From contig NZ_JAERRL010000014.1 of assembly GCF_016741785.1 (NCBI RefSeq), positions 62,001-126,000 of the forward strand: DNA of 64,000 nucleotides, read 5' to 3'. Numbering within the stretch: the first letter of the stretch is position 1; each line of letters opens with the position of its first letter. Origin of the DNA: Streptomyces sp. 7-21 (GTDB taxonomy: Bacteria > Actinomycetota > Actinomycetes > Streptomycetales > Streptomycetaceae). Below the pieces are notes generated by a model. It made no database searches. It saw only the letters and a list, made by a program, of their open reading frames with translations, and was not told the origin of the DNA. Positions 1-64,000 of the stretch are shown in pieces. Position numbers and translations under genes: made by a program.

Positions 1-386
1 TGCGCCGTGTTGTGCTCCCGGATCTCCTCGGTGGAGTCCCCCACCGGGTAGACCGAGTCGCGCGGCATCACGGCGCGGTCCGGGGAGAGGTAGCCGCTGA
101 CGACGTCGGACAGCCGCACGGTGGCGTCCGGCGAGGTGGCGGTGATCGTCGTCAGCAGCAGCGCACCGGAGGGGTCCGGTTCGCGCACCGGCGCGCCCGA
201 GATCTCGATGACCGGCTCGCCGTCGCTCTCCCCCAGCACGTCAGCGGTCGAGCCGGGGTACGTGACGGAGAACGGCAGCGGCGCCAGTGCGGCGACGGCC
301 AGCAGGGCGGCGACCAGGGCGGCGCAGACGGCGAGCAGAAGCCGGCGGCGGCGACCGCGCATCAGGCTGGGCTGGTCGTCGGACAT
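1..386 (-). CDS. YlbL-family PDZ/Lon-like membrane protease, N-terminal part
   Basis: The first 128 residues are present and the rest lies beyond the left window edge. A short basic N-terminus (GRRRR near residue 11) is followed by one membrane segment (about 16-38). Then come the LPFSVTYPG and DVLG motifs, the GALLLTTI strand and the stretch around PDRAVMPRD. This pattern is typical of actinobacterial YlbL proteins, which carry a membrane anchor, a PDZ domain and a Lon-type Ser-Lys protease domain. The PDZ and protease parts cannot be seen, so activity is inferred from the family. The ATG at 384-386 fits because the anchor begins directly after it. The gene is divergent from the small secreted-protein gene, with 193 bases between them. 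Confidence 0.8.
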   Translation of the reverse strand, partial: MSDDQPSLMRGRRRRLLLAVCAALVAALLAVAALAPLPFSVTYPGSTADVLGESDGEPVIEISGAPVREPDPSGALLLTTITATSPDATVRLSDVVSGYLSPDRAVMPRDSVYPVGDSTEEIREHNTA

Positions 387-579
387 GGCAGCGAATCTAA
401 CGCACGCCGCACAGCGGCCCGCTGGCGGCCCCGAGGGCCTGCTGCCCCGCCTGCTCCACGCCTTCGGGTGATTGTGGCGCCGGTTCCCCGGGGCCGGGCA
501 CCCGCCGGTCCAAGCTGCTGGTGGAGAGCGCGCCGCACCGGACGCGCCCCAGCGAACCCTCGAACGAAAGGACACCCCC

Positions 580-903
580 ATGCGCGTGCTGACGCGTGCC
601 GTCCTCGCCGCCGCCTGCGCGGCGGGCCTCGCCCTCACGGCCGTCCCGTCCGCCCAGGCCGCCGCCCACGACAGCGGCTGCTCCGCGTCCGCCGACCGGC
701 ACCGCCTGCCGGACCGGGAGGCCAGCAGACACGGCGAGTCGCGCATCATCGGCCACGGCCACGCCAACCACGGCGGCTTCCGCTACCTGGAGCGCCAGGG
801 CAGGGCCGGCGCCTGCCAGGACGGGCGGCGGGCCGTCGAGCACCAGGCCGTGACGCTTCCCGCCTACGGCGAGGCCGTCCACCTCGCGCCGCACGGCGCC
901 TGA
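580..903 (+). CDS. Small secreted protein of unknown function
   Basis: A 107-residue product with a clear Sec signal: MRVLTR, a hydrophobic alanine-rich core, then AQA as the likely cleavage site near residue 27. The mature part of about 80 residues is rich in His, Arg and Gly and holds two cysteines (near residues 34 and 79) that could pair. GAAAGGA lies about 8 bases before the ATG. I do not recognise the family. Signal peptide, ribosome site and good codon use argue that it is a real gene. Confidence 0.7.
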   Translation: MRVLTRAVLAAACAAGLALTAVPSAQAAAHDSGCSASADRHRLPDREASRHGESRIIGHGHANHGGFRYLERQGRAGACQDGRRAVEHQAVTLPAYGEAVHLAPHGA

Positions 904-911
904 CCCGCGCC

Positions 912-960
912 GCGCGCCCCGGCCGCGTTCCCGCCAGCGCGGGAGCCGGGCGGGGCGCGC
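912..960. terminator. Bidirectional hairpin between convergent genes
   Basis: An outer 10-base inverted repeat (912-921 against 951-960) encloses a second small hairpin (CCCGC-CAGC-GCGGG). It fills the 66-base gap between the secreted-protein gene and the oppositely oriented IclR gene. There is no clear T tract, as is common for terminators in this GC range. Confidence 0.55.
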
Positions 961-969
961 ACCCGTATC

Positions 970-1614
970 TCAGCGCAGCAGCGCGGCGACCTCCTCGGCC
1001 GCCCGCACGACGCGCGGCCCGACGCGGCTGGGCGCCGCGCCGTTGAACATCACCACACCGACGCTGCCCTCGATACCGCAGTCCGGCGGCAGCGCGGCGG
1101 CGGTCCCGGTGACGCCCGCCCCTATCTCACCGTCGCCGACGACGAAGCCGCCCTCACGTTCCATGTCCGGGCAGCGCGCGGCGAGTATCGCCTGTCCCGC
1201 GGCGCCGTGCTCCAGCGGGTGCCGGATGCCCGGCCGGTAGGCGACGTGATAGTCCGTCCAGCTCGGCTCGGCCACGGCGATCGCCATGGCCTCGTTCCCG
1301 TCCGCCACCGTCAGGTGGGCCGTCGCCCCGACGTCGTCGGCCAGCTCCCGCAGCGCGGGCAGCGCGGCCTCGCGCACCAGCGGGTGGACCTGGCGCCCGA
1401 GGCCGAGGACCCCGACGCCGACGCGGGCCCGGCCGCCCGCGTCCCGGCGCACCAGTGCGTGCTGCTCCAGCGTGGCGAGGAGCCGGTAGACGACGGTGCG
1501 GTTGACGCCGAGCCGGCGGGACAGCTCGGTCACCGTCAGACCGCGGTCGGTTCCCGCCAGCAGCTTCAGGACGCGCAGTCCCCGGTCGAGTGTCTGAGAG
1601 GTTTCCGCGGTCAC
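970..1614 (-). CDS. IclR-family transcriptional regulator
   Basis: The 214-residue protein begins with the IclR winged helix: LDRGLRVLKLL, then LTVTELSRRLGVNRTVVYRL as the DNA-binding helices (about residues 28-48). The C-terminal effector domain follows, with AHLTVADG, HVAYRPG and HPLEHGAAGQAI. The family usually has about 250 residues, so the C-terminal domain is somewhat short here. The GTG at 1612-1614 was chosen because AGGAGGTG sits directly upstream; an upstream extension to 1818 lacks such a site and looks non-coding. Its target is not evident. Neither neighbour is an obvious catabolic gene. Confidence 0.85.
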   Translation of the reverse strand: MTAETSQTLDRGLRVLKLLAGTDRGLTVTELSRRLGVNRTVVYRLLATLEQHALVRRDAGGRARVGVGVLGLGRQVHPLVREAALPALRELADDVGATAHLTVADGNEAMAIAVAEPSWTDYHVAYRPGIRHPLEHGAAGQAILAARCPDMEREGGFVVGDGEIGAGVTGTAAALPPDCGIEGSVGVVMFNGAAPSRVGPRVVRAAEEVAALLR

Positions 1615-1786
1615 GGGCACCTCCTGATGTGTCCCGCAGGCATGCCCGAACGGGCACGCGTGAGCGAAAACTAACCAGCGCGCTCCGCTCACCGGAAGAG
1701 CTCGTCCAGAATCCGGGCGGTCTACGGGCGTTGGTATTCGATCCGTTATGAAAAGGGGTGAACCTCGCCGAGGGGCACGGGCGGAC

Positions 1787-1825
1787 GGGCACGGCACCAG
1801 GGCACGGCACCGGGGCACGGCCCGG
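1787..1825. repeat. Three tandem copies of a 13-base unit
   Basis: The unit GGGCACGGCACC plus one variable base occurs at 1787-1799 and 1800-1812, with a degenerate third copy at 1813-1825. It begins immediately 3' of the helicase stop codon. It has no CRISPR-like spacing. Slippage or a transcript-end function are possible explanations. Confidence 0.6.
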
Positions 1826-3643
1826 TCACTTCATCCGGGTCGCCCACTCGCGGATCTTCGCCACCCGCTGCCGCAGCTGCCCCGCCGTGGCCTGCGCGGT
1901 CGCCGGGCCGCCGCACACGCGGCGCAGCTCGGTGTGGATGACGCCGTGCGGCTTGCCCGACTGGTGCGCGTAGGCGCCGACCAGAGTGTGCAGCTCACGC
2001 CGCAGCTCCATCAGCTCCTTGTGTGTGACCACGGGGCGCCGCTCCGCCGGGATCTCCGGCAGGTCGGCCTCCTGGTCCGGCTTGGCGCGGCTGTGCGCCA
2101 GCTGCCGGGCCTGCCGCTTGCGCAGCAGCAGCGCCACCTGGTCGGGCTCCAGCAGCCCCGGAATGCCGAGGTAGTCCTGCTCCTCCTGGCTCCCCGGGTG
2201 GGCCTGCATGCCGAACTCGGCGCCGTCGTACATCACCCGGTCGAAGACGGCATCCGACTCCAGCGCCTCGAACGGGAGCTGGTCCTGCTCGCCGTCCGGC
2301 TCGTTCTTCTCCCGCTCGGCTTCCTTCAGCAGGTCCGCTTCCTCGCCGTACGGGTCCTCTTCCTTGCCGCGCCCCGGCTTGTCGAGGACGTGGTCGCGCT
2401 CCAGCTCCAGCTCGTGGGCGAAGCCCAGCAGGGCGGGGATCGTCGGCAGGAACACCGACGCCGTCTCGCCGCGCCGCCGCGAGCGCACGAACCGGCCCAC
2501 GGCCTGCGCGAAGAACAGCGGCGTGGAGATCGTCGTGGCGTACACGCCCACGGCCAGGCGCGGCACGTCGACGCCCTCGGACACCATCCGCACGGCGACC
2601 AGCCACCGGTCGCGGGACTGCCGGAAGTCCTCGATGCGCTGGGAGGCGCCCGCGTCGTCGGAGAGGACGACGGTGGCCGGCTCGCCGGTGATCTCCCGGA
2701 TGAGCCGGGCGTAGGCGCGCGCGGAGTCCTGGTCGCTGGCGATGACCAGCCCTCCCGCGTCCGGGATGCCGCGCCGCACCTCGGTCAGCCGCCGGTCGGC
2801 GGCGCGCAGCACGGCCGGGATCCACTCCCCCCGGGGATCGAGCGCGGTGCGCCAGGCCTGGGAGATGGCGTCCTTCGTCATCGGCTCGCCGAGCCGCGCG
2901 GCCATCTCGTCGCCGCTGCGGGTGCGCCAGCGCATGTTGCCGCTGTAGGACAGGAAGATGACGGGGCGCACGACGCCGTCGGCGAGTGCGTTGCCGTAGC
3001 CGTAGGTGTAGTCGGCCACGGAGCGGCGCACGCCGTCGGGGCCCTCGGCGTAGGTGACGAACGGGATGGGGTTGGTGTCCGAGCGGAACGGCGTGCCCGT
3101 CAGCGCGAGCCGCCGCGTGGCCGGCTCGAACGCCTCCAGGCAGGCCTCGCCCCAGGAGCGGGTGTCGCCGGCGTGGTGGATCTCGTCGAGGATGACAAGG
3201 GTCTTGCGCTGCTCGCAGCGGTTGCGGTGCAGCATCGGGCGCATGCCCACGCCCGCGTACGTCACGGCCACGCCGTGGTACTGCCGGCCGAGCGGGCCGG
3301 AGCTGTAATCGGGGTCGAGCCGGATGCCTATCCGCGCGCCCGCCTCGGCCCACTGGTGCTTGAGGTGCTCGGTGGGCGCGACGACCGTGACCTGCTGCAC
3401 GACGTGGTGGTGCAGCAGCCACGACGCGAGGGTGAGGGCGAAGGTCGTCTTGCCCGCGCCTGGGGTGGCAACCGCCAGGAAGTCACGCGGGTGGCGCTCC
3501 AGGTAGGCGTCCATCGCGGCCTGCTGCCAGGCGCGCAGCTTGCTCGCGGTGCCCCAGGGCGCCCGGCCGGGGAAGGCCGGGGACAGGTGGGAGGCGGAGG
3601 GCGTGGCGGACGAACTGGTGGAGGTCACTGTCCTTGTGGGCAC
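1826..3643 (-). CDS. Superfamily 2 DEAD/DEAH-type helicase
   Basis: The 605-residue protein has Walker A ATPGAGKTT (59-67), DEIHH as motif II (153-157), LTGTPFRSD as motif III, and helicase C-terminal motifs SEGVDVPR and QAVGRFVRSRRRG. This is the RecQ/UvrB-like SF2 layout found in a conserved Streptomyces helicase of about 600 residues. A long acidic and charged C-terminal part (about 400-600) follows the helicase core. The GTG at 3641-3643 is the longest start; a second GTG five codons later is also possible and neither has a strong Shine-Dalgarno site. Substrate and pathway are unknown. DNA repair or RNA remodelling are the usual guesses. Confidence 0.85.
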   Translation of the reverse strand: MPTRTVTSTSSSATPSASHLSPAFPGRAPWGTASKLRAWQQAAMDAYLERHPRDFLAVATPGAGKTTFALTLASWLLHHHVVQQVTVVAPTEHLKHQWAEAGARIGIRLDPDYSSGPLGRQYHGVAVTYAGVGMRPMLHRNRCEQRKTLVILDEIHHAGDTRSWGEACLEAFEPATRRLALTGTPFRSDTNPIPFVTYAEGPDGVRRSVADYTYGYGNALADGVVRPVIFLSYSGNMRWRTRSGDEMAARLGEPMTKDAISQAWRTALDPRGEWIPAVLRAADRRLTEVRRGIPDAGGLVIASDQDSARAYARLIREITGEPATVVLSDDAGASQRIEDFRQSRDRWLVAVRMVSEGVDVPRLAVGVYATTISTPLFFAQAVGRFVRSRRRGETASVFLPTIPALLGFAHELELERDHVLDKPGRGKEEDPYGEEADLLKEAEREKNEPDGEQDQLPFEALESDAVFDRVMYDGAEFGMQAHPGSQEEQDYLGIPGLLEPDQVALLLRKRQARQLAHSRAKPDQEADLPEIPAERRPVVTHKELMELRRELHTLVGAYAHQSGKPHGVIHTELRRVCGGPATAQATAGQLRQRVAKIREWATRMK

Positions 3644-3670
3644 GTTGGTCTCGGCGGCGTTCGGACCCGG

Positions 3671-5155
3671 TCAGCGTACCGGCTCGGCCGCCCGCGCCGT
3701 CCGCAGGCGTCCGGCCACGACGACGGCCAGCACGGTCACGGCCGCGGCCGCCGCATAGACCACGGCGAACGCCTCGGCCCCCACCGTGGCACCGGACCCG
3801 GCGGCGCCCGGCTCGGCGGCCGCCGCCTGCGGGTCGCCGCCCAGCGCGGCGAAGGCGGTGCCGACGGCCGTGAGCATCACCACGTTCGCCAGGCTGTCAC
3901 AGACCTGGAGCGAGGCGACGTTCTCGCCGGCCTCCGTCGGCGGCGACAGGCGCAGCACCAGCACGGCACAGGAGGAGATGACCAGCCCCATGCCGAGCGC
4001 CCCCACCGACATCACCAGCGCGGGCGTCCACACCGGCACCGACTCGGCCAGCACCGCGGGCACCAGCGCCACGGCCAGGGCGATGAGGACCGTGCCGAGG
4101 CGCACGAGCGCGAGCCGCCGCGCCTCGAAGCGCGGCCGGGACTGGAGCTGCGACCCGAGCGCCCAGGTGGCGCCGCTGACGACGAGTGCGAGCCCCGCCT
4201 CCGTCGGCGTCAGGCCCCGCCGGGTGACGAGCAGCAGCGGCAGGAACGTCTGGCTGACCATGTACCCGGCGGAGACCAGCCCGCGCAGCGCGATCGCCGA
4301 CGGCATGCCGCGCGCCGCCCGGAACGTCCCGGCGGGCAGCAGCCGCAGCGCGGCGGGCACCAGCAGGACCAGCCCCGCCGCAGCGGGCAGCAGCGACAGC
4401 CACCGCAGGTCCTGGCCGCCGTACTGGAGCAGACCGGCGCCCAGCGCCACGGCGGCGGCCAGCCGCAGCCGCCGCCAGTCGAACGGCTCACCGTCCGCGT
4501 CCGGCCCGCGCGAGGGCACGGCGCGGCGCAGCGCGGGCAGCATCACCAGCAGCGGCAGCACGACGAGGACGGTGATGCCGAGGAACACGTAGCGCCAGCT
4601 GAGATGCTCGGTCACGGTCCCGGAGATGACGGGCCCGGTCATCGAGGGCACCACCCAGGCCGCGGAGAACGCCGCGAGCGCGGCCGGACGCAGCCGCTCC
4701 GGGTAGGCGTGGCGCACCGTCACGTACAGGGCGACGATGACCAGTCCGCCGGCGGCGCCCTGGACCGCCCGCCCCGCGACGAACACCCACATCGACTGGG
4801 CGGTCCCGGACAGCAGCAGCCCGCCGGAGAACGCGATGACGCCGGTCACCACCGGCCCGGTCGGGCCGGTCCGGTCGCACCACTGCCCCGACACCGCCAT
4901 GCCCAGCAGGCTGGTGGTGAAGAACGCCGAGAACGCGAAGGCGTACAGCGACACCCCGTCCAGCGCCTCGGCGGCCGCGGGCATGGCCGTGCCGACAGCC
5001 ATGGCCTCGAACGCGATCAGCAGCACCGTGCTGACGCAGCCGAGGGTGAGCGCCCGGTAGGGGCGGGACAGCACGCCGCCGCCGTCCTCGCGCGGGCTTC
5101 CGGGCTGGCCGGGGGCGTTCTGCCAGGCTGGTGCGTCGGCGCTGGTATCGGTCAT
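3671..5155 (-). CDS. Major facilitator superfamily transporter
   Basis: A 494-residue protein with about 14 hydrophobic segments. The loop after TM2 reads GQWCDRTGPTGP and the segment GRAVQGAAGGLVIVALYVTV resembles motif C of drug:H+ antiporters. The arrangement suggests an exporter of the DHA2 type, but the substrate cannot be inferred. The ATG at 5153-5155 is preferred because the sequence upstream of it (GTG at 5171-5173) adds only six non-conserved residues; neither start has a clear ribosome site. It lies 27 bases upstream of the helicase gene on the same strand, so the two could be co-transcribed. Confidence 0.85.
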   Translation of the reverse strand: MTDTSADAPAWQNAPGQPGSPREDGGGVLSRPYRALTLGCVSTVLLIAFEAMAVGTAMPAAAEALDGVSLYAFAFSAFFTTSLLGMAVSGQWCDRTGPTGPVVTGVIAFSGGLLLSGTAQSMWVFVAGRAVQGAAGGLVIVALYVTVRHAYPERLRPAALAAFSAAWVVPSMTGPVISGTVTEHLSWRYVFLGITVLVVLPLLVMLPALRRAVPSRGPDADGEPFDWRRLRLAAAVALGAGLLQYGGQDLRWLSLLPAAAGLVLLVPAALRLLPAGTFRAARGMPSAIALRGLVSAGYMVSQTFLPLLLVTRRGLTPTEAGLALVVSGATWALGSQLQSRPRFEARRLALVRLGTVLIALAVALVPAVLAESVPVWTPALVMSVGALGMGLVISSCAVLVLRLSPPTEAGENVASLQVCDSLANVVMLTAVGTAFAALGGDPQAAAAEPGAAGSGATVGAEAFAVVYAAAAAVTVLAVVVAGRLRTARAAEPVR

Positions 5156-5260
5156 GGAGGCAACGGTAAGCACCGGGCCGCGGCGTGCCTACCCGCGGAA
5201 GACCGGCCGGGCCTCCTCCCCGCGACCGAGGCCTTCCGGCCCGGGCCGGCCCGCAGCCGG

Positions 5261-7615
5261 TCAGCTCGTGCTGACCGCGAGCTGCGGCCGCACCGGCAGC
5301 CGGTTGACCTCGCGGCCGGTGGCGGCGCGCACAGCCGCGGCCACCGCGGCCGGGGTGACGACCACCGGCACCGCGCTCACGCCCGACTTGGCGCCGAACG
5401 GCGCGACCACGTCCCGCTCCTCCAGCAGTGACACGACCCGCACCTCGGGCGCGTCCAGAGCCGTCGGCAGCGCGTAGTCGGTCAGGTCGGGGCGCCGCAC
5501 CACGCCGCGTGTCACCCGCAGGTGCTCGGTCAGCGCGGCGCCGACGCCCTGGGTGACGCCGGCTTCGATCTGGGCCCGCAGCTGCCGGGGGTTGAGCACG
5601 CGGCCGACGTCCTGGGCGACCGCGACCTCGACGACGCGGATGGAGCCGAGTTCGACGTCCACGTCGACGACGGCCCGTACCGCGCCGAAGGCGAGGCCGA
5701 CGAACGCGTCGCCCTGGCCCGCCTCGTTCAGCCGCTCGGTCGGGTGCGGGCGGCACTGTGCCGTCGCCCACAGCTCCTTGCCCTCCAGCGCCTCCGCGAC
5801 GGTGGTGCTGAGCACCCCGTCGTAGGAGGTGATCTTCCCGTCGGCGATCGTCAGCAGCTCGGGCGACATCCCGAACTTACTGGCCAGCGGCTGGAGCAGC
5901 TGCGTGCGGACCATTTTCGCGGCCCGCTCCACGGCACCGCCGGACACCCAGGTGTGGCGGCCGCGGCAGCCGGGACCGGCGGGCGGCTGGTCGGTGTCCA
6001 CGGGCGCGACGTGGACCTCTTCCACGCCCAGGACGTCCTGCACGATCTGCCGGGCGAGCGTGGCGAAGCCCTGGCCGGTGTCGACGGCGGCGCACAGCAC
6101 GGTCGCGACCGTGCCCTCCACCTTGACCGTCGCCGTCGAGACCTCGTCCGCGCCCTCGGCGCCGAGCATGTGGACCATGCCCAGGGCGTAGCCCACGCCG
6201 CGGCGCACCGCGCGCGGGTCGGCGGCGCCGTTCTGGCCGCCCGGCAGCAGCCACTCCTCGACCGGGCTGTCCTTCGGCAGCGGCGGCAGCGGCGCGTCCC
6301 GCACCGCCTCAAGCAGCTCCTTGACGGGTGCGGGACAGGTCACGGCCTGGCCGGTGGGCAGCGGGTCGCCCGTCGCCATGACGTTCCTGGCGCGCAGCTC
6401 CACGGGGTCCATGCCGAGTTCGGCGGCGAGCTTGTCCATCTGTCCCTCGTAGGCCGCGCACACCTGCATCGCGCCCTCGCCGCGCAGGTAGCCGGAGGGC
6501 GGGTTGTTGGTGCGCACCACCCAGCCGTCGACCACGGCGTTCGGCACCACATAGGGGCCGGCGGCGAACGCGACGGCGGCGGCCAGGGCGTCGGCCGAGT
6601 CGTCGGCGTAGGCCCCCGCGTCCATCAGCAGCTGCGCCTCGACCTTGACGAGCGTGCCGTCCCGGTTGGCGTGGTGCCAGTAGCGCAGCAGCGTCGGGTG
6701 ACGGTGCGCGTGCCCGAGGAACGACTCCTCGCGGGAGGCGGTCAGCTTGACCGGGCTGGCGGTGCGGATGGCCAGCAGCGACAGGGCGAGCTGGAAGCCG
6801 AGGTCCTCGCGGTCGCCGAGCGCCCCGGGCACGCCCGTGACGTAGATCTTGACCTGTTCGGGCGTCAGGCCCAGGGCGGCCGCGATGCGGTCGCGGTCGG
6901 TGTGCGGGTCCGTTGTGGAGGTGTACAGCTCGACGCCGCCGTCGGGCCGCGGCACGGCCAGCCCGGCTTCGGCGCCCACCGGCGCCGGGTCCTGGCGGCC
7001 GATGCGGTACAGGCCCTCGACGATGACCTCGCCGGTGGCGGTGGGGTCACCGTGGCGCAGCGGGATGTGCCGGATGAGGTTGCCGTCGGGGTGCAGCGGC
7101 TCGGCCTCGAACGACTTCTCCGGGTCGCTGACCGGCTCGAGCACCTCGTACTCGACGGCGATCGCGGCGGCGGCCAGGCGTGCGGTCTCCGGGTGGTCGG
7201 CGGCGACGGCGGCGACCGGCTCGCCGTGGTAGCGGACCACGCCAGCGGCGAGCGGGGGCCGGTCGGCCACGCCGCGCCCGAGCCCGGCCTCGCCCGCCAC
7301 GTCCTCGTGCGTGACGACGGCGCGCACGCCGGGCATGGCCGTGGCGGCGGTGGTGTCAATGCCCTTGATCCGTGCGTGCGGGTGCGGTGAGCGGAGCACG
7401 GCGGCCCACAGCAGGCCCTCGGCCCACAGGTCCGCCGTGTACGGATAGGTGCCGCGCACCTTGGCCTCGGCGTCGGCCGGCAGCTCGGGGGCGCCGAGGC
7501 CGTGCCGCGGCGGGCGGCCGTCCGGTGCGGTGAACGCCCCGTTCGCGCCGACGGGGGTGACGGAGACGGCGGCGCCTGGGCCCTTCGGGGTCCCGGTTCC
7601 GGCCTGGCCGGTCAT
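5261..7615 (-). CDS. Molybdenum hydroxylase large subunit (xanthine dehydrogenase-like)
   Basis: The 784-residue protein follows the family: VRGTYPYTADL near the start, VRYHGEPVAAVAADH, then molybdopterin-binding segments including PVKLTASREESF, LRGEGAMQ and the DTGQGFATLARQIVQDVLG region. Two usual signatures are degenerate. The GGGFGGKE loop reads VPGALGDRE, and the C-terminal GVGEPP motif that carries the catalytic glutamate reads SGVSAVPV. By alignment the glutamate is replaced by alanine. The enzyme may therefore use another substrate, or be inactive as a hydroxylase. It is the last gene of the FAD / Fe-S / Mo operon and overlaps the Fe-S gene by ATGA. Confidence 0.88.
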   Translation of the reverse strand: MTGQAGTGTPKGPGAAVSVTPVGANGAFTAPDGRPPRHGLGAPELPADAEAKVRGTYPYTADLWAEGLLWAAVLRSPHPHARIKGIDTTAATAMPGVRAVVTHEDVAGEAGLGRGVADRPPLAAGVVRYHGEPVAAVAADHPETARLAAAAIAVEYEVLEPVSDPEKSFEAEPLHPDGNLIRHIPLRHGDPTATGEVIVEGLYRIGRQDPAPVGAEAGLAVPRPDGGVELYTSTTDPHTDRDRIAAALGLTPEQVKIYVTGVPGALGDREDLGFQLALSLLAIRTASPVKLTASREESFLGHAHRHPTLLRYWHHANRDGTLVKVEAQLLMDAGAYADDSADALAAAVAFAAGPYVVPNAVVDGWVVRTNNPPSGYLRGEGAMQVCAAYEGQMDKLAAELGMDPVELRARNVMATGDPLPTGQAVTCPAPVKELLEAVRDAPLPPLPKDSPVEEWLLPGGQNGAADPRAVRRGVGYALGMVHMLGAEGADEVSTATVKVEGTVATVLCAAVDTGQGFATLARQIVQDVLGVEEVHVAPVDTDQPPAGPGCRGRHTWVSGGAVERAAKMVRTQLLQPLASKFGMSPELLTIADGKITSYDGVLSTTVAEALEGKELWATAQCRPHPTERLNEAGQGDAFVGLAFGAVRAVVDVDVELGSIRVVEVAVAQDVGRVLNPRQLRAQIEAGVTQGVGAALTEHLRVTRGVVRRPDLTDYALPTALDAPEVRVVSLLEERDVVAPFGAKSGVSAVPVVVTPAAVAAAVRAATGREVNRLPVRPQLAVSTS

Positions 7616-8763
7616 GACATGCCTCCTGCGGGCGGTCCTGCCTGGTGCGGGATGCGGCCGGCGGTGTCACCACCCGGCGCGGGCCCGGTGCCGGGCTCGC
7701 CGCTTGCTGCCGCCTGGTCGCCGGCCGCTGCCTCCTCGGCGGCGCGCGCCGCCTTCGCCCGCTCCTCGACCACGGCGCGCACCGCCTGGAGCACTCCCTG
7801 GTAACCAGAGCAACGGCACAGGTTGCCGCTGAGTGCCTGCCGCATCTCCAGTTCGGTCGGCGAGTGGTTGCCTTCCAGCAGATCGTGGACGGTCATGGCC
7901 ATGCCGGGCAGGCAGAAGCCGCACTGCACGGGGATGCCGGCCAGCGCGCGCTGGACGTCGGAGAGCGTGCCGTCCTCCTGGGTGAGCCCTTCCACCGTCC
8001 GGATCTCGCTGCCCGCCGCCGTCGCCGCGGGCACCAGGCAGGCGGCGACGAGGCGGCCGTCGACCTGGACCGAGCAGGTGCCGCACTCGCCCTGGGAACA
8101 GCCGTCCTTGGCGCCGGCCAGGCCCAGCCGCTCCCGCAGCACGTACAGCAGTGACTCGCCGATCCAGGCGCCCGAGACGGGGCGGTCGGTGCCGTTGACG
8201 CGCAGCACGTATGACAGCTCGGGGTGGTCGCTGCTGCTGGCCGCGGTCGGCTCGGGCTCGCCGAGCGGCTCGCCCTGCTGGCCGTCCTCGTGCTCCCCGG
8301 CCGGTGCCTCCGGTTCCGGTGGCGGGGCCGGCCAGGGGGCGGGGTGGTCCTGGCCGCCGCGGGCGAGCGCCGCCGCGGCCTGGCCCATGGCGGCGGCCCC
8401 TCCGGCGGTCTGGGAGGCGGCGGCCTGGGAGTCCGCGCTCTGGGAGGCGGCGCCGCCGTGGGCGAAGGGCATCGTCCACTGGCCGGTGGCGCCGGGGTCC
8501 GTGGTGGCCGGGGCGGTCACCGGGGGCGTCCCGGAGGCTGTCCCGGAAGCAGCCGTGAGAGGGGGCCCCTCTCCCAGGGCAGGCGGCTGGTAGCCCGAGC
8601 CCGGCGCGGCCAGCGGATCGTTCTCGTCGCCGGCGGCGCCCGGCACGGCGCCCGAGCCCTGCGGCAGCTCTAGGTAGGCCGTCGCCTCCGACTCGTTCTC
8701 CCCGCCCCAGCCGCGCGTCGGGGCCGGTGCGGCCGGGTCCTGCGGCTGCCGATCGTCGCTCAT
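7612..8763 (-). CDS. 2Fe-2S subunit of the molybdenum hydroxylase
   Basis: Residues about 200-350 of 383 form the standard two-cluster module: DGCSQGECGTCSVQVDG for the plant-type cluster, then QCGFCLPGMAMT and LCRCSGYQG for the second cluster, with all eight cysteines present. It passes electrons from the Mo site to the FAD subunit. The first 200 residues are unusual: low-complexity, rich in Ala, Pro, Gly and Gln, with repeated AASQ-type runs and no domain I recognise. A Gly/Ala/Pro tail ends the protein. The ATG at 8761-8763 overlaps the stop of the FAD-subunit gene (ATGA), implying translational coupling. An upstream extension to 8886 is not supported. Confidence 0.9.
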   Translation of the reverse strand: MSDDRQPQDPAAPAPTRGWGGENESEATAYLELPQGSGAVPGAAGDENDPLAAPGSGYQPPALGEGPPLTAASGTASGTPPVTAPATTDPGATGQWTMPFAHGGAASQSADSQAAASQTAGGAAAMGQAAAALARGGQDHPAPWPAPPPEPEAPAGEHEDGQQGEPLGEPEPTAASSSDHPELSYVLRVNGTDRPVSGAWIGESLLYVLRERLGLAGAKDGCSQGECGTCSVQVDGRLVAACLVPAATAAGSEIRTVEGLTQEDGTLSDVQRALAGIPVQCGFCLPGMAMTVHDLLEGNHSPTELEMRQALSGNLCRCSGYQGVLQAVRAVVEERAKAARAAEEAAAGDQAAASGEPGTGPAPGGDTAGRIPHQAGPPAGGMS

Positions 8764-9668
8764 CCGAGTGCCCTTCCCAGTCCGCGGCGGGCGAGTACCG
8801 CCACGGTGCGCCTCAGGTGCAGAACGGCCGGGGCGAGCGAAGCTGGTTCGCCGCCGCCGGCCGGGGGGGTGGGATCGGGGATGCACGCCATGCCGACGTA
8901 CTCCCCGAACGCGGCCAGCGCCTCCGGCGGCAGGCCCCGCTCGCCGTCCCAGTCGACGAGCGAGGCGGCCCAGCGCTCGGCCTCCAGCGGCCGCAGCGGC
9001 ATGGGGGCCACGCCGCCGACGGCGCAGCGGACCTCGCGGCGCACCGGGTCCAGGACGACGGCCACGGACGCCTGTGCCCGGCCCGGGCCGGTGCGGGAGG
9101 TGGTCTTCAGGAACGTCTGGGGTGCGTGGAGCAGCGGCACCCGGACGTGGGCGAGCAGCTCGCCCGGCTTCAGCCGGTCACGGCCGGTGAGCAGGTGGCT
9201 GATGGGGATCTGCCTGCCCTTGCCGCCAGGGCTGGCCACCAGCAGCACGGCCTCCAGCGCGGCCAGCACGGGGAGTGTGTCTCCCCAGGGGGCGGCGGTG
9301 ATGATGTTGCCGCCGAGCGTCCCGGCGTTGCGGACCTGCGGCGGGCCCGCGGAGCGGGAGGCCGCGGCAAGTGCCGGGATGAGGGCCGCGAAGTCGGGGC
9401 GGCTCATGCGCGCGTGTGTCAGGCACGCGCCGAGCAGCGCGTGGCCGTCCTGGTAGGACCAGCCGCGCAGCTCGGCCAGGCGGCCGAGGCCCACGAGGGC
9501 GGCGGGGCGCAGCAGCCCCGCGTTGACCGCGGCCATCAGGTCGGTCCCCCCGGCGACGGGCACGGCCGCCGGCACCGCTGCCAGGGCCGCCACGGCATCG
9601 TCGAGAGTGGCCGGGAGTGCGACCAGCCGCCCGTTGGGCGGCGCGGCCTGCGGTGCGTGCGTGCTCAA
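8760..9668 (-). CDS. FAD-binding subunit of the molybdenum hydroxylase
   Basis: The 302-residue protein matches the CO-dehydrogenase/xanthine-dehydrogenase FAD subunit: PVAGGTDLMAAV (about 37-48) and RNAGTLGGNIITA (about 113-125) contact FAD, and a C-terminal domain follows with SVAVVLDPVRREVRCAVGGV. It would deliver electrons to the final acceptor. It is the first gene of the three-gene operon. Its promoter should lie in the 99-base gap up to 9767, where I see no clear operator. Confidence 0.9.
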   Translation of the reverse strand: MSTHAPQAAPPNGRLVALPATLDDAVAALAAVPAAVPVAGGTDLMAAVNAGLLRPAALVGLGRLAELRGWSYQDGHALLGACLTHARMSRPDFAALIPALAAASRSAGPPQVRNAGTLGGNIITAAPWGDTLPVLAALEAVLLVASPGGKGRQIPISHLLTGRDRLKPGELLAHVRVPLLHAPQTFLKTTSRTGPGRAQASVAVVLDPVRREVRCAVGGVAPMPLRPLEAERWAASLVDWDGERGLPPEALAAFGEYVGMACIPDPTPPAGGGEPASLAPAVLHLRRTVAVLARRGLGRALG

Positions 9669-9767
9669 TCCCTGCCCCTTTCCGGTCGACCCGGCTGCCC
9701 AGGCGTACGGTACCCGTTCCGCCGGGGCGGGGCGTGCCCGCGGTCGCGCACCGCGGCCATGGGCACG

Positions 9768-10049
9768 CTACTTCTTGCCGCCGTCCTTGCCGCCGCCGAA
9801 GGAGCCCATCGACTCGTAGATCTCCTTGCAGGTGGGGCAGACGGGGTACTTCTTCGGGTCCCTTCCGGGCACCCAGACCTTTCCGCAGAGCGCGACGACG
9901 GGCGTGCCGTCGAGCGCGCTCGCCATGATCTTGTCCTTCTGGACATAGTGGGCGAAGCGCTCGTGGTCGCCGTCGCCGTGCGTGGTCTGCGGCGCGGGCT
10001 CGACCAGCGTGCCGGTGCCCGTTCCGCGCTCAGGCTCTGGAGTACTCAT
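9768..10049 (-). CDS. DUF3039 small zinc-binding protein
   Basis: A 93-residue conserved actinobacterial protein. The core ALCGKVWVPGRDPKKYPVCP, followed by CKEIYE, has three cysteines (one CPTC pair plus one upstream), which suggests metal binding. The tail is Gly/Lys-rich (FGGGKDGGKK). The ATG at 10047-10049 was chosen over an upstream extension that lacks coding character. It follows yqgE by 11 bases on the same strand, so the two are probably co-transcribed. Function is unknown. Confidence 0.85.
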   Translation of the reverse strand: MSTPEPERGTGTGTLVEPAPQTTHGDGDHERFAHYVQKDKIMASALDGTPVVALCGKVWVPGRDPKKYPVCPTCKEIYESMGSFGGGKDGGKK

Positions 10050-10060
10050 GAGCACCAAGC

Positions 10061-10618
10061 CTAATTGAGCGACGGGTCGTCCGGATACGTGGCGAGGAGG
10101 GCGAGGGTGCCCCGCTGGCGCCGCAGCACCGAGCGCCACAGCCGCTCCGGCTGGGGCGCGGAGACGTCACCCGGCTCGGACTCCACGACGTACCAGGCTC
10201 CCTCGTCAAGCTCCCGTTCGAGCTGTTTGGGCCCCCATCCGGCGTACCCGGCGAAGATCCGCAGCGAGCCGACCTCGGCGGCGAGGACCTCCGGTGGTGC
10301 CTCCAGGTCCACCAGCCCGATCGAGCCGTGCACCCGGCGCCAGCCGAGCGGCCCGCCACGGGGCACGACGGCGAGCGCCAGGGCCGCGTCGAGCGCGACG
10401 GGGCCGCCCTGGAAGACGACGCCCGGCTCACCCGCGAGGGCCGCCCAGGGCTCCAGGACCTCGGAGACGCCGACCGGTGTGGGCCGGTTGAGCACCACGC
10501 CCAGCGCGCCCTCCCGGTCGTGGTCGAGGAGCAGCACCACGGAGCGGTCAAAGTTCGGATCGGACAGGGCGGGCGTGGCCACCAGCAGCCGCCCGGTGAG
10601 CGAGGACGCCTCGGTCAT
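10061..10618 (-). CDS. YqgE/AlgH family protein (UPF0301)
   Basis: The 185-residue protein shows the family pattern: LTGRLLVATPALSDPNFDRS at the start, GALGVVLNRPT, VVFQGGPV, and GYAGWGPKQLERELDEGAWY. Its biochemical role is not known. In proteobacteria the homologue AlgH affects alginate and stress regulation. The ATG at 10616-10618 gives the expected N-terminus. It precedes the DUF3039 gene closely. Confidence 0.92.
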   Translation of the reverse strand: MTEASSLTGRLLVATPALSDPNFDRSVVLLLDHDREGALGVVLNRPTPVGVSEVLEPWAALAGEPGVVFQGGPVALDAALALAVVPRGGPLGWRRVHGSIGLVDLEAPPEVLAAEVGSLRIFAGYAGWGPKQLERELDEGAWYVVESEPGDVSAPQPERLWRSVLRRQRGTLALLATYPDDPSLN

Positions 10619-10747
10619 GGGGCCATGATTCCGCATCCGCCCGCCCGCTGGGGAGGTGCGTCCCGGGGTCTGTCAGCACGGGGAAACACATCGGCAAGAA
10701 CCGGGTGGCCGAAACACAGCACCCGGCCGCCGCCGGCCGTCCCGCCC

Positions 10748-10803
10748 GAACGCTCCCACACGAACGCTCCCACACGAACGTTCCCACACAAACGTTCCCA
10801 CAC
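10748..10803. repeat. Four tandem copies of a 14-base unit
   Basis: The unit GAACGCTCCCACAC is repeated at 10748-10761, 10762-10775, 10776-10789 (GAACGTTCCCACAC) and 10790-10803 (first base A). It sits between the hupA terminator and yqgE, just 3' of hupA on the minus strand. GAACGTTC within two copies is itself palindromic or nearly so, and resembles a protein-binding half-site. Confidence 0.8.
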
Positions 10804-10807
10804 GAAA

Positions 10808-10837
10808 GGGTGGCCCTCCTGGGCGAGAGGGCCACCC
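10808..10837 (-). terminator. Hairpin terminator after hupA
   Basis: A perfect 10-base inverted repeat (GGGTGGCCCT at 10808-10817 with its complement at 10828-10837) and a 10-base loop, 36 bases past the hupA stop. On the minus strand it runs into TTTC and then into the 14-base tandem repeats. Confidence 0.75.
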
Positions 10838-10873
10838 GGCGACGGCCGGCGCGCGCGGTGGCGCGCCGGGCGT

Positions 10874-11155
10874 TCACTTGCCTTTGGCGGCGTCCTTCAG
10901 CTTGGAGCCGGCCGACACCTTCACGCTGTACCCGGCCGGGATCTGGATGGGCTCACCGGTCTGCGGGTTGCGGGCGGTGCGGGCGGCGCGGTGGGTGCGC
11001 TCGAAGGTGAGGAAGCCCGGAATGGTGACCTTCTCGTCCCCCTTGGCAACGACCTCCCCGACGGTCTCGGCCAGGGCCGTCAGCACCGCGTCGGCGTCCT
11101 TCCGGGTCACCTCGGCGCGCTCGGACAGAGCGGCCACCAGCTCACTGCGGTTCAT
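10874..11155 (-). CDS. hupA: HU-type nucleoid protein
   Basis: A 93-residue HU/IHF protein: MNRSELVAALSERAEVTRKD (helix-turn-helix dimer core), then GFLTFERTHRAARTARNPQT, containing the DNA-intercalating arm with the conserved RNPQTG, then IPAGYSVKVSAGSKLKDA. It lacks the long Lys/Ala tail of the second Streptomyces HU (HupS), so it is the short HupA type. It bends and compacts DNA as a dimer. The ATG at 11153-11155 has GGGAG upstream. A strong hairpin follows the gene. Confidence 0.95.
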   Translation of the reverse strand: MNRSELVAALSERAEVTRKDADAVLTALAETVGEVVAKGDEKVTIPGFLTFERTHRAARTARNPQTGEPIQIPAGYSVKVSAGSKLKDAAKGK

Positions 11156-11354
11156 ATTTCGTACTCCCGTGTTCATCTTGCCAATGAGGCGTGAGATCGA
11201 AGCCGATGCTGCCAGGGCCCACTGACAGTCCCCGGACTGGGGCCGTGCAACCGCGCCCCTCGCGCCCGGGTACGCATCCTGCCCCCACCCACGGCGGGAA
11301 GGCCAATCCGACTCGCCGCCCGACCTGCGGTGCCGGGGCGGCGCGCGGGCCAGG

Positions 11355-12758
11355 TCAGTCGCCGCGCGCGGCCTTGCTGACGGCGCCCGCGACCGCGCCG
11401 GGCACCCGCTCGTTGAACACGCTGGGCACGATGTAGTTGGCGTTCAGCTCCTCCTCGCTGACGACGTCGGCGAGCGCCCGGGCCGCCGCCAGCATCATGC
11501 TCTCCGTGACCGTGTGCGACTGCGCATCGAGCAGGCCGCGGAAGACCCCGGGGAAGACCAGCACGTTGTTGATCTGGTTCGGGAAATCCGACCGGCCTGT
11601 GGCGACGACGGCGGCGGTCTGGCGGGCCACGGCCGGGTCGATCTCCGGGTCCGGGTTCGCCAGCGCGAAGATGATGGCGTCATCGGCCATCGACGCCACG
11701 TCCTGGGCGGTCAGCACGTCGGGAGCGGAGACGCCGATGAACACGTCCGCGCCGGCGACGGCGTCCTTGAGCGTGCCGGTGAGGCCCTCCGGGTTGGTGT
11801 TGTCGGCGATCCACCGCAGCGAGGAGCCGGCGCTGGCGCCGGCCACGTCCTGGCGGCCGGCGTGGATGACGCCGTGAATGTCCGCGACGACGGCGTGGCG
11901 CACGCCCGCGGCGGTCAGCAGCTTGAGGATGGCGGTCCCGGCCGCGCCCGCGCCCGACATCACCACGCGCACGCTGCCGAGGTCCTTGCCGACGACGCGG
12001 AGCGCGTTGTGGAGGGCGGCCAGGACGACGATGGCGGTGCCGTGCTGGTCGTCGTGGAAGACGGGGATGTCCAGGGCCTCGCGCAGCCGCGCCTCGATCT
12101 CGAAGCACCGGGGGGCGGAGATGTCCTCCAGGTTGATGCCGGCGAAGCCCGGGGCGATGGCCTTGACGATCTCGACGATGGCGTCGGTGTCCTGGGTGTC
12201 CAGGCACAGCGGCCAGGCGTCGATGCCCGCGAAGCGCTTGAACAGTGCCGCTTTGCCCTCCATGACGGGCAGGGCGGCGTGCGGGCCGATGTTGCCCAGG
12301 CCCAGCACCGCGGAACCGTCGGTGACGACCGCGACGCTGTTGCGTTTGACGGTCAGCCGCCTGGCGTCCTCGGGGTGGGCCGCGATCTGCGTGCACACCC
12401 GGGCGACGCCGGGCGTGTAGATCATCGAGAGCTCGTCACGATTGCGAATCGGGTGCTTGGAGTTCATCTCGATCTTGCCGCCGAGATGCATCAGGAAGGT
12501 CCGGTCGGAGACCTTGCCGAGCGTGACGCCCTCGATACCGCGCAGCTTCTGCACGATCTCGTCGGCGTGCGCGGTGGAGCTCGCGGCGATGGTGACGTCG
12601 ATGCGCAGCTTCTCGTGGCCGGACGCCGTGACGTCCAGGCCCGTGACCGAGCCGCCGGAGGATTCCACGACCGTGGTGAGCTGGCTGACCGCCGTACCAC
12701 TGGCGGGGACCTCCAGCCGGACGGTCATCGAGTAGGAGACGCTGGGCGCCGTTGCCAT
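11355..12758 (-). CDS. NAD(P)-dependent malic enzyme with N-terminal ACT domain
   Basis: The 467-residue protein has an ACT domain (about 5-80, SMTVRLEVPASGTAVSQL onward). The malic enzyme core follows: IYTPGVARVC, KRNSVAVVTDGSAVLGLGNI, then FHDDQHGTAIVVLAAL as the metal and substrate segment, and the Rossmann motif SGAGAAGTAI. It decarboxylates malate to pyruvate, supplying NAD(P)H and pyruvate. Bacterial malic enzymes without the ACT domain have about 390-400 residues. The ACT domain suggests allosteric control by a small ligand, which I cannot name. AAGGAAG lies upstream of the ATG. Confidence 0.93.
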   Translation of the reverse strand: MATAPSVSYSMTVRLEVPASGTAVSQLTTVVESSGGSVTGLDVTASGHEKLRIDVTIAASSTAHADEIVQKLRGIEGVTLGKVSDRTFLMHLGGKIEMNSKHPIRNRDELSMIYTPGVARVCTQIAAHPEDARRLTVKRNSVAVVTDGSAVLGLGNIGPHAALPVMEGKAALFKRFAGIDAWPLCLDTQDTDAIVEIVKAIAPGFAGINLEDISAPRCFEIEARLREALDIPVFHDDQHGTAIVVLAALHNALRVVGKDLGSVRVVMSGAGAAGTAILKLLTAAGVRHAVVADIHGVIHAGRQDVAGASAGSSLRWIADNTNPEGLTGTLKDAVAGADVFIGVSAPDVLTAQDVASMADDAIIFALANPDPEIDPAVARQTAAVVATGRSDFPNQINNVLVFPGVFRGLLDAQSHTVTESMMLAAARALADVVSEEELNANYIVPSVFNERVPGAVAGAVSKAARGD

Positions 12759-13168
12759 GCCGACTTCCTTCAGGGTGCTTCGTGAGGGTGATTTTCTTCA
12801 GGACCTCCCGGCACACCGGGAGTGTCGCGTTGCACGAATGAGCGGATGCCCGCGCGGATGCGGGGCGCCGCGTGAGGTGCATCGTCGCACCACGGGGGGC
12901 GGCGCGGCCAGCCAGGGCCGGAGCTTGCGACGCAGCTGACACGAACCGGCACGGAGAACCGGCACGGAAACAGCCCTTCCGCGGGCAGGCGGAAGGGCTG
13001 ATCGCGCATATGTGCTTGTGGTCAAGGGCACCGACCCGCCAGCTCGCCTCGCGGCAAGTGGTCGCTCGAAGCGACAATGGTTGGGCCCGGGGGCATGGAA
13101 CGGGCCGGCGCCGTTTTCCAGGCTACCTCACGGGTTACGCGGGTCAACCGACGGCCGCGGCGCGCCGC
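12759..13168. other. 410-base gap upstream of the malic enzyme gene
   Basis: No convincing gene. It holds the leader and promoter of the malic enzyme gene, a direct repeat of AACCGGCACGGA at about 12944-12970, and the hairpin listed at 12971-13000. The HelD-like gene ends at 13169 on the same strand. Confidence 0.5.
12971..13000 (-). terminator. Hairpin terminator downstream of the HelD-like gene
   Basis: A perfect 12-base stem (12971-12982 against 12989-13000) with a 6-base loop. It lies 169 bases past the HelD-like gene's stop and about 210 bases before the malic enzyme start. On the minus strand it is followed by TTT. It may end the upstream transcript or act in the malic enzyme leader. 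Confidence 0.65.
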
Positions 13169-15484
13169 TCAGTCCCGCAGCAGCGCGGGAACGCCCCGTT
13201 CGTCGGGATCGTCCTCCGGGACGGACAGCACGGTGAGGCGCTGCGTGGAGCGGGAGAGCGCTACGTAGAGCACCCTCGTCCCGGCCGGAGACTCCCCCGC
13301 GATCTCGGCGGGCGCGACGACGAGCGTGCCGTCGTACTCCAGTCCCTTGGCCTCCAGGCTGCCGAGGACGGCCAGCCGGTCGTCCAGGCCCGCCAGCCAC
13401 CCGCCGGCCTCCTCGCGGCGCGCCATGGCGACGACGACGCCCACGGTGCCGGGGACGTCCGCGAGCAGCCGCCGTGCCTCCTCGCGCACGGCCGCGGCCA
13501 GGGCGTCTGCGTCCGCGGCGGCCACCCGGAAGCGGGGCGCGACGCCGGTGGAGCGGACCGCGCGCGGCGGCACCGCGCCGGGCAGGGCGTGCGCCAGCAC
13601 GCCGTCGGCGACACGGGCGAGTTCCGCGGGGTTGCGGTAGTTGACGGTGAGCTCGAACCGGCGTCTGGGGCGTCTGCCGAGCGCCGCGTCCCGTTCCGCC
13701 GCCGCCTCCTGCGGGTCGGGCCACGAGCTCTGCGCCGGATCGCCGACGACCGTCCAGGTCGCGCGCCGGCCGCGGCGGCCGACCATCCGCCACTGCATGG
13801 GCGTGAGGTCCTGCGCCTCGTCCACGATCACGTGCGCGTAGTCGCGGTGCTCCCCGGGCTCCGCGCCCCCGTCGCCGCGCCCATCGCGTTCGGCCCGGGC
13901 GGCGGCCCGCTCCGCGTACGTGGTCACCTCCTCGAGCCCGGTGAGCTGCTCCAGCGGGTCGATCTCGCGGGGCCGGGCGGGGCGCGGAGGCGTGCCCAGG
14001 ACGGCGCGCAGCTCGTCCAGGAGCGCCACGTCGTGCGCCGACAGGCCGGTCCCCTCGGGCGTGACGCGGCGCAGCGACCGCGCCAGCAGCCGGATCTGCG
14101 GCGGCCGCAGGGTGCGGCGGGCCCAGCGGCCCAGGCGGCGCTCGTCGGCCATGGCGCGCAGCACCTGGAGCGGCGAGATCTCGGGCCACCAGGCGGCCAG
14201 GAACTCCTGGAAGGCGTCCTCGGCGGCGGTGTCCTCGAAGAACGCCTCCCGCGCCTCCTCGGCCAGCCGCGGGTCCGGGTAGCGGCGCGGCCCGCCCGAC
14301 TTCTCCCACAGCGCGGTCAGCAGCAGGCGGCGGGCGCGCGGGCGCAGCAGGTTGACGGGGGCGGTGCCGGCGAGCACCTGGCGGCGGATGCCGCGCAGCT
14401 CGTCCTCGCCGAGTTCGACCCGGGCACCGAAGGCCACCACCCGCAGCCGCGTGGGCGCCTGGGGCGTGTCCACCGCGCCGCGCGCCGCCCGGTGCACCAC
14501 GCGCGCCATGGCGGCGGCGCCCTTGACGCGCGCCGTCTCCGCGTCGTCGTAGGAGTCGGCGGTCACGCCCTCGACGAGCGAGCCGAGCGCGCGGATGACG
14601 ACCTGCCCCTCCTCACCGAGCGACGGCAGCACGCCCTCGGTGTACGACACCAGCAGCGGCGTCGGGCTGACGACGAGGATGCCGCCGGCGTACCGCCGCC
14701 GGTCCTGGTACAGCAGGTAGGCGGCGCGGTGCAGCGCCACGGCCGTCTTGCCCGTGCCCGGGCCGCCGGCGACCTCGGTGACGGACACCGCGGGCGCCCG
14801 GATGACCTCGTCCTGCTCGGCCTGGATGGAGGCCACGATGTCCCGCATCCGCGGCCCCCGCTCGCGGCCGAGCGCGGCCATCAGCGCCCCGTCGCCGACG
14901 ACGGGCAGCTCATCGCCGTCCAGCAGGGCGCGCACGCCAGGGCGCAGCAGGTCGTCCTCCACGCTCAGCACGCGCCGCCCCCGGCTGCGGATCACCCGGC
15001 GCCGCACCACCCGGCCGGGCGCGACGGGCGTGGCGCGGTAGAACGGCGCGGCGGCGGGAGCCCGCCAGTCGATGACGAGCGGCACGTAGTCCGCATCCAG
15101 CACGCCGATGCGGCCGATGTGGAGCGTCTCGTCGATGTCGGCGACGGGGGTGCCGTCCTCCTCACGCACCGCGTCGTCAGCGGGCTCCACCGAGGTCTGG
15201 GCGCCGTCCGGGCCCCGCTCGCCGGTCTTGCCGCGCAGCAGGTCGATGCGGCCGAACAGGAAATCCTCGAACTCGCTGTTGAGGCGGCTGAGGTGGGCGC
15301 CCGCCTGGTGGACCTGGGCGTCCCGCTCGGCCAGCGCGCCCGGGGTGCCGACCTGGACGCGCCGGGCCGCGTCGGCGACGAGGTACTCGGCCTCACGGAT
15401 CTTCTCGGTGAGGCGGTGGTACACGGCGTCGAGATGCCGCTGTTCGCGGTCGATCTCACGCTCCCGGACGTCGTGCCCTTCCAC
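13169..15484 (-). CDS. HelD-like superfamily 1 ATPase (RNA polymerase recycling factor type)
   Basis: The 771-residue protein begins with a coiled-coil-like arm rich in Glu/Arg (REREIDREQRHLDAVYHRL). DWRAPAAAPFYRATP (about 139-153), a hallmark of HelD, and Walker A GGPGTGKT (about 240-247) follow. Further on come DEAQDLTPMQWRM (motif II), the GDPAQSSW and VNYRNPAEL motifs, and LYVALSRSTQRLTVL near the end. HelD proteins bind stalled RNA polymerase and release nucleic acid; some actinobacterial ones also protect against rifampicin. The GTG at 15482-15484 has AAGGGGG upstream; an in-frame GTG at 15529 lacks one. I see no rifamycin-associated element upstream. Confidence 0.88.
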   Translation of the reverse strand: MEGHDVREREIDREQRHLDAVYHRLTEKIREAEYLVADAARRVQVGTPGALAERDAQVHQAGAHLSRLNSEFEDFLFGRIDLLRGKTGERGPDGAQTSVEPADDAVREEDGTPVADIDETLHIGRIGVLDADYVPLVIDWRAPAAAPFYRATPVAPGRVVRRRVIRSRGRRVLSVEDDLLRPGVRALLDGDELPVVGDGALMAALGRERGPRMRDIVASIQAEQDEVIRAPAVSVTEVAGGPGTGKTAVALHRAAYLLYQDRRRYAGGILVVSPTPLLVSYTEGVLPSLGEEGQVVIRALGSLVEGVTADSYDDAETARVKGAAAMARVVHRAARGAVDTPQAPTRLRVVAFGARVELGEDELRGIRRQVLAGTAPVNLLRPRARRLLLTALWEKSGGPRRYPDPRLAEEAREAFFEDTAAEDAFQEFLAAWWPEISPLQVLRAMADERRLGRWARRTLRPPQIRLLARSLRRVTPEGTGLSAHDVALLDELRAVLGTPPRPARPREIDPLEQLTGLEEVTTYAERAAARAERDGRGDGGAEPGEHRDYAHVIVDEAQDLTPMQWRMVGRRGRRATWTVVGDPAQSSWPDPQEAAAERDAALGRRPRRRFELTVNYRNPAELARVADGVLAHALPGAVPPRAVRSTGVAPRFRVAAADADALAAAVREEARRLLADVPGTVGVVVAMARREEAGGWLAGLDDRLAVLGSLEAKGLEYDGTLVVAPAEIAGESPAGTRVLYVALSRSTQRLTVLSVPEDDPDERGVPALLRD

Positions 15485-15568
15485 GGTCCCGGCCCCCTTG
15501 GTGTTCGGCTGTCGCTGGAAGCCGTCCACCGTACGCGACGACGCGCCGTTTGCGGAGCACCGCGGCTG

Positions 15569-16735
15569 TCAGTCGCCGTACTTGGGGGCCTGGAGCGAGG
15601 GGTCGAGGGCCAGCCGGTACCCGCGCTTGACCACCGTCTGGATCAGCCCGGACGCGCCGAGCGCGGAGCGCAGCCGCGCCATCGCCGTCTCCACCGCGTG
15701 CTCGTCGCGCCCGGCGCCCGGCAGCGCGCGCAGCAGCTCTGCCCGCGGCACGACCCAGCCGGGCCGGCGGGCCAGCAGCCGCAGCAGCGCCATGCCGGCG
15801 GGCGGCACGGGCCGCAGCTCGCCGTCCACGACGACCGCGTGCCCCCGGATCTGGAGCTGGCGGCCGGCGACCGGCAGCGGCCGGGACCGGGCGGGCAGCT
15901 CGCGGCACAGCAGCTGCACCAGCGGACCGAGCCGGAACCGCTCGGGCTGCCGGGTGGGCACGTCGTGCGCCTGGAGCGGAAGGGCGGTGACCGGGCCGAC
16001 GCAGGCGGGCATCACGTGGCCGCGGAGCGCGGCGACCACGTCGCCGAGCTGCCCGCGTTCCTCGGCGCGCCGCAGCAGCGAGGCGGCGGCGGGGGCGCTG
16101 GTGAACGTGATCGCGTCCAGGCCGTGGCCCAGCAGCGCGTCCAGCAGCCGGTCCACCGGCGCGAGGTCCTCGGGCGGCATCCACCGGTAGACCGGGACCT
16201 CCACCACCTCGGCCCCGGCCGCGGTGAGCGCCTCAATGAAGCCGGGCAGCGGCTCGCCGTGCAGCTGGAGGGCGACGCGGCGCCCGGCCACGCCCTCATC
16301 GAGGAGGCGCTGGAGCACCTCGGCCATCGACTCCGAGGCGGGCGACCACTCCTCGGTCAGCCCGGCGGCGCGGATGGCGCCGCGCACCTTCGGGCCGCGG
16401 GCGAGCACCTCGGCCTTGCCCAGCGTGCGCAGCAGCTCCTCGCCAAGCCCCCAGCCGTCGGCGGCGGAGACCCAGCCGCGGAAGCCGATGGCGGTGGTCG
16501 CCACCACCAGGTCGGGGGCGTGCGCGAGGAGTCCCTGGGTGGCCTTCAGCAGCTGGTCGTCGTCGGAGAGCGGCACGATGCGGAGGGTCGGCGCGTGGTG
16601 CACCTCGGCCCCTCTGCGCCGCAGCAGGGCGGACAGCTCGTCGGCCCGCCGGGCGGCGGTGACGCCGACGGTGAAGCCGTCCAGGGGCCGGATCTCCGGC
16701 CGGCCGCCGGGTGGGGTGCGCGTGTCATGCCGCAT
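15569..16735 (-). CDS. Uroporphyrinogen-III synthase fused to a winged-helix domain
   Basis: Residues about 20-270 of 388 fit HemD: LDGFTVGVTAARRADEL, TTAIGFRGWV, VALQLHGEPLPGF, EVPVYRWMPPED and ITFTSAPAAASL. Residues about 290-388 fit an OmpR/PhoB-type winged helix: VDGELRPVPPAGMALLRLL, VVPRAELLRALP and VETAMARLRSALG, then VKRGYRLAL. The HemD part would close the tetrapyrrole ring. The DNA-binding part suggests a regulator, and the fusion may be mainly regulatory since a separate hemD usually sits in the haem operon. GGAGAG precedes the ATG at 16733-16735. Confidence 0.87.
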   Translation of the reverse strand: MRHDTRTPPGGRPEIRPLDGFTVGVTAARRADELSALLRRRGAEVHHAPTLRIVPLSDDDQLLKATQGLLAHAPDLVVATTAIGFRGWVSAADGWGLGEELLRTLGKAEVLARGPKVRGAIRAAGLTEEWSPASESMAEVLQRLLDEGVAGRRVALQLHGEPLPGFIEALTAAGAEVVEVPVYRWMPPEDLAPVDRLLDALLGHGLDAITFTSAPAAASLLRRAEERGQLGDVVAALRGHVMPACVGPVTALPLQAHDVPTRQPERFRLGPLVQLLCRELPARSRPLPVAGRQLQIRGHAVVVDGELRPVPPAGMALLRLLARRPGWVVPRAELLRALPGAGRDEHAVETAMARLRSALGASGLIQTVVKRGYRLALDPSLQAPKYGD

Positions 16736-16887
16736 GTGGTGTTCGCTCTCCGCCCAGACTCGTCCCTGATGGCGCGGGGCCACCGGGCCAAGCGTGTCAA
16801 CCGTCAGTGACAGCTCCGGTTCTGCGGGGTTTCCCCGGCGTTACGCCCGCCCGCCGGGGCCGGTCTTCTCAAGCCTGCCACCGGCGG

Positions 16888-18273
16888 TCACACCCCCGCG
16901 TAGGCGGGCTGGCGGCCGCCGTCGCGCGGCTGGCGGGCCGGCGGGGCCGGCCGCCGGCCACCGCGGAGGTATACGGCCCAGGTCACCAGGGAGCACACCG
17001 CATAGAAGCCCAGGAAGGACACGAAGGCGCCGGTGCCGGTGCCGGCGGACTCGAAGGACTGGCGGAACGCCAGGTTGATGCCGAGGCCCCCGAGCGCGCC
17101 CACCGCGCCGATCAGCCCCACCCCCGCGCCGGACAGCCGTCGTGCGTAGGCGGCGGCCTCCTCGCCGGCCAGCCCCTTGGCCGCGGCCTTCGCGGCGTAG
17201 ATGCCGGGGATCATCTTGTAGGTGGAGCCGTTGCCGAGCCCGCTGAGCACGAACAGCGCGATGAAGCCGACGAGAAAGACCGGCAGGGACTCGCGGACCG
17301 AGGCCAGCACCACGATGCCCGCCGCGGCGGCCATGCCCGCGAACGTCGCCAGCGTGATCCTGGCGCCGCCCCAGCGGTCGGCCAGCGCCCCGCCGACCGG
17401 CCGGATCAGCGAGCCGAGCAGCGGCCCGAGGAACGTCACCGACGCCGCCTGGAGCGGCGTGCGGTCGAACTGGTTCTGGAGCACCAGGCCGAAGGCGAAG
17501 CTGTAGCCGATGAACGAGCCGAACGTGCCGATGTACAGGAACGACATGATCCAGGTGTGGCCGTCGGCGACGGACTCGCGGGCGGCGCCGGTGTCGTTGG
17601 TGACCGGCGCGAGATTGTCCATGTACCGCCAGGCGCAGGCGGCGGCCACGACGATCAGCGGCGCGTAGACGGCCAGCAGCACGCGGGGACGGCCCTCCCC
17701 CGCCACGGCGATCACCAGCAGGGCGACGAGCTGGATCACCGGCACCCCGACGTTGCCGCCGCCGGCGTTGAGCCCCAGCGCCCAGCCCTTGCGCCGCATC
17801 GGGAAGAAGGAGTTGATGTTGGTCATCGACGAGGCGAAGTTCCCGCCGCCGACGCCGGTGAGCATCGCCACCAGCAGGAACGTCGTGTACGAGGTGCCCG
17901 GCTCCATCACCAGCCAGGCAGCGGCGGTCGGCAGCAGCAGCAGCGACGCCGAGATCACCGTCCAGTTCCGCCCGCCGAAGCGGGCGACGGCGAACGTGTA
18001 CGGCACGCGGACGACCGCGCCGACGAGCGTGGCTACCGAGACGAGGAAGAACATCCCGGCCGGGTCGACGCCGTACTCCTCGCCCATGAAGAGCACGAGC
18101 ACCGACCAGAGCGTCCACACCGAGAAGCCGATGTGTTCGGCCAGGATCGAGAACCACAGGTTGCGGTGGGCGATCCGCTCGCCCCGCTCGGCCCAGAAGC
18201 GCTCGTCCTCCGGGTCCCACTCCTCGATCCAGCGGCCGCGCCGGCGGCGGGCTGTGGTCTGGAGGGCTGGCAT
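16888..18273 (-). CDS. narK: NarK-type nitrate/nitrite transporter
   Basis: A 461-residue MFS protein with about 12 membrane segments. Nitrate-signature stretches are GVGGGNFASSMTNINSFFP in TM5 and SGLGNGSTYKMIP in TM11, both holding the Gly/Asn pattern of nitrate porters. The N-terminus WIEEWDPEDERFWAERGERI is typical of actinobacterial NarK. It moves nitrate in and/or nitrite out across the membrane. No nitrate reductase gene is in the window; the upstream gene in the same direction (DUF1015) is unrelated. GGAGG sits 6 bases before the ATG. Confidence 0.92.
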   Translation of the reverse strand: MPALQTTARRRRGRWIEEWDPEDERFWAERGERIAHRNLWFSILAEHIGFSVWTLWSVLVLFMGEEYGVDPAGMFFLVSVATLVGAVVRVPYTFAVARFGGRNWTVISASLLLLPTAAAWLVMEPGTSYTTFLLVAMLTGVGGGNFASSMTNINSFFPMRRKGWALGLNAGGGNVGVPVIQLVALLVIAVAGEGRPRVLLAVYAPLIVVAAACAWRYMDNLAPVTNDTGAARESVADGHTWIMSFLYIGTFGSFIGYSFAFGLVLQNQFDRTPLQAASVTFLGPLLGSLIRPVGGALADRWGGARITLATFAGMAAAAGIVVLASVRESLPVFLVGFIALFVLSGLGNGSTYKMIPGIYAAKAAAKGLAGEEAAAYARRLSGAGVGLIGAVGALGGLGINLAFRQSFESAGTGTGAFVSFLGFYAVCSLVTWAVYLRGGRRPAPPARQPRDGGRQPAYAGV

Positions 18274-18428
18274 GGGGGGCCTCCACGGTGGTCGGGGGCT
18301 CCGCGCCCCGGCGGCGCGCGCGAAGCCTGCGTTGCCCCGACGCTAGGAAGGCCGCGTTTCATGGCTGTGGCATGAAGTGACACGGGCGAAACCTTGCGCT
18401 CACCCGGCACGCCGGGCGCGGGTGAGCG

Positions 18429-19433
18429 TCAGCGGTGCGCCCAGCCGGGCACGGCGACGGCCGGCAGCGGCGAGAAGCTCGTGCTCTTGGCGGGCATGCC
18501 GGTGCCGCTCGCAGCGCCCGACCAGATCTGCTCCCACGTCGGCGGCGGCAGCACCAGCCCCGCCTCGGCCGGCCCCGGCGGCCGGCTGGAGTAGCGCGGC
18601 TCGGGCTTGAGCCCCTGGTCCTCGCAGAGCACGGGGATCAGCACGTGGTCGCTGATCGCCGCGGGCAGCTCGGCCCATTCGGGCGGCATGAAGCGCAGCC
18701 GCCCGGCCATGGCGGCCGGCGAGATCTCCGTGATGTCCCAGCACTTGCCGCCGCCGGACAGCAGGAACGAGCCCTGCGCCGGGCGCGGCCGCAGGTGCGG
18801 CGGGTGGGGCGTGACGCGGGCGATGCGCGAGGCCGCGCGCACTGCCCGGCCGATGTCGAGCCCCGGCACGATCCGGTGGGTGGCGGCCAGGCGCAGCGGG
18901 AAGTGGCGGTGGTCCACGACGAGCGCCGGCAGCCGGTCGGCCGCGGCACCCGGGTGCGCCCGGTACCGCCGGCGCGCCGCCTCCAGCCGGTGGTGGCCGT
19001 CGGCGAGCAGCACGGGCGGCAGCGCCGGCGGGTGCTCCGACCACGCCGGATCGCACACCCACAGCCGCTGCACCCCGCCCTCAGGGGTGCGCTCCTCGGT
19101 GTCGGGCGGCCGGCTGATGGTGCGCTCCAGGCACTCCTGGAACGCGCCCAGGTCCGGGGCGGCCAGCAGCAGCGGCGGTGTGCCGTCGCGTTCCTCCAGC
19201 AGCCGGGTCTGCGTGCGCACGCCCACCTCGCCGACCTGCTGGTGGCGCAGCACGTGCCCGGTGTCCGGCCCGCGCAGGCTCAGCGCTCCGAGCATGCCGC
19301 GCTGCGCCACGTCCCCGCGGGGATCGCGGCGTTCCAGTACGTAGTAGCGGGGCTGTCCCGGCGCGTGCGCCCAGGAACTCTTCAGGGGGAGAAGCAGATC
19401 TGTCCGTGGGGCCGGGGTCCCGGGCGGGACCAT
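18429..19433 (-). CDS. Short DUF1015-family protein
   Basis: The 334-residue protein contains the family core: LLADGHHRLEAARRRYRAH (about 141-159), preceded by GMLGALSL and VLRHQQVG. It ends with MPAKSTSFSPLP, matching the family's C-terminal KST-F pattern. Normal DUF1015 proteins have about 400-420 residues and start with a PPYDV segment, which is missing here, so it is a shortened, divergent member. DUF1015 has no settled function; its fold is related to ParB/sulfiredoxin nucleotide-using proteins. It follows the ATP-grasp gene by 13 bases, so the two are an operon. It could act on the same product. Confidence 0.75.
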   Translation of the reverse strand: MVPPGTPAPRTDLLLPLKSSWAHAPGQPRYYVLERRDPRGDVAQRGMLGALSLRGPDTGHVLRHQQVGEVGVRTQTRLLEERDGTPPLLLAAPDLGAFQECLERTISRPPDTEERTPEGGVQRLWVCDPAWSEHPPALPPVLLADGHHRLEAARRRYRAHPGAAADRLPALVVDHRHFPLRLAATHRIVPGLDIGRAVRAASRIARVTPHPPHLRPRPAQGSFLLSGGGKCWDITEISPAAMAGRLRFMPPEWAELPAAISDHVLIPVLCEDQGLKPEPRYSSRPPGPAEAGLVLPPPTWEQIWSGAASGTGMPAKSTSFSPLPAVAVPGWAHR

Positions 19434-19446
19434 GCCGGGGAACAGC

Positions 19447-20772
19447 TCAGGCGGCAGTTTGCTCCTCCTTTGAGGAGGCGTCCGGTGCGGTGTCCGCGGC
19501 GGCCTCCGGGGCGGCCCGCCGGGGCGCTTCCGGGGAGGCGGACCCGTCCGTGCGTCCCAGGCCGGAGGGGGCGAGCGGCACCACCACCGGCCGCAGCAGG
19601 CCCAGCGCCTTGCTCAGCAGGGCGTCCAGCTCCGCGGGAGTGTCGGCGACGCCGCATACGGCGCCATGCCCGGCGACCCGGCTGGTGGTCTCCGGAACAT
19701 GGCCGCCTTCGGGAACGGTGATCTCCACGCGCGTCACACCGTCCAGCGCCCGCGCCTCGTCCACTCCCTCGACGGCCAGCAGACGGCCGGGAGGAAGGAC
19801 CGGGTACCGCACCCCCGCGTACCGCGCCGTGCCCGGCGCGGGCCGCGGCACCGGCAGGCCGAGGACCGTGCCGATGGTGAGGGCGGCGAGGTCGGTCCCG
19901 GTGGCGGCGAGCAACACGTCACTGATGTCGTCCGCGCCGGGGTGGGCGTGCGACTCGATGAGCCGCGGCCCGTCCTCGGTGAGGATCACTTCGGTCTGCG
20001 AGGGGCCCCAGCGGTGCCCGGCCGCCGTCAGCGTGACGGCCGCCAGCTCCCGGATGGCCGCGGCGGACTCCTCGTCGAGATCCGCCGGCAGGTCGTACCC
20101 GGTCTCCGCGTACGTCGGCGGCCCGGCCGTGTACTTCCGGGTGATGGCCAGGACGGTGTGCTCACCGTCCCGCGAGTGGGCCTCCACGCTGTACTCGGGT
20201 CCGGCGAAGAACTCCTCGACGATCAGCGCCGGCTCCGACGGCAGCCCGGCGGCCAGGACCGCCGCGTCCGCAGCACTGTGCAGGACGTGCACGTCCTGGC
20301 CACCGGAGCCGGTGCGTGGCTTGGCCACGCACGGGTAGCCGACGCGCTCGGCGATGGCCACCAGATGCGCGGCGTGGTCGCAGTGCTCGTACCGCACGGG
20401 GGAACGGGTGAGCTGGTTGACCTTGCCGCGCAGGGCCGCCTTGTCCGTGAGGTACGCGACGGCCGCATGGGGGTTGCCGGGGAGACGCAGCGCCTCGTTG
20501 GCGCGGGCCGCGGCGAGCGCGCTGGCCTCGGCGAAGCCGAAGACGGACGCGCGTGCCTGCGGGGCGCCGAGGTCGCTGAGCGTCCTCAGCAGCCGGGGAT
20601 GATCCGTCCAGTCGACCGCGACGGCCTCATCGGCGGCCCTGGCGGCCCGCCGGATGCCCGGATCCGACAGGTCAGGCGCCAGGACCAGCGCGCGTGCCCC
20701 GAGGGCACGCGCGGCCTCGACGACCGGCAGCCGGGGGCTGAGCAGGACTGCCAGGGGCTTCGGGGCGTTCAC
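19447..20772 (-). CDS. ATP-grasp ligase
   Basis: The 441-residue protein is a carboxylate-amine ligase of the ATP-grasp fold. After an N-terminal Rossmann-like part (LAVLLSPRLPVVEAARALGA) come LPGNPHAAVAYLTDKAALRG, then CVAKPRTGSGGQDVHVLHS (Lys and Gly-rich ATP loop), LIVEEFFAGPEYSVEAHS, and the metal-binding ending GPRLIESHAHPGADD. It resembles dipeptide-forming L-amino-acid ligases and the ATP-grasp enzymes of peptide clusters; the substrate is unknown. A Glu/Ala/Pro-rich tail of about 40 residues is dispensable-looking. GGAGGAGG precedes the GTG at 20770-20772. It lies 72 bases after the peptide gene. Confidence 0.88.
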   Translation of the reverse strand: MNAPKPLAVLLSPRLPVVEAARALGARALVLAPDLSDPGIRRAARAADEAVAVDWTDHPRLLRTLSDLGAPQARASVFGFAEASALAAARANEALRLPGNPHAAVAYLTDKAALRGKVNQLTRSPVRYEHCDHAAHLVAIAERVGYPCVAKPRTGSGGQDVHVLHSAADAAVLAAGLPSEPALIVEEFFAGPEYSVEAHSRDGEHTVLAITRKYTAGPPTYAETGYDLPADLDEESAAAIRELAAVTLTAAGHRWGPSQTEVILTEDGPRLIESHAHPGADDISDVLLAATGTDLAALTIGTVLGLPVPRPAPGTARYAGVRYPVLPPGRLLAVEGVDEARALDGVTRVEITVPEGGHVPETTSRVAGHGAVCGVADTPAELDALLSKALGLLRPVVVPLAPSGLGRTDGSASPEAPRRAAPEAAADTAPDASSKEEQTAA

Positions 20773-20844
20773 CCTGCCGCCTCCTCCATCTCCGTGCCCT
20801 TTCTCCGCGTAAGCCGACCGCCGTGAGGGGTGCGGTTGCGAGCT

Positions 20845-20982
20845 TTAGTCCCAGCCGCTCGTGAGGGGCTGTACCGCTGCCTCGGAGGCGGAACTGCTCC
20901 CCGGCTGGGCTGCCGACGCGACGCCGGCCGCCGCGGCTACCACAAGCACCGCTGAGACCACGCTCAGAACAATCTTCTTCAC
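20845..20982 (-). CDS. 45-residue exported peptide, possible precursor or signal
   Basis: The GTG start gives VKKIVLSVV, a hydrophobic alanine/valine core and ASAAQ, a good signal-peptidase site. A mature part of about 21 residues would remain, ending in AVQPLTSGWD. The start is fixed by GGAAGTAGGA on the minus strand at 20988-20997, five bases before the GTG. It is the first gene of a run with the ATP-grasp and DUF1015 genes and is divergent from two TrmB/LuxR-like regulators. I know no family for it. It could be a substrate for the ATP-grasp enzyme, a signal read by the regulators, or an unrelated secreted peptide. Confidence 0.6.
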   Translation of the reverse strand: MKKIVLSVVSAVLVVAAAAGVASAAQPGSSSASEAAVQPLTSGWD

Positions 20983-21143
20983 GGGTTTCCTACTTCCGTG
21001 TCCACTCAGCCGAACAACAGTGACATGCTGGTGCAGTTGATGCTCACAAGCATGGCAGGCCAAGTCGAGAGCGTACCTGTGGCATCATCTCGCCTGTCAG
21101 GTTGACGCCAGGGGCTGGCTGACGTCGTTCAAGGAAGTAGGAC
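20983..21143. promoter_or_regulatory. Divergent promoter region with paired identical ribosome-binding elements
   Basis: The 161-base gap separates the peptide gene from regulator 1. The ten bases GGAAGTAGGA occur at both edges: minus strand 20988-20997 for the peptide, plus strand 21133-21142 for the regulator, so the two form an inverted repeat. Between them CATGCT (21024-21029) and AGCATG (21049-21054) form an interrupted palindrome that could be an operator. No confident -10/-35 pair is visible. Confidence 0.45.
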
Positions 21144-22136
21144 GTGCAGGAATTCGGCGAAATAGACGCGAGAGCCGCACACGTCTACCGACTCCGTGTC
21201 ATCCACCCCACCGACTCCGTCGAGCAGATCGCCGCCCGTGCCGGTCTTACCCCGGAAGAGGCGGCCGATGCGGAGTCGCAGCTGTCCGCGCTCGGCCTGC
21301 TGCGTCCCTCGCCCTCCGGCGGCCAGGTCGCCGTCAGCCCCGAGACGGCCGCCGACACCCTGCTCGCCCCGCTGGAGCAGGAGATCCTCGAACGCCGGAT
21401 CAGCATGGCCGCAACCCGGGCGCGGCTGCACGCTCTCTCCGGTGACTACCTCGAGGCGCGCAGCATGCGCTCGGCCAAGACCAGCATCGAGGTGGTGGAG
21501 GGCACGGACAACACCCGTGCGGTCATCGATGACCTCGTCCGCACCTGCGTGGAGTCCCTGGACGCACTGGTGCCGGGACGCGGGCTGAGCGAGTCGGCGG
21601 TGAAGGCGGCGACCTCCAACGACCTGGAGATGCTGGAGCGGGGCGTGAAGATGCGCAGCCTGTTCCAGCACACGGCGCGGAAGAACCGCCTCCAGGTGCG
21701 GCACGTCGGTGTGCTGACGGCGGCGGGCGCCCAGGTGCGCTCCACGACCGTGCTGCCCTCACGCATGCAGATCTACGACCGCAGCTGCGCCGTGCTGCCG
21801 CTGGACCCCAGCCGCAGCACGGGCGCGGGCGCGGCGATCATCCGCGATCCCACGGTGCTGAGCTTCCTGCAGCGGCTGTTCGAGCACTACTGGGACCGGG
21901 CGGTGGACTTCACCGACGAGGAGCCGCGGTCCGCCCCCGGGCCGACGGAGATCGAGCACGACGTGCTGCTGCTGATGGCGGCGGGCAAGAAGGACGAGGC
22001 CATCGCCCACCAGCTGGGCATGTCGCCCCGCTCGGTCAGCCGGATCGTGGCCCGCCTGATGGAGCGGCTGGACGCGGCCAGCCGCTTCCAGGCGGGGGCG
22101 CGGGCCGCCATGAACGGGTGGCTCTCCGACATCTGA
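21144..22136 (+). CDS. TrmB/LuxR-like regulator, paralogue 1
   Basis: The 330-residue protein starts with a winged-helix-like part (HVYRLRVIHPTDSVEQIAAR, then LTPEEAADAESQLSALGLL). A central alpha-beta domain of about 200 residues follows, with EQEILERRISMAATRARLHA, TSIEVVEGTDNTRAVIDDL and the basic VKMRSLFQHTARK. A LuxR-type helix-turn-helix ends the protein (EHDVLLLMAAGKKDEAIAHQ, MSPRSVSRIVARLMERL). The middle resembles the sugar-binding/phospholipase-D-like domain of TrmB regulators, suggesting ligand sensing. The GTG at 21144-21146 follows GGAAGTAGGAC. It forms a pair with the next gene and faces the peptide operon. Confidence 0.8.
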   Translation: MQEFGEIDARAAHVYRLRVIHPTDSVEQIAARAGLTPEEAADAESQLSALGLLRPSPSGGQVAVSPETAADTLLAPLEQEILERRISMAATRARLHALSGDYLEARSMRSAKTSIEVVEGTDNTRAVIDDLVRTCVESLDALVPGRGLSESAVKAATSNDLEMLERGVKMRSLFQHTARKNRLQVRHVGVLTAAGAQVRSTTVLPSRMQIYDRSCAVLPLDPSRSTGAGAAIIRDPTVLSFLQRLFEHYWDRAVDFTDEEPRSAPGPTEIEHDVLLLMAAGKKDEAIAHQLGMSPRSVSRIVARLMERLDAASRFQAGARAAMNGWLSDI

Positions 22137-22235
22137 GGGCACGGTACGGAGGGTACGGGATGCCCCGGATCTCGGTAATCTTCAGCTCATCGTCCAACTG
22201 CCCGCTGGCGTGACAAGGTTGGTGGAGGCCTCTCA

Positions 22236-23234
22236 GTGCGGGACATCGGCGAAACCGCCATCGACGAGCTCGACGCCGTCGCGGTCCGCGTCTACCAGTT
22301 ACGCGTCGCCCATCCCACCGACCTGGTCAGCCAGCTCGCCGCCCGTGCCGGGCTGAGCCCGGAAGAGGTCTCGCACGCGGAGAAGCGGCTGTCCGGGCTG
22401 GGCCTGCTCCAGCCCTCCCCCGGCGGCGGCTGGGTCGCGGTCAGCCCGGAGGCCGCGGCGGAGTCGCTGCTCGCGCCGCTGGAGCAGGAGATCCTCCAGC
22501 GCCGCATCGCCATGGCCGCCACCCGGGAGCGCCTGCACGCCCTGTCCGGGGACTACCTGGAGGCGCGCAGCCTGCGGTCGGCACGGACGAGCATCGAGAT
22601 CATCGAGGACCTGGGCAACATCCGGGCCGTCATCGACGACCTGGCGCGCACCTGCACGACCAGCGTGGACGTGCTCGCCCCCGGCAGGCCCACCGAGGAG
22701 GGGGTGCGGGCCGCCGCCCCGCTGGACATGGAGGTGCTGGCGCGCGGCGTGCGGCTGCGGATGGTGTACCAGTACAGCGCGCGCGGGCACCGTTTCGTCG
22801 TGCAGCACGTCGAGCGCATCGTCGCCAAGGGCGCGCAGGTCAGGTGCGCCAGCGCGCTCGCCTCCCGGATGCTCATCTACGACGAGAGCTGCGCGCTGCT
22901 GCCGCTGGATCCTGGCGACGCCAGCAAGGGCGCCGCTCTGGTCCGGGACCCGTCCGTGCTCGGCTTTCTGTGCCTGCTGTTCTCGCACTACTGGGACACG
23001 GCGGAGGACTTCCTGTTCGCGGAGCGGCCGGAGCCGGGCGCGCCGCCGCGCGGCATGGAGCGGGACGTCCTGCTGCTGCTGGCGGCGGGCAAGACGAACG
23101 AGGCCATCGCCGAACAGCTGGGCGTCTCGCGCCGCTCCGTCAGCCGCCTCGTGGGGCGCCTGATGGACCGGCTCGGGGCGTCCAACCGCTTCCAGGCGGG
23201 GGCCAAGGCCGCGCACCTCGGCTGGCTGGCCTGA
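22236..23234 (+). CDS. TrmB/LuxR-like regulator, paralogue 2, with a TTA codon
   Basis: The 332-residue protein is closely related to the preceding one over its whole length; for example APLEQEIL-RRI-MAATR-RLHALSGDYLEARS is shared. It ends with the helix-turn-helix LGVSRRSVSRLVGRLMDRL. Codon 22 (22299-22301) is TTA, the leucine codon read by the bldA tRNA in Streptomyces, so its synthesis may depend on development. The GTG at 22236-22238 has GGAGG at 22224-22228. The gap of 99 bases to paralogue 1 has no hairpin. The sensing domain is less conserved than the ends, so the two may respond to different ligands. Confidence 0.8.
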   Translation: MRDIGETAIDELDAVAVRVYQLRVAHPTDLVSQLAARAGLSPEEVSHAEKRLSGLGLLQPSPGGGWVAVSPEAAAESLLAPLEQEILQRRIAMAATRERLHALSGDYLEARSLRSARTSIEIIEDLGNIRAVIDDLARTCTTSVDVLAPGRPTEEGVRAAAPLDMEVLARGVRLRMVYQYSARGHRFVVQHVERIVAKGAQVRCASALASRMLIYDESCALLPLDPGDASKGAALVRDPSVLGFLCLLFSHYWDTAEDFLFAERPEPGAPPRGMERDVLLLLAAGKTNEAIAEQLGVSRRSVSRLVGRLMDRLGASNRFQAGAKAAHLGWLA

Positions 23235-23247
23235 GCGCGGCCGCCGG

Positions 23248-23844
23248 TCAGGCGGGCGGCGACGCGAGTCCTCCGGCGCAGAACGCGGCGATCTGTTCCG
23301 TGAGCTGTTCCGGTGACGTGCCCGGCGCGTGCTGGGTGAGCAGGCCGAGCCCGTACATCAGCAGCACCCCGACCATGGCGCGGAACCGCAGCTCCCGCTC
23401 CTCGGCGGACAGGCCGGGCAGGGCGCGGGCCAGCTCCGCGCGGAAACGATCCTCCACCGGACCGGTGGCCCGCCGCACCGGCTCGGTGCCCTCGGACATC
23501 ACGCGGCTGACGAAGCGGGCGATCTGGTCCCCGCGCTCGCCCTCGGTCAGCCGGACGAACGGGCCGACGTAGGCCCGCGCTATCTCCAGGACCGTCGGCG
23601 CACCCGGCCGCGCCCGCAGCCGGTCCAGCTCCTCGGCCTGCCCCAGGAGAGCCGGACGGATGACACGCTCGGCGACGGCGTCCATCAATTCACGCTTCGA
23701 ACGGAAGTGGTAATTCACGGCCGCGAGGTTGGCTCCTGCCGCCTCAGTGATGTCCCGCGTCGACGTCGCGTGGAATCCGCGCTCGAGAAAGAGTCGCTCG
23801 GCAGCGGAGAGTAGCCGTTCTCGTGTAGTGGTGGTGCGCGTCAT
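23248..23844 (-). CDS. TetR-family repressor
   Basis: The 198-residue protein has the N-terminal TetR helix-turn-helix: TRERLLSAAERLFLERGFH, then TSTRDITEAAGANLAAVNYH and FRSKRELMDAVAER. The C-terminal ligand domain fits the QacR-like group. It is divergent from the MFS exporter with only 69 bases between starts, and a palindrome lies there, so it most likely represses both genes until a drug or metabolite binds. It converges with regulator 2, leaving a 13-base gap. Confidence 0.92.
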   Translation of the reverse strand: MTRTTTTRERLLSAAERLFLERGFHATSTRDITEAAGANLAAVNYHFRSKRELMDAVAERVIRPALLGQAEELDRLRARPGAPTVLEIARAYVGPFVRLTEGERGDQIARFVSRVMSEGTEPVRRATGPVEDRFRAELARALPGLSAEERELRFRAMVGVLLMYGLGLLTQHAPGTSPEQLTEQIAAFCAGGLASPPA

Positions 23845-23876
23845 GACCGCATGATGCTACCGTCTAAAACCACGTT

Positions 23877-23891
23877 TCAAACAGCGTTTGA
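23877..23891. promoter_or_regulatory. Candidate TetR operator
   Basis: TCAAAC-AGC-GTTTGA is a perfect 6-base inverted repeat between the TetR ATG (23844) and the exporter GTG (23914). Its size and position fit a TetR dimer. An overlapping GTTTCAAAC extends the symmetry on one side. Confidence 0.6.
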
Positions 23892-23913
23892 CAGAGCTGG
23901 AGGCCGGAGCGCC

Positions 23914-25494
23914 GTGACTCAGCAGACGTCCGATGACCCGTCGGTCACCCAACCCCACCCCCGCCGCTGGGCGATCCTCGCGGTGCTATGCCTGAGCCTG
24001 CTGGTGCTCGGCATCGACAACCTGATCGTCCAGGTGGCCCTCCCCACGATCCAGAGCGAGCTCGGCGCCTCGGCGACCGACCTGCAGTGGATCGTGAACG
24101 CCTACATCCTCACGCTCGCCGGGCTGCTCGGGCTCTCCGGCGGCCTGGTCGACCGCTTCGGCCACCGCAGGGCACTGATGGCCGGCTACCTGATCTTCGT
24201 CCTGGCCTCGGTCGGAGCCTCCCTGTCGGACAGCCCGGCCGAGCTGATCGCCTACCGGGCCGTCATGGGCGCCGGCGGCACGCTGATCATGCCGGCGACC
24301 CTCGCCCTGATCCGTGACGTCTTCGACGAGCGGGAGCGCCCGCAGGCCATTGGCATCTGGGCGGCCATGGCGGCGCTGGGCATCCCGCTGGGCCCGGTGG
24401 TCGGCGGGGTGCTGCTGGAGCACTACGACTGGGGCTCGATCTTCCTGGTCAACGTCCCGATCGTCGCCCTGGCGCTGATCGGCTGCTGGGTGCTGGTGCC
24501 CGAAGGACGCGCCGTTACCGCCCCGCGCCTGGACCCGGCCGGGCTGGCGCTGTCGGTAGGCGCGCTGGTCGCCCTGGTCTGGGCGATCATCGAGGCGCCG
24601 GAGCGCGGCTACACCGACACGGCAGTGGTCACCGCGTTCGTGCTGTCCCTGGTGCTGATGGCCGCGTTCTGGCAGGCCGAAAAGCGGGCGGCCGAACCGC
24701 TGCTGCCGCCGGACCTGGCACGGACGCGCGCGTTCTCGGCGCCGTTCATCATGGTGACGATCTTCGCCTTCGGCCTCTTCGGAGCGGTCTTCGTCCTCAC
24801 CCAGTACTTCCAGTTCGCCATGGGCTACGAGCCGCTGCCGGCGGGCGTGCGGCTGCTGGGCATCGCGACCATCGCCCTCAGCGCGCCGCTGGGCGCCCTG
24901 CTCGACCAGCGCATCGGACCGCGCTGGCCGGTGACGGCGGGCATGCTGATCGTCGCCGCCGGGCTGGCGACGGGTGCCCTCGCCGACACCTCCACCGAGG
25001 CGCTCGGTGTGTTCTCCCTGGTGATCCTGGGCATGGGGATGGGTCTGATCATGGCGCCGTGCGCCGTAGCCATCCTCGCCACGGTGCCCGAGGGCAAGGG
25101 CGGCGTGGGGTCGGCGGCGGCCGAGACCGCGCTCCAGCTCGGCGGCGCCCTTGGTGTGGCCGTGCTCGGCAGCGTGCTCTCCGCCGGGTACGGCGCGAAG
25201 ATCGATGACGTCACCGGCGACCTGCCGGCGAGCGCCGCCGCGGCCGTGGAGGACTCGATCGGCGGGGCGTACGGTGTGGCCAGCCAGCTCGGCGGCGAGC
25301 AGGCGGCGCGGCTGATCGAGGCGGCGCGGGACGCGTTCATGAACGGCCACGAACTGGCCCTGCTGACGGCCGCCGGGGTTTCGTTGCTGGGCGCCCTGCT
25401 CGCGGCCTGGCTGCTCAGGGGCCGCCAGGTCGCGGCCACGGCGGTGATGCCGCAGCAGCAGGGGCAGCAGCCGCAGCCCACTACCAAGCGGTAG
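23914..25494 (+). CDS. MFS drug exporter (EmrB/QacA type, 14 TM)
   Basis: The 526-residue protein has about 14 hydrophobic segments. The family motif after TM1 (LGIDNLIVQVALPTIQSELG), motif A in the TM2-3 loop (GGLVDRFGHRRALM) and motif C in TM5 (GIPLGPVVGGVLLE) identify a drug:proton antiporter. The C-terminal tail is Gln/Pro-rich. The GTG at 23914-23916 has GGAGG 10 bases upstream. A further upstream start at 23851 would cover the TetR operator, so it is less likely. It probably exports a drug or metabolite that also binds the TetR protein. Confidence 0.93.
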   Translation: MTQQTSDDPSVTQPHPRRWAILAVLCLSLLVLGIDNLIVQVALPTIQSELGASATDLQWIVNAYILTLAGLLGLSGGLVDRFGHRRALMAGYLIFVLASVGASLSDSPAELIAYRAVMGAGGTLIMPATLALIRDVFDERERPQAIGIWAAMAALGIPLGPVVGGVLLEHYDWGSIFLVNVPIVALALIGCWVLVPEGRAVTAPRLDPAGLALSVGALVALVWAIIEAPERGYTDTAVVTAFVLSLVLMAAFWQAEKRAAEPLLPPDLARTRAFSAPFIMVTIFAFGLFGAVFVLTQYFQFAMGYEPLPAGVRLLGIATIALSAPLGALLDQRIGPRWPVTAGMLIVAAGLATGALADTSTEALGVFSLVILGMGMGLIMAPCAVAILATVPEGKGGVGSAAAETALQLGGALGVAVLGSVLSAGYGAKIDDVTGDLPASAAAAVEDSIGGAYGVASQLGGEQAARLIEAARDAFMNGHELALLTAAGVSLLGALLAAWLLRGRQVAATAVMPQQQGQQPQPTTKR

Positions 25495-25560
25495 CCCACA
25501 CGGCAGGCCACGGGCACAGGCCACGAGCGACGACGCCCCTGCCCGCGGGGCAGGCACAGC

Positions 25561-25593
25561 AAAAAGGCGGTGTGCCGCGAAGGCACACCGCCT
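25561..25593 (-). terminator. Rho-independent terminator of ssrA
   Basis: A perfect 12-base stem (25565-25576 against 25582-25593) with a 5-base loop, followed on the minus strand by TTTTT. It lies 7 bases past the 3' end of ssrA. A weaker hairpin (CCTGCCC at 25538-25544 with GGGCAGG at 25548-25554) may serve the converging exporter gene. Confidence 0.9.
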
Positions 25594-25599
25594 GTGGCG

Positions 25600-25969
25600 T
25601 GGAGATGGCGGGAATCGAACCCGCGTCCAACGGAGCAGAAGGAGGGCTTCTCCGAGCGCAGTCCGCTGCTGTTTTTCTCGGCCCCGGAGATCACGCGGAC
25701 AAGTCTCCGACGGGCCCAGTCACTGTGTGGTGTCCCGACCAGCTCCCGTGACCGGAGCGGCCGGTCAGTTCCCTAGCTGATGCCAGTCACCGGGCCGGGA
25801 ACGCTCCCGGGCTGACACTTCGCAGGTCGCTGCTCAGGCAGCGAGGGCGAAGGAATCGCGCTTGTTGTTGGCGATTATTTTTTCGCGGCACATGGTTAAC
25901 GAGATCATTGCCGCAGTCCTCGGCTCGCTTCCCCTACTTCAACATCCGCTGTCGAAACCGATCATCCCC
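25600..25969 (-). ncRNA. ssrA: tmRNA (ssrA)
   Basis: The 5' end GGGGAUGAUCGGUUUCGACA (25969 downward) and the 3' end with GGTTCGATTCCCGCC and CATCTCC form the tRNA-like acceptor and T arm. GGGGAUG pairs with CAUCUCC, with one G-U pair. The 3' CCA is not encoded and must be added. The mRNA-like part reads from GCC at 25870-25872 to TGA at 25834-25836 and encodes ANNKRDSFALAA. The ending ALAA is the proteolysis tag; the Streptomyces tag I recall, ANTKRDSSQQAFALAA, is longer. It rescues stalled ribosomes together with the SmpB encoded just upstream. Confidence 0.96.
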
Positions 25970-26053
25970 ATGTCCAGTTAACAAGCGCCCCGCCCCGGGC
26001 ATTCCCGCCCCCGGCGGACGCGTGATCCAGTATAGCGACCGGTCCCGCGGCCG

Positions 26054-26536
26054 TCAGGCGCGTTGCCGGCGGCGGACGGCCGCCATGGCACGCTCCGCCT
26101 CCCTGCGGTCCTGCTTCTCGCGCAGCGCCTGGCGCTTGTCGTACTCGCGCTTGCCTCGCGCCAGCGCGACCTCGACCTTGGCCCGGCCGCCGTCGGAGAA
26201 GTACAGCTGGAGCGGGACGAGCGTGACGCCCGTCTCCTGCGTCTTGCCGATCAGCTTGTTGATCTCGGAACGGTGCAGCAGCAGCTTCCGCTTCCGCCGC
26301 GCGCTGTGGTTGGTCCACGTCCCCTGCGCGTACTCGGGGATGTGGACGTTGTGCAGCCACACCTCACCGTTGTCGACCTGGGCGAAACCGTCCGCGAGCG
26401 ACGCGCGGCCCTGGCGCAGCGACTTCACCTCCGTGCCGGTCAGTACCAGACCGCACTCGTACGTGTCCAGAATGTGATAGTCGTGCCGCGCCCGCTTGTT
26501 CTGCGCGATGAGCTTGCGACCGGTCTGCTTAGCCAT
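26054..26536 (-). CDS. smpB: SsrA-binding protein SmpB
   Basis: The 160-residue protein has the oligonucleotide-binding barrel: [58 protein letters not shown] and KLLLHRSEI. The basic C-terminal helix ([20 protein letters not shown]) enters the decoding centre. It carries tmRNA to stalled ribosomes in trans-translation. It lies 84 bases upstream of ssrA in the same direction, the common actinobacterial arrangement. Confidence 0.97.
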
Positions 26537-26597
26537 GACCCGGCCATTCTACGGACCCGCCGGGCCACCGGCGCGGGGTTTCCCCGGCCCCGGGGCG

Positions 26598-27725
26598 TCA
26601 GGCGACGCCGCCGACGACGCTGGCCGCCTTCTCCTCGGCGTCCTCACCCGGCGCCACGACCAGGTCCGGCACGATGCCGTTCTCGTCGATGGTGCGGCCC
26701 GAGGGCGTCTCGTAGTGCCCGACCGTGAGCTCGGCGACCGAGCCGTCCGGCTGCTCGCTGGGCATCTGCACGGTGCCCTTGCCGAACGTGCGCGACCCCA
26801 CGATCACCGCGCGGTTGCGGTCCTGCAGTGCGCCGGTGAGCATCTCGGCCGAGCTCATCGTGCCGCCGTCGACCAGCACCACCAGCGGCGTGCCGGTGTC
26901 ACCGCCGCGGTCGGCGGTGAGCACCCGCTCCTCGCCGTAGACGTCGTAGGTGGCGACCACGCCGCCGTCGAGGAAGACGGAGGCGGCCTCGGCGGCCTCG
27001 GCCAGCAGGCCGCCCGCGTTGCCCCGCAGGTCGAGCACGATGCCGTCGCCCTCGGGGACGCTCTCGACCGCCGCGCGCAGCTGGTCTGCCGCGCCCTGGG
27101 TGAACGACGTCACCTCGATCCTCGTCACCCCGGGCGCGGCGCGGCTGACGCTGACGGTCTCGATGGCCAGCCGTTCGCGCGCGACAACCTCCTCCCAGCG
27201 GTGGCCGTCGCGCTCCAGCCCCAGCACGACCGTGCTGCCGGGCCCGGCGTCGCCCGGGTCGTCGCTGCCGCGCAGGCGGCTCACGGCGTCGGTGACCGGC
27301 GCGCCGGTGAGCCGGTCACCGTCGATGGTGAGGATCAGGTCACCGGGCCTGATCCCCGCGCGCGCGGCCGGGCTGCCCTCGTGGACCTCGCTGACCTCGA
27401 TCGCGCCTTCGGGGGTGCGGGTCACCGCTATGCCGGTGCCGACGTACTCCCCCGCGAGGCCCTGGCGCAGCCGCTCGTATTCCTCCTCGGAGTAGGCGGC
27501 CGACCACTCGTCGCCCTGGCGAGCGACGACGCGCTCGGCGTCGGCCGCTGACGGGTCGTCATCCCACGGCGGTGCGCCGCCCCGCGCGGACAGTTCGGTG
27601 CCATCGGCGGCCTGGGGCCAGGAGCCGGTGGCCGCTCCGGCCGCGACCACGCCCGCGAAGACGAACGCCAGCACCGCGCTTCGCCGGACCTGGCCGGCCG
27701 GGCTGGTGCGAGACGGACTCGGCAT
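26598..27725 (-). CDS. S41 carboxy-terminal processing peptidase
   Basis: The 375-residue protein has an N-terminal signal anchor (VRRSAVLAFVFAGVVAAGAA), a PDZ domain (GTGIAVTRTPEGAIEVSEVH to LILTIDGDRLTG), and the C-terminal protease domain. The catalytic serine sits in GGTMSSAEML and the lysine in SRTFGKGTVQM. CtpA-type enzymes trim or degrade exported proteins at their C-termini. The ATG at 27723-27725 is preferred; a TTG at 27779 would add 18 residues that spoil the signal peptide. It is the third gene of the ftsE-ftsX-ctp-smpB run, a conserved order in Streptomyces. Confidence 0.93.
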   Translation of the reverse strand: MPSPSRTSPAGQVRRSAVLAFVFAGVVAAGAATGSWPQAADGTELSARGGAPPWDDDPSAADAERVVARQGDEWSAAYSEEEYERLRQGLAGEYVGTGIAVTRTPEGAIEVSEVHEGSPAARAGIRPGDLILTIDGDRLTGAPVTDAVSRLRGSDDPGDAGPGSTVVLGLERDGHRWEEVVARERLAIETVSVSRAAPGVTRIEVTSFTQGAADQLRAAVESVPEGDGIVLDLRGNAGGLLAEAAEAASVFLDGGVVATYDVYGEERVLTADRGGDTGTPLVVLVDGGTMSSAEMLTGALQDRNRAVIVGSRTFGKGTVQMPSEQPDGSVAELTVGHYETPSGRTIDENGIVPDLVVAPGEDAEEKAASVVGGVA

Positions 27726-27814
27726 GCTGCGGAGTGTAGGACAGATGAACGCCCTGCACGCGAGAGGAACGTCACTCAACGAGCGGGAAATTCGGCGACT
27801 ATGTCACACCGGAA

Positions 27815-28726
27815 TTACACCTTCAGGTACTTGCGCAGAGCGAAGAAAGCTGCAAGCGCGGGCATCAGCGCGCCGACCGCCAGGATGAACGGCAGTACCT
27901 GGAGCACCTCGCCCCAGCCGATGAACTGGATGAGCGGGATCTCCTGCGCCAGGAAGTTGTTGATCATGAAGTACTTGACGCCGACGAGCAGTCCGCACGC
28001 CAGCACCGCACCCATGAGACCGGCGATCGCGGCCTCCAGGATGAACGGCAGCTGGATGTAGAAGCCGGAGGCGCCCACCAGCCGCATGATCCCGGTCTCC
28101 CGGCGCCTGCTGAACGCCGAGACCCGCACCGTGTTGACGATCAGCAGCAGCGCGACGATGAGCATCAGCGCGAACAGGCCCAGCGCCGCGTAGTTCACAC
28201 CGTTCAGCAGGTTGAAGAGGTTCTCCAGCAGATCGCTCTGGTCCACCACGTCCTGCACGCCCGGCCGCCCCATGAAGGCCGAGGACACCACCTCGTACCT
28301 GGTCGGATCGTGCAGCTTGACGCGGAATGACTCCTGCATCTGGTCCGGCGTGACGACCGCCGCGATCGGGTTGTCCTCCTGCTGCTCCTGATAGTGCTCC
28401 CAGGCCTCCTCCGCCGACTCGTAGTACACCTCGTCGACGACGTCGAACTCACGCAGCTCGGCCTCGATCTGCTCCTTCTGCTCCTCGGTCACGGCGCCGC
28501 CGGAGCACGTGGGCTCCGTCTGGGCGTCGTTCTCGTTGCAGAGGAATATCGACACCTCGACCCGGTCGTACCAGTAGTCCTTCATGCTGTTGACCTGCTC
28601 GCGGGCGAGCAGCGACCCGCCGAGCAGGGCGAGCGACAGGGCGACCGAAACGATCACCGCGAAGGTCATGGTGAGGTTGCGGCGGAGACCGATGCCGATC
28701 TCCGACAGGACGAAGTGGGCGCGCAT
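27815..28726 (-). CDS. ftsX: Cell-division ABC permease FtsX
   Basis: The 303-residue protein has a cytoplasmic start (MRAHFVLSEIGIGLRRNLTM), TM1 (about 20-42) and a large extracellular domain (about 45-170) with acidic stretches. Three further TM segments (about 175-295) carry VNTVRVSAFSRRRETGIMRL between them. That is the FtsX layout. With FtsE it forms a transporter-like complex that activates peptidoglycan hydrolases at division. It starts 48 bases after ftsE. Confidence 0.96.
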   Translation of the reverse strand: MRAHFVLSEIGIGLRRNLTMTFAVIVSVALSLALLGGSLLAREQVNSMKDYWYDRVEVSIFLCNENDAQTEPTCSGGAVTEEQKEQIEAELREFDVVDEVYYESAEEAWEHYQEQQEDNPIAAVVTPDQMQESFRVKLHDPTRYEVVSSAFMGRPGVQDVVDQSDLLENLFNLLNGVNYAALGLFALMLIVALLLIVNTVRVSAFSRRRETGIMRLVGASGFYIQLPFILEAAIAGLMGAVLACGLLVGVKYFMINNFLAQEIPLIQFIGWGEVLQVLPFILAVGALMPALAAFFALRKYLKV

Positions 28727-28774
28727 GGCGGCCTTTCCGTTCTGGCTCCGGGTGAGCGTGAGGGACGGCGCGGA

Positions 28775-29464
28775 TCAGTTCTGGTAGCCGTAGACGCCGC
28801 GGTGCTGGTCGCGGACGAGCCGGCCCTTCTCCAGTTCGATGACGCGCTTGCGCATCTGGTCCACGATCTGGGCGTCGTGGGTCGCCATCACCACCGTGGT
28901 GCCGGTGCGGTTGATCCGGTCGAGCAGCTTCATGATGCCGACGGACGTCTGCGGGTCGAGGTTGCCCGTCGGCTCGTCGGCGATCAGCAGCATCGGCCGG
29001 TTGACGAACGCCCGCGCGATGGCGACGCGTTGCTGTTCACCGCCGGAGAGTTCGCCGGGCATGCGGTCTTCCTTGCCGCCGAGGCCGACAAGGTCGAGCA
29101 CCTCAGGGACCGTCTTCCGGATCTGGCCGCGGGACTTGCCGATCACCTCCAGGGCGAAGGCGACGTTCTCACCCACCGTCTTGTTGGGCAGGAGCCGGAA
29201 GTCCTGGAAGACGGTGCCGAGCTGGCGGCGCACCTGCGGCACCTTCCAGTTGGACAGGCGACCGAGGTCTTTGCCCAGCACGTGGACCGTGCCGTGCGTG
29301 GCGCGCTCCTCGCGCAGGATCAGCCGCAGGAACGTCGACTTGCCCGATCCCGAGGATCCCACCAGGAAGACGAACTCACCGCGCTCGATCTCCAGCGAGA
29401 CGTCGCTGAGAGCCGGCGCACTCTGCCGGGGATAGGTCTTGGTGACGCTGTCGAATCGGATCAC
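28775..29464 (-). CDS. ftsE: Cell-division ATP-binding protein FtsE
   Basis: The 229-residue protein has all ABC ATPase motifs: Walker [10 protein letters not shown] (about 36-44), signature [15 protein letters not shown], Walker [13 protein letters not shown] and the H-loop [10 protein letters not shown]. The GTG at 29462-29464 gives the usual length; any earlier start reads non-coding sequence. It pairs with FtsX to control cell-wall hydrolysis at septa and branches. The upstream gap is shared with the divergent zinc-ribbon gene. Confidence 0.96.
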
Positions 29465-29670
29465 GGTTACACCACGTCGCTGCTGGGTAGGTGCGAGAGC
29501 TGCCCCTCGCTGGGGCAGACCATACGCGAAGCGGCGCCTGGTGCGCAGGCAGCGTCCCGGGCCGTCCCTGTTTGTCCGGCCTGTCGGCGGGGTGCCGGCG
29601 GCCGTGTTCTGCGGTGCACGCCAGGGCCTGGCACAGTAGAAGACAGGGGGGCGAGGAGAGGAGACAACGC

Positions 29671-29865
29671 ATGACCGCCGACTGGCTGGTATGCGCGAAC
29701 TGTGCGGGGCGGGTAAGCGAGGGGCGCTGCGCCGTCTGCCGGGCCGAGCTGGCCCGGCTGCGGGAGGAGCGCGGCCCGTGGGCCGTTCTGGGCAGCCCGG
29801 CGGCGCTGGTGGCGCTGGTGCTGGCGCTCGCCGCCGTCGCCCTGGTGGTGGCCAGGCCCGCATGA
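29671..29865 (+). CDS. Tiny zinc-ribbon single-pass membrane protein
   Basis: The 64-residue product has four cysteines as CANC and CAVC (residues 8-11 and about 20-23), the pattern of a zinc ribbon. A basic linker ([12 protein letters not shown]) and one TM helix (about 39-61) follow. GAGGAGAGGAG precedes the ATG. It is transcribed away from ftsE and ended by a 13-base hairpin. The arrangement suggests a membrane-anchored zinc protein, with a cytosolic ribbon if the topology is N-in. Function unknown. Confidence 0.7.
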
Positions 29866-29880
29866 GAGCGTGACGGGAAA

Positions 29881-29910
29881 GGGCCCGGAGCAGCGGACTG
29901 CTCCGGGCCC
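29881..29910. terminator. Strong hairpin after the zinc-ribbon gene
   Basis: A perfect 13-base stem (29881-29893 against 29898-29910) with a CGGA loop, 15 bases past the stop. It probably also ends the convergent surface-protein transcript whose stop is at 29951. Confidence 0.85.
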
Positions 29911-29950
29911 GTCGTGTGCCGCATGGCATCACGGGTAAGGCCGTGGCCCG

Positions 29951-30691
29951 TTAGGCGGCGGCACCGCCCTTGGTGATGAGACGCGGCAGGTAGCGGAACG
30001 CCACACCACCGGCGATCATGGTGGCCGCACCGACGATCAGCAGCGTCTCGTTCATGGAGGAACCGGTCTCGGCCAGCTCGCCCTGGTCACCGTTGGGCGA
30101 GGTCTCCGGCGCGGGCACGTCGGTGAGGTCCTCGTCCGGGTCGTCCTGCTCGATGACGCCGCTGCCGCCCTGGTTGTCAGGGTCCGGAGCGTTGCCGGTG
30201 GTGCCCTCGCTCACGCCTTCCGGGCTGCCCCCGCCGTTCGAGGTGCCCTCGTCGCCGTCGTCACCGCCGTCGTCGCCGCCAGCGTCACCGTCGTCACCAC
30301 CGGCGTCACCGTCGTCACCGCCGTCGTCACCACCGGCGTCGCCGTCGTCGCCGCCGTCGTCACCGCCGGCGCCGCCTTCGACGTCACCGCCCTCGGCGTC
30401 ACCGTCGTCACCGCCGTCGTCGCCGCCGTCGTCACCGCCGTCGTCGCCGCCGTCGTCACCGTCGGAGTCGCCGCCGGAGGCACCCTCGACGAGGCCGAGG
30501 ATGGCACCGCCGTCCTGCCCCCCGACGAGCCCCGCGATGGAGCCGCTCTGGGTCTGGGCCTCCTCCTTTTCGGCCTTCTCGCTCGGGCCGCTGGCGGACG
30601 CGGTGCCCACGACGGCGAGCGACGCGCCGGCCGCGAAAACCGCGGCGGCCGCGACGCGCGCCACGTTGGCCCGTGTCTTGGGACTGGCCAT
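29951..30691 (-). CDS. LAETG-anchored acidic repeat surface protein
   Basis: The 246-residue protein has a Sec signal (MASPKTRANVARVAAAAVF, likely cut at ASA near residue 34) and a long run of Gly/Asp repeats (GGDDGGDDGD type, about 70-155). It ends with a cell-wall sorting signal: LAETG (206-210), a hydrophobic segment and a basic tail (RYLPRLITKGG). LAXTG is the motif used by class E sortases of Streptomyces, so it is probably attached to peptidoglycan. The acidic repeats could bind cations or keep the chain extended. No sortase is in the window. Function unknown. It is separated from prfB by 232 bases. Confidence 0.85.
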   Translation of the reverse strand: MASPKTRANVARVAAAAVFAAGASLAVVGTASASGPSEKAEKEEAQTQSGSIAGLVGGQDGGAILGLVEGASGGDSDGDDGGDDGGDDGGDDGGDDGDAEGGDVEGGAGGDDGGDDGDAGGDDGGDDGDAGGDDGDAGGDDGGDDGDEGTSNGGGSPEGVSEGTTGNAPDPDNQGGSGVIEQDDPDEDLTDVPAPETSPNGDQGELAETGSSMNETLLIVGAATMIAGGVAFRYLPRLITKGGAAA

Positions 30692-30923
30692 GTATCCACT
30701 ACCCCCTGTAGCAGTCTTTGTTCGCGACAATGTCCTGTTCCGGGTCAGCCTGGCGCAAGGGCCGCGGTGATGTTGGGGCTTCTTACTGCCTCTCAGTCGC
30801 CCCTTGCGCAACACGCGCCTCGCAACTTAGGCATGCCGGACGAACAGCTTTCCCTTTTAACCGCACCATCGTCAAGCAGGATGTCCGTTAAGTAACAGGG
30901 ACGTCGCGATAGTTGCTGGACGG

Positions 30924-32042
30924 TTACGCGTCCCGCTTACTCTCCTGCTGTTTGCGCCAGCGGATACCCGCCTCAAGGAAGTCGTCGATCTCACCGTCGA
31001 GTACGGCCTGCGGGTTGCCCACCTCGTGCTCGGTGCGGAGGTCCTTGACCATCTGGTACGGCTGGAGCACGTAACTGCGCATCTGGTTGCCCCAGGAGTT
31101 GCCGCCATCGCCCTTCAGGGCGTCCATCTTGGCCTGCTCCTCCTCCTTCTGACGGGCCAGCAGGCGGGCCTGGAGCACGCGCATCGCGGCGGCGCGGTTC
31201 TGGATCTGGGACTTCTCGTTCTGGCAGGAGACGACGATGCCGGTCGGCAGGTGCGTGATCCGCACGGCGGAGTCCGTGGTGTTCACGGACTGGCCGCCGG
31301 GCCCGGACGAACGGAAGACGTCGACGCGGATCTCGTTCTCCGGGATCTCGATGTGGTCCGTCTGCTCGACGACCGGCAGCACCTCCACGCCCGCGAACGA
31401 CGTCTGGCGGCGGCCCTGGTTGTCGTACGGGGAGATCCGCACCATCCGGTGCGTGCCCTGCTCGACGGAGAGAGTGCCGTAGGCGTAGGGCGCCTTGACC
31501 GTGAACGTCGTCGACTTGATGCCGGCTTCCTCGGCGTAGGAGGTGTCGAGCACCTCGGTCTGGTAGCCCTTGCGCTCGGCCCAGCGCAGGTACATCCGCT
31601 GGAGCTGCTCGGCGAAGTCCGCCGCGTCCACTCCGCCGGCCTCCGCGCGGATGCTGATCATGGCATCGCGGTGGTCGTACTCGCCCGACAGCAGAGTCCG
31701 CACCTCGAGCTCGGAGACGGCTTTGCGGACCGCCGCCAGCTCCGCCTCGGCCTCGGCGCGCGCGTCCGCGTCGTTCTCCGCCTCGGCGAGCTCGAACAGC
31801 ACCTCGAGGTCGTCGATGCGGCCGTGCAGCTCCTCGACCTTGCGCGCCTGCCCCTGGAGCAGCGACAGGCGGCTGGTGACCTGCTGTGCCCGCTCCGGGT
31901 CGTCCCACAGCGTCGGAGCCGCCGCCTGCTCCTCGAGCGCGGCGATCTCGCCCCGCAGCTTCTCCATGTCGAGGACGGCCTCGACCGACTCCATGGTGGA
32001 GGTGAGGGACTTCAGAGCTTCGGATACATCGACCACTGCCAC
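30924..32042 (-). CDS. prfB: Peptide chain release factor 2
   Basis: The 372-residue protein has the N-terminal helical domain, the codon-reading domain, and [16 protein letters not shown] carrying the GGQ (249-251) that triggers peptide hydrolysis. The tripeptide that reads the second stop-codon base, normally SPF in RF2, is SPY here (204-206; codons at 31425-31433). There is no internal stop codon, so the programmed frameshift of many bacterial prfB genes is absent. GTG start with GGAGAC upstream. It recognises UAA and UGA. It lies upstream of the surface-protein gene. Confidence 0.96.
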
Positions 32043-32112
32043 GTCTCCAGCCTAACCGCTGGGACGGCGGGCGAGGTCCCGTGTGTGCCCCTCGCCCGTC
32101 CGTCCCCGCCGG

Positions 32113-33351
32113 TCACTCCTGGGCGCCCTCCGAGACACCGGTCGTCGTGCCGCCGCCACCGTCCCCGTCGTCGCCGCCGCCGAAGAGGAGCCAGCCGCCG
32201 ATCGCCCCGGCTCCCACGATCCCGGCCACCGTCACGGCCAGGCGCCGGCGGCGGCGCGCGAGGGCGCCGTGGCGCGCGGACCCGGCCCGCGGGACGCCGG
32301 CGGCGCGGGGGGCCCGTGCGGTGCCGTGGGCGCCGCCCGCCAGCTCATCGGCGTCCGGGACCCGCATCCGGGTGTGGGTGGAGCGCTCGGAGTCCGGTGC
32401 GGCACCGGGCACGAGGGGCACGGCGGCACGGTCCGCGGCGCCCGGCTCGGCGACGTGCGCCGCCAGGGCCGGCTCGGCCACGGGCTCGGCTGCCTCGGCG
32501 GGCTCGGGATCGCCGATGTCGAGGGGCGGCAGCCCTTCCAGGGCGGGCAGCAGCTCGCGGAGCCGGGAGGCGAGCTCGGCGGCGCGCAGCCGGGAGGCGG
32601 GCGCCTTGGCCAGGCACTGCTGGATCAGCTCGGACAGCTCGCGGGGGATGCCCGGCAGCTCCGCCGCCGTCTCGGTGACCTGGCGGCGCAGCACGGCGCC
32701 GGGGTGGCCGCCGCCGAACGGCGTGAAGCCGGCGAGCAGTTCGTACAGGACCGTGACCAGGGCGTAGATGTCGACGGCGGCCCGCGGCGGCAGGCCCTCG
32801 ACGATCTCCGGCGCCATGTAGTCGGGGGTGCCGACGATGCCGCCGGTGGAACCGTGGCGGGGCTCGTCGATGAGCTTGGCGACGCCGAAGTCGGTCAGCA
32901 GCGGGACCGTGGTCTCGCCGGAGGTGTCGAGCAGGATGTTCTCGGGCTTGACGTCCCGGTGCACGATCCCGGCGGCGTGCGCCACGGCCAGGCCGCTGGC
33001 GATGCCCGCGGTGATCGCGACCGCCTCGCGGGGGGCCAGCCGGCGCTCGGTCCGCAGGTGCGTGCGCAGGTCAGGGCCGCGCACGAGGTCCATCACCAGG
33101 GCGATGTCCTGGCCGTCGGGGCCGCCGATGACCAGGTCACGGACGCCGACGATGTTCGGATGCTCCAGGCCGAGGAGGGCGTGGCGCTCGTGCGCGAACC
33201 GCTCGGCGAGGTCGCGGTCGCTGGCGAGGTCCTCGCGGAGCACCTTGATGGCGACGTGCCCCTCGGGGCCCTCGCCCAGCCACACCGTCCCGGCGCTGCC
33301 ACGCCCGAGGACCCGGTGTGCGGTATAGCGGCTGCCGATGTTGCGTGCCAT
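32113..33351 (-). CDS. pkaB: Membrane Ser/Thr protein kinase PkaB-like
   Basis: Residues 1-270 form the kinase: GRGSAGTVW glycine loop, VAIKVL with the ATP lysine, GIVHRDVKPENI catalytic loop and LLTDFGVAKL, then GTPDYMAPE. A low-complexity linker (about 290-370) follows, then one TM segment (RRLAVTVAGIVGAGAIGGWLL) and a short Asp/Gly-rich outside tail of about 20 residues with no PASTA repeats. It follows pkaA on the same strand; the pair recalls S. coelicolor pkaA-pkaB. No phosphatase is next to them. Confidence 0.9.
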   Translation of the reverse strand: MARNIGSRYTAHRVLGRGSAGTVWLGEGPEGHVAIKVLREDLASDRDLAERFAHERHALLGLEHPNIVGVRDLVIGGPDGQDIALVMDLVRGPDLRTHLRTERRLAPREAVAITAGIASGLAVAHAAGIVHRDVKPENILLDTSGETTVPLLTDFGVAKLIDEPRHGSTGGIVGTPDYMAPEIVEGLPPRAAVDIYALVTVLYELLAGFTPFGGGHPGAVLRRQVTETAAELPGIPRELSELIQQCLAKAPASRLRAAELASRLRELLPALEGLPPLDIGDPEPAEAAEPVAEPALAAHVAEPGAADRAAVPLVPGAAPDSERSTHTRMRVPDADELAGGAHGTARAPRAAGVPRAGSARHGALARRRRRLAVTVAGIVGAGAIGGWLLFGGGDDGDGGGGTTTGVSEGAQE

Positions 33352-33371
33352 GGCGTGAGGCTACGACGGCG

Positions 33372-33403
33372 CAGCGGGCGCCGCCGGAGGGCTGCGCCCG
33401 CTG
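33372..33403 (-). terminator. Hairpin between the two kinase genes
   Basis: A perfect 10-base stem (33372-33381 against 33394-33403) with a 12-base loop, between the pkaA stop and the pkaB start. It could reduce read-through so that pkaB is expressed at lower level or from its own promoter. Confidence 0.5.
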
Positions 33404-33478
33404 TGCCCCGGTTTGCTGCGGTCCTGAGCCGGAAAACCTTTCGCAGAAGTCGATAAATCCCCGAGGTAACCGGCGTCA

Positions 33479-35242
33479 TTAGCCGCCGGATTCGCCGCCG
33501 GGAATGTTCTCCTGGATCTCCTCGCCGGTCTGCTGCGCCTCCTCGATGAGGCCGAGCCACTCGCGGACGTTGTCGAACCAGTCGCTCATGGTTTCCCAGA
33601 AATCCCGGCCATTGGCGACCCACTCCGGGACCGGCGTGAAATTCCAGATCAGCACGACGATCAGGACCAGCAGCAGGATCACCACCAGGCAGCCCTTGAG
33701 GCAGCCGAGGCCCGGAATGCGCATGGGGCTCGACGAGCGGCGGCGCGGCTCGCGCGGCTCCCGCTGCCGGCGGGACCCCTGCGGAGGCTGGGGCACCTGG
33801 GGCGGCTGGGGAGCCTGATACGGCTGGGGAGCCTGATACGGCTGGGGAGCCTGGTACGGCTGCGGCTGCGGGTACTGCTGCTGCGGCGGGGGGTAGGGGT
33901 AGCCGGCGGGCCCCGGCTGCTGCGGCGGCGGGGGCGCCTGCCGCTGCGGCCTGCGCTGCGGAGGGCGCCGGGGCGTGCGCTGCGGCTGCCGGTAGAGCGG
34001 GTCCTGCGCCGGGTCGACGGGCTGGACCTGGGTCGGCTCATTCCGGTCACGGGCGGCGCGGAGCTGCTCCTCCCACGGGTGCGGCTCGTCGGGCGCCGGT
34101 GCCTGCGGCGGCATGGCGCGCGTGGCGTCGAGGCCATCGGACCGTCCCGGCTGGCCAGGGCCGCCGGGCCCGGGCGCGCCGGAGCTGGGCATGACCGCGG
34201 TGGGGGCCGCCGGGTCGGCGCCGGCCGGCGCGGAGCCGCCCGGCAGGGCCTGGGTGGGCTCGGCGGCGCCGGGCGGGCTCATCGACCCGCCCGCCACCAT
34301 CACGGGATTGGTGTCGGGGGTGAGCAGGGAACCGACGTCGGCGGCGGCGAGCCGCTGCTCGCTGGTGGCGTCGGGGCCGAGGCCGGCGGCCACCGCGCGC
34401 AGGGCGCGCGCCAGGCTGGCGGCGCTGGGCCGGTCGCCCGGATTCTTGCGCAGACAGGCGTCGATGACGGTCCACAGCGGCTCGGCGATGCCCGGCGGGC
34501 GCGGCGGCTGCTCCGTCATGTGCCGGCGCAGGATCTCCATCGTGCTCGCGCCGCTGAAGGGCGGGTGGCCGGTGAGCAGTTCGTACAGCAGGATGCCGGC
34601 GCCGTAGATGTCGACGGCCGAGGTCTGCTCGCGGCCCTCGGCGGACTCGGGCGCAACGTACGAGGGCGTGCCCACGAACTCGTGGGCGCGGGTGACGCCG
34701 GGGCTGTCGGCCAGCCGCGCGATGCCGAAGTCGGTCAGCATGGGGCGGAGCTGGGCCGCGCCGGCCGGGTCGGAGCCGCCCGCGACCAGGACGTTGGCGG
34801 GCTTGAGATCGCGGTGGACGATGCCCTTGGCGTGGGCGGTGGCCAGCGCGTCGGCGATCTGCGCGGTCATCAGGGCGGCTCCGACGGGCGTGAGCGGGCC
34901 GTTGTCGCGCAGGTAGCGGTGGAGGTCGGGGCCGTCGATCAGGTCCATGACCAGGGCGATCAGGTCGCCCTCGACCACCAGGTCGCGGGTGCGGACGATG
35001 TTGGAGGGGCTGTCGGCGGTCAGGCGCAGCAGCACCGACCGCTCCCGCAGGAAGCGCATGACGACATCGGGGTCGTGCGCCAGCTCTTCCTTGAGGACCT
35101 TGATGGCGACGAGTTCGCCCGGCTCGCCCGGAACCGCCGCTTCCTCCCCGGCGGTCTCCCGCTGGCGCCCGCGCCAGACCGTGCCGGTGGCGCCGCGCCC
35201 GAGCGGCTCTTCAAGCAGGTACTTGCTGCCTACCGGCCGCAC
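33479..35242 (-). CDS. pkaA: Membrane Ser/Thr protein kinase PkaA-like
   Basis: The 587-residue protein has an N-terminal kinase domain (1-290): GRGATGTVW, VAIKVLKEEL, GIVHRDLKPANV and LTDFGIARL, then GTPSYVAPE. A long proline/glutamine linker includes PYQAPQPYQAPQPYQAPQ. One TM helix (GCLVVILLLVLIVVLIW) follows, then a short outer region with an amphipathic helix (WETMSDWFDNVREWLGL). PASTA repeats are absent, so the outer signal is unclear. The GTG at 35240-35242 has AGGGAG upstream. It faces the FHA protein, a likely phospho-binding partner, across a 457-base gap. Confidence 0.9.
   Translation of the reverse strand: MRPVGSKYLLEEPLGRGATGTVWRGRQRETAGEEAAVPGEPGELVAIKVLKEELAHDPDVVMRFLRERSVLLRLTADSPSNIVRTRDLVVEGDLIALVMDLIDGPDLHRYLRDNGPLTPVGAALMTAQIADALATAHAKGIVHRDLKPANVLVAGGSDPAGAAQLRPMLTDFGIARLADSPGVTRAHEFVGTPSYVAPESAEGREQTSAVDIYGAGILLYELLTGHPPFSGASTMEILRRHMTEQPPRPPGIAEPLWTVIDACLRKNPGDRPSAASLARALRAVAAGLGPDATSEQRLAAADVGSLLTPDTNPVMVAGGSMSPPGAAEPTQALPGGSAPAGADPAAPTAVMPSSGAPGPGGPGQPGRSDGLDATRAMPPQAPAPDEPHPWEEQLRAARDRNEPTQVQPVDPAQDPLYRQPQRTPRRPPQRRPQRQAPPPPQQPGPAGYPYPPPQQQYPQPQPYQAPQPYQAPQPYQAPQPPQVPQPPQGSRRQREPREPRRRSSSPMRIPGLGCLKGCLVVILLLVLIVVLIWNFTPVPEWVANGRDFWETMSDWFDNVREWLGLIEEAQQTGEEIQENIPGGESGG
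33804..33857 (-). repeat. Three 18-base tandem repeats inside pkaA
   Basis: The unit GGCTGGGGAGCCTGATAC (plus-strand sense) occurs at 33804-33821, 33822-33839 and 33840-33857 (last copy one change). On the coding strand it gives the PYQAPQ repeats of the proline-rich linker. The copies are almost identical, so the number may vary among strains. Confidence 0.85.
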
Positions 35243-35699
35243 GTGTGCTCCCTGGTTCGACGGTGTTCCCCGGAGCCTTCCGCGGTACGCCGCGCACCGT
35301 GACCCAGCCCCGAATCCCTTACTGTAATGGCGCCCGACCGGGCTACGGTGAGCGCCGTGGAGAGCATAGGGCGACGCCCGCGGCGGCACCGAGCCTGCCG
35401 GTTCCCGTGCACTCCGCAGGGCGGGGACCGGGTGCGGCCGTGTGCGGCCGCGGTGAGGGTGCCGTGAGGACACCGTGAGGCGTGCGCCCTCAGCCGGAGC
35501 GATCAGTTCCGGTCAGATGTGGCCAATCAAGATCATTGCCCGTCACTCACGCGGCGGAGTGTCAGTGGCGGGTGCGAGGATGCTTTCAGCATCACCATCC
35601 GATGCGACAGCGACAGCGCCAGTCACGTGGGGCGTTCACCGCGACCCGCGGTGGGCGGGGCCGCGCACCTGGGCTGGGGAGAGGTGACCGGGAGGGCCG
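35243..35699. other. 457-base gap between pkaA and the FHA gene
   Basis: The region must hold divergent promoters for pkaA and the FHA/FtsK gene. Small open frames of up to 70 codons exist but lack ribosome sites or recognisable products. GGGAGGG (about 35690) is the ribosome site of the FHA gene. I see no clear operator. Confidence 0.5.
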
Positions 35700-38357
35700 A
35701 TGCCGATCCAGATCAGGGTGACCGTTCTCGCGCCGCCTCCCGGCCGCGCGGCGGGCGGCGGCACGGACGTGCTGATCACCGCGCCCCCGGACACGCCGCT
35801 CGCCGATGTCCTCCGGCCGCTGGCGAACGCCGCGGCCTTCACCTCCGGCGGGGCCGGCCCGGTGTACTGCGAACAGCAGCGGCTCGACCCGCGCCGGGCC
35901 CGGCTGGGCCACGCCCCCCTGGTGGACGGCGCGGTGCTGGCCTTCAGCCGCCCGGCCGCCGCGCCCGCCCCCGACCCCGTCGGCGGCACGCTGCTGGTGG
36001 TCGCGGGGCCCGACGCCGGCGGGGTGCACCTGCTGCGCGGCGGGGGCACCGAGGTACGGATCGGCCGGTCCGCCGACGCCGACGTGCCGCTCGACGACCC
36101 GGACGTCTCCCGGGTCCACTGCGCCCTGTCGCTGGCCGCCGACGGCTCCGTCACCGTCACCGACCTCGGCTCGACCAACGGCACGCTGGTGGACGGGCTT
36201 CCGGTCCAGGGCGGCCCCGTGCCGGTCCCGCCAGGCGCGGTGCTGCGCGTGGGCGAGTCGGCGCTGCGGGTGCTGACCACCACCCCCGAGCGCACCGGCA
36301 GCACCAGCGCCCCGGAGCCGCCCGGGCCCGCCGCGACCGCGCCGCCGCCCGGGGAGTCGCGGCCGGACGGCACGAAGCGGCCGGTCAGGGGCCTGGTCGG
36401 CTGGGCGAGGCGGCGCGCCGCCGAGACCACGCACACGGGCGGGTTCCTCAGCGCCGCCGTCGGCCGCGAGGCCGTGCCGGCGGCGCCGCCCGCGCCCTCG
36501 CGGCCGACGGCCGAGGACGACGGCCGCTGGCCGGATCCGGCCACGCTGCTGCTGACCGCCCTGGACGCGGCGGCGGCTCCCGAGGGCGCGCCGGGTCTGT
36601 GGTCCCGCCGCGCCTCGGGCCCGCAGGCGCTGCCGCTCCGCCTGGGCACGGTGCACCGGCCTGACGGGCGGCTCGCCCCGGTGACGGTGAGCCTGGCCGA
36701 CACCGGCTCCCTCGGCCTGGCCGGGCCCCGGCGCCAGCTGCTCGGCCTCGCCCGCTGCGCGCTCGCCCAGCTCGCCGCGCTGCACGCGCCCAGCGCGCTC
36801 GAACTCGTGCTGCTCGCCCCCGGCAAGGCCGCGGACTGGGCCTGGGCCGGCTGGCTGCCGCACCTGCGGCCGACCCGCGGGCAGGACTGCCGCCTGCTGA
36901 CCGGCTTCGACGCCGCCCAGGCCACCGCCCGCCTCGCGGAGCTGACCGAACGGCTCACGCCCGGCGCGCCGCGCCCGGCTGCCGGGCGGCGCACGGTGGT
37001 GCTGGTCGACGGCGACGCGGTCGCCCTGGAGTCACGGCACTCGCTGGCCCGGCTGGCGGCTGAGGGCCCGGCCCACGGCATCCACCTGCTGTGCCTGGCC
37101 GACACTCCCCCGGCGACGCCCGCCTCGCCGCTGGCCGAGACCCTCGAGCGGGCCCGGCGGTCGTTTCCCGCCTTCGCCGCCTGCGGCACGGCGGCCCTGC
37201 TCAGCGGCGCCGTGGCGAGCGCCGTCCGGCTGACCGGTCCCGCCGGCGTCGGCCCGCTCGCCACCGTGGACGCCGTCTCCGCCGCCTGGGCGGAGCGGCT
37301 GGCGCGTGCCCTGGCCCCGCTCAGGGAGCAGCGCGAGCCCGCCGCCGGGACCGAAGGCGCGCAGGCGTCGCCGGGCGCGGGGCCGCTGCCGGCCAGCTGC
37401 CGGCTGCTTGACGTGCTGGAGCTGCCGCGCGTCACGCCGGGAACGCTGCGCGACCGCTGGAACGCGGGCACCGGGCTGCCCGTCGTCTTCGGCGCCGGGG
37501 CGCAGGGCCCGGTCGGGGCCGACCTGGCCCAGGCCCCCGGCCCGGTGGTGATCGAAGGCGGGCCGTCCTCCGGGCGGACTGAGCTGCTGCGCTCGCTCGC
37601 CGCCTCGCTGGCCGCGGCGCGCGGTCCGCGGGACCTGTCGGTGCTCCTGATAGAGGGGGAAGGCGACGGGCTGCTGCCCTGCGCGGAACTGCCGCACGTG
37701 GCGACGCACCTGCCAGCGACGGACCCGGTGCGGATGCGCGCTGTCGCGCAGGCGCTGCGGGGCGAGCTCAAGCGCCGGGCGGCACTGATAGGTGAGGACT
37801 CCTTCGCCTCCGCGCGGCGCCGGCCCCTGGGGCGGGTCGCCGCGCCCCGGCAGCCGGACGACGACCTGCCCGAGGTGCTGGCGCCCGGCAGCGGCCCGCT
37901 GCCGTGGCTCGTGGTGCTCGTCGACGACCTCGACGCCCTGCTGGCGCCGCCGCTGGGAGCCCCGGGGCGGCAGGCCGCGGGCTCCGTGGTGCGCGCGCTG
38001 CACGCGGCGGCGGGCGACGGCCACCGCCTGGGCGTCCGCGTGATCGCCGCGGGCGGCGCGCTGGAGGGTCCGGGCATACGTGTCGCCATGGCCGGAGATC
38101 CCGTGGGGCGGGCCGGGCTCGTCCGCGCCGGCGGCAGGCTCACCCCGTTCCAGTCGGCCCGGGTGACCGGCCGGATCCCCCGGACTGCCACGCTGCGGCC
38201 GACCGTGGTGCCGCTCGACTGGGCGCGGGCCGGTGACCCGCCCGCGCGGCGCCCGGTGCGCGAGCTGGGGAACGGGCCGACGGACATCGCGTTGCTGGCG
38301 AGCGCGGCCAGCCGGGCCGCGCAGACCGGGCGGACCACTGCCGCGTCCCTGGTATGA
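35700..38357 (+). CDS. FHA domain protein with FtsK/SpoIIIE-like ATPase region
   Basis: The 885-residue protein starts with a ubiquitin-like part and an FHA domain (about 100-185: VRIGRSADADVPLDDPDVSR, VTDLGSTNGTLVDG) that reads phosphothreonine. The C-terminal part resembles FtsK/EssC ATPases. The P-loop reads GGPSSGRT (about 620-627): the ATP lysine is Arg, while a Walker B-like LVVLVDDLDALL remains (about 738). It may not hydrolyse ATP normally. Similar FHA-FtsK proteins in Streptomyces are linked to type VII-like export, but no WXG100 gene is in the window. It could be a kinase substrate of PkaA. Confidence 0.85.
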   Translation: MPIQIRVTVLAPPPGRAAGGGTDVLITAPPDTPLADVLRPLANAAAFTSGGAGPVYCEQQRLDPRRARLGHAPLVDGAVLAFSRPAAAPAPDPVGGTLLVVAGPDAGGVHLLRGGGTEVRIGRSADADVPLDDPDVSRVHCALSLAADGSVTVTDLGSTNGTLVDGLPVQGGPVPVPPGAVLRVGESALRVLTTTPERTGSTSAPEPPGPAATAPPPGESRPDGTKRPVRGLVGWARRRAAETTHTGGFLSAAVGREAVPAAPPAPSRPTAEDDGRWPDPATLLLTALDAAAAPEGAPGLWSRRASGPQALPLRLGTVHRPDGRLAPVTVSLADTGSLGLAGPRRQLLGLARCALAQLAALHAPSALELVLLAPGKAADWAWAGWLPHLRPTRGQDCRLLTGFDAAQATARLAELTERLTPGAPRPAAGRRTVVLVDGDAVALESRHSLARLAAEGPAHGIHLLCLADTPPATPASPLAETLERARRSFPAFAACGTAALLSGAVASAVRLTGPAGVGPLATVDAVSAAWAERLARALAPLREQREPAAGTEGAQASPGAGPLPASCRLLDVLELPRVTPGTLRDRWNAGTGLPVVFGAGAQGPVGADLAQAPGPVVIEGGPSSGRTELLRSLAASLAAARGPRDLSVLLIEGEGDGLLPCAELPHVATHLPATDPVRMRAVAQALRGELKRRAALIGEDSFASARRRPLGRVAAPRQPDDDLPEVLAPGSGPLPWLVVLVDDLDALLAPPLGAPGRQAAGSVVRALHAAAGDGHRLGVRVIAAGGALEGPGIRVAMAGDPVGRAGLVRAGGRLTPFQSARVTGRIPRTATLRPTVVPLDWARAGDPPARRPVRELGNGPTDIALLASAASRAAQTGRTTAASLV

Positions 38358-38471
38358 GCCCGCACGCCCGGCGTGAACGCCGGATGTGAAGGTCTGGTGT
38401 AAGCGCGTCGGAGCGCACCATTTCCCCTTTATGCGCCGAGGGTAACAGGAACATCACAAAAGGAAGTTGAC

Positions 38472-38510
38472 ATGACAACCGGCCTTGCCTGCCTGGCGGG
38501 GCCGGCATAG
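38472..38510 (+). CDS. Possible 12-residue leader peptide
   Basis: ATG at 38472 with AGGAAG just upstream opens a frame of 12 codons (MTTGLACLAGPA) ending at TAG 38508-38510, 92 bases before the substrate-binding lipoprotein. Its ribosome site is as good as that of the main gene. It could be an upstream regulatory frame for the ABC operon or chance. Confidence 0.3.
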   Translation: MTTGLACLAGPA

Positions 38511-38602
38511 GAACAGTGGAGTTCAGCTCAGGACATGCGGCGTGGCAGCCCTGCGCGCGGGGTCTGCCACGCGTTCACAGGCCCTTAAGGCGAGGGGTGC
38601 AC

Positions 38603-39967
38603 ATGCGCGGTACTGTCCGGCGATCCCGGCGAGCCGCCCGCGCGGCGGGGATAGCGGGGGTCGCCTGCGCGCTGCTGCTGACGGCGTGCTCCGGTGACGG
38701 CGGCGGCGAGGAGACCGACTGGGACATCTCCATCGAGCTGCCCGATCTCAGCGGCCAGAGCCTGGAGGTGGCCGCCGTGTGGACGGGCACCGAGCAGGAG
38801 AACTTCATGCGCGTCATGGAGGCGTTCGAGGAGGAGACAGGCGCCTCGGTCAGCTTCGTTCCCACCGGCGACAACGTCTCCAGCTTCGTCGGCAGCCGCA
38901 TCGAGGGCGGCGCGGCGCCGGACATCGTGATGGTGCCCCAGCCGGGCGTGGTCCGGGACTTCGCCGAGCAGGGCTGGATCGCCCCCGTCGGGGACATCGT
39001 GATCGAGCAGCTCGAGGCCAACTACGCCGAGGGCTGGCGCGAGCTCGGCTCCTACGAGGGCGAGCAGTACGGGGTCTACGTCAAGGCCGCCAACAAGTCC
39101 CTGGTCTGGTACAACGTCACGGCCTTCGAGTACGCGGGGGTCGAGGCGCCGGAGACCTGGGAGGACTTCCTCCAGACCGCGTGGACCGTCTGGGAGTCCG
39201 GCACCGACCCGGTGTCCGTGGCCGGCGCCGACGGCTGGCCGCTGACCGACTGGTTCGAGAACATCTACCTTTCCCAGGCCGGCCCCGAGATGTACGACCG
39301 GCTGGCGGCGCACGAGATCCCGTGGACGCACGAGAGCGTGGCCGAGGCGCTGCGGACGCTGGGCGAGCTGTTCGGCGAGGAGCAGCTGGTGGCCGGCGGC
39401 CGGGGCGGCGCGCTCCAGACCGACTTCCCGACCTCCGTCTCGCAGACGTTCAGCGACCTGGAAACCCCGCTGGCGGGGATGGTGTTCGAGGCCGACTTCG
39501 TCGGCGCCGAGATCGCCAGCTCCACCGACGCGGTGGTCGGCGAGGACGCCCTGGTCTTCCCGTTCCCGTCGGTGGGCGACGTGCCCCCGGTGGTGACGGC
39601 GGGCGACGCCGCGGTGGCCGTGGCGCCCAACGGCGAGGCCAGCGAGGCCCAGAACGCGCTGCTCGCCTTCCTGGCCACGCCGGACGCCGCGCGGATCTGG
39701 GCCGAGCCGGGCGGCTACATCTCCCCGAACCGCTCCCTGGAGTTCGACGCCTACCCCAACGACGTGCAGCGCGAGATCGCCCGCGCGCTGATCGAAGCTG
39801 GCAACGACTTCCGGTTCGACATGTCCGACCAGACCCCGGCCGCCTTCGGGGGTACGACCGGGCAGGGCATGTGGCAAGGACTCCAGAACTTCCTGCGCAA
39901 CCCGGACGACGTCGAGGGAGCGCAGCGGTACCTGGAGGCCCAGGCGGCCAGGGCCTACGGCGAGTAA
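38603..39967 (+). CDS. ABC sugar-binding lipoprotein
   Basis: The 454-residue protein has a lipobox (LLLTACS, Cys near residue 29) and the type-I extracellular solute-binding fold: LEVAAVWTGTEQENFMRVME, GSRIEGGAAPDIVMVPQPG, and aromatic residues such as WYNVTAFEYAG. It anchors outside the membrane and hands an oligosaccharide or polyol to the two permeases downstream. The substrate cannot be read. The acidic stretch after the Cys is typical of actinomycete binding proteins. The ATG at 38603-38605 has GAGGGG upstream. First gene of the importer operon. Confidence 0.92.
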   Translation: MRGTVRRSRRAARAAGIAGVACALLLTACSGDGGGEETDWDISIELPDLSGQSLEVAAVWTGTEQENFMRVMEAFEEETGASVSFVPTGDNVSSFVGSRIEGGAAPDIVMVPQPGVVRDFAEQGWIAPVGDIVIEQLEANYAEGWRELGSYEGEQYGVYVKAANKSLVWYNVTAFEYAGVEAPETWEDFLQTAWTVWESGTDPVSVAGADGWPLTDWFENIYLSQAGPEMYDRLAAHEIPWTHESVAEALRTLGELFGEEQLVAGGRGGALQTDFPTSVSQTFSDLETPLAGMVFEADFVGAEIASSTDAVVGEDALVFPFPSVGDVPPVVTAGDAAVAVAPNGEASEAQNALLAFLATPDAARIWAEPGGYISPNRSLEFDAYPNDVQREIARALIEAGNDFRFDMSDQTPAAFGGTTGQGMWQGLQNFLRNPDDVEGAQRYLEAQAARAYGE

Positions 39968-39998
39968 CGCTTCACGGACGGACGGAGACTGAATTCCC

Positions 39999-41297
39999 AT
40001 GGCATCCGGCAAGGCGGTGATCAGGACCCGCCCCTGGGTGGCCGCGTGCTTCCTGCTGCCCGCGCTGCTGCTGCTCGGCGCGCTGGTCGTCTACCCGATC
40101 GCCTACACGGCATGGCGCAGCTTCTTCGGCGCCGACGGCGGTGACTTCGTCGGCCTGGGCAACTACGCCGACATCTTCCGGCTCGACGACACGCGGACGG
40201 CGCTGCGGAACACCCTGATATGGATCGTCGTCGCCCCCGCGGTGGCGACCGGCCTCGGCCTGATATTTGCGGTGCTGACCGAGCGCATACGCTGGGCGAC
40301 CGCGTTCAAGCTGCTGGTGTTCATGCCGATGGCCATCTCGATGCTCGCGGCGGGCATCATCTTCCGCCTCGTGTACGAGCACGACCCGGACCGCGGCCTG
40401 GCGAACGCCGTGCTGACCACCGTGCACGACACCTTCTCGCCCTCGTCGACGTGGCCGGACGCGCAGCCCCGCCCCGGCGGGCCGCTCACCCCGCAGGAGG
40501 ACGGCTCCTACCTGCTGGACGGGACGGTCACCGCGGGCGAGCCGGTGATGCTGCCGCTGGTCGCCGTGCCGCAGCCCGAGCTGGAGGACGCCGAGCCGGC
40601 GCGCGCCGCCGCGGCCGAGCCGGGCGAGGTGACGGGCACGGTGTGGCGGGACTTCCTGCCCGGGGGCGAAGGCACCGAGAACACCGTGGACGACGGTGAG
40701 CTGGCGCTCGAAGGCATCACCGTGGAGGCGGTGCGCGACGGCGAGGTGGTGGCGAGCGCCACCACGGCCTCGGACGGCACCTTCTCGCTTCCCGGGGAGG
40801 CCGACGGGGCGCAGCTGCGGCTGGCGGCCGACAGCTTCACGGCCCCGTACAACGGCGCGGAGTGGCTGGGCCCGACGCTCGTCACCCCTGCGGTCATCGG
40901 CTCCTACGTGTGGATCTGGACCGGCTTCGCGATGGTCCTGATCGCGGCGGGGCTGGCGGGCGTGCCGCGGGAGACGCTGGAGGCGGCCCGCGTGGACGGC
41001 GCGAACGAGTGGCAGGTCTTCCGCCGCATCACCGTGCCGCTGCTGGCACCCGTGCTGGGCGTCGTCCTGGTGACGCTGATGATCAACGTGATGAAGATCT
41101 TCGACCTGGTGTGGGTGATTCCACCGCCCTCCAGTCAGGCCGACGCCAACGTCCTGGCGGTCGAGCTGTACGTCGAGTCCTTCACGCCCGGCGGCAGCCA
41201 GGGCCTGGGCAGCGCGATCGCGGTGCTCCTGCTGCTGCTCGTGGTGCCGGTGATGATCCTCAATATCCGACGGCTGCGACGGGAGAACAAGCGGTGA
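39999..41297 (+). CDS. ABC sugar permease with an inserted extracellular domain
   Basis: The 432-residue protein is a MalF-type permease. TM segments at about 17-36, 72-92, 102-122, and later ones (about 295-425) surround the EAA loop EAARVDGANEWQVFRRITVP. Residues about 146-287 are not membrane-like: a linker, then TGTVWRDFLPGGEG, LEGITVEAVRDGEVVASATT and DGTFSLPGEADGAQ, which resemble the Cna-B/SdrD or carboxypeptidase-regulatory Ig fold. Ordinary permeases of this family have about 290-310 residues. The insert lies between TM segments on the outer face, so it could help in ligand binding or wall contact. Confidence 0.9.
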   Translation: MASGKAVIRTRPWVAACFLLPALLLLGALVVYPIAYTAWRSFFGADGGDFVGLGNYADIFRLDDTRTALRNTLIWIVVAPAVATGLGLIFAVLTERIRWATAFKLLVFMPMAISMLAAGIIFRLVYEHDPDRGLANAVLTTVHDTFSPSSTWPDAQPRPGGPLTPQEDGSYLLDGTVTAGEPVMLPLVAVPQPELEDAEPARAAAAEPGEVTGTVWRDFLPGGEGTENTVDDGELALEGITVEAVRDGEVVASATTASDGTFSLPGEADGAQLRLAADSFTAPYNGAEWLGPTLVTPAVIGSYVWIWTGFAMVLIAAGLAGVPRETLEAARVDGANEWQVFRRITVPLLAPVLGVVLVTLMINVMKIFDLVWVIPPPSSQADANVLAVELYVESFTPGGSQGLGSAIAVLLLLLVVPVMILNIRRLRRENKR

Positions 41298-42220
41298 CCA
41301 CTCCCACGATGACCGCCCAGGCGCCGGAGCCGGCCAAGTCCGGTGCCGCGCCGACGAGCACGCCGCCGCGCACCTCTCTCGCCTCCCGGATCGTCTCGAT
41401 CGCGACCGGCGGGCTGGTGCGGGTGTTCCTCGTCGTTGTCGGCGTGCTCTGGCTGCTGCCCACGGCCGGGCTGCTGGCGTCGTCCTTCCGCGACCCGCGC
41501 GACATCGCGTCCAGCGGCTGGTGGGAGGCGCTGACCGACCCCAGTCAGTGGACGACGGCCAACTACGACGCGCTGCTGCAGAACGAGGACTTCCGCGAGT
41601 CGATCTGGTCCACGGTCGCCATCACGGTGCCGGCGACGCTGCTGGTCGTCGGGCTCGGCGCACTCGCCGCGTACGCCTTCGCCTGGCTGGAGTTCCCCGG
41701 CCGCGACTGGTGGTTCGTGGTGGTGGTCGGCCTGCTGGTGGTGCCGGTGCAGGTGGCGCTGATCCCGGTGGCGCGGCTGTACGAGACGCTGGGGATCTTC
41801 GGCACGACGCTGGGCGTCGTGCTGTTCCACACGGCGTTCGGCCTGCCGTTCGGCATCTTCCTGCTGCGGAACTTCTTCGCCGAGATCCCCCGCGAACTGC
41901 TGGAGGCGGCGCGGCTGGACGGCGCCGGCGAGATCCGGCTGTTCTTCCGGGTGGTGCTGCCGCTGGGCGGGCCCGCGATCGCCGCCCTGGGCATCTTCCA
42001 GTTCATGTGGGTGTGGAACGACATGCTGGTCGGCCTGATCTTCGCCGACGCCAGTTCGCCGCCCATGACGGTCGCGCTCCAGCAGCAGATGCGGCAGTTC
42101 GGCAGCAACATCGAGGTGCTGGGTCCGGGCGCGTTCCTGTCGATGCTGGTCCCGCTGGCCATCTTCTTCGCCTTCCAGCGGCAGTTCGTGGCGGGCGTGA
42201 TGTCCGGGGCCGTCAAGTGA
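41294..42220 (+). CDS. ABC sugar permease, second subunit
   Basis: The 308-residue protein is a MalG-type permease with six TM segments and the EAA loop ELLEAARLDGAGEIRLFFRV. Its GTG overlaps the stop of the first permease (GTGA), so translation is coupled. No ATPase follows; actinomycete importers of this class usually share the common ATPase MsiK encoded elsewhere. The operon ends at a strong hairpin. Confidence 0.94.
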   Translation: MTTPTMTAQAPEPAKSGAAPTSTPPRTSLASRIVSIATGGLVRVFLVVVGVLWLLPTAGLLASSFRDPRDIASSGWWEALTDPSQWTTANYDALLQNEDFRESIWSTVAITVPATLLVVGLGALAAYAFAWLEFPGRDWWFVVVVGLLVVPVQVALIPVARLYETLGIFGTTLGVVLFHTAFGLPFGIFLLRNFFAEIPRELLEAARLDGAGEIRLFFRVVLPLGGPAIAALGIFQFMWVWNDMLVGLIFADASSPPMTVALQQQMRQFGSNIEVLGPGAFLSMLVPLAIFFAFQRQFVAGVMSGAVK

Positions 42221-42272
42221 GCCGCGCGCAGGCCGCCGCATGAGCTGACGGCGCCTGCACCAGACAGCGCGA

Positions 42273-42304
42273 GGGGCCGGGGATCCGCGCGGATCCCCGG
42301 CCCC
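42273..42304. terminator. Bidirectional terminator between ABC operon and glutamate dehydrogenase
   Basis: A perfect 15-base stem (42273-42287 against 42290-42304) with a 2-base loop; the two arms contain GGATCC. It lies between the permease stop (42220) and the gdhB stop (42322), so it serves both directions. Confidence 0.88.
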
Positions 42305-42321
42305 GTGGCGTGTGGCGGCCG

Positions 42322-45300
42322 TCAGCGGTTGCTGCGCAGCAGGGTGCGCATCGTGCGCATGGCCACCGAGAGGTTGGCGAGGTCGAACGACTCCGACGAC
42401 TGGATCTCCCGGAGCGTGGCACGGGCCCGGCCGAGCACCGCCGCGTGCTGGTCGGCCCACGTGGCGAAGCACTCCTCGGGCGGAGTGTCCTGCCCGCCCG
42501 CCGCCAGCACGTCGGCCGTCAGCAGCTGGTGCGCCGCGTACAGGTCCTCGCGGATCGCCGTGCGGGCCATCGACTGCCACCGGTCCAGCCGCGGCAGCTC
42601 GCTGATGTGGTCCTGGAGCTGCGCGATGCCGAGCTGGTCGCTGAGGTGGTAGTACACCTCGGCCACGTCCATCAGGTCGCGGCCGGTGCGGTCGGCGACG
42701 GCGACGATGTCCAGGCCGGGGAAGATGGCGGAGAAGCCCGCCACCCGCAGGGCGAAGTCGGCGGGCACGCCGCTGCCAGCCAGCTCGGCGTGCAGCTTCT
42801 CGTGCCACTCGAGGTCCTTGCCGCGCAGCAGCTTCGGCAGCTCCCGCCAGACCTGGCCGACGCGCTCGGCGAACAGGTCGATGGTCCCGGCGAGCGCCAG
42901 CGGCTGCGGCCGGTTGTTCAGCAGCCAGCGGGCGCCGCGCTCGACCAGGCGCCGGGCGTGCAGCCTGATCCGGGTGACGACGGCGGCGTCGACCTTGTTG
43001 TCCAGGCCCTCGGCCCGGTCCCAGATGCCGGCGAGCCCGAAGATCTCCCGCGAGGCGGTGTGCGCGCGGACGATCTCCTCCGTGGAGGCGCCGGTCTCCT
43101 CCTGCATGCGGTGCAGGAAGGAGCAGCCGCCGGTGTTCACCGTGTCGTTGACGAGCAGCGTGGTGATGATCTCGCGGCGCAGGGCGTGCCGCTCGATGTG
43201 GTCGGCGAAGCGCTCCCGCAGCGCGGTCGGGAAGTAGGCGTGCAGCAGCCGCCCGGTGTACGGGTCGTCCGGCAGGGAGGTGTCCAGCAGCTCCGCGGTG
43301 ACGGACAGCTTGACGTAGGCCAGCAGCACCGACAGCTCGGGCTGGGTCAGCCCCTTGCCGGCGGCGCGCCGCTCGCGGATCTCGTCGTCGCTGGGGAGGA
43401 ACTCCAGCTCCCGGTCGAGCCTGCCCTCTTCGGTGAGGCGCCGGATCAGGCGCTGGTGCGCCAGGATCAGCCCCGGCGCGGTGGCCTGCCCGTTGGCGAG
43501 CGCGGTGTTCTGGGCGTAGTTGTTCCGCAGGACGAGGGCGGCGACCTCGTCCGTCATCTCGGCCAGCAGCGCGTTGCGCTGCTTGAGGGTGAGATCACCC
43601 GCGCTGACCAGTGAGTTGAGCAGGATCTTGATGTTCACCTCGTGGTCCGAGGTGTCGACGCCGGCGCTGTTGTCGATGGCGTCGGTGTTGCACCGGCCGC
43701 CGGCCTGGGCGTACTCGATGCGGCCGCGCTGGGTGAACCCCAGGTTGCCGCCCTCACCGACGACGCGGGCGCGCAGGTCGCGGCCGTTGACGCGGATGGC
43801 GTCGTTGGCCTTGTCCCCGACGTCGGCGTGGGTCTCCGCCGAGGACTTCACGTAGGTGCCGATGCCGCCGTTCCACAGCAGGTCGACGGGGGCCTTGAGG
43901 ATGGCCCGCATCAGCTCGGCGGGGGTCATCACCGTCACGCCGGGGTCGATGCCGAGCGCCTGCTTCACCTGCGGGCTGAGGCTGATGGACTTCGCCGTGC
44001 GCGGGTAGACGCCGCCGCCCTTGGAGATCAGGCTGGGGTCGTAGTCGGCCCACGAGGAGCGGGGCAGCTCGAAGAGCCGGCGCCGCTCGGCGTAGGAGAC
44101 CGCCGCGTCGGGGTCGGGGTCCAGGAAGATGTGCCGGTGGTCGAAGGCGGCGACCAGCCGGATGTGCTCCGACAGCAGCATGCCGTTGCCGAAGACGTCA
44201 CCGGACATGTCGCCGATGCCGACGACCGTGAAGTCCTGGGTCTGGGTGTCGTGCCCGAGCTCCCGGAAGTGCCGCTTGACGGACTCCCACGCGCCGCGGG
44301 CGGTGATGCCCATCCCCTTGTGGTCGTATCCGGCGGAGCCGCCGGAGGCGAAGGCATCGCCCAGCCAGAAGCCGTAGGAGGCAGCGACCTCGTTGGCGAT
44401 GTCGGAGAACGTGGCGGTGCCCTTGTCGGCGGCCACCACCAGGTAGGTGTCGTCCCCGTCGTGCCGCACGACGTCCTCGGGCGGCACCACCTCGCCGTTG
44501 ACCAGGTTGTCCGTGATGTCGAGCAGACCGGAGATGAACGTCCGGTAGCAGGCGATGCCCTCGCGCAGCCACGCGTCGCGGTCGGTGGCCGGGTCGGGCA
44601 GCCGCTTGCCGACGAAGCCGCCCTTGGCCCCGACCGGCACGATCACCGTGTTCTTCACCTCCTGGGCCTTCACCAGGCCCAGGATCTCGGTGCGGAAGTC
44701 CTCCCGCCGGTCCGACCAGCGCAGGCCGCCGCGCGCCACTTTGCCGAACCGCAGGTGCACGCCCTCCACGCGCGGCGAGTACACCCAGATCTCGTACGCC
44801 GGACGCGGCTCGGGAAGGTCGGGGATGGCCTGCGGGTCTAGCTTGATCGACAGGTAGGAGTGGGGCCGGCCCTGGCTGTCGGTCTGGAAGTAGTTGCACC
44901 GCAGGGTGGCCTTGATGACCGTCAGGAACGCCCGCAGGATGCGGTCCTCGTCGAGGTTGGCCACCTCCTCGAGCGCGCCGTCGAGCTCGGCGAGCAGCGC
45001 ATCGGTCAGCTCCCGGCCCGCGGCCTGCCGCTGCGGCGACAGCCGCGCCTCGAAGAGGCTGACCAGCAGCCGGGTGGTGTGGTGGTTGCGGCGGAGGGTG
45101 GCCTCCATGCTCTCGCGCGTGAACCGGGCGCCCGCCTGCCACAGGTACCGGGCGTAGGCACGCAGCACCATGGCCTGGCGCCAGGTCAGCCCGGCGGACA
45201 GCACCAGCGCGTTGAAGCCGTCGTTCTCCGCCTCGCCGGTCCAGGCGGCGGCGAAGGCTTCCTGGAACCGCTCGCGGGCGTCGCCGCCGAGGTTGTGCGA

Positions 45301-47292
45301 CAGCGGCTCGGGGATCCGCAGGCCGAAGTCGTAGATCCAGGCGGTGGTGCCGTCGCTGGCGCGCAGCAGGTAGGGCCGCTCGTCCACGACCTCGACGCCC
45401 AGGCAGTGCAGCACGGGCAGCACCGCGCTCAGTGAGACCGGCTCGCCGGTGCGGTAGATCTTGAACCGCCGCTCCCCTGGCCTGGCGCCGACCGGCTCGT
45501 ACAGGCACAGCGCGAAGTCGCGGCCCTCGCCCTCCGGTCCCCCGCCCTGGGTGAGCCCGGTGACGAACCGCAGGTCGGCGACGGCGGTGCGCGGCGAGAA
45601 GTCAGCCTTGTACCCCTCGGGGAAGGCCCCGGAGAAACGGCGGCTGAGCTCGGCGGCGCGCTCCTCGCCGTACTCGGCGGCCAGGGCCTCGGCGAAGCCG
45701 TCGCTCCAGGAGCGTGATGCTTCGGCGAGACGCGCCTCGATCCGCTCCGCGTCGGCGTCGGTCAGCTCGGGCAGCTCGGTGCCCGGCTCGACGCGGATGA
45801 CGAAGTGCAGCCGGGAGAGCACCGATTCGGTGTTCCACGCCGTGAAGTCGACCGAGCTGCCGGACAGTTCCTCGGTGAGGATTTCGGTCAGCCGCAGCCG
45901 CACGGAGGTGGTGTACCGGTCGCGCGGCAGGTACACCAGCGCGGAGTAGTACCGTCCGTACTCGTCCCGCCGCAGGAACAGCCGCAGCCTGCGCCGCTCC
46001 TGGAGCTGGAGGACAGCGGTGGCGATGCTGCCCAGCGTGTCCGTCGGAGTCTGGAACAGCTCGTCGCGCGGGTAGGTCTCCAGGATCTGCAGCAGGTCGC
46101 GCCCGCTGTGGCTGTCGGGCGGGAACCCGGCCGCGCTGAGCACCTCGGCGACCTTGCGGCGGATGACGGGTACGCGGCGCACCGACTCGGTGTAGGCGGT
46201 GGCCGAGAACAGGCCGAGGAACCGCCGCTCGCCGATGACCCTGCCCTCGGCGTCGAACTTCTTGACGCCGATGTAGTCCAGGTAGGACGGCCGGTGCACG
46301 GTGGCCCGGCTGTTCGCCTTGGTCAGCACCAGCAGCCGCGGCTCGCGGGCCTTGGCGCGCGCGGAGGCGGGCAGCCGGCTGAACGCCTCGGAGGCCGAGG
46401 GGTGTCCGGTGTTCTTCCCGTGGCTGGGGTCGGAGCGCAGGATGCCCAGGCCGGTGCCGGGGATGGCCCGCAGCGCGTCGCCCGCGCCGCCGTCGTCCTC
46501 CCGGAGCAGCTCGTACTCGCGGTAACCGAGGAACGTGAAGTGGTCGTTGGCGAGCCAGCGGAGCAGCTCGGTGGCTTCCTCGGTCTCCTGCGGCGTCACC
46601 TCGGCGGGCAGCGGCTCGCCGGGGAGGCTGTCGGCCAGGCGCAGGGCGGCGCCGCGCATCTTCTGCAAGTCCTCGACCGCCTCGCGGACATCGCTGAGCA
46701 CGCGGCGCAGGCCGGTCTCGATGGCGGCCAGGGCCTCGTGGTCGGTCTCGCGGTCGGTCTCGACGTGGATCCAGCTCTCGATGACGGCGTCGGACGGCAG
46801 GTCGTCGGGGGCGGCCGCGCCGTCGGGGTCGCGACCGGCGTCGAGCACCTCAAGGAGCCGTCCCGTCACGTCCCGCCGGACGACGACCTGCGGGTGGATG
46901 ACGAGGTGGATGCCGCGCCCGAGCCGGGAGAGTTCGTTGGTCACCGAGTCCACGAGGAAGGGCATGTCATCGGTGACGACCTCGACCACGGTGTGGCTGC
47001 ACGTCCAGCCCATCTCCTCGACCGTGGGCGTGTAGGCGCGGACCGCGGCCGTGCCCTGGGGGCGTTTGGCCGCGAGGGAGAGGTGGGCGATAGCCGCGCC
47101 CGCCACGTCCTCGGCCTGGCGGTCCACGAGGTCCTCGGGGGCAACGTACCGGTAGTAGCGCTGGAGGTAGGCGGTCAGCGAGGCGGCGTCCATTCCGTGC
47201 GCGGGCGTGCCGCCGTCGGGCGCATGCTCCGCTACTTTGCCTGCCTCTGCCAGGAGTGTGGCCTTCGTTTCGTCCAGCTGCTTGGTATGCAT
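42322..47292 (-). CDS. gdhB: NAD-specific glutamate dehydrogenase, 180-kDa class
   Basis: The 1656-residue protein is of the large L-GDH class. It has an N-terminal ACT-like regulatory part (about 90-600) and a catalytic region with GGLRWSDRREDFRTEILGLV, then KNTVIVPVGAKGGFVGKRLP (substrate lysines). GIGDMSGDVFGNGMLLSE and VVGEGGNLGFTQRGRIEYA (NAD-binding) follow, then a long C-terminal helical domain. It deaminates glutamate to 2-oxoglutarate with NAD. S. clavuligerus NAD-GDH defined the class, and S. coelicolor SCO2999 is the likely counterpart. AGGAG lies about 10 bases before the ATG. It is the longest gene of the window. Confidence 0.96.
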   Translation of the reverse strand: MHTKQLDETKATLLAEAGKVAEHAPDGGTPAHGMDAASLTAYLQRYYRYVAPEDLVDRQAEDVAGAAIAHLSLAAKRPQGTAAVRAYTPTVEEMGWTCSHTVVEVVTDDMPFLVDSVTNELSRLGRGIHLVIHPQVVVRRDVTGRLLEVLDAGRDPDGAAAPDDLPSDAVIESWIHVETDRETDHEALAAIETGLRRVLSDVREAVEDLQKMRGAALRLADSLPGEPLPAEVTPQETEEATELLRWLANDHFTFLGYREYELLREDDGGAGDALRAIPGTGLGILRSDPSHGKNTGHPSASEAFSRLPASARAKAREPRLLVLTKANSRATVHRPSYLDYIGVKKFDAEGRVIGERRFLGLFSATAYTESVRRVPVIRRKVAEVLSAAGFPPDSHSGRDLLQILETYPRDELFQTPTDTLGSIATAVLQLQERRRLRLFLRRDEYGRYYSALVYLPRDRYTTSVRLRLTEILTEELSGSSVDFTAWNTESVLSRLHFVIRVEPGTELPELTDADAERIEARLAEASRSWSDGFAEALAAEYGEERAAELSRRFSGAFPEGYKADFSPRTAVADLRFVTGLTQGGGPEGEGRDFALCLYEPVGARPGERRFKIYRTGEPVSLSAVLPVLHCLGVEVVDERPYLLRASDGTTAWIYDFGLRIPEPLSHNLGGDARERFQEAFAAAWTGEAENDGFNALVLSAGLTWRQAMVLRAYARYLWQAGARFTRESMEATLRRNHHTTRLLVSLFEARLSPQRQAAGRELTDALLAELDGALEEVANLDEDRILRAFLTVIKATLRCNYFQTDSQGRPHSYLSIKLDPQAIPDLPEPRPAYEIWVYSPRVEGVHLRFGKVARGGLRWSDRREDFRTEILGLVKAQEVKNTVIVPVGAKGGFVGKRLPDPATDRDAWLREGIACYRTFISGLLDITDNLVNGEVVPPEDVVRHDGDDTYLVVAADKGTATFSDIANEVAASYGFWLGDAFASGGSAGYDHKGMGITARGAWESVKRHFRELGHDTQTQDFTVVGIGDMSGDVFGNGMLLSEHIRLVAAFDHRHIFLDPDPDAAVSYAERRRLFELPRSSWADYDPSLISKGGGVYPRTAKSISLSPQVKQALGIDPGVTVMTPAELMRAILKAPVDLLWNGGIGTYVKSSAETHADVGDKANDAIRVNGRDLRARVVGEGGNLGFTQRGRIEYAQAGGRCNTDAIDNSAGVDTSDHEVNIKILLNSLVSAGDLTLKQRNALLAEMTDEVAALVLRNNYAQNTALANGQATAPGLILAHQRLIRRLTEEGRLDRELEFLPSDDEIRERRAAGKGLTQPELSVLLAYVKLSVTAELLDTSLPDDPYTGRLLHAYFPTALRERFADHIERHALRREIITTLLVNDTVNTGGCSFLHRMQEETGASTEEIVRAHTASREIFGLAGIWDRAEGLDNKVDAAVVTRIRLHARRLVERGARWLLNNRPQPLALAGTIDLFAERVGQVWRELPKLLRGKDLEWHEKLHAELAGSGVPADFALRVAGFSAIFPGLDIVAVADRTGRDLMDVAEVYYHLSDQLGIAQLQDHISELPRLDRWQSMARTAIREDLYAAHQLLTADVLAAGGQDTPPEECFATWADQHAAVLGRARATLREIQSSESFDLANLSVAMRTMRTLLRSNR

Positions 47293-47406
47293 TTCCTTTG
47301 GCTCCTGGTGCCGCGCGCCCTTGCGCGGCGTCGGGTAACCGGGGCCGGGCAGCGGCCCCGTGGTGAACGCCCCGTCCAGTCCCCGGGGCGGGTCAGGGAC
47401 CAGCCG

Positions 47407-47423
47407 GGCGCTGCGGCAGCGCC
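47407..47423 (-). terminator. Short hairpin after the HAD gene
   Basis: GGCGCTG-CGG-CAGCGCC forms a 7-base stem 36 bases past the HAD gene's stop, before gdhB. It is a weak terminator candidate without a T tract. Confidence 0.35.
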
Positions 47424-47458
47424 ACCTCCGGCCGGGTCCCCGGCCGCTATCGGACTGA

Positions 47459-48292
47459 TCACAGAGAAAAGGCTACGCCCTGGCCGTCGTCCGTCGAGGG
47501 TCCGCCGGTGTAACCCTGGGCACCCACGAGTTCCGCCGCGAGGGCAACGGCCTCGGCGAGGCTGTCGACGACGGGCGCGCCCGTCGCGGCCAGGCTGCGG
47601 CGGCTCTGCGAGCCGCCGGTGTGCAGCACGGCGCGCGCCCCCGCGTGCGCCGCCGCCCTGGCGTCGTCCGCCGCGTCCCCGATGACGACGACGCGGTCGG
47701 CGGGTATGCCGCCCAGAGCCGCGAGGTGACGCGCCATCTGCTCGGCCTTGCCCAGCACCGGGCCGCCGGCGCCCGCGCCGTCGATCCGCACGAAGTGGCC
47801 GTCGATGCCCAGCCTGCTGACCCACGGCCGCAGCCGGTCGTGCGGCGCCAGCGAACACACCGACTGCGTCTGGCCCGTCGCGCCCCAGGCGCGCAGCAGC
47901 CGCTCGGCTCCGTCGGCCAGCCCGGCCGCATCGGCCCGGGCGAAGTAGTGCCGGTGGAAGGTGCTGTCCATGACCTCCCACTCCTGTTCCGTGGGCGGCC
48001 TGCCGATCAGCCGCGCGTAGAACCGGGGCACCGGCACGCAGTACAGCTCGCGGTACCGCTCCAGGGTGATAGGCGGTATCCCCAGCTCCGCGAACGCGGC
48101 GTTGGTCGCCTCGATCACCACGTCGATGTCATGGAGCAGCGTGCCGTTCCAGTCCCAGACGAGGTGCGCCGGGCCGGGCGACCGCCCTGTGGTGCGCTGG
48201 GTGGTCCGCTGGCTGGAGGGGTGGAGAGCTCGCTGAGAAGACCGCTGAGGAGACTGAGGAGAACGCTGCGGAGACCGCCGGGGAGACGCCAT
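47459..48292 (-). CDS. HAD-superfamily hydrolase (phosphatase-like)
   Basis: The 277-residue protein has HAD motif I VWDWNGTLLHD, a small helical cap with TFHRHYFARADA, motif II Ser/Thr region near QSVCSLAPH, motif III lysine GKAEQMA and motif IV VVIGDAADDARAA. It is of the phosphoglycolate-phosphatase/Gph-like group; its substrate is unknown. The first 40 residues are a Ser/Pro/Gln/Arg-rich run (SPQRSPQSPQ) with no match, coming from repeats of GAGAC-like DNA. The ATG at 48290-48292 was taken; a GTG at 48316 is possible. Confidence 0.85.
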   Translation of the reverse strand: MASPRRSPQRSPQSPQRSSQRALHPSSQRTTQRTTGRSPGPAHLVWDWNGTLLHDIDVVIEATNAAFAELGIPPITLERYRELYCVPVPRFYARLIGRPPTEQEWEVMDSTFHRHYFARADAAGLADGAERLLRAWGATGQTQSVCSLAPHDRLRPWVSRLGIDGHFVRIDGAGAGGPVLGKAEQMARHLAALGGIPADRVVVIGDAADDARAAAHAGARAVLHTGGSQSRRSLAATGAPVVDSLAEAVALAAELVGAQGYTGGPSTDDGQGVAFSL

Positions 48293-48352
48293 GCTTCCGA
48301 CGGTACGCGGTGCCACTGACAGCCGCGTAGAGCGCGCCGGGGCGGCCGGGGT

Positions 48353-48856
48353 TCACAGCAGGTCGCTGATCTCCTGCACGCCGTACCACAGCAGCTCGTG
48401 GTCCAGGGCCCCGTCGACCGTGAACTGCGCGTCCGTGTCGCCCTGGTCGGCGGCTGTGACCGCCGCCGCGGCGGCCTTCACGTCCGCTTCCGCCTCCGGC
48501 CCGTCGACGTGGACCGAGGCCAGGTCGGTCAGCGGGATGACGGCGGACAGCGTGACCTCGCCCAGCGCCTCGGCCCGCAGGGCCTGGCCGGGATCGACGC
48601 GTGCCTGGCGGTCGGGGACGTCGGCGGCCAGGACCACCCGCCGCCGCTCGGCACGCGGATCGGCCGCCAGCAGCCTGAGACTGGCCTGTGCCGCCCGGCT
48701 GAGCGCGGCGTACTCCAGCTCCTCGATGCTGCCGGAGACGTACCACTCGCGCAGCGCGGGCGTCACGGCATAGGCGGTCAGCGGCGCCGGGCCCGCCTGC
48801 CCGGCGCGGTGCAGCTCAGCGAGCCGAGGCAGCGTGTAAGGAACGTAGACGCGCAT
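48353..48856 (-). CDS. DUF6912-like conserved protein
   Basis: The 167-residue protein begins MRVYVPYTLPRLAELHRAG and ends ELLWYGVQEISDLL, with VVLAADVPDRQARVDPGQAL in the middle. This is a conserved actinobacterial family next to secA and related genes; no function is known. The ATG at 48854-48856 gives the usual start. It is divergent from the Rv3235-like gene. Confidence 0.78.
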   Translation of the reverse strand: MRVYVPYTLPRLAELHRAGQAGPAPLTAYAVTPALREWYVSGSIEELEYAALSRAAQASLRLLAADPRAERRRVVLAADVPDRQARVDPGQALRAEALGEVTLSAVIPLTDLASVHVDGPEAEADVKAAAAAVTAADQGDTDAQFTVDGALDHELLWYGVQEISDLL

Positions 48857-48996
48857 CGTGCCGCTTTCCGTGAGACGCCACTGCGGGGGCCAAGGATACG
48901 GCTTTCTTCCGTCACTCCCACCTCTCTTGCCTCTGCGTGACCGCCTGATTACACTCCACCCCGTTACTGATTGGTAGCTTCGACGGGGGTGGTCAC

Positions 48997-49422
48997 ATGA
49001 GAACGAGCAACCGCGTTCCGCGGCCGGCCGGTCCGCCCGGCCGCGCGGACGCGCGGCGCCCCGGCCGCCCCCGGCCCCGCACCGGGCAGGCCAGACCGCA
49101 CGAGTGGTTCGCACGGCAGCTGCTGCTCGTGCTCAGCGGGCAGCGCCCGGTCCACGCCCTCCTGGGCCACGCCGGGCCCGAGGCGTACGACGCGCTCGCC
49201 CGGCTCGCACCGCGCACGCCCCTGCGCCCGCCGCCCGGCGAGCGCTGGGCGCCGGTGCTGCGCGGCGTCGGCGCCTGCCGCCCCGACACCGACGTCATCG
49301 AGGCCTTCGCCCGCATCGACGCCGGCGGCAGGACCCGGGCGCTCGCCTTCCGCCTGGAGCGCGCCGGGAGCGGGCGCTGGAAGTGCTGCGCCATCGAGGT
49401 CGACGTGGACACCGTCTCCTGA
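48997..49422 (+). CDS. Rv3235-like protein next to secA
   Basis: A 141-residue actinobacterial protein. After a basic, proline-rich start comes HEWFARQLLLVLSGQRPVHA, then LLGHAGPEAYDALARL and AFARIDAGGRTRALAFRLE, ending with WKCCAIEVDVD. The homologue Rv3235 lies beside secA in mycobacteria, so its gene pairing is conserved; a link to export is inferred from position only. GGGGTGG is upstream of the ATG. It converges with secA across the hairpin at 49431-49466. Confidence 0.85.
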   Translation: MRTSNRVPRPAGPPGRADARRPGRPRPRTGQARPHEWFARQLLLVLSGQRPVHALLGHAGPEAYDALARLAPRTPLRPPPGERWAPVLRGVGACRPDTDVIEAFARIDAGGRTRALAFRLERAGSGRWKCCAIEVDVDTVS

Positions 49423-49430
49423 GACGGCAG

Positions 49431-49466
49431 GGGCGGGCCGCGCCCCGCCCGGGGCACGGCCCGCCC
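49431..49466. terminator. Hairpin between the Rv3235-like gene and secA
   Basis: A 10-base stem (49431-49440 against 49457-49466); the loop contains its own CCCCG-CCC-GGGG-like hairpin. It would stop transcription from both sides. Confidence 0.7.
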
Positions 49467-49487
49467 TCGCCGCTGCGGTGCCTCCCG

Positions 49488-52334
<2,847 letters not shown>

Positions 52335-52484
52335 GAGGGCTTGTCTCCTTGCCGGTTGGGCTAAGCCGCCTGGGGCTCGTTCAGGGCGTGGGCACAACGA
52401 GATGGCACTGCCGCACCGGCCATGGTATGCGAGCGCGGAGAGGAGTGTCAGTGCTCGTCAGTGCTCGGCTCTACGATCGCCCGC

Positions 52485-53708
52485 ATGACCACCGCACCCC
52501 GCTCACGCCCCCGCCCCGCCGTCTCCCTGTCCGCCGACGAGGCCCGCAGGATCGCCCTGCGGGCGCAGGGGCTGCTCGGTGCGCCCGACCGCCGCGCGGG
52601 CGTGCGGGGGGTGCTGCGCCGCCTGGGGGCGGTCCAGCTGGACACCATCTCAGTGCTGGCCCGGTCGCACGAGCTGGTGCCGTACGCCCGGCTCGGCGCG
52701 GTGGGGCGGCGGGCCGTGGAGGAGGCGTACTGGACGCCGGGCGGGCCGTCCGGCTCCTTCGAGTACTGGTCGCACGCGGCGTGCGTGCTGCCGCTGGAGG
52801 AGTGGCCGCTGTTCGCCTTCCGCCGCCGCCAGCTGCGGGCGCGCGGGCACCGCTGGCACCGGCTGGCCGACCGCGAGCGGTCGCTCGCGGAGGTCCGCGC
52901 CCGGCTGGCCAGCGCCGGGCCGCTGACCGCCACGGAGCTGGGCGGCGCGAAGAACGGCGGCCCCTGGTGGGACTGGTCCGAGACCAAGATCGCGGTGGAG
53001 TGGCTGCTGGACACCGGCGAGGTGGTGTGCCGCGAGCGGCGCGGCTGGAAGCGGGTCTACGAGCTGGCCGAGCGGGCTGTGCCCCCCGGGCTGTTCCACG
53101 ACGACCTCGACGACCGTGAGTGCCTGCGGCGGCTGGTGGCCCAGGCCGGCGCGGCGCTGGGGGTGGCCACCCGGGCCGACCTCGCCGATTACCACCGGCT
53201 GCGGGCCGCCCAGGTCGAGGAGGTGCTGCCGGACACCGGCCTGACGCCCGTGGAGGTGGCGGGCTGGCGGGAGCCGGCGTGGGCCGACCCCGCGGCGCTC
53301 GCGGCCCCGCCCCGCGGCAGGCACCGCACCACGCTGCTGTCGCCGTTCGACTCGCTCATCTGGGACCGGGCGCGCACCGAGCGGGTGTTCGGCTTCCGGC
53401 ACCGCCTGGAGGCGTACGTGCCCCGGCCCCGGCGCGTGTACGGGTACTTCGCCATGCCGCTGCTGGCGGGCGGCAGGCTGCTCGGCCGGGTGGACCCGGC
53501 CCGCGACGGCGGCACGCTGCTGGCGCGGCACGCGGCGTTCGAGGGCTCCCCGGCCCGGGCGCGCAAGGCCGTGCCGGCGATGGCCGGGGCGCTCGTCGAG
53601 GCCGCCTCCTGGGTGGGGTGCGACGACGTGCGCGTCGAGCGCACCACCCCCGCCGAGCTGGCCCGGCCGCTGGCGGACGCCGTCGCGGCGGCGCTGCGCG
53701 ACCGCTGA
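52485..53708 (+). CDS. Winged-helix DNA glycosylase-like protein (AlkX/YcaQ family)
   Basis: The 407-residue protein belongs to the HTH_42 winged-helix group. QLDTISVLARSHELVPYARL holds the QxD motif used by E. coli YcaQ for unhooking DNA interstrand cross-links, and SPFDSLIWDRARTERVFGF is a conserved C-terminal block. PWWDWSETKIAVEWLL marks the winged helix. Streptomyces AlkZ relatives protect azinomycin producers; this one is of the broad YcaQ type. It may remove alkylated or cross-linked bases. The ATG at 52485 gives the standard start; it faces secA. Confidence 0.88.
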   Translation: MTTAPRSRPRPAVSLSADEARRIALRAQGLLGAPDRRAGVRGVLRRLGAVQLDTISVLARSHELVPYARLGAVGRRAVEEAYWTPGGPSGSFEYWSHAACVLPLEEWPLFAFRRRQLRARGHRWHRLADRERSLAEVRARLASAGPLTATELGGAKNGGPWWDWSETKIAVEWLLDTGEVVCRERRGWKRVYELAERAVPPGLFHDDLDDRECLRRLVAQAGAALGVATRADLADYHRLRAAQVEEVLPDTGLTPVEVAGWREPAWADPAALAAPPRGRHRTTLLSPFDSLIWDRARTERVFGFRHRLEAYVPRPRRVYGYFAMPLLAGGRLLGRVDPARDGGTLLARHAAFEGSPARARKAVPAMAGALVEAASWVGCDDVRVERTTPAELARPLADAVAAALRDR

Positions 53709-53762
53709 AACCAGCCGCCTGGCGGGCAGATGCGGCCGGCCGCGGGGGCGCGGGAGCGGCGC

Positions 53763-54509
53763 TCAGCTCGTCTCCAGGTCCAGGATCTTGGCCCGCATCG
53801 CGTAGACCACGGCCTCCATCCGGGAGTGCAGCTGGAGCTTCTCCAGGATGTTGCGCACGTGGTTCTTCACGGTGTTCTCGCTGATGAAGAGCTCCTTGGC
53901 GATGTCCCGGTTGTTCTTCCCGGTGGCCACCAGCCGCAGCACCTCCAGCTCCCGGTCGGTGAGCTTCGGCGCGGGCACCAGACGCCGCTCGTCCGTGCGC
54001 TGGATCATCGACTTGAACTCGGTCAGCAGCTTCGCCGCCATCGACGGGCTGATCTGGGACTGGCCGTCGGCGACCGCGCGGATAGCGGCCGTGACCTCGT
54101 CCGTGGAGATCTCCTTGAGCAGATAGCCCGTGGCACCGGCCTTGATCGCGTCGTAGAGGTCGGCCTCCTCGTCGCTGATCGTCAGCATGATGATGCGCGC
54201 GCTGGGCGCCACGTCCTTGATCGCCGTGCACGCCTCGATGCCGCCGCGCCGGGGCATCCGCACGTCCATCAGCACGATGTCCGGCAGCAGGTCCGCGGCC
54301 TTCTCGACCGCTTCCGTGCCGTCCCCCGCCTCGCCGACGACCTGGATGTCCTCCTCCTGGGCCAGCACGATCTCCAGGCCTCGCCGGAAGAGTTCGTGGT
54401 CGTCGACCACCAGCACCCTGATCGGCTCCGTCCGCTCTGCCGCGGCCGGCCGCTCCTCCTCACCCGGCGGTACGCCCCGGGGCATCGTAGGCCCGAAACC
54501 GTCCACCAT
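53763..54509 (-). CDS. Orphan NarL/LuxR-type response regulator
   Basis: The 248-residue protein has a receiver domain ([19 protein letters not shown], phospho-acceptor Asp in [10 protein letters not shown], conserved Lys in GYLLKEI) and a LuxR helix-turn-helix ([35 protein letters not shown]). A 30-residue leader precedes the receiver. No sensor kinase gene is beside it, so its partner is elsewhere. S. coelicolor SCO3008 occupies the same place. The ATG at 54507-54509 has GGAGGAG upstream. Confidence 0.92.
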
Positions 54510-54603
54510 CCGCTCCTCCCCCACGGGACACCGTCCCGTCAACCGACCCTGCACAGCGGCTAGTCCGGCGCGAGCGACGCCGGTGCGCCCCATGATTCCA
54601 CGA

Positions 54604-54639
54604 CAACCCCCGGCCGAGACCACGCCCGGCCGGGGGTTG
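54604..54639 (-). terminator. Terminator after hpf
   Basis: A 12-base stem (54604-54615 against 54628-54639) with a 12-base loop, 9 bases past the hpf stop. Confidence 0.8.
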
Positions 54640-54648
54640 ACACCGGTA

Positions 54649-55350
54649 TCAGCCGCCCGTCGCGCTGCCGGCGCCGTCCGGCGGCACGGCCGCCAGCGGA
54701 TCGGTCTCCAGGTGGATCACGCCGTAGTCGTACGCGCGCCGCCGGTAGACCACGCTCGGCTGCTTGGTCTCGGCATCGACGAACAGGTAGAAGTCGTGCC
54801 CCACCAGCTCCATCTCGTAGAGGGCCTGATCGAGTGACATCGGCGCCGCCCGGTGCGTCTTCTCCCGCACCACCAGCGGACCGTCACCCTGCACCTCGAT
54901 ACCGCCCTGCGTGCGCACGACCGGAGCGGGAGCGGCCTCCTCCTCCGCCGCCGGCGGCGCCAGCTGGCCGTCCCGGTCGAGCACCGCCACACCCGGCACC
55001 ACCGCGCTGACCTCGCTCGCCGGGATACGGCGCCTGCCGCGGCGGCAGCTGCGCTTGTCATGCTGACGCCGCAGCCGCGACTCCAGCTTCTCCACGGCCA
55101 GGTCGAGCGCGCCGTAGGGGTCGGCCGCGGCGGCCTCGGCCCGCACCACCGGGCCCCGGTGCCGCAGCGTGATCTCCACGCGGTCGGAACGGTCTGCCTG
55201 GCGCGGATTCGGTTCCTTGGAGACCTCCACGTCCAGGCGGGTCACCTTGCCGTCGATTCTCTGGATCTTGTCCAGCTTCAGCTTCTCGGCGACGTGCCTG
55301 CGGAATCTCTCCGGTACCTCTGTCTTGCGGCCTTTGACGACGATGTCCAC
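54649..55350 (-). CDS. hpf: Long-form ribosome hibernation promoting factor
   Basis: The 233-residue protein has the N-terminal ribosome-binding domain ([60 protein letters not shown]) and the C-terminal dimerisation domain ([38 protein letters not shown]), joined by an acidic linker. It dimerises ribosomes to 100S particles in stationary phase. The GTG at 55348-55350 gives the family's start; an in-frame ATG 25 codons upstream is less likely. A terminator follows. Confidence 0.95.
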
Positions 55351-55652
55351 GCGGAACTCCGTTCCGGAAGGCTCCACCGGCTCTGGCGGAGCGCCTCCTT
55401 GGTGCACTCGGGCCGGGGCGGCCATCGCGGCCCCTCCGGCTCTTGCCTCGGGTAGTGGCTCACCTCCTTGTCCCGGGCTTCTCCCCAGGGAGGAAGATCA
55501 ACATCCCACCTGTTCGCCAGGAGTGGTCCGGTGCGGTGCCGTGCGCGTGCACACACAGGACACGGCACGGGAACCGCAGCGCTCACATATGCACGTATGG
55601 GTGGATACCGGAGCTTGCGCCCCTCTTCTCTCGAACGTACCTCGGTTACCCC
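55351..55652. other. 302-base gap upstream of hpf
   Basis: The region holds the hpf leader and promoter and the end of comF on the same strand. I see no gene, and no operator I can name. An in-frame extension of hpf (25 codons) covers its first part. Confidence 0.45.
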
Positions 55653-56384
55653 CTACCCGGCACCCCTACCGCCAGGTTCGGCTTCCGCCGGCCCCGGCGG
55701 CCGCGCCGCGACCACCGCCGCCCCCAGCACCGCGCCCCCGCCCGCCGCCACCGCACGCGCCGCCTCCGCCAGCGAGGCCCCCGAGGTGACCAGGTCATCG
55801 ACCAGCACCACCGGCGCCCCGCCGGCCACGCCCCGGCCCACGGCCACGAGCGCACCCGCCAGGTTGGCCACCCGCTCCGCCGCCCTCAGCCCGGACTGGT
55901 CGGCGACCACCCGCCGCTGCCGCAGCACCGCCCGCACCCGTACCGGCTCCCCCTCCCGCCGCAGCCGGGCCGCAGCGGCCCGCGCCGCACGCCGCACCGG
56001 GTCGTGCCCCCGCCGGGCGACCGCCGCCCGGGAGGACGGCACCGGCACCAGCGTCACCACATCCGGCGCCGCACCGCCCGCCGCCCGGGCCCGCTCCAGC
56101 ACCGCCCGCACGCTCACCGCCAGCGCCCGCCCCAGCACGCCGGCCAGCGCCAGCACGCCCCGCTCCTTGTGCGCCAGCAGCACCGCCCGCGTCTCATCCG
56201 CGTACTCCCCCACCGCATAGACCGGGGGCAGCCCCGCAGGCGGCGGCCACGGCCGCACCCGGCGCGCCCGGCCGCCCGCCACCAGGCCCTCACACCGTCC
56301 GCACAGCGGCCCGCCGCCACCACCGCACCCGGCACAGGCCGTCGGCAGCACCAGCGCGCCCATCTCCCGCCACCAGCCGCGCAT
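55653..56384 (-). CDS. comF: ComF-family phosphoribosyltransferase-like protein
   Basis: The 243-residue protein has an N-terminal zinc motif (CAGCGGGGGPLCGRCEGL, four Cys) and a C-terminal PRT fold with PVVLVDDLVTSGASLAEAAR binding phosphoribosyl-type groups. ComF proteins are involved in DNA uptake in competent bacteria; in Streptomyces the role is unproven. GGAGG precedes the ATG. It is placed between hpf and lpqB, as in other actinomycetes. Confidence 0.93.
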   Translation of the reverse strand: MRGWWREMGALVLPTACAGCGGGGGPLCGRCEGLVAGGRARRVRPWPPPAGLPPVYAVGEYADETRAVLLAHKERGVLALAGVLGRALAVSVRAVLERARAAGGAAPDVVTLVPVPSSRAAVARRGHDPVRRAARAAAARLRREGEPVRVRAVLRQRRVVADQSGLRAAERVANLAGALVAVGRGVAGGAPVVLVDDLVTSGASLAEAARAVAAGGGAVLGAAVVAARPPGPAEAEPGGRGAG

Positions 56385-56464
56385 GCCTCCACGATCACCG
56401 GCCGCCCCGGGGTACCACCATCCCCCTCACGAGCGAACCGCCGCGGCCAGCCGGCGGCCGGCCG

Positions 56465-58294
56465 TCAGCCCGGATAGAACGGCCCGGAACCGTCGCCCGG
56501 CACCAGCTTCCACTGGGTGCTGTCCTCAAGCCGCGCGATGCCGTCGGCGGTCTGCGCCAGCAGCGGCTGGCTGTCCGACTCGCACGCGGCCACGCCCGTC
56601 ACGTCGTTCAGCCCCGGCAGGGCCGTCGTCACCGTCGGCGTCGAGCCGTCCGTCGTCACGAACTGCAGCTGCTCCACCCCGTCCCGGGGCCTGCCCACCA
56701 CGACCAGCCGGCTCTCCGCCGCCCACGACGCCGCCGAGACATGCTCCAGCTGCGGCGTCACCGCCCGCAGCCCGTTCACCGCCAGGCTCACGCCCTCCTC
56801 GCCGGCCGCGCGCTCGATCCGCCCCAGCCGCAGCGTCGTCCGCTCGCCCTCACTGATCAGCATCGCGACGCGCACCCCGTCCGAGGCCACCCGCAGCGCC
56901 TCGATCCGCTGGTCCTCGCCCAGCCCGGCGACCGGCACCCGCTCCGGCTCCCCCTGGCCGTCCCGCATCCGCATCAGGTGCGAGCCGTCCGCGAACCACA
57001 GGTCGCCCAGGCCGTCCCAGCTCGGCCCCGTCAGCCCCGGATCACCGTCGTCCGACAGCGACCTGGCGTACACCGGCTCCCCCAGCGGATCACTGCCCTC
57101 GACCGGGCTGACGTACAGCGACGAACCGTCGGCCGACACCCCCGCGGCCCGCTTCTCGTCCCGGCTGACCGCCGCGTCCCGCAGCGGCACCTCGCCCCGC
57201 CCCAGCGCACCGCTCACCGGCTCCGGCCGCTCCTCGCCCTGGAAGGCCGCCAGCGTCCGCTCCTCGGTCAGCGCATACGCCTGCGACGCCTGCCCATCGA
57301 GCAGGCCCGGCGCGAGCTCCTCCGCGTCCTGCGCCGACAGGGCACACAGCTGCGTCCCCGCCTGGTTGGCGACGCGCGCCTCGCTGATCTGCGTCGACGA
57401 CACCTCCTGCACCGTGTGCAGCAGCTGCGCCGCCATCCGGTCGCACTGCGCCTGCGGCAGGCCGGCGGGTATCCCGGAGAACCGCACCGTCAGCGCGTCG
57501 GAGTCGTCAATGTACGCGGCGCGTCCCGAGGCGATCTCGGCCTCCTCGGGGAAGGCCGTGGTGACCACCGGGCCGAGCCACGCGCTCGGCCCGTCGAGCA
57601 GCGACCGCACGGTCTCCTGCACGGTGTTGATGCGCCGCCGCACGTACACCGGGTCGGCCACCAGCACGCCCCGGCCGTTCGTGACCCGCGCGTCCTCCGG
57701 ACCGAGGTCTGTGTAGTAGTAGGTGTCCACCGAGCGGTAGTTCCGCTCGAAGTCCGCCTCGCCCATGACCAGCCCGTCGGGCAGGTCGTCGATGCGCCAC
57801 TCACCGCGCACCAGCCGCAGCTCGAACGTCTCCACGTAGTCGTTCCGCAGCGGCGTGTACACGTGTGCGGCATCCACCGCCGCCACCTGCTGCCCGCTGA
57901 CGGTGACCGCCTGCGTCTCGCCGCCGGCCAGCGGCGGAGCGGCCACCGTGTCCAGCGCCGGGCCCGTCGACAGCACCGTCGTGCCGTGGAACGGGTCCCA
58001 CTGGCGCTGCCGCTCCGGCGTCAGGTACTTCTTGGCCGTCTCGAAGTCGACCTCGTCGCTGGTCGTGGCCTCCAGAAAGCCGCGCACGATCTCCAGCGGC
58101 GACATCCCCTCCTGCGGGCTCACCCCCCACACCCGCACCTGCGAGTCGCCCTCCGACCGCTGCGAGGAGTCCACGCGCTGCACCGGCCCGCTGCCCGGCA
58201 TGGCCACGCAGCCGGCCAGCGTCACCCCCGCCAGCAGCACCGCCAGCGCCGCCCCGGCACGCCGCGCCACACGCCGCGCTCTGTTACGGCTCAT
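56465..58294 (-). CDS. lpqB: Lipoprotein LpqB, MtrAB accessory
   Basis: The 609-residue protein has a lipobox (GVTLAGC, Cys near residue 29), then GerMN-like and beta-propeller parts. In mycobacteria LpqB interacts with the sensor kinase MtrB and influences MtrA activity. The ATG at 58292-58294 lies within the last codons of mtrB (overlap 58284-58294), so translation is coupled. GCGGAG is upstream. Third gene of mtrA-mtrB-lpqB. Confidence 0.94.
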   Translation of the reverse strand: MSRNRARRVARRAGAALAVLLAGVTLAGCVAMPGSGPVQRVDSSQRSEGDSQVRVWGVSPQEGMSPLEIVRGFLEATTSDEVDFETAKKYLTPERQRQWDPFHGTTVLSTGPALDTVAAPPLAGGETQAVTVSGQQVAAVDAAHVYTPLRNDYVETFELRLVRGEWRIDDLPDGLVMGEADFERNYRSVDTYYYTDLGPEDARVTNGRGVLVADPVYVRRRINTVQETVRSLLDGPSAWLGPVVTTAFPEEAEIASGRAAYIDDSDALTVRFSGIPAGLPQAQCDRMAAQLLHTVQEVSSTQISEARVANQAGTQLCALSAQDAEELAPGLLDGQASQAYALTEERTLAAFQGEERPEPVSGALGRGEVPLRDAAVSRDEKRAAGVSADGSSLYVSPVEGSDPLGEPVYARSLSDDGDPGLTGPSWDGLGDLWFADGSHLMRMRDGQGEPERVPVAGLGEDQRIEALRVASDGVRVAMLISEGERTTLRLGRIERAAGEEGVSLAVNGLRAVTPQLEHVSAASWAAESRLVVVGRPRDGVEQLQFVTTDGSTPTVTTALPGLNDVTGVAACESDSQPLLAQTADGIARLEDSTQWKLVPGDGSGPFYPG

Positions 58295-60245
58295 CTCCGC
58301 GCTCCCTCCCGGGCCCGGCGCTTGCGGACCCCGTCGGGGCCGACGGCCCCGGCGCGCCCGCGCCCGCGGTAGCCCGCCCCTCGGCGTCCTGCTGCCCGGG
58401 GATGCTGCCGGCCCCATCCGGCGCCTCGTGCTCACGCCGTTCACCGGACCCGCCGGCCCCACCGGCAGCTGCGTCGGAGGGTCCCCCGGCAGGTCCCCCG
58501 GCCCCGCCGTTCTCCCGCGCCTCAGGTGCCTTCCGCGCGCTCCGCGCGTCCGGCGGCACCAGCGGCAGCGGCGAGGAGCGCAGCGGCCCGCCCGCCTGCC
58601 GCGGCAGCGTCAGCCGGAACTGCGCCCCGCCGCCCGGCTCGCCCCAGGCCTCCAGCCGGCCGCCGTGCAGGTGCGCGTCCTCGACAGCGATCGACAGGCC
58701 CAGGCCCGTGCCGCCCGTCGTCCGCGCCCGGGCCGGGTCAGCGCGCCAGAACCGGTTGAACACCCGCTCCGCCTCGCCTTCCTTCAGCCCGATGCCGTAG
58801 TCCCGCACCGCGATGGCCACCGCCTGGCCGTCGGCGCTCGACGCCAGCCGCACCACCACGTCGCGGCCCTCCCCGTGCTCAATCGCGTTGACCACGAGGT
58901 TCCGCACCACCCGCTCGATCCGCCGCGGGTCGGCCTCGGCCACCACCGGCAGCCGGTCGCCCCGCACCAGCAGCCGGCTGCCCTTGCGCTCCGCCAGCGG
59001 CTCCGCGCCCTCCACGACGCGGTACACCACGTCCCGCAGGTCCGTCTGCTCGGCCTCCAGGCGCGCCGCACCCGCGTCGAACCGGCTGATCTCCAGCAGG
59101 TCGGCCAGCAGCGACTCGAACCGGTCCAGCTGGCTCAGCAGCAGCTCCGCCGACCGCGCGGTCACCGGATCGAAGTCGTCGCGCGCCTCGTGGATGACGT
59201 CCGCCGCCATCCGCACCGTCGTCAGCGGCGTCCGCAGCTCGTGCGAGACGTCCGACACGAAGCGGCGCTGCATCCGCGACAACTCCTCCAGCTGCTGGAT
59301 CTTCACCTGGAGGTTCCGGGCCATCTTGTTGAACGACTCGCCCAGCCGCGCGATGTCGTCCTCGCCGCTGACCTTCATCCGCTCCTGGAGCCGGCCCGCC
59401 GCCAGCCGTTCCGCGATCCGCGCGGCCATCCGCACCGGCGTCACGACCTGCCGCACCACCATCCACGCGATCGCGCAGAGCAGCACGACGACGAACAGCC
59501 CGGCCGTCGCGATCGTCCCCGCGACCAGCCCGAGCGTCTTCTCCTCCTGCGTGAACGGGAACAGGTAGTACAGCTGGTAGGGATTGCCCTGGTTGTCCCG
59601 CACCCGCTTGCCGATGATCAGCGCCTGCTCGGTGCTCCCGTCCGGCCGGTAGATCGTGCCGTACTGCCGGTGCGTCGCCGGATCCCGGTCCAGCGCCTCC
59701 CGCAGCTCCTCCGGCACGCTCCGCTCCGGCCACACGTCCGCCGAAGCGCGCGAGCCGCGCGGCGAGGCGACGCCCTCGCCGCTGAACGACCCGGGCAGCT
59801 CGGAGCTGAGCGCCACCACGGAGTACACGCCCTGCCCGCCGCTGGCCAGCTGCTGCACAACGCCCGTCATCCAGGTGCCGGGATCGGTCGTCTGCCCCTG
59901 CCCCGGGCCGCTCTCCGCCGCGCCCTCACCAGCGTTGGCCGCCAGCTCCTCCGCCACGGCGAAGCCGCCGTCCGCCTGGCTCTGCGCCGTCTGCCGCTTC
60001 GCCTCCAGCAGCCCGTTGCGCACCTGCCCGACCACCACGAAGCCGAGCACCAGCACGACCGCCAGCGACATCAGCAGCGTGCTGGCGATGACGCGGAGCT
60101 GGATGTTCCGCCGCCACAGCCGCATCAGCGACAGCAGCGGACCGCGCGCCCAGCGCCCGAATATGCGTATGGCGGGCTGCGCCCGGCCGCCCGTCGCCGC
60201 GTCCGACAGCAGCCGGGGACCGTGCCACCATGCCCGCGCGTTCAC
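58284..60245 (-). CDS. mtrB: Sensor histidine kinase MtrB
   Basis: The 653-residue protein has TM1 (about 50-75), an outside sensor part (about 75-240), TM2 and a HAMP region (VTPVRMAARIAERLAAGRLQ). HisKA follows with RFVSDVSHELRTPLTTVRMA, where the His is phosphorylated, then the ATP-binding domain (VVRNLVVNAIEHGEG, FWRADPARARTTGGTGLGLS). The C-terminus is a long Pro/Gly/Ala/Arg tail. It phosphorylates MtrA and controls cell-wall and developmental genes. GTG start one base after the mtrA stop. Confidence 0.95.
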   Translation of the reverse strand: MNARAWWHGPRLLSDAATGGRAQPAIRIFGRWARGPLLSLMRLWRRNIQLRVIASTLLMSLAVVLVLGFVVVGQVRNGLLEAKRQTAQSQADGGFAVAEELAANAGEGAAESGPGQGQTTDPGTWMTGVVQQLASGGQGVYSVVALSSELPGSFSGEGVASPRGSRASADVWPERSVPEELREALDRDPATHRQYGTIYRPDGSTEQALIIGKRVRDNQGNPYQLYYLFPFTQEEKTLGLVAGTIATAGLFVVVLLCAIAWMVVRQVVTPVRMAARIAERLAAGRLQERMKVSGEDDIARLGESFNKMARNLQVKIQQLEELSRMQRRFVSDVSHELRTPLTTVRMAADVIHEARDDFDPVTARSAELLLSQLDRFESLLADLLEISRFDAGAARLEAEQTDLRDVVYRVVEGAEPLAERKGSRLLVRGDRLPVVAEADPRRIERVVRNLVVNAIEHGEGRDVVVRLASSADGQAVAIAVRDYGIGLKEGEAERVFNRFWRADPARARTTGGTGLGLSIAVEDAHLHGGRLEAWGEPGGGAQFRLTLPRQAGGPLRSSPLPLVPPDARSARKAPEARENGGAGGPAGGPSDAAAGGAGGSGERREHEAPDGAGSIPGQQDAEGRATAGAGAPGPSAPTGSASAGPGRERGDEP

Positions 60246-60246
60246 C

Positions 60247-60924
60247 TCAGCTGGACCCGGCCTTGTAGCCCACGCCGCGCACGGTCACGACGATCTCCGG
60301 CCGCTCCGGATCCTTTTCGATCTTGGAACGCAGCCGCTGGACGTGCACGTTGACCAGCCGGGTGTCGGCGGCGTGCCGGTAGCCCCACACCTGCTCCAGC
60401 AGCACCTCGCGCGTGAACACCTGCCACGGCTTGCGCGCCAGCGCCACCAGCAGGTCGAACTCCAGCGGCGTCAGCGAGATCGTCTGGTTGCCGCGCTTCA
60501 CCGAGTGCCCCGCCACGTCGATCACGAGGTCGCCGATGGCCAGCTGCTCCGGCGCCGGCTCCTCGGAGCGGCGCAGCCGGGCGCGGATCCGGGCGATCAG
60601 CTCCTTCGGCTTGAAAGGCTTGACGATGTAGTCGTCGGCCCCGGACTCCAGGCCCACCACGACGTCCACCGTGTCGCTCTTGGCGGTCAGCATCACGATC
60701 GGCACCCCGGACTCGCCCCGGATCAGCCGGCACACCTCGATGCCGTCGCGGCCCGGCAGCATCAGGTCAAGCAGCACCAGGTCCGGCTTGATCTCCCGGA
60801 AAGCGGCCAGGGCCTTGTCCCCGTCGGCGACGAAAGACGGCTCGAATCCCTCCCCGCGCAGCACGATGCCGAGCATTTCCGCCAGCGCGGTGTCGTCATC
60901 GACGACGAGTACGCGTCCCTTCAT
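60247..60924 (-). CDS. mtrA: Response regulator MtrA
   Basis: The 225-residue OmpR-type protein has the receiver (VLVVDDDTALAEMLGIVLRG, acceptor Asp in LVLLDLMLPGRDG, switch Lys in YIVKPFKPKEL) and the winged helix (LTPLEFDLLVALARKPWQVF to VRGVGYK). It is the output of the MtrAB pair, repressing or activating wall, division and development genes in actinomycetes. The ATG at 60922-60924 is in the family place. It faces the membrane-protein operon across 233 bases. Confidence 0.96.
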   Translation of the reverse strand: MKGRVLVVDDDTALAEMLGIVLRGEGFEPSFVADGDKALAAFREIKPDLVLLDLMLPGRDGIEVCRLIRGESGVPIVMLTAKSDTVDVVVGLESGADDYIVKPFKPKELIARIRARLRRSEEPAPEQLAIGDLVIDVAGHSVKRGNQTISLTPLEFDLLVALARKPWQVFTREVLLEQVWGYRHAADTRLVNVHVQRLRSKIEKDPERPEIVVTVRGVGYKAGSS

Positions 60925-61157
60925 GCCTTCATCATCCCATTGCACTCATCATGACCCTGCCCAAGGTGCCACAGAACGCTCCCCCGCCGGGTCAGCCGTA
61001 TCCCCCCGGCGACCCTACCCGCACCCCGCGCCTGGCGCGCCCCCCAAGGCGCCATGGCACGATGGGCGGCAGGACCGCGTTGAACGAGAGGTTGAACGAG
61101 AGAACTCCACAGCAACACACGGACAACGGATCGGTCGAGAGCCAACTGGGAGACACC

Positions 61158-62318
61158 GTGAGCGACTCGCCGGGCTGGACCTCACCCGGAGCCCCGCCGC
61201 CCGACGACGGCCCCGGCCACAGCCCGGGCGACGACGGCAAGGGCACCGGCCACGGCAACCAGCCGCCGCCCTCCCCGCCCCCCGCCGCTCCGCAGGGCTG
61301 GGGCGGCGGCCAGCAAGGCTGGGGCCAGCAGCCCTCGGGATGGGGCGGCTGGCAGCAGCACCCCCCGTCCCCCAAACCGGGCGTCATCCCGCTGCGCCCG
61401 CTCGGCGTGGGCGAGATGCTCGACGGCGCCGTCTCCACCGCCCGCGCCCACTGGCGCACCGTCCTGACGGTGTCACTGGCCGTGGCCGTCGTCACCCAGG
61501 TCATCTCCACGGTGGCGATGCGCGTCTGGCTCGGCGACAGCAGCGGCCTCGCCGCGCTCGAGAACAACCCGGAGCCGACCACCGAGGAGCTCAGGGACGC
61601 CCTGAACGACCTGCTGGCGTTCTCCTCCGTCACCGGCGTGCTCACCCTGCTCGCCACGGTGCTGGCCACCGCGATGCTCACCATCGTCGTCAGCCGCGCC
61701 GTGCTGGGCCGCGGCGTCACGCTCGGCGAGGCGTGGCAGGACTCCCGCCCCCGGCTGCTGCGCCTGCTCGGCCTGTCGCTGCTGGTCCCGCTCCTGACCG
61801 GTCTTGCCGTCGGCGGGCCCGGCCTGCTCGCCGCGCTGACCGGCAGCTTCGGGCTCACGACGCTGTGTGTGATCGGCGGCGCCGTGCTCGGGGTGTGGTT
61901 GTGGGTGCGCCTGTCGCTGGCCGCACCCGCGCTGATGCTGGAACGGCAGGGCGTCCGGCAGGCCATGCGCCGGTCCTGGAAGCTGGTCGGCGGCTCCTGG
62001 TGGCGTGTCTTCGGCATCCAGCTGCTGGTGCTGGTCCTGGTGTTCGTCGTCGCGAGCATCGTCGAGCTGCCCGCCTCCGCCATCGCCGGGCTCGTCTCCG
62101 GCGACGACTCCGGCGTCCTGGGCGGCTCCGTGACCGAGACCAGCTGGACGTACCTGGCCATCACGGGCATCGGCGCGGTGATCTCCTCCACGATCACGCT
62201 CCCGATCAGCGCCGGTGTCACCGCCCTCCTCTACATCGACCTGCGCATCCGCCGCGAGGCGCTGGACCTGGAGCTGGCCCGCGCCGCCGGTGTCGACCGC
62301 CCCGCGGGCGAGAGCTGA
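61158..62318 (+). CDS. Proline-rich multi-pass membrane protein
   Basis: The 386-residue protein has a proline/glycine/glutamine-rich cytoplasmic start (GWGGGQQGWGQQPSGWGG) and six or more TM segments from about 95 onward. LRPLGVGEMLDGAVSTARA is the pattern of the GPDPase-type membrane domain family. Function is unknown. The GTG at 61158-61160 follows GGGAGACACC. It is the first gene of a run with the DUF4129 and DUF4350 genes, a common group beside mtrAB in Streptomyces, often with MoxR and DUF58 genes downstream. Confidence 0.85.
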   Translation: MSDSPGWTSPGAPPPDDGPGHSPGDDGKGTGHGNQPPPSPPPAAPQGWGGGQQGWGQQPSGWGGWQQHPPSPKPGVIPLRPLGVGEMLDGAVSTARAHWRTVLTVSLAVAVVTQVISTVAMRVWLGDSSGLAALENNPEPTTEELRDALNDLLAFSSVTGVLTLLATVLATAMLTIVVSRAVLGRGVTLGEAWQDSRPRLLRLLGLSLLVPLLTGLAVGGPGLLAALTGSFGLTTLCVIGGAVLGVWLWVRLSLAAPALMLERQGVRQAMRRSWKLVGGSWWRVFGIQLLVLVLVFVVASIVELPASAIAGLVSGDDSGVLGGSVTETSWTYLAITGIGAVISSTITLPISAGVTALLYIDLRIRREALDLELARAAGVDRPAGES

Positions 62319-62329
62319 GGACGGTCTCC

Positions 62330-62995
62330 GTGCTGCCAGCGGCCGACGAGCCCGGCCCCCCGGTCACCCTGGACCGGGAGGCGGCCCGCGAGGCCGCCGA
62401 GCGCGAACTGTCGCGGCGCGTCTACGCCGAACACGAGCCGGGCCTGGTGCGGCGCGCGTGGGACTGGATCTGGGACCGCGTCTTCGGCGTCCTGGAGTCG
62501 GCGGCCTTCGCCACCCCCGGCGGCTGGTTCGGCCTGCTGGTCCTCGCCGTCCTCGTGCTCGCCCTGGTCATCGCGGTGCGGCTGCGCCTCGGCGCGCTCC
62601 GCTCGGCCGCCGGGCCCCGCCGCCCGGCGCTGTTCACCGAGCGGCCGCTGAGCGCCGCCGAGTACCGCGCTGCGGCGGAGGAGCACGCCCGCGCCGGCCG
62701 CTGGGACGACGCGGTCCGCGACCGGCTGCGCGCCGTGGTGCGGTCCCTGGAGGAACGCGCCCTGCTGGACCAGCGTCCCGGCCGCACCGCCGACGAGGCC
62801 GCCGCCGAGGCCGGTGCCCGCCTGCCCGCCCTGGCCGGGCGGCTGCGCGCTGCCGCTACCACGTTCGACGCCGTGACCTACGGCGGGCAGCGGGCAGACG
62901 CGTCAGACTACGCGTTCCTGCGCGGCCTCGACGAGGAGCAGCGCCGCACCCGCCCCGCCCCGCCGGGGCCCGCACCCTCCTGGACCGCCCCGTGA
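62330..62995 (+). CDS. DUF4129-type membrane protein
   Basis: The 221-residue protein has one TM segment (about 60-80, FGLLVLAVLVLALVIAVRL) and the DUF4129 tail: ALFTERPLSAAEYRAAAEEH, WDDAVRDRLRAVVRSLEER, then LPALAGRLRAAATTFDAVTY and ASDYAFLRGLDEE. Such proteins occur next to MoxR-type ATPases and may take part in their complexes. The GTG at 62330-62332 has GAGG upstream and lies 11 bases after the preceding stop. Confidence 0.85.
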   Translation: MLPAADEPGPPVTLDREAAREAAERELSRRVYAEHEPGLVRRAWDWIWDRVFGVLESAAFATPGGWFGLLVLAVLVLALVIAVRLRLGALRSAAGPRRPALFTERPLSAAEYRAAAEEHARAGRWDDAVRDRLRAVVRSLEERALLDQRPGRTADEAAAEAGARLPALAGRLRAAATTFDAVTYGGQRADASDYAFLRGLDEEQRRTRPAPPGPAPSWTAP

Positions 62996-64000
62996 CCGCG
63001 GCCACCGCCGGCACCTCGGTGTCGCCCGACGCCCGCGGCCTGTGGCGCGCGAGCCGCGGCATCCTCGCCGCCGCCGTCGTGCTGCTGCTGGCGGGCGCGG
63101 TCATCGCCCTGCTCAGCGCGGGCGAGGACGGCGCGCTCCACCCCCGTTCCGCCGCCCCGCACGGCAGCCGTGCCGTCGCCGAGCTCCTCGCCGACCAGGG
63201 CGTGCGCGTCACGGAGGCCACCACCGCCGCCGAGGCCGCCGACGCCACGGGCCCCGGCACGACGCTGCTCATCGTCCATCCGGAGCGCCTGCCGGAGCGG
63301 CAGCTGGACCGGCTGGCCACCGCCACGGCCCGCTCCGGCGGCCGCACCGTCCTCGTCGCCCCCGACCAGACGGTGCTGGACGCCTTCGCGCCCGGCGTCA
63401 CCGCCAGCGGCCCGTACGAGGCCGCGGAGCTGGCCCCCGCCTGCACCACCGCCCGTGGCGCCGAGGCACCCGGACGCCTGGCCGGCAGCGCCCGCCTCGG
63501 CGGCTACGGCTTCCTGCTGCCCGCGGCGGAGCCCCCGCCAGACTTCGCCTGCTACCCCGTCGACGACGCCCCGTCGCCGCCCGCGCTCGTCTCGCTGGCC
63601 ACGGCCGCGGGCGGCGACACCGTCCTGCTGGGCTCCCCCGACATCCTCTACAACGAGCGCCTCGACGAGCTGGGCAACGCCTCGCTCGCGCTCCAGCTGC
63701 TCGGCACCCGCGAGCACCTGACGTGGTTCCTGCCCCCTGCCGCGGGGGAGCCGGCCGGGGAGCAGGAGAGCTTCTTCGGCCTGATCGACCCGGGCTGGCG
63801 CTGGGCGGCACTCCAGCTGGCCATCGCCCTGGGCCTGACCGTCGTCTGGCGGGCCCGGCGCCTGGGCCCAGTCGTCACCGAGCGGCTGCCCGTCACCGTC
63901 CGGGCGGCGGAGACTACCGAGGGCCACGCCCGCCTCTACCACCAGTCGGGCGCCCGTGACCGCGCGGCCGAGGCACTGCGGGCCGCCTGCCGCGTCCGGC
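62992..64000 (+). CDS. DUF4350-type membrane protein, 3' end outside window
   Basis: The GTG at 62992 overlaps the preceding stop (GTGA). The 336 residues present have TM1 (about 22-42), a globular part with HPRSAAPHGSRAVAELLADQ and TLLIVHPERLP, then LTWFLPPAAG and a second TM stretch (LQLAIALGLTVVWRARRLGP). ERLPVTVRAAETTEGHARLY near the end matches DUF4350. The product is cut by the window edge. It would be followed by MoxR/DUF58 genes if the Streptomyces order holds. Confidence 0.85.
   Translation, partial: MTAATAGTSVSPDARGLWRASRGILAAAVVLLLAGAVIALLSAGEDGALHPRSAAPHGSRAVAELLADQGVRVTEATTAAEAADATGPGTTLLIVHPERLPERQLDRLATATARSGGRTVLVAPDQTVLDAFAPGVTASGPYEAAELAPACTTARGAEAPGRLAGSARLGGYGFLLPAAEPPPDFACYPVDDAPSPPALVSLATAAGGDTVLLGSPDILYNERLDELGNASLALQLLGTREHLTWFLPPAAGEPAGEQESFFGLIDPGWRWAALQLAIALGLTVVWRARRLGPVVTERLPVTVRAAETTEGHARLYHQSGARDRAAEALRAACRVR

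Follow-up and report, generated by a model that had tools for sequence, protein, structure and literature searches.

Quorum sensing by means of peptides is well established among the Bacillota. In the RRNPP systems of Bacillota and phages (Rgg-SHP, PlcR-PapR, AimR-AimP), a short propeptide gene lies beside, and often divergent from, the gene for a cytoplasmic DNA-binding receptor; the signal is located at the C-terminus of a secreted precursor and its sequence is clade-specific. Density signalling in Streptomyces and other Actinobacteria has been ascribed to small molecules (PMC10075063) such as butyrolactones (PMC4748050), and strong candidates for signalling-peptide genes were absent in a 2024 search of one Streptomyces genome (PMC11019849).

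The locus described here comes from a 64,000-nucleotide stretch of DNA from Streptomyces sp. 7-21 (the window) and shares the traits of the RRNPP systems listed above, in that a gene for a small secreted propeptide adjoins a regulator gene. It differs in its hosts, which are Actinobacteria, in its proposed receptor, which is TrmB/PLD-like with an added LuxR helix-turn-helix (HTH), and in its precursors, which often carry two to five copies of a motif with W as the constant residue. By analogy, the W-peptide pair would function in the manner of an RRNPP system without belonging to that class, as the regulator gave no match to a TPR peptide-binding domain in Pfam, profile or fold searches. The γ-butyrolactone systems of Streptomyces (AfsA/ArpA type), whose density control of metabolite clusters the W-peptide pair would share, use enzyme-made small-molecule signals rather than a peptide, and another receptor family.

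Gene layout and conservation of the block

The genes and elements of the block, with their positions in the window, are as follows.

18429..19433, minus strand: DUF1015 protein with a free-serine-kinase-like fold and a DGHHR motif (Pfam, alignment, fold comparison)
19447..20772, minus strand: ATP-grasp enzyme of the L-amino-acid-ligase type, LAL_C2 (Pfam, closest solved structure)
20845..20982, minus strand: secreted peptide precursor, 45 aa, GTG start, tail ...PLTSGWD (ORF and AGGA ribosome site)
20848..20859, minus strand: C-terminal SGWD, the W-motif (W constant in close orthologues, repeated in distant precursors)
20911..20982, minus strand: predicted Sec signal peptide, residues 1-24, cleavage between ASA and A (sequence inspection)
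21023..21044, no strand: second dyad-like element close to the promoter of the peptide gene, an imperfect copy in the window and a candidate operator (GCATG-N10-CATGC in relatives; enriched dyad)
21080..21110, no strand: conserved imperfect dyad TGGCATCA-N14-TTGACGCCA, candidate operator (invariant positions in 17 species)
21144..22136, plus strand: regulator A, with winged HTH, coiled coil, PLD-like sensor domain and LuxR-type HTH; proposed peptide receptor
22236..23234, plus strand: regulator B, tandem paralogue of regulator A (63% identical)

The peptide and ATP-grasp genes are separated by 72 bases and the ATP-grasp and DUF1015 genes by 13, while regulator A starts 161 bases from the peptide start in the divergent direction. 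An earlier note, made from the sequence alone, had given coordinates, spacings and protein types that an ORF and Pfam check (DUF1015 6.5e-17, LAL_C2 2e-14 and ATP-grasp_4 7e-13 for the window proteins) found exact to the base, and its description of a signal-bearing 45-residue peptide facing two paralogous regulators was borne out. The precursor consists of MKKIVLSVVSAVLVVAAAAGVASA up to the predicted cleavage site and AQPGSSSASEAAVQPLTSGWD beyond it; judged by eye, it has a basic N-terminus, a hydrophobic core and an ASA/A cleavage site, and its orthologues (L152-L168) retain the hydrophobic N-terminus. The W-motif is present here in a single copy, and from its conservation SGWD is probably part of the mature signal. 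Regulators A and B are the only full-length members of their family in the 4.8 Mb source genome. No importer or protease dedicated to the peptide is encoded within the block.

A search with the peptide through 393 genomes of the genus yielded few true relatives, which were recognised through neighbouring genes; only about five of the weaker matches were confirmed in this way. Since homology searching with a single peptide was noisy, the regulator was used as the anchor instead, giving 17 close relatives with upstream sequence (L152-L168), among them S. specialis, S. zhaozhouensis, S. hainanensis, S. avicenniae, S. harbinensis, S. lonarensis and S. aidingensis. In all 17, a secreted peptide is encoded divergently, with its gene about 152-168 bases from where the regulator gene begins. 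The terminal W is kept in every close orthologue and the rest of the mature part varies (tails SVWD, SLWD, NIWF, NIWA, NTWF, NLWD, NIWQ and NIWM); two close orthologues have two copies of the motif (ANYWE, STIWE). Within so short and rapidly evolving a stretch, counts by codon position between orthologues revealed no strong excess at third positions. ATP-grasp relatives adjoin the peptide in L152-L168, with more divergent versions in L162 and L166-L168, and a DUF1015 match was present at 12 of the 17 loci. Two of the loci (L161, L164) have three tandem regulators for a single peptide, hinting at stepwise receptor duplication.

The earlier note had proposed looking for homologues of the peptide next to ATP-grasp genes, and the five-gene block, peptide included, was found again in about a dozen other Streptomyces species; this conservation indicates that the tiny ORF and the gene arrangement are not due to chance. 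It had also held that the link would be fortuitous if the ATP-grasp and DUF1015 genes were widespread without the peptide. For the close block this was not the case, all 11 ATP-grasp relatives of at least 52% identity occurring in genomes that carry the regulator block and in no others. Where flanks are available, the block mostly occupies one fixed site, with hemD and a nitrate-transporter-like MFS gene as its neighbours, and from this constant location it has probably been inherited vertically.

In relatives, the dyad at 21080-21110, which lies in the intergenic region of the divergent peptide and regulator genes, takes the form TGGC(A/G)TCA-N14-TTGACGCCA. A single operator common to distant relatives was considered and rejected, TGGC-N8-GCC being enriched only about 2.6-fold among them, and candidate operators are therefore claimed for the close block alone.

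Regulator architecture

A profile built from 63 regulators matched archaeal TrmBL2 over residues 6-251 (E 1.3e-14) and NarL/LuxR HTH domains over residues 254-320. Both regulators of the window have a C-terminal GerE/LuxR HTH (Pfam GerE 1.6e-8 and 2.7e-11, above cutoff). An AlphaFold (AF2) model of the regulator (pLDDT 87, pTM 0.52), in which the domains are modelled well and their relative placement is not, gave TrmBL2 (1.5e-12), TrmB and PLD-family proteins as its top Foldseek matches. The family thus has the TrmB-type layout of a winged HTH, a coiled coil and then a PLD-like sensor domain, with TrmBL2 as its best profile and fold match, but differs from TrmB/TrmBL2 in its extra C-terminal LuxR-type HTH and its linkage to a peptide. 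The N-terminal part is TrmB-like and gave no Pfam match to an AHL autoinducer-binding domain. The sensor domain of TrmB is known for sugars (title of PDB 2f5t). In the present family the PLD-like domain would be the natural sensor candidate.

W-motif peptides across the regulator family

The regulator family was found in all 60 order-level genomes sampled, with 1-15 copies in each. Small secreted W-motif proteins, in most cases with no ATP-grasp gene alongside, also lie near more distant regulators (30-40% identity), both in other Streptomyces and in Arthrobacter, Promicromonospora, Myceligenerans, Nocardiopsis, Micromonospora and Acrocarpospora. In a first strict test, a W-type secreted ORF lay within 600 bp upstream of 42 of 122 regulators and in 11 of 1447 control windows (p 6e-40 by Fisher's test); several of these 11 are peptides of the same kind situated just beyond the 600-bp limit. 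In a second test, a strict rule placed a secreted W-motif peptide within 1 kb of 58 of 124 actinobacterial regulators and in 3 of 188 background windows of 2 kb (p 3e-24), and a repeated motif at 18 regulator loci against one background window (p 3e-7). One of the three background positives looks like a real family member: this Catellatospora peptide (L208:13194-13373) contains DDSFGWD twice and lies more than 5 kb from the anchor regulator. Automatic calls at L107 (SVWL), L128, L214, L223 and L228 were judged false and set aside. Judged from these gene neighbourhoods, the peptide is constantly paired with the regulator and not with the ATP-grasp enzyme. No peptide was recognised near about 40% of family regulators, some of which lie at contig ends or have a peptide further off.

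Two to five copies of the motif are present in at least 18 precursors, most of which have no ATP-grasp gene nearby and adjoin biosynthetic genes that are unrelated to one another. The repeats include SINWD (two to four copies), VIGWD (five), DPIWD (four), DSGW[ND] (five), TTGWQ (two), DSGWQ (two), DMSWQ (three), NWEWPK (two to three), SWDWPK (two) and DPQWE (two to three). The version found in Arthrobacter and other Micrococcaceae (L188, L200, L204, L212, L213, L218, L227) has one to three copies of SWDWPK or NWEWPK and is divergent from the regulator. On annotated Streptomyces plasmids, a peptide was present at seven of the first eight family regulators examined, several with repeats (GIGWD and DGFGW three times, DPTWD and DLPWT twice). 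These peptides are annotated as hypothetical proteins, except on the S. clavuligerus plasmid; the secreted protein with two DLPWT units that adjoins a family regulator on pCLA1 of S. clavuligerus ATCC 27064 (L270:2061-2324) is absent from the annotation table used. Two related plasmids (L265, L273) have an identical terminal GTGDDMGWG and a changed linker. Ten varied peptides gave no meaningful match to a known peptide family in Pfam or NCBIfam. The precursors of yeast alpha-factor and similar pheromones likewise contain several near-identical signal units per secreted precursor; the likeness is one of analogy only, as the yeast system is eukaryotic and its signal is sensed by a GPCR.

Mapped onto a tree of the 124 regulators, the 12 motif classes that recur (46 rows) require 11 changes, which is the minimum, and each class falls in one regulator clade. 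The classes were defined after the sequences had been seen and near relatives inflate the agreement, so that this correspondence is support rather than proof. The genes around the pairs differ, and include a type II PKS (L175, L269), a radical SAM RiPP-like cluster (L197), a glycosyltransferase (L178), an aminotransferase (L204) and an AfsA-like protein (L268). No maturation enzyme common to the peptide-regulator loci was found among the neighbouring genes.

Function of the block and rival explanations

The closest solved structure to the ATP-grasp profile is the L-amino-acid ligase BL00235 (PDB 3vot, E 5e-22). For the DUF1015 protein, one good model was obtained among five (pLDDT 79), and its closest folds in Foldseek are the free serine kinases SerK and SbnI (5x0k, 5uje; for 5x0k, E 2.4e-5, probability 1.00 and TM 0.34-0.43), a structural likeness that is partial (TM about 0.34-0.45); the DGHHR motif is invariant in the DUF1015 alignment. 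These likenesses give the two proteins the look of regulated enzymes, and they are probably targets of the regulators. The earlier note had suggested that the peptide may be the substrate of the ATP-grasp enzyme, with DUF1015 acting in the same step. A substrate role is not supported, and was rejected as the leading reading, because the enzyme resembles L-amino-acid ligases, the peptide has a Sec signal and recurs without the enzyme, and some ATP-grasp relatives adjoin a family regulator without a peptide. For DUF1015, the free-serine-kinase-like fold makes a role in a small-molecule pathway more likely than one in peptide processing. One may reasonably guess, but not go beyond guessing, that the two genes together make a dipeptide that contains serine or phosphoserine.

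A second type of ATP-grasp enzyme, 44-46% identical to that of the window, is divergent from another family regulator at six loci (L252-L257). No W peptide was found at these loci, which seem truly to be without one, and such pairs fit the ATP-grasp enzyme as a target of the regulator family.

A peptide signal and its receptor, together controlling a small enzymatic operon, are probably the best explanation of these sequence data. Sec export and cleavage of the precursor would leave a W-containing C-terminal peptide (...SGWD) on the outside. Once density is high enough, this peptide, whole or in part, would be re-imported and would bind the neighbouring TrmB/LuxR-type regulators through their PLD-like domain. 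The peptide-bound regulators would then act on the divergent promoter region, their presumed DNA target, switching the peptide operon and the downstream enzymes. The L-amino-acid ligase and the serine-kinase-like DUF1015 protein would yield a small amino-acid metabolite. The proposal of the earlier note that the peptide is a signal sensed by the regulators is well supported at the level of sequence comparison, as W peptides accompany the family mostly without an ATP-grasp gene and the motif class follows the clade.

The regulator could instead sense something else, for example the product of the pathway, and the W peptide would then be an exported product of its regulon, perhaps a small antimicrobial or a metal or cell-surface factor. 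The operon-like arrangement common to peptide and enzymes would suit such an output, as would the family regulators without a peptide, but it is unlikely given that motif changes track the regulator clade, that the pair stays constant while neighbouring pathways are unrelated, and that the conserved part is only 4-6 residues long and often repeated. Short repeated cores, and the radical SAM RiPP-like cluster adjoining one relative (L197), would also be expected of RiPP precursors with one or several cores around W, for which the window ATP-grasp would be the modifying enzyme; graspetides are peptides modified by ATP-grasp enzymes. This reading is quite improbable in view of the Sec-type signal in place of a cytoplasmic leader and the absence of a maturase common to the loci, and a graspetide or ATP-grasp RiPP was rejected on the LAL_C2 domain, the closeness of the enzyme to a free L-amino-acid ligase and the many peptides, the majority, that have no ATP-grasp gene.

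Many Gram-positive peptide signals are mediated by sensor kinases, and the pair comes without a linked importer, so that an unlinked membrane receptor might sense the peptide outside the cell and the adjacent regulators act downstream of it. We see only a slim chance of this, as the pair was not seen to have a sensor kinase as a regular neighbour and the adjacent regulator has a PLD-like sensor-type domain of its own. That the short ORF is untranslated, or its association with the block functionless, would agree with the lack of a strong third-position excess between orthologues; the ribosome site, start, signal sequence, stop and terminal W are conserved in many species and the family-wide statistics are strong, leaving this extremely improbable.

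No published description of a W-peptide/regulator system was found in the open-access literature (preprints lay outside the scope), and the proposed signal and receptor look like an undescribed kind of signalling pair that is widespread in Actinobacteria. Beyond the block, the sequences lead us to lean, with some reserve, towards a large class of pheromone/receptor pairs in Actinobacteria, with Sec-secreted and often multi-copy W signals, TrmB/PLD-like LuxR sensors and several versions per Streptomyces genome, located beside biosynthetic clusters. Family regulators often adjoin metabolite genes, and many have a probable short peptide signal of their own. If the proposal is correct, adding the predicted peptide would be a simple way to awaken silent antibiotic clusters, and the receptor would be a new type built on the TrmB fold; since such short signals cost little to synthesise, the idea lends itself to a direct test.

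Proteins of about 95-130 residues without a Pfam match form a further family, encoded close to the regulator, in most cases in the interval that separates it from the peptide, at 34 of the 124 loci (for example L266:1603-1893, L197:1372-1674, L173:6387-6797, L178:6428-6841 and L206:7908-8192), and are a possible third component of the system.
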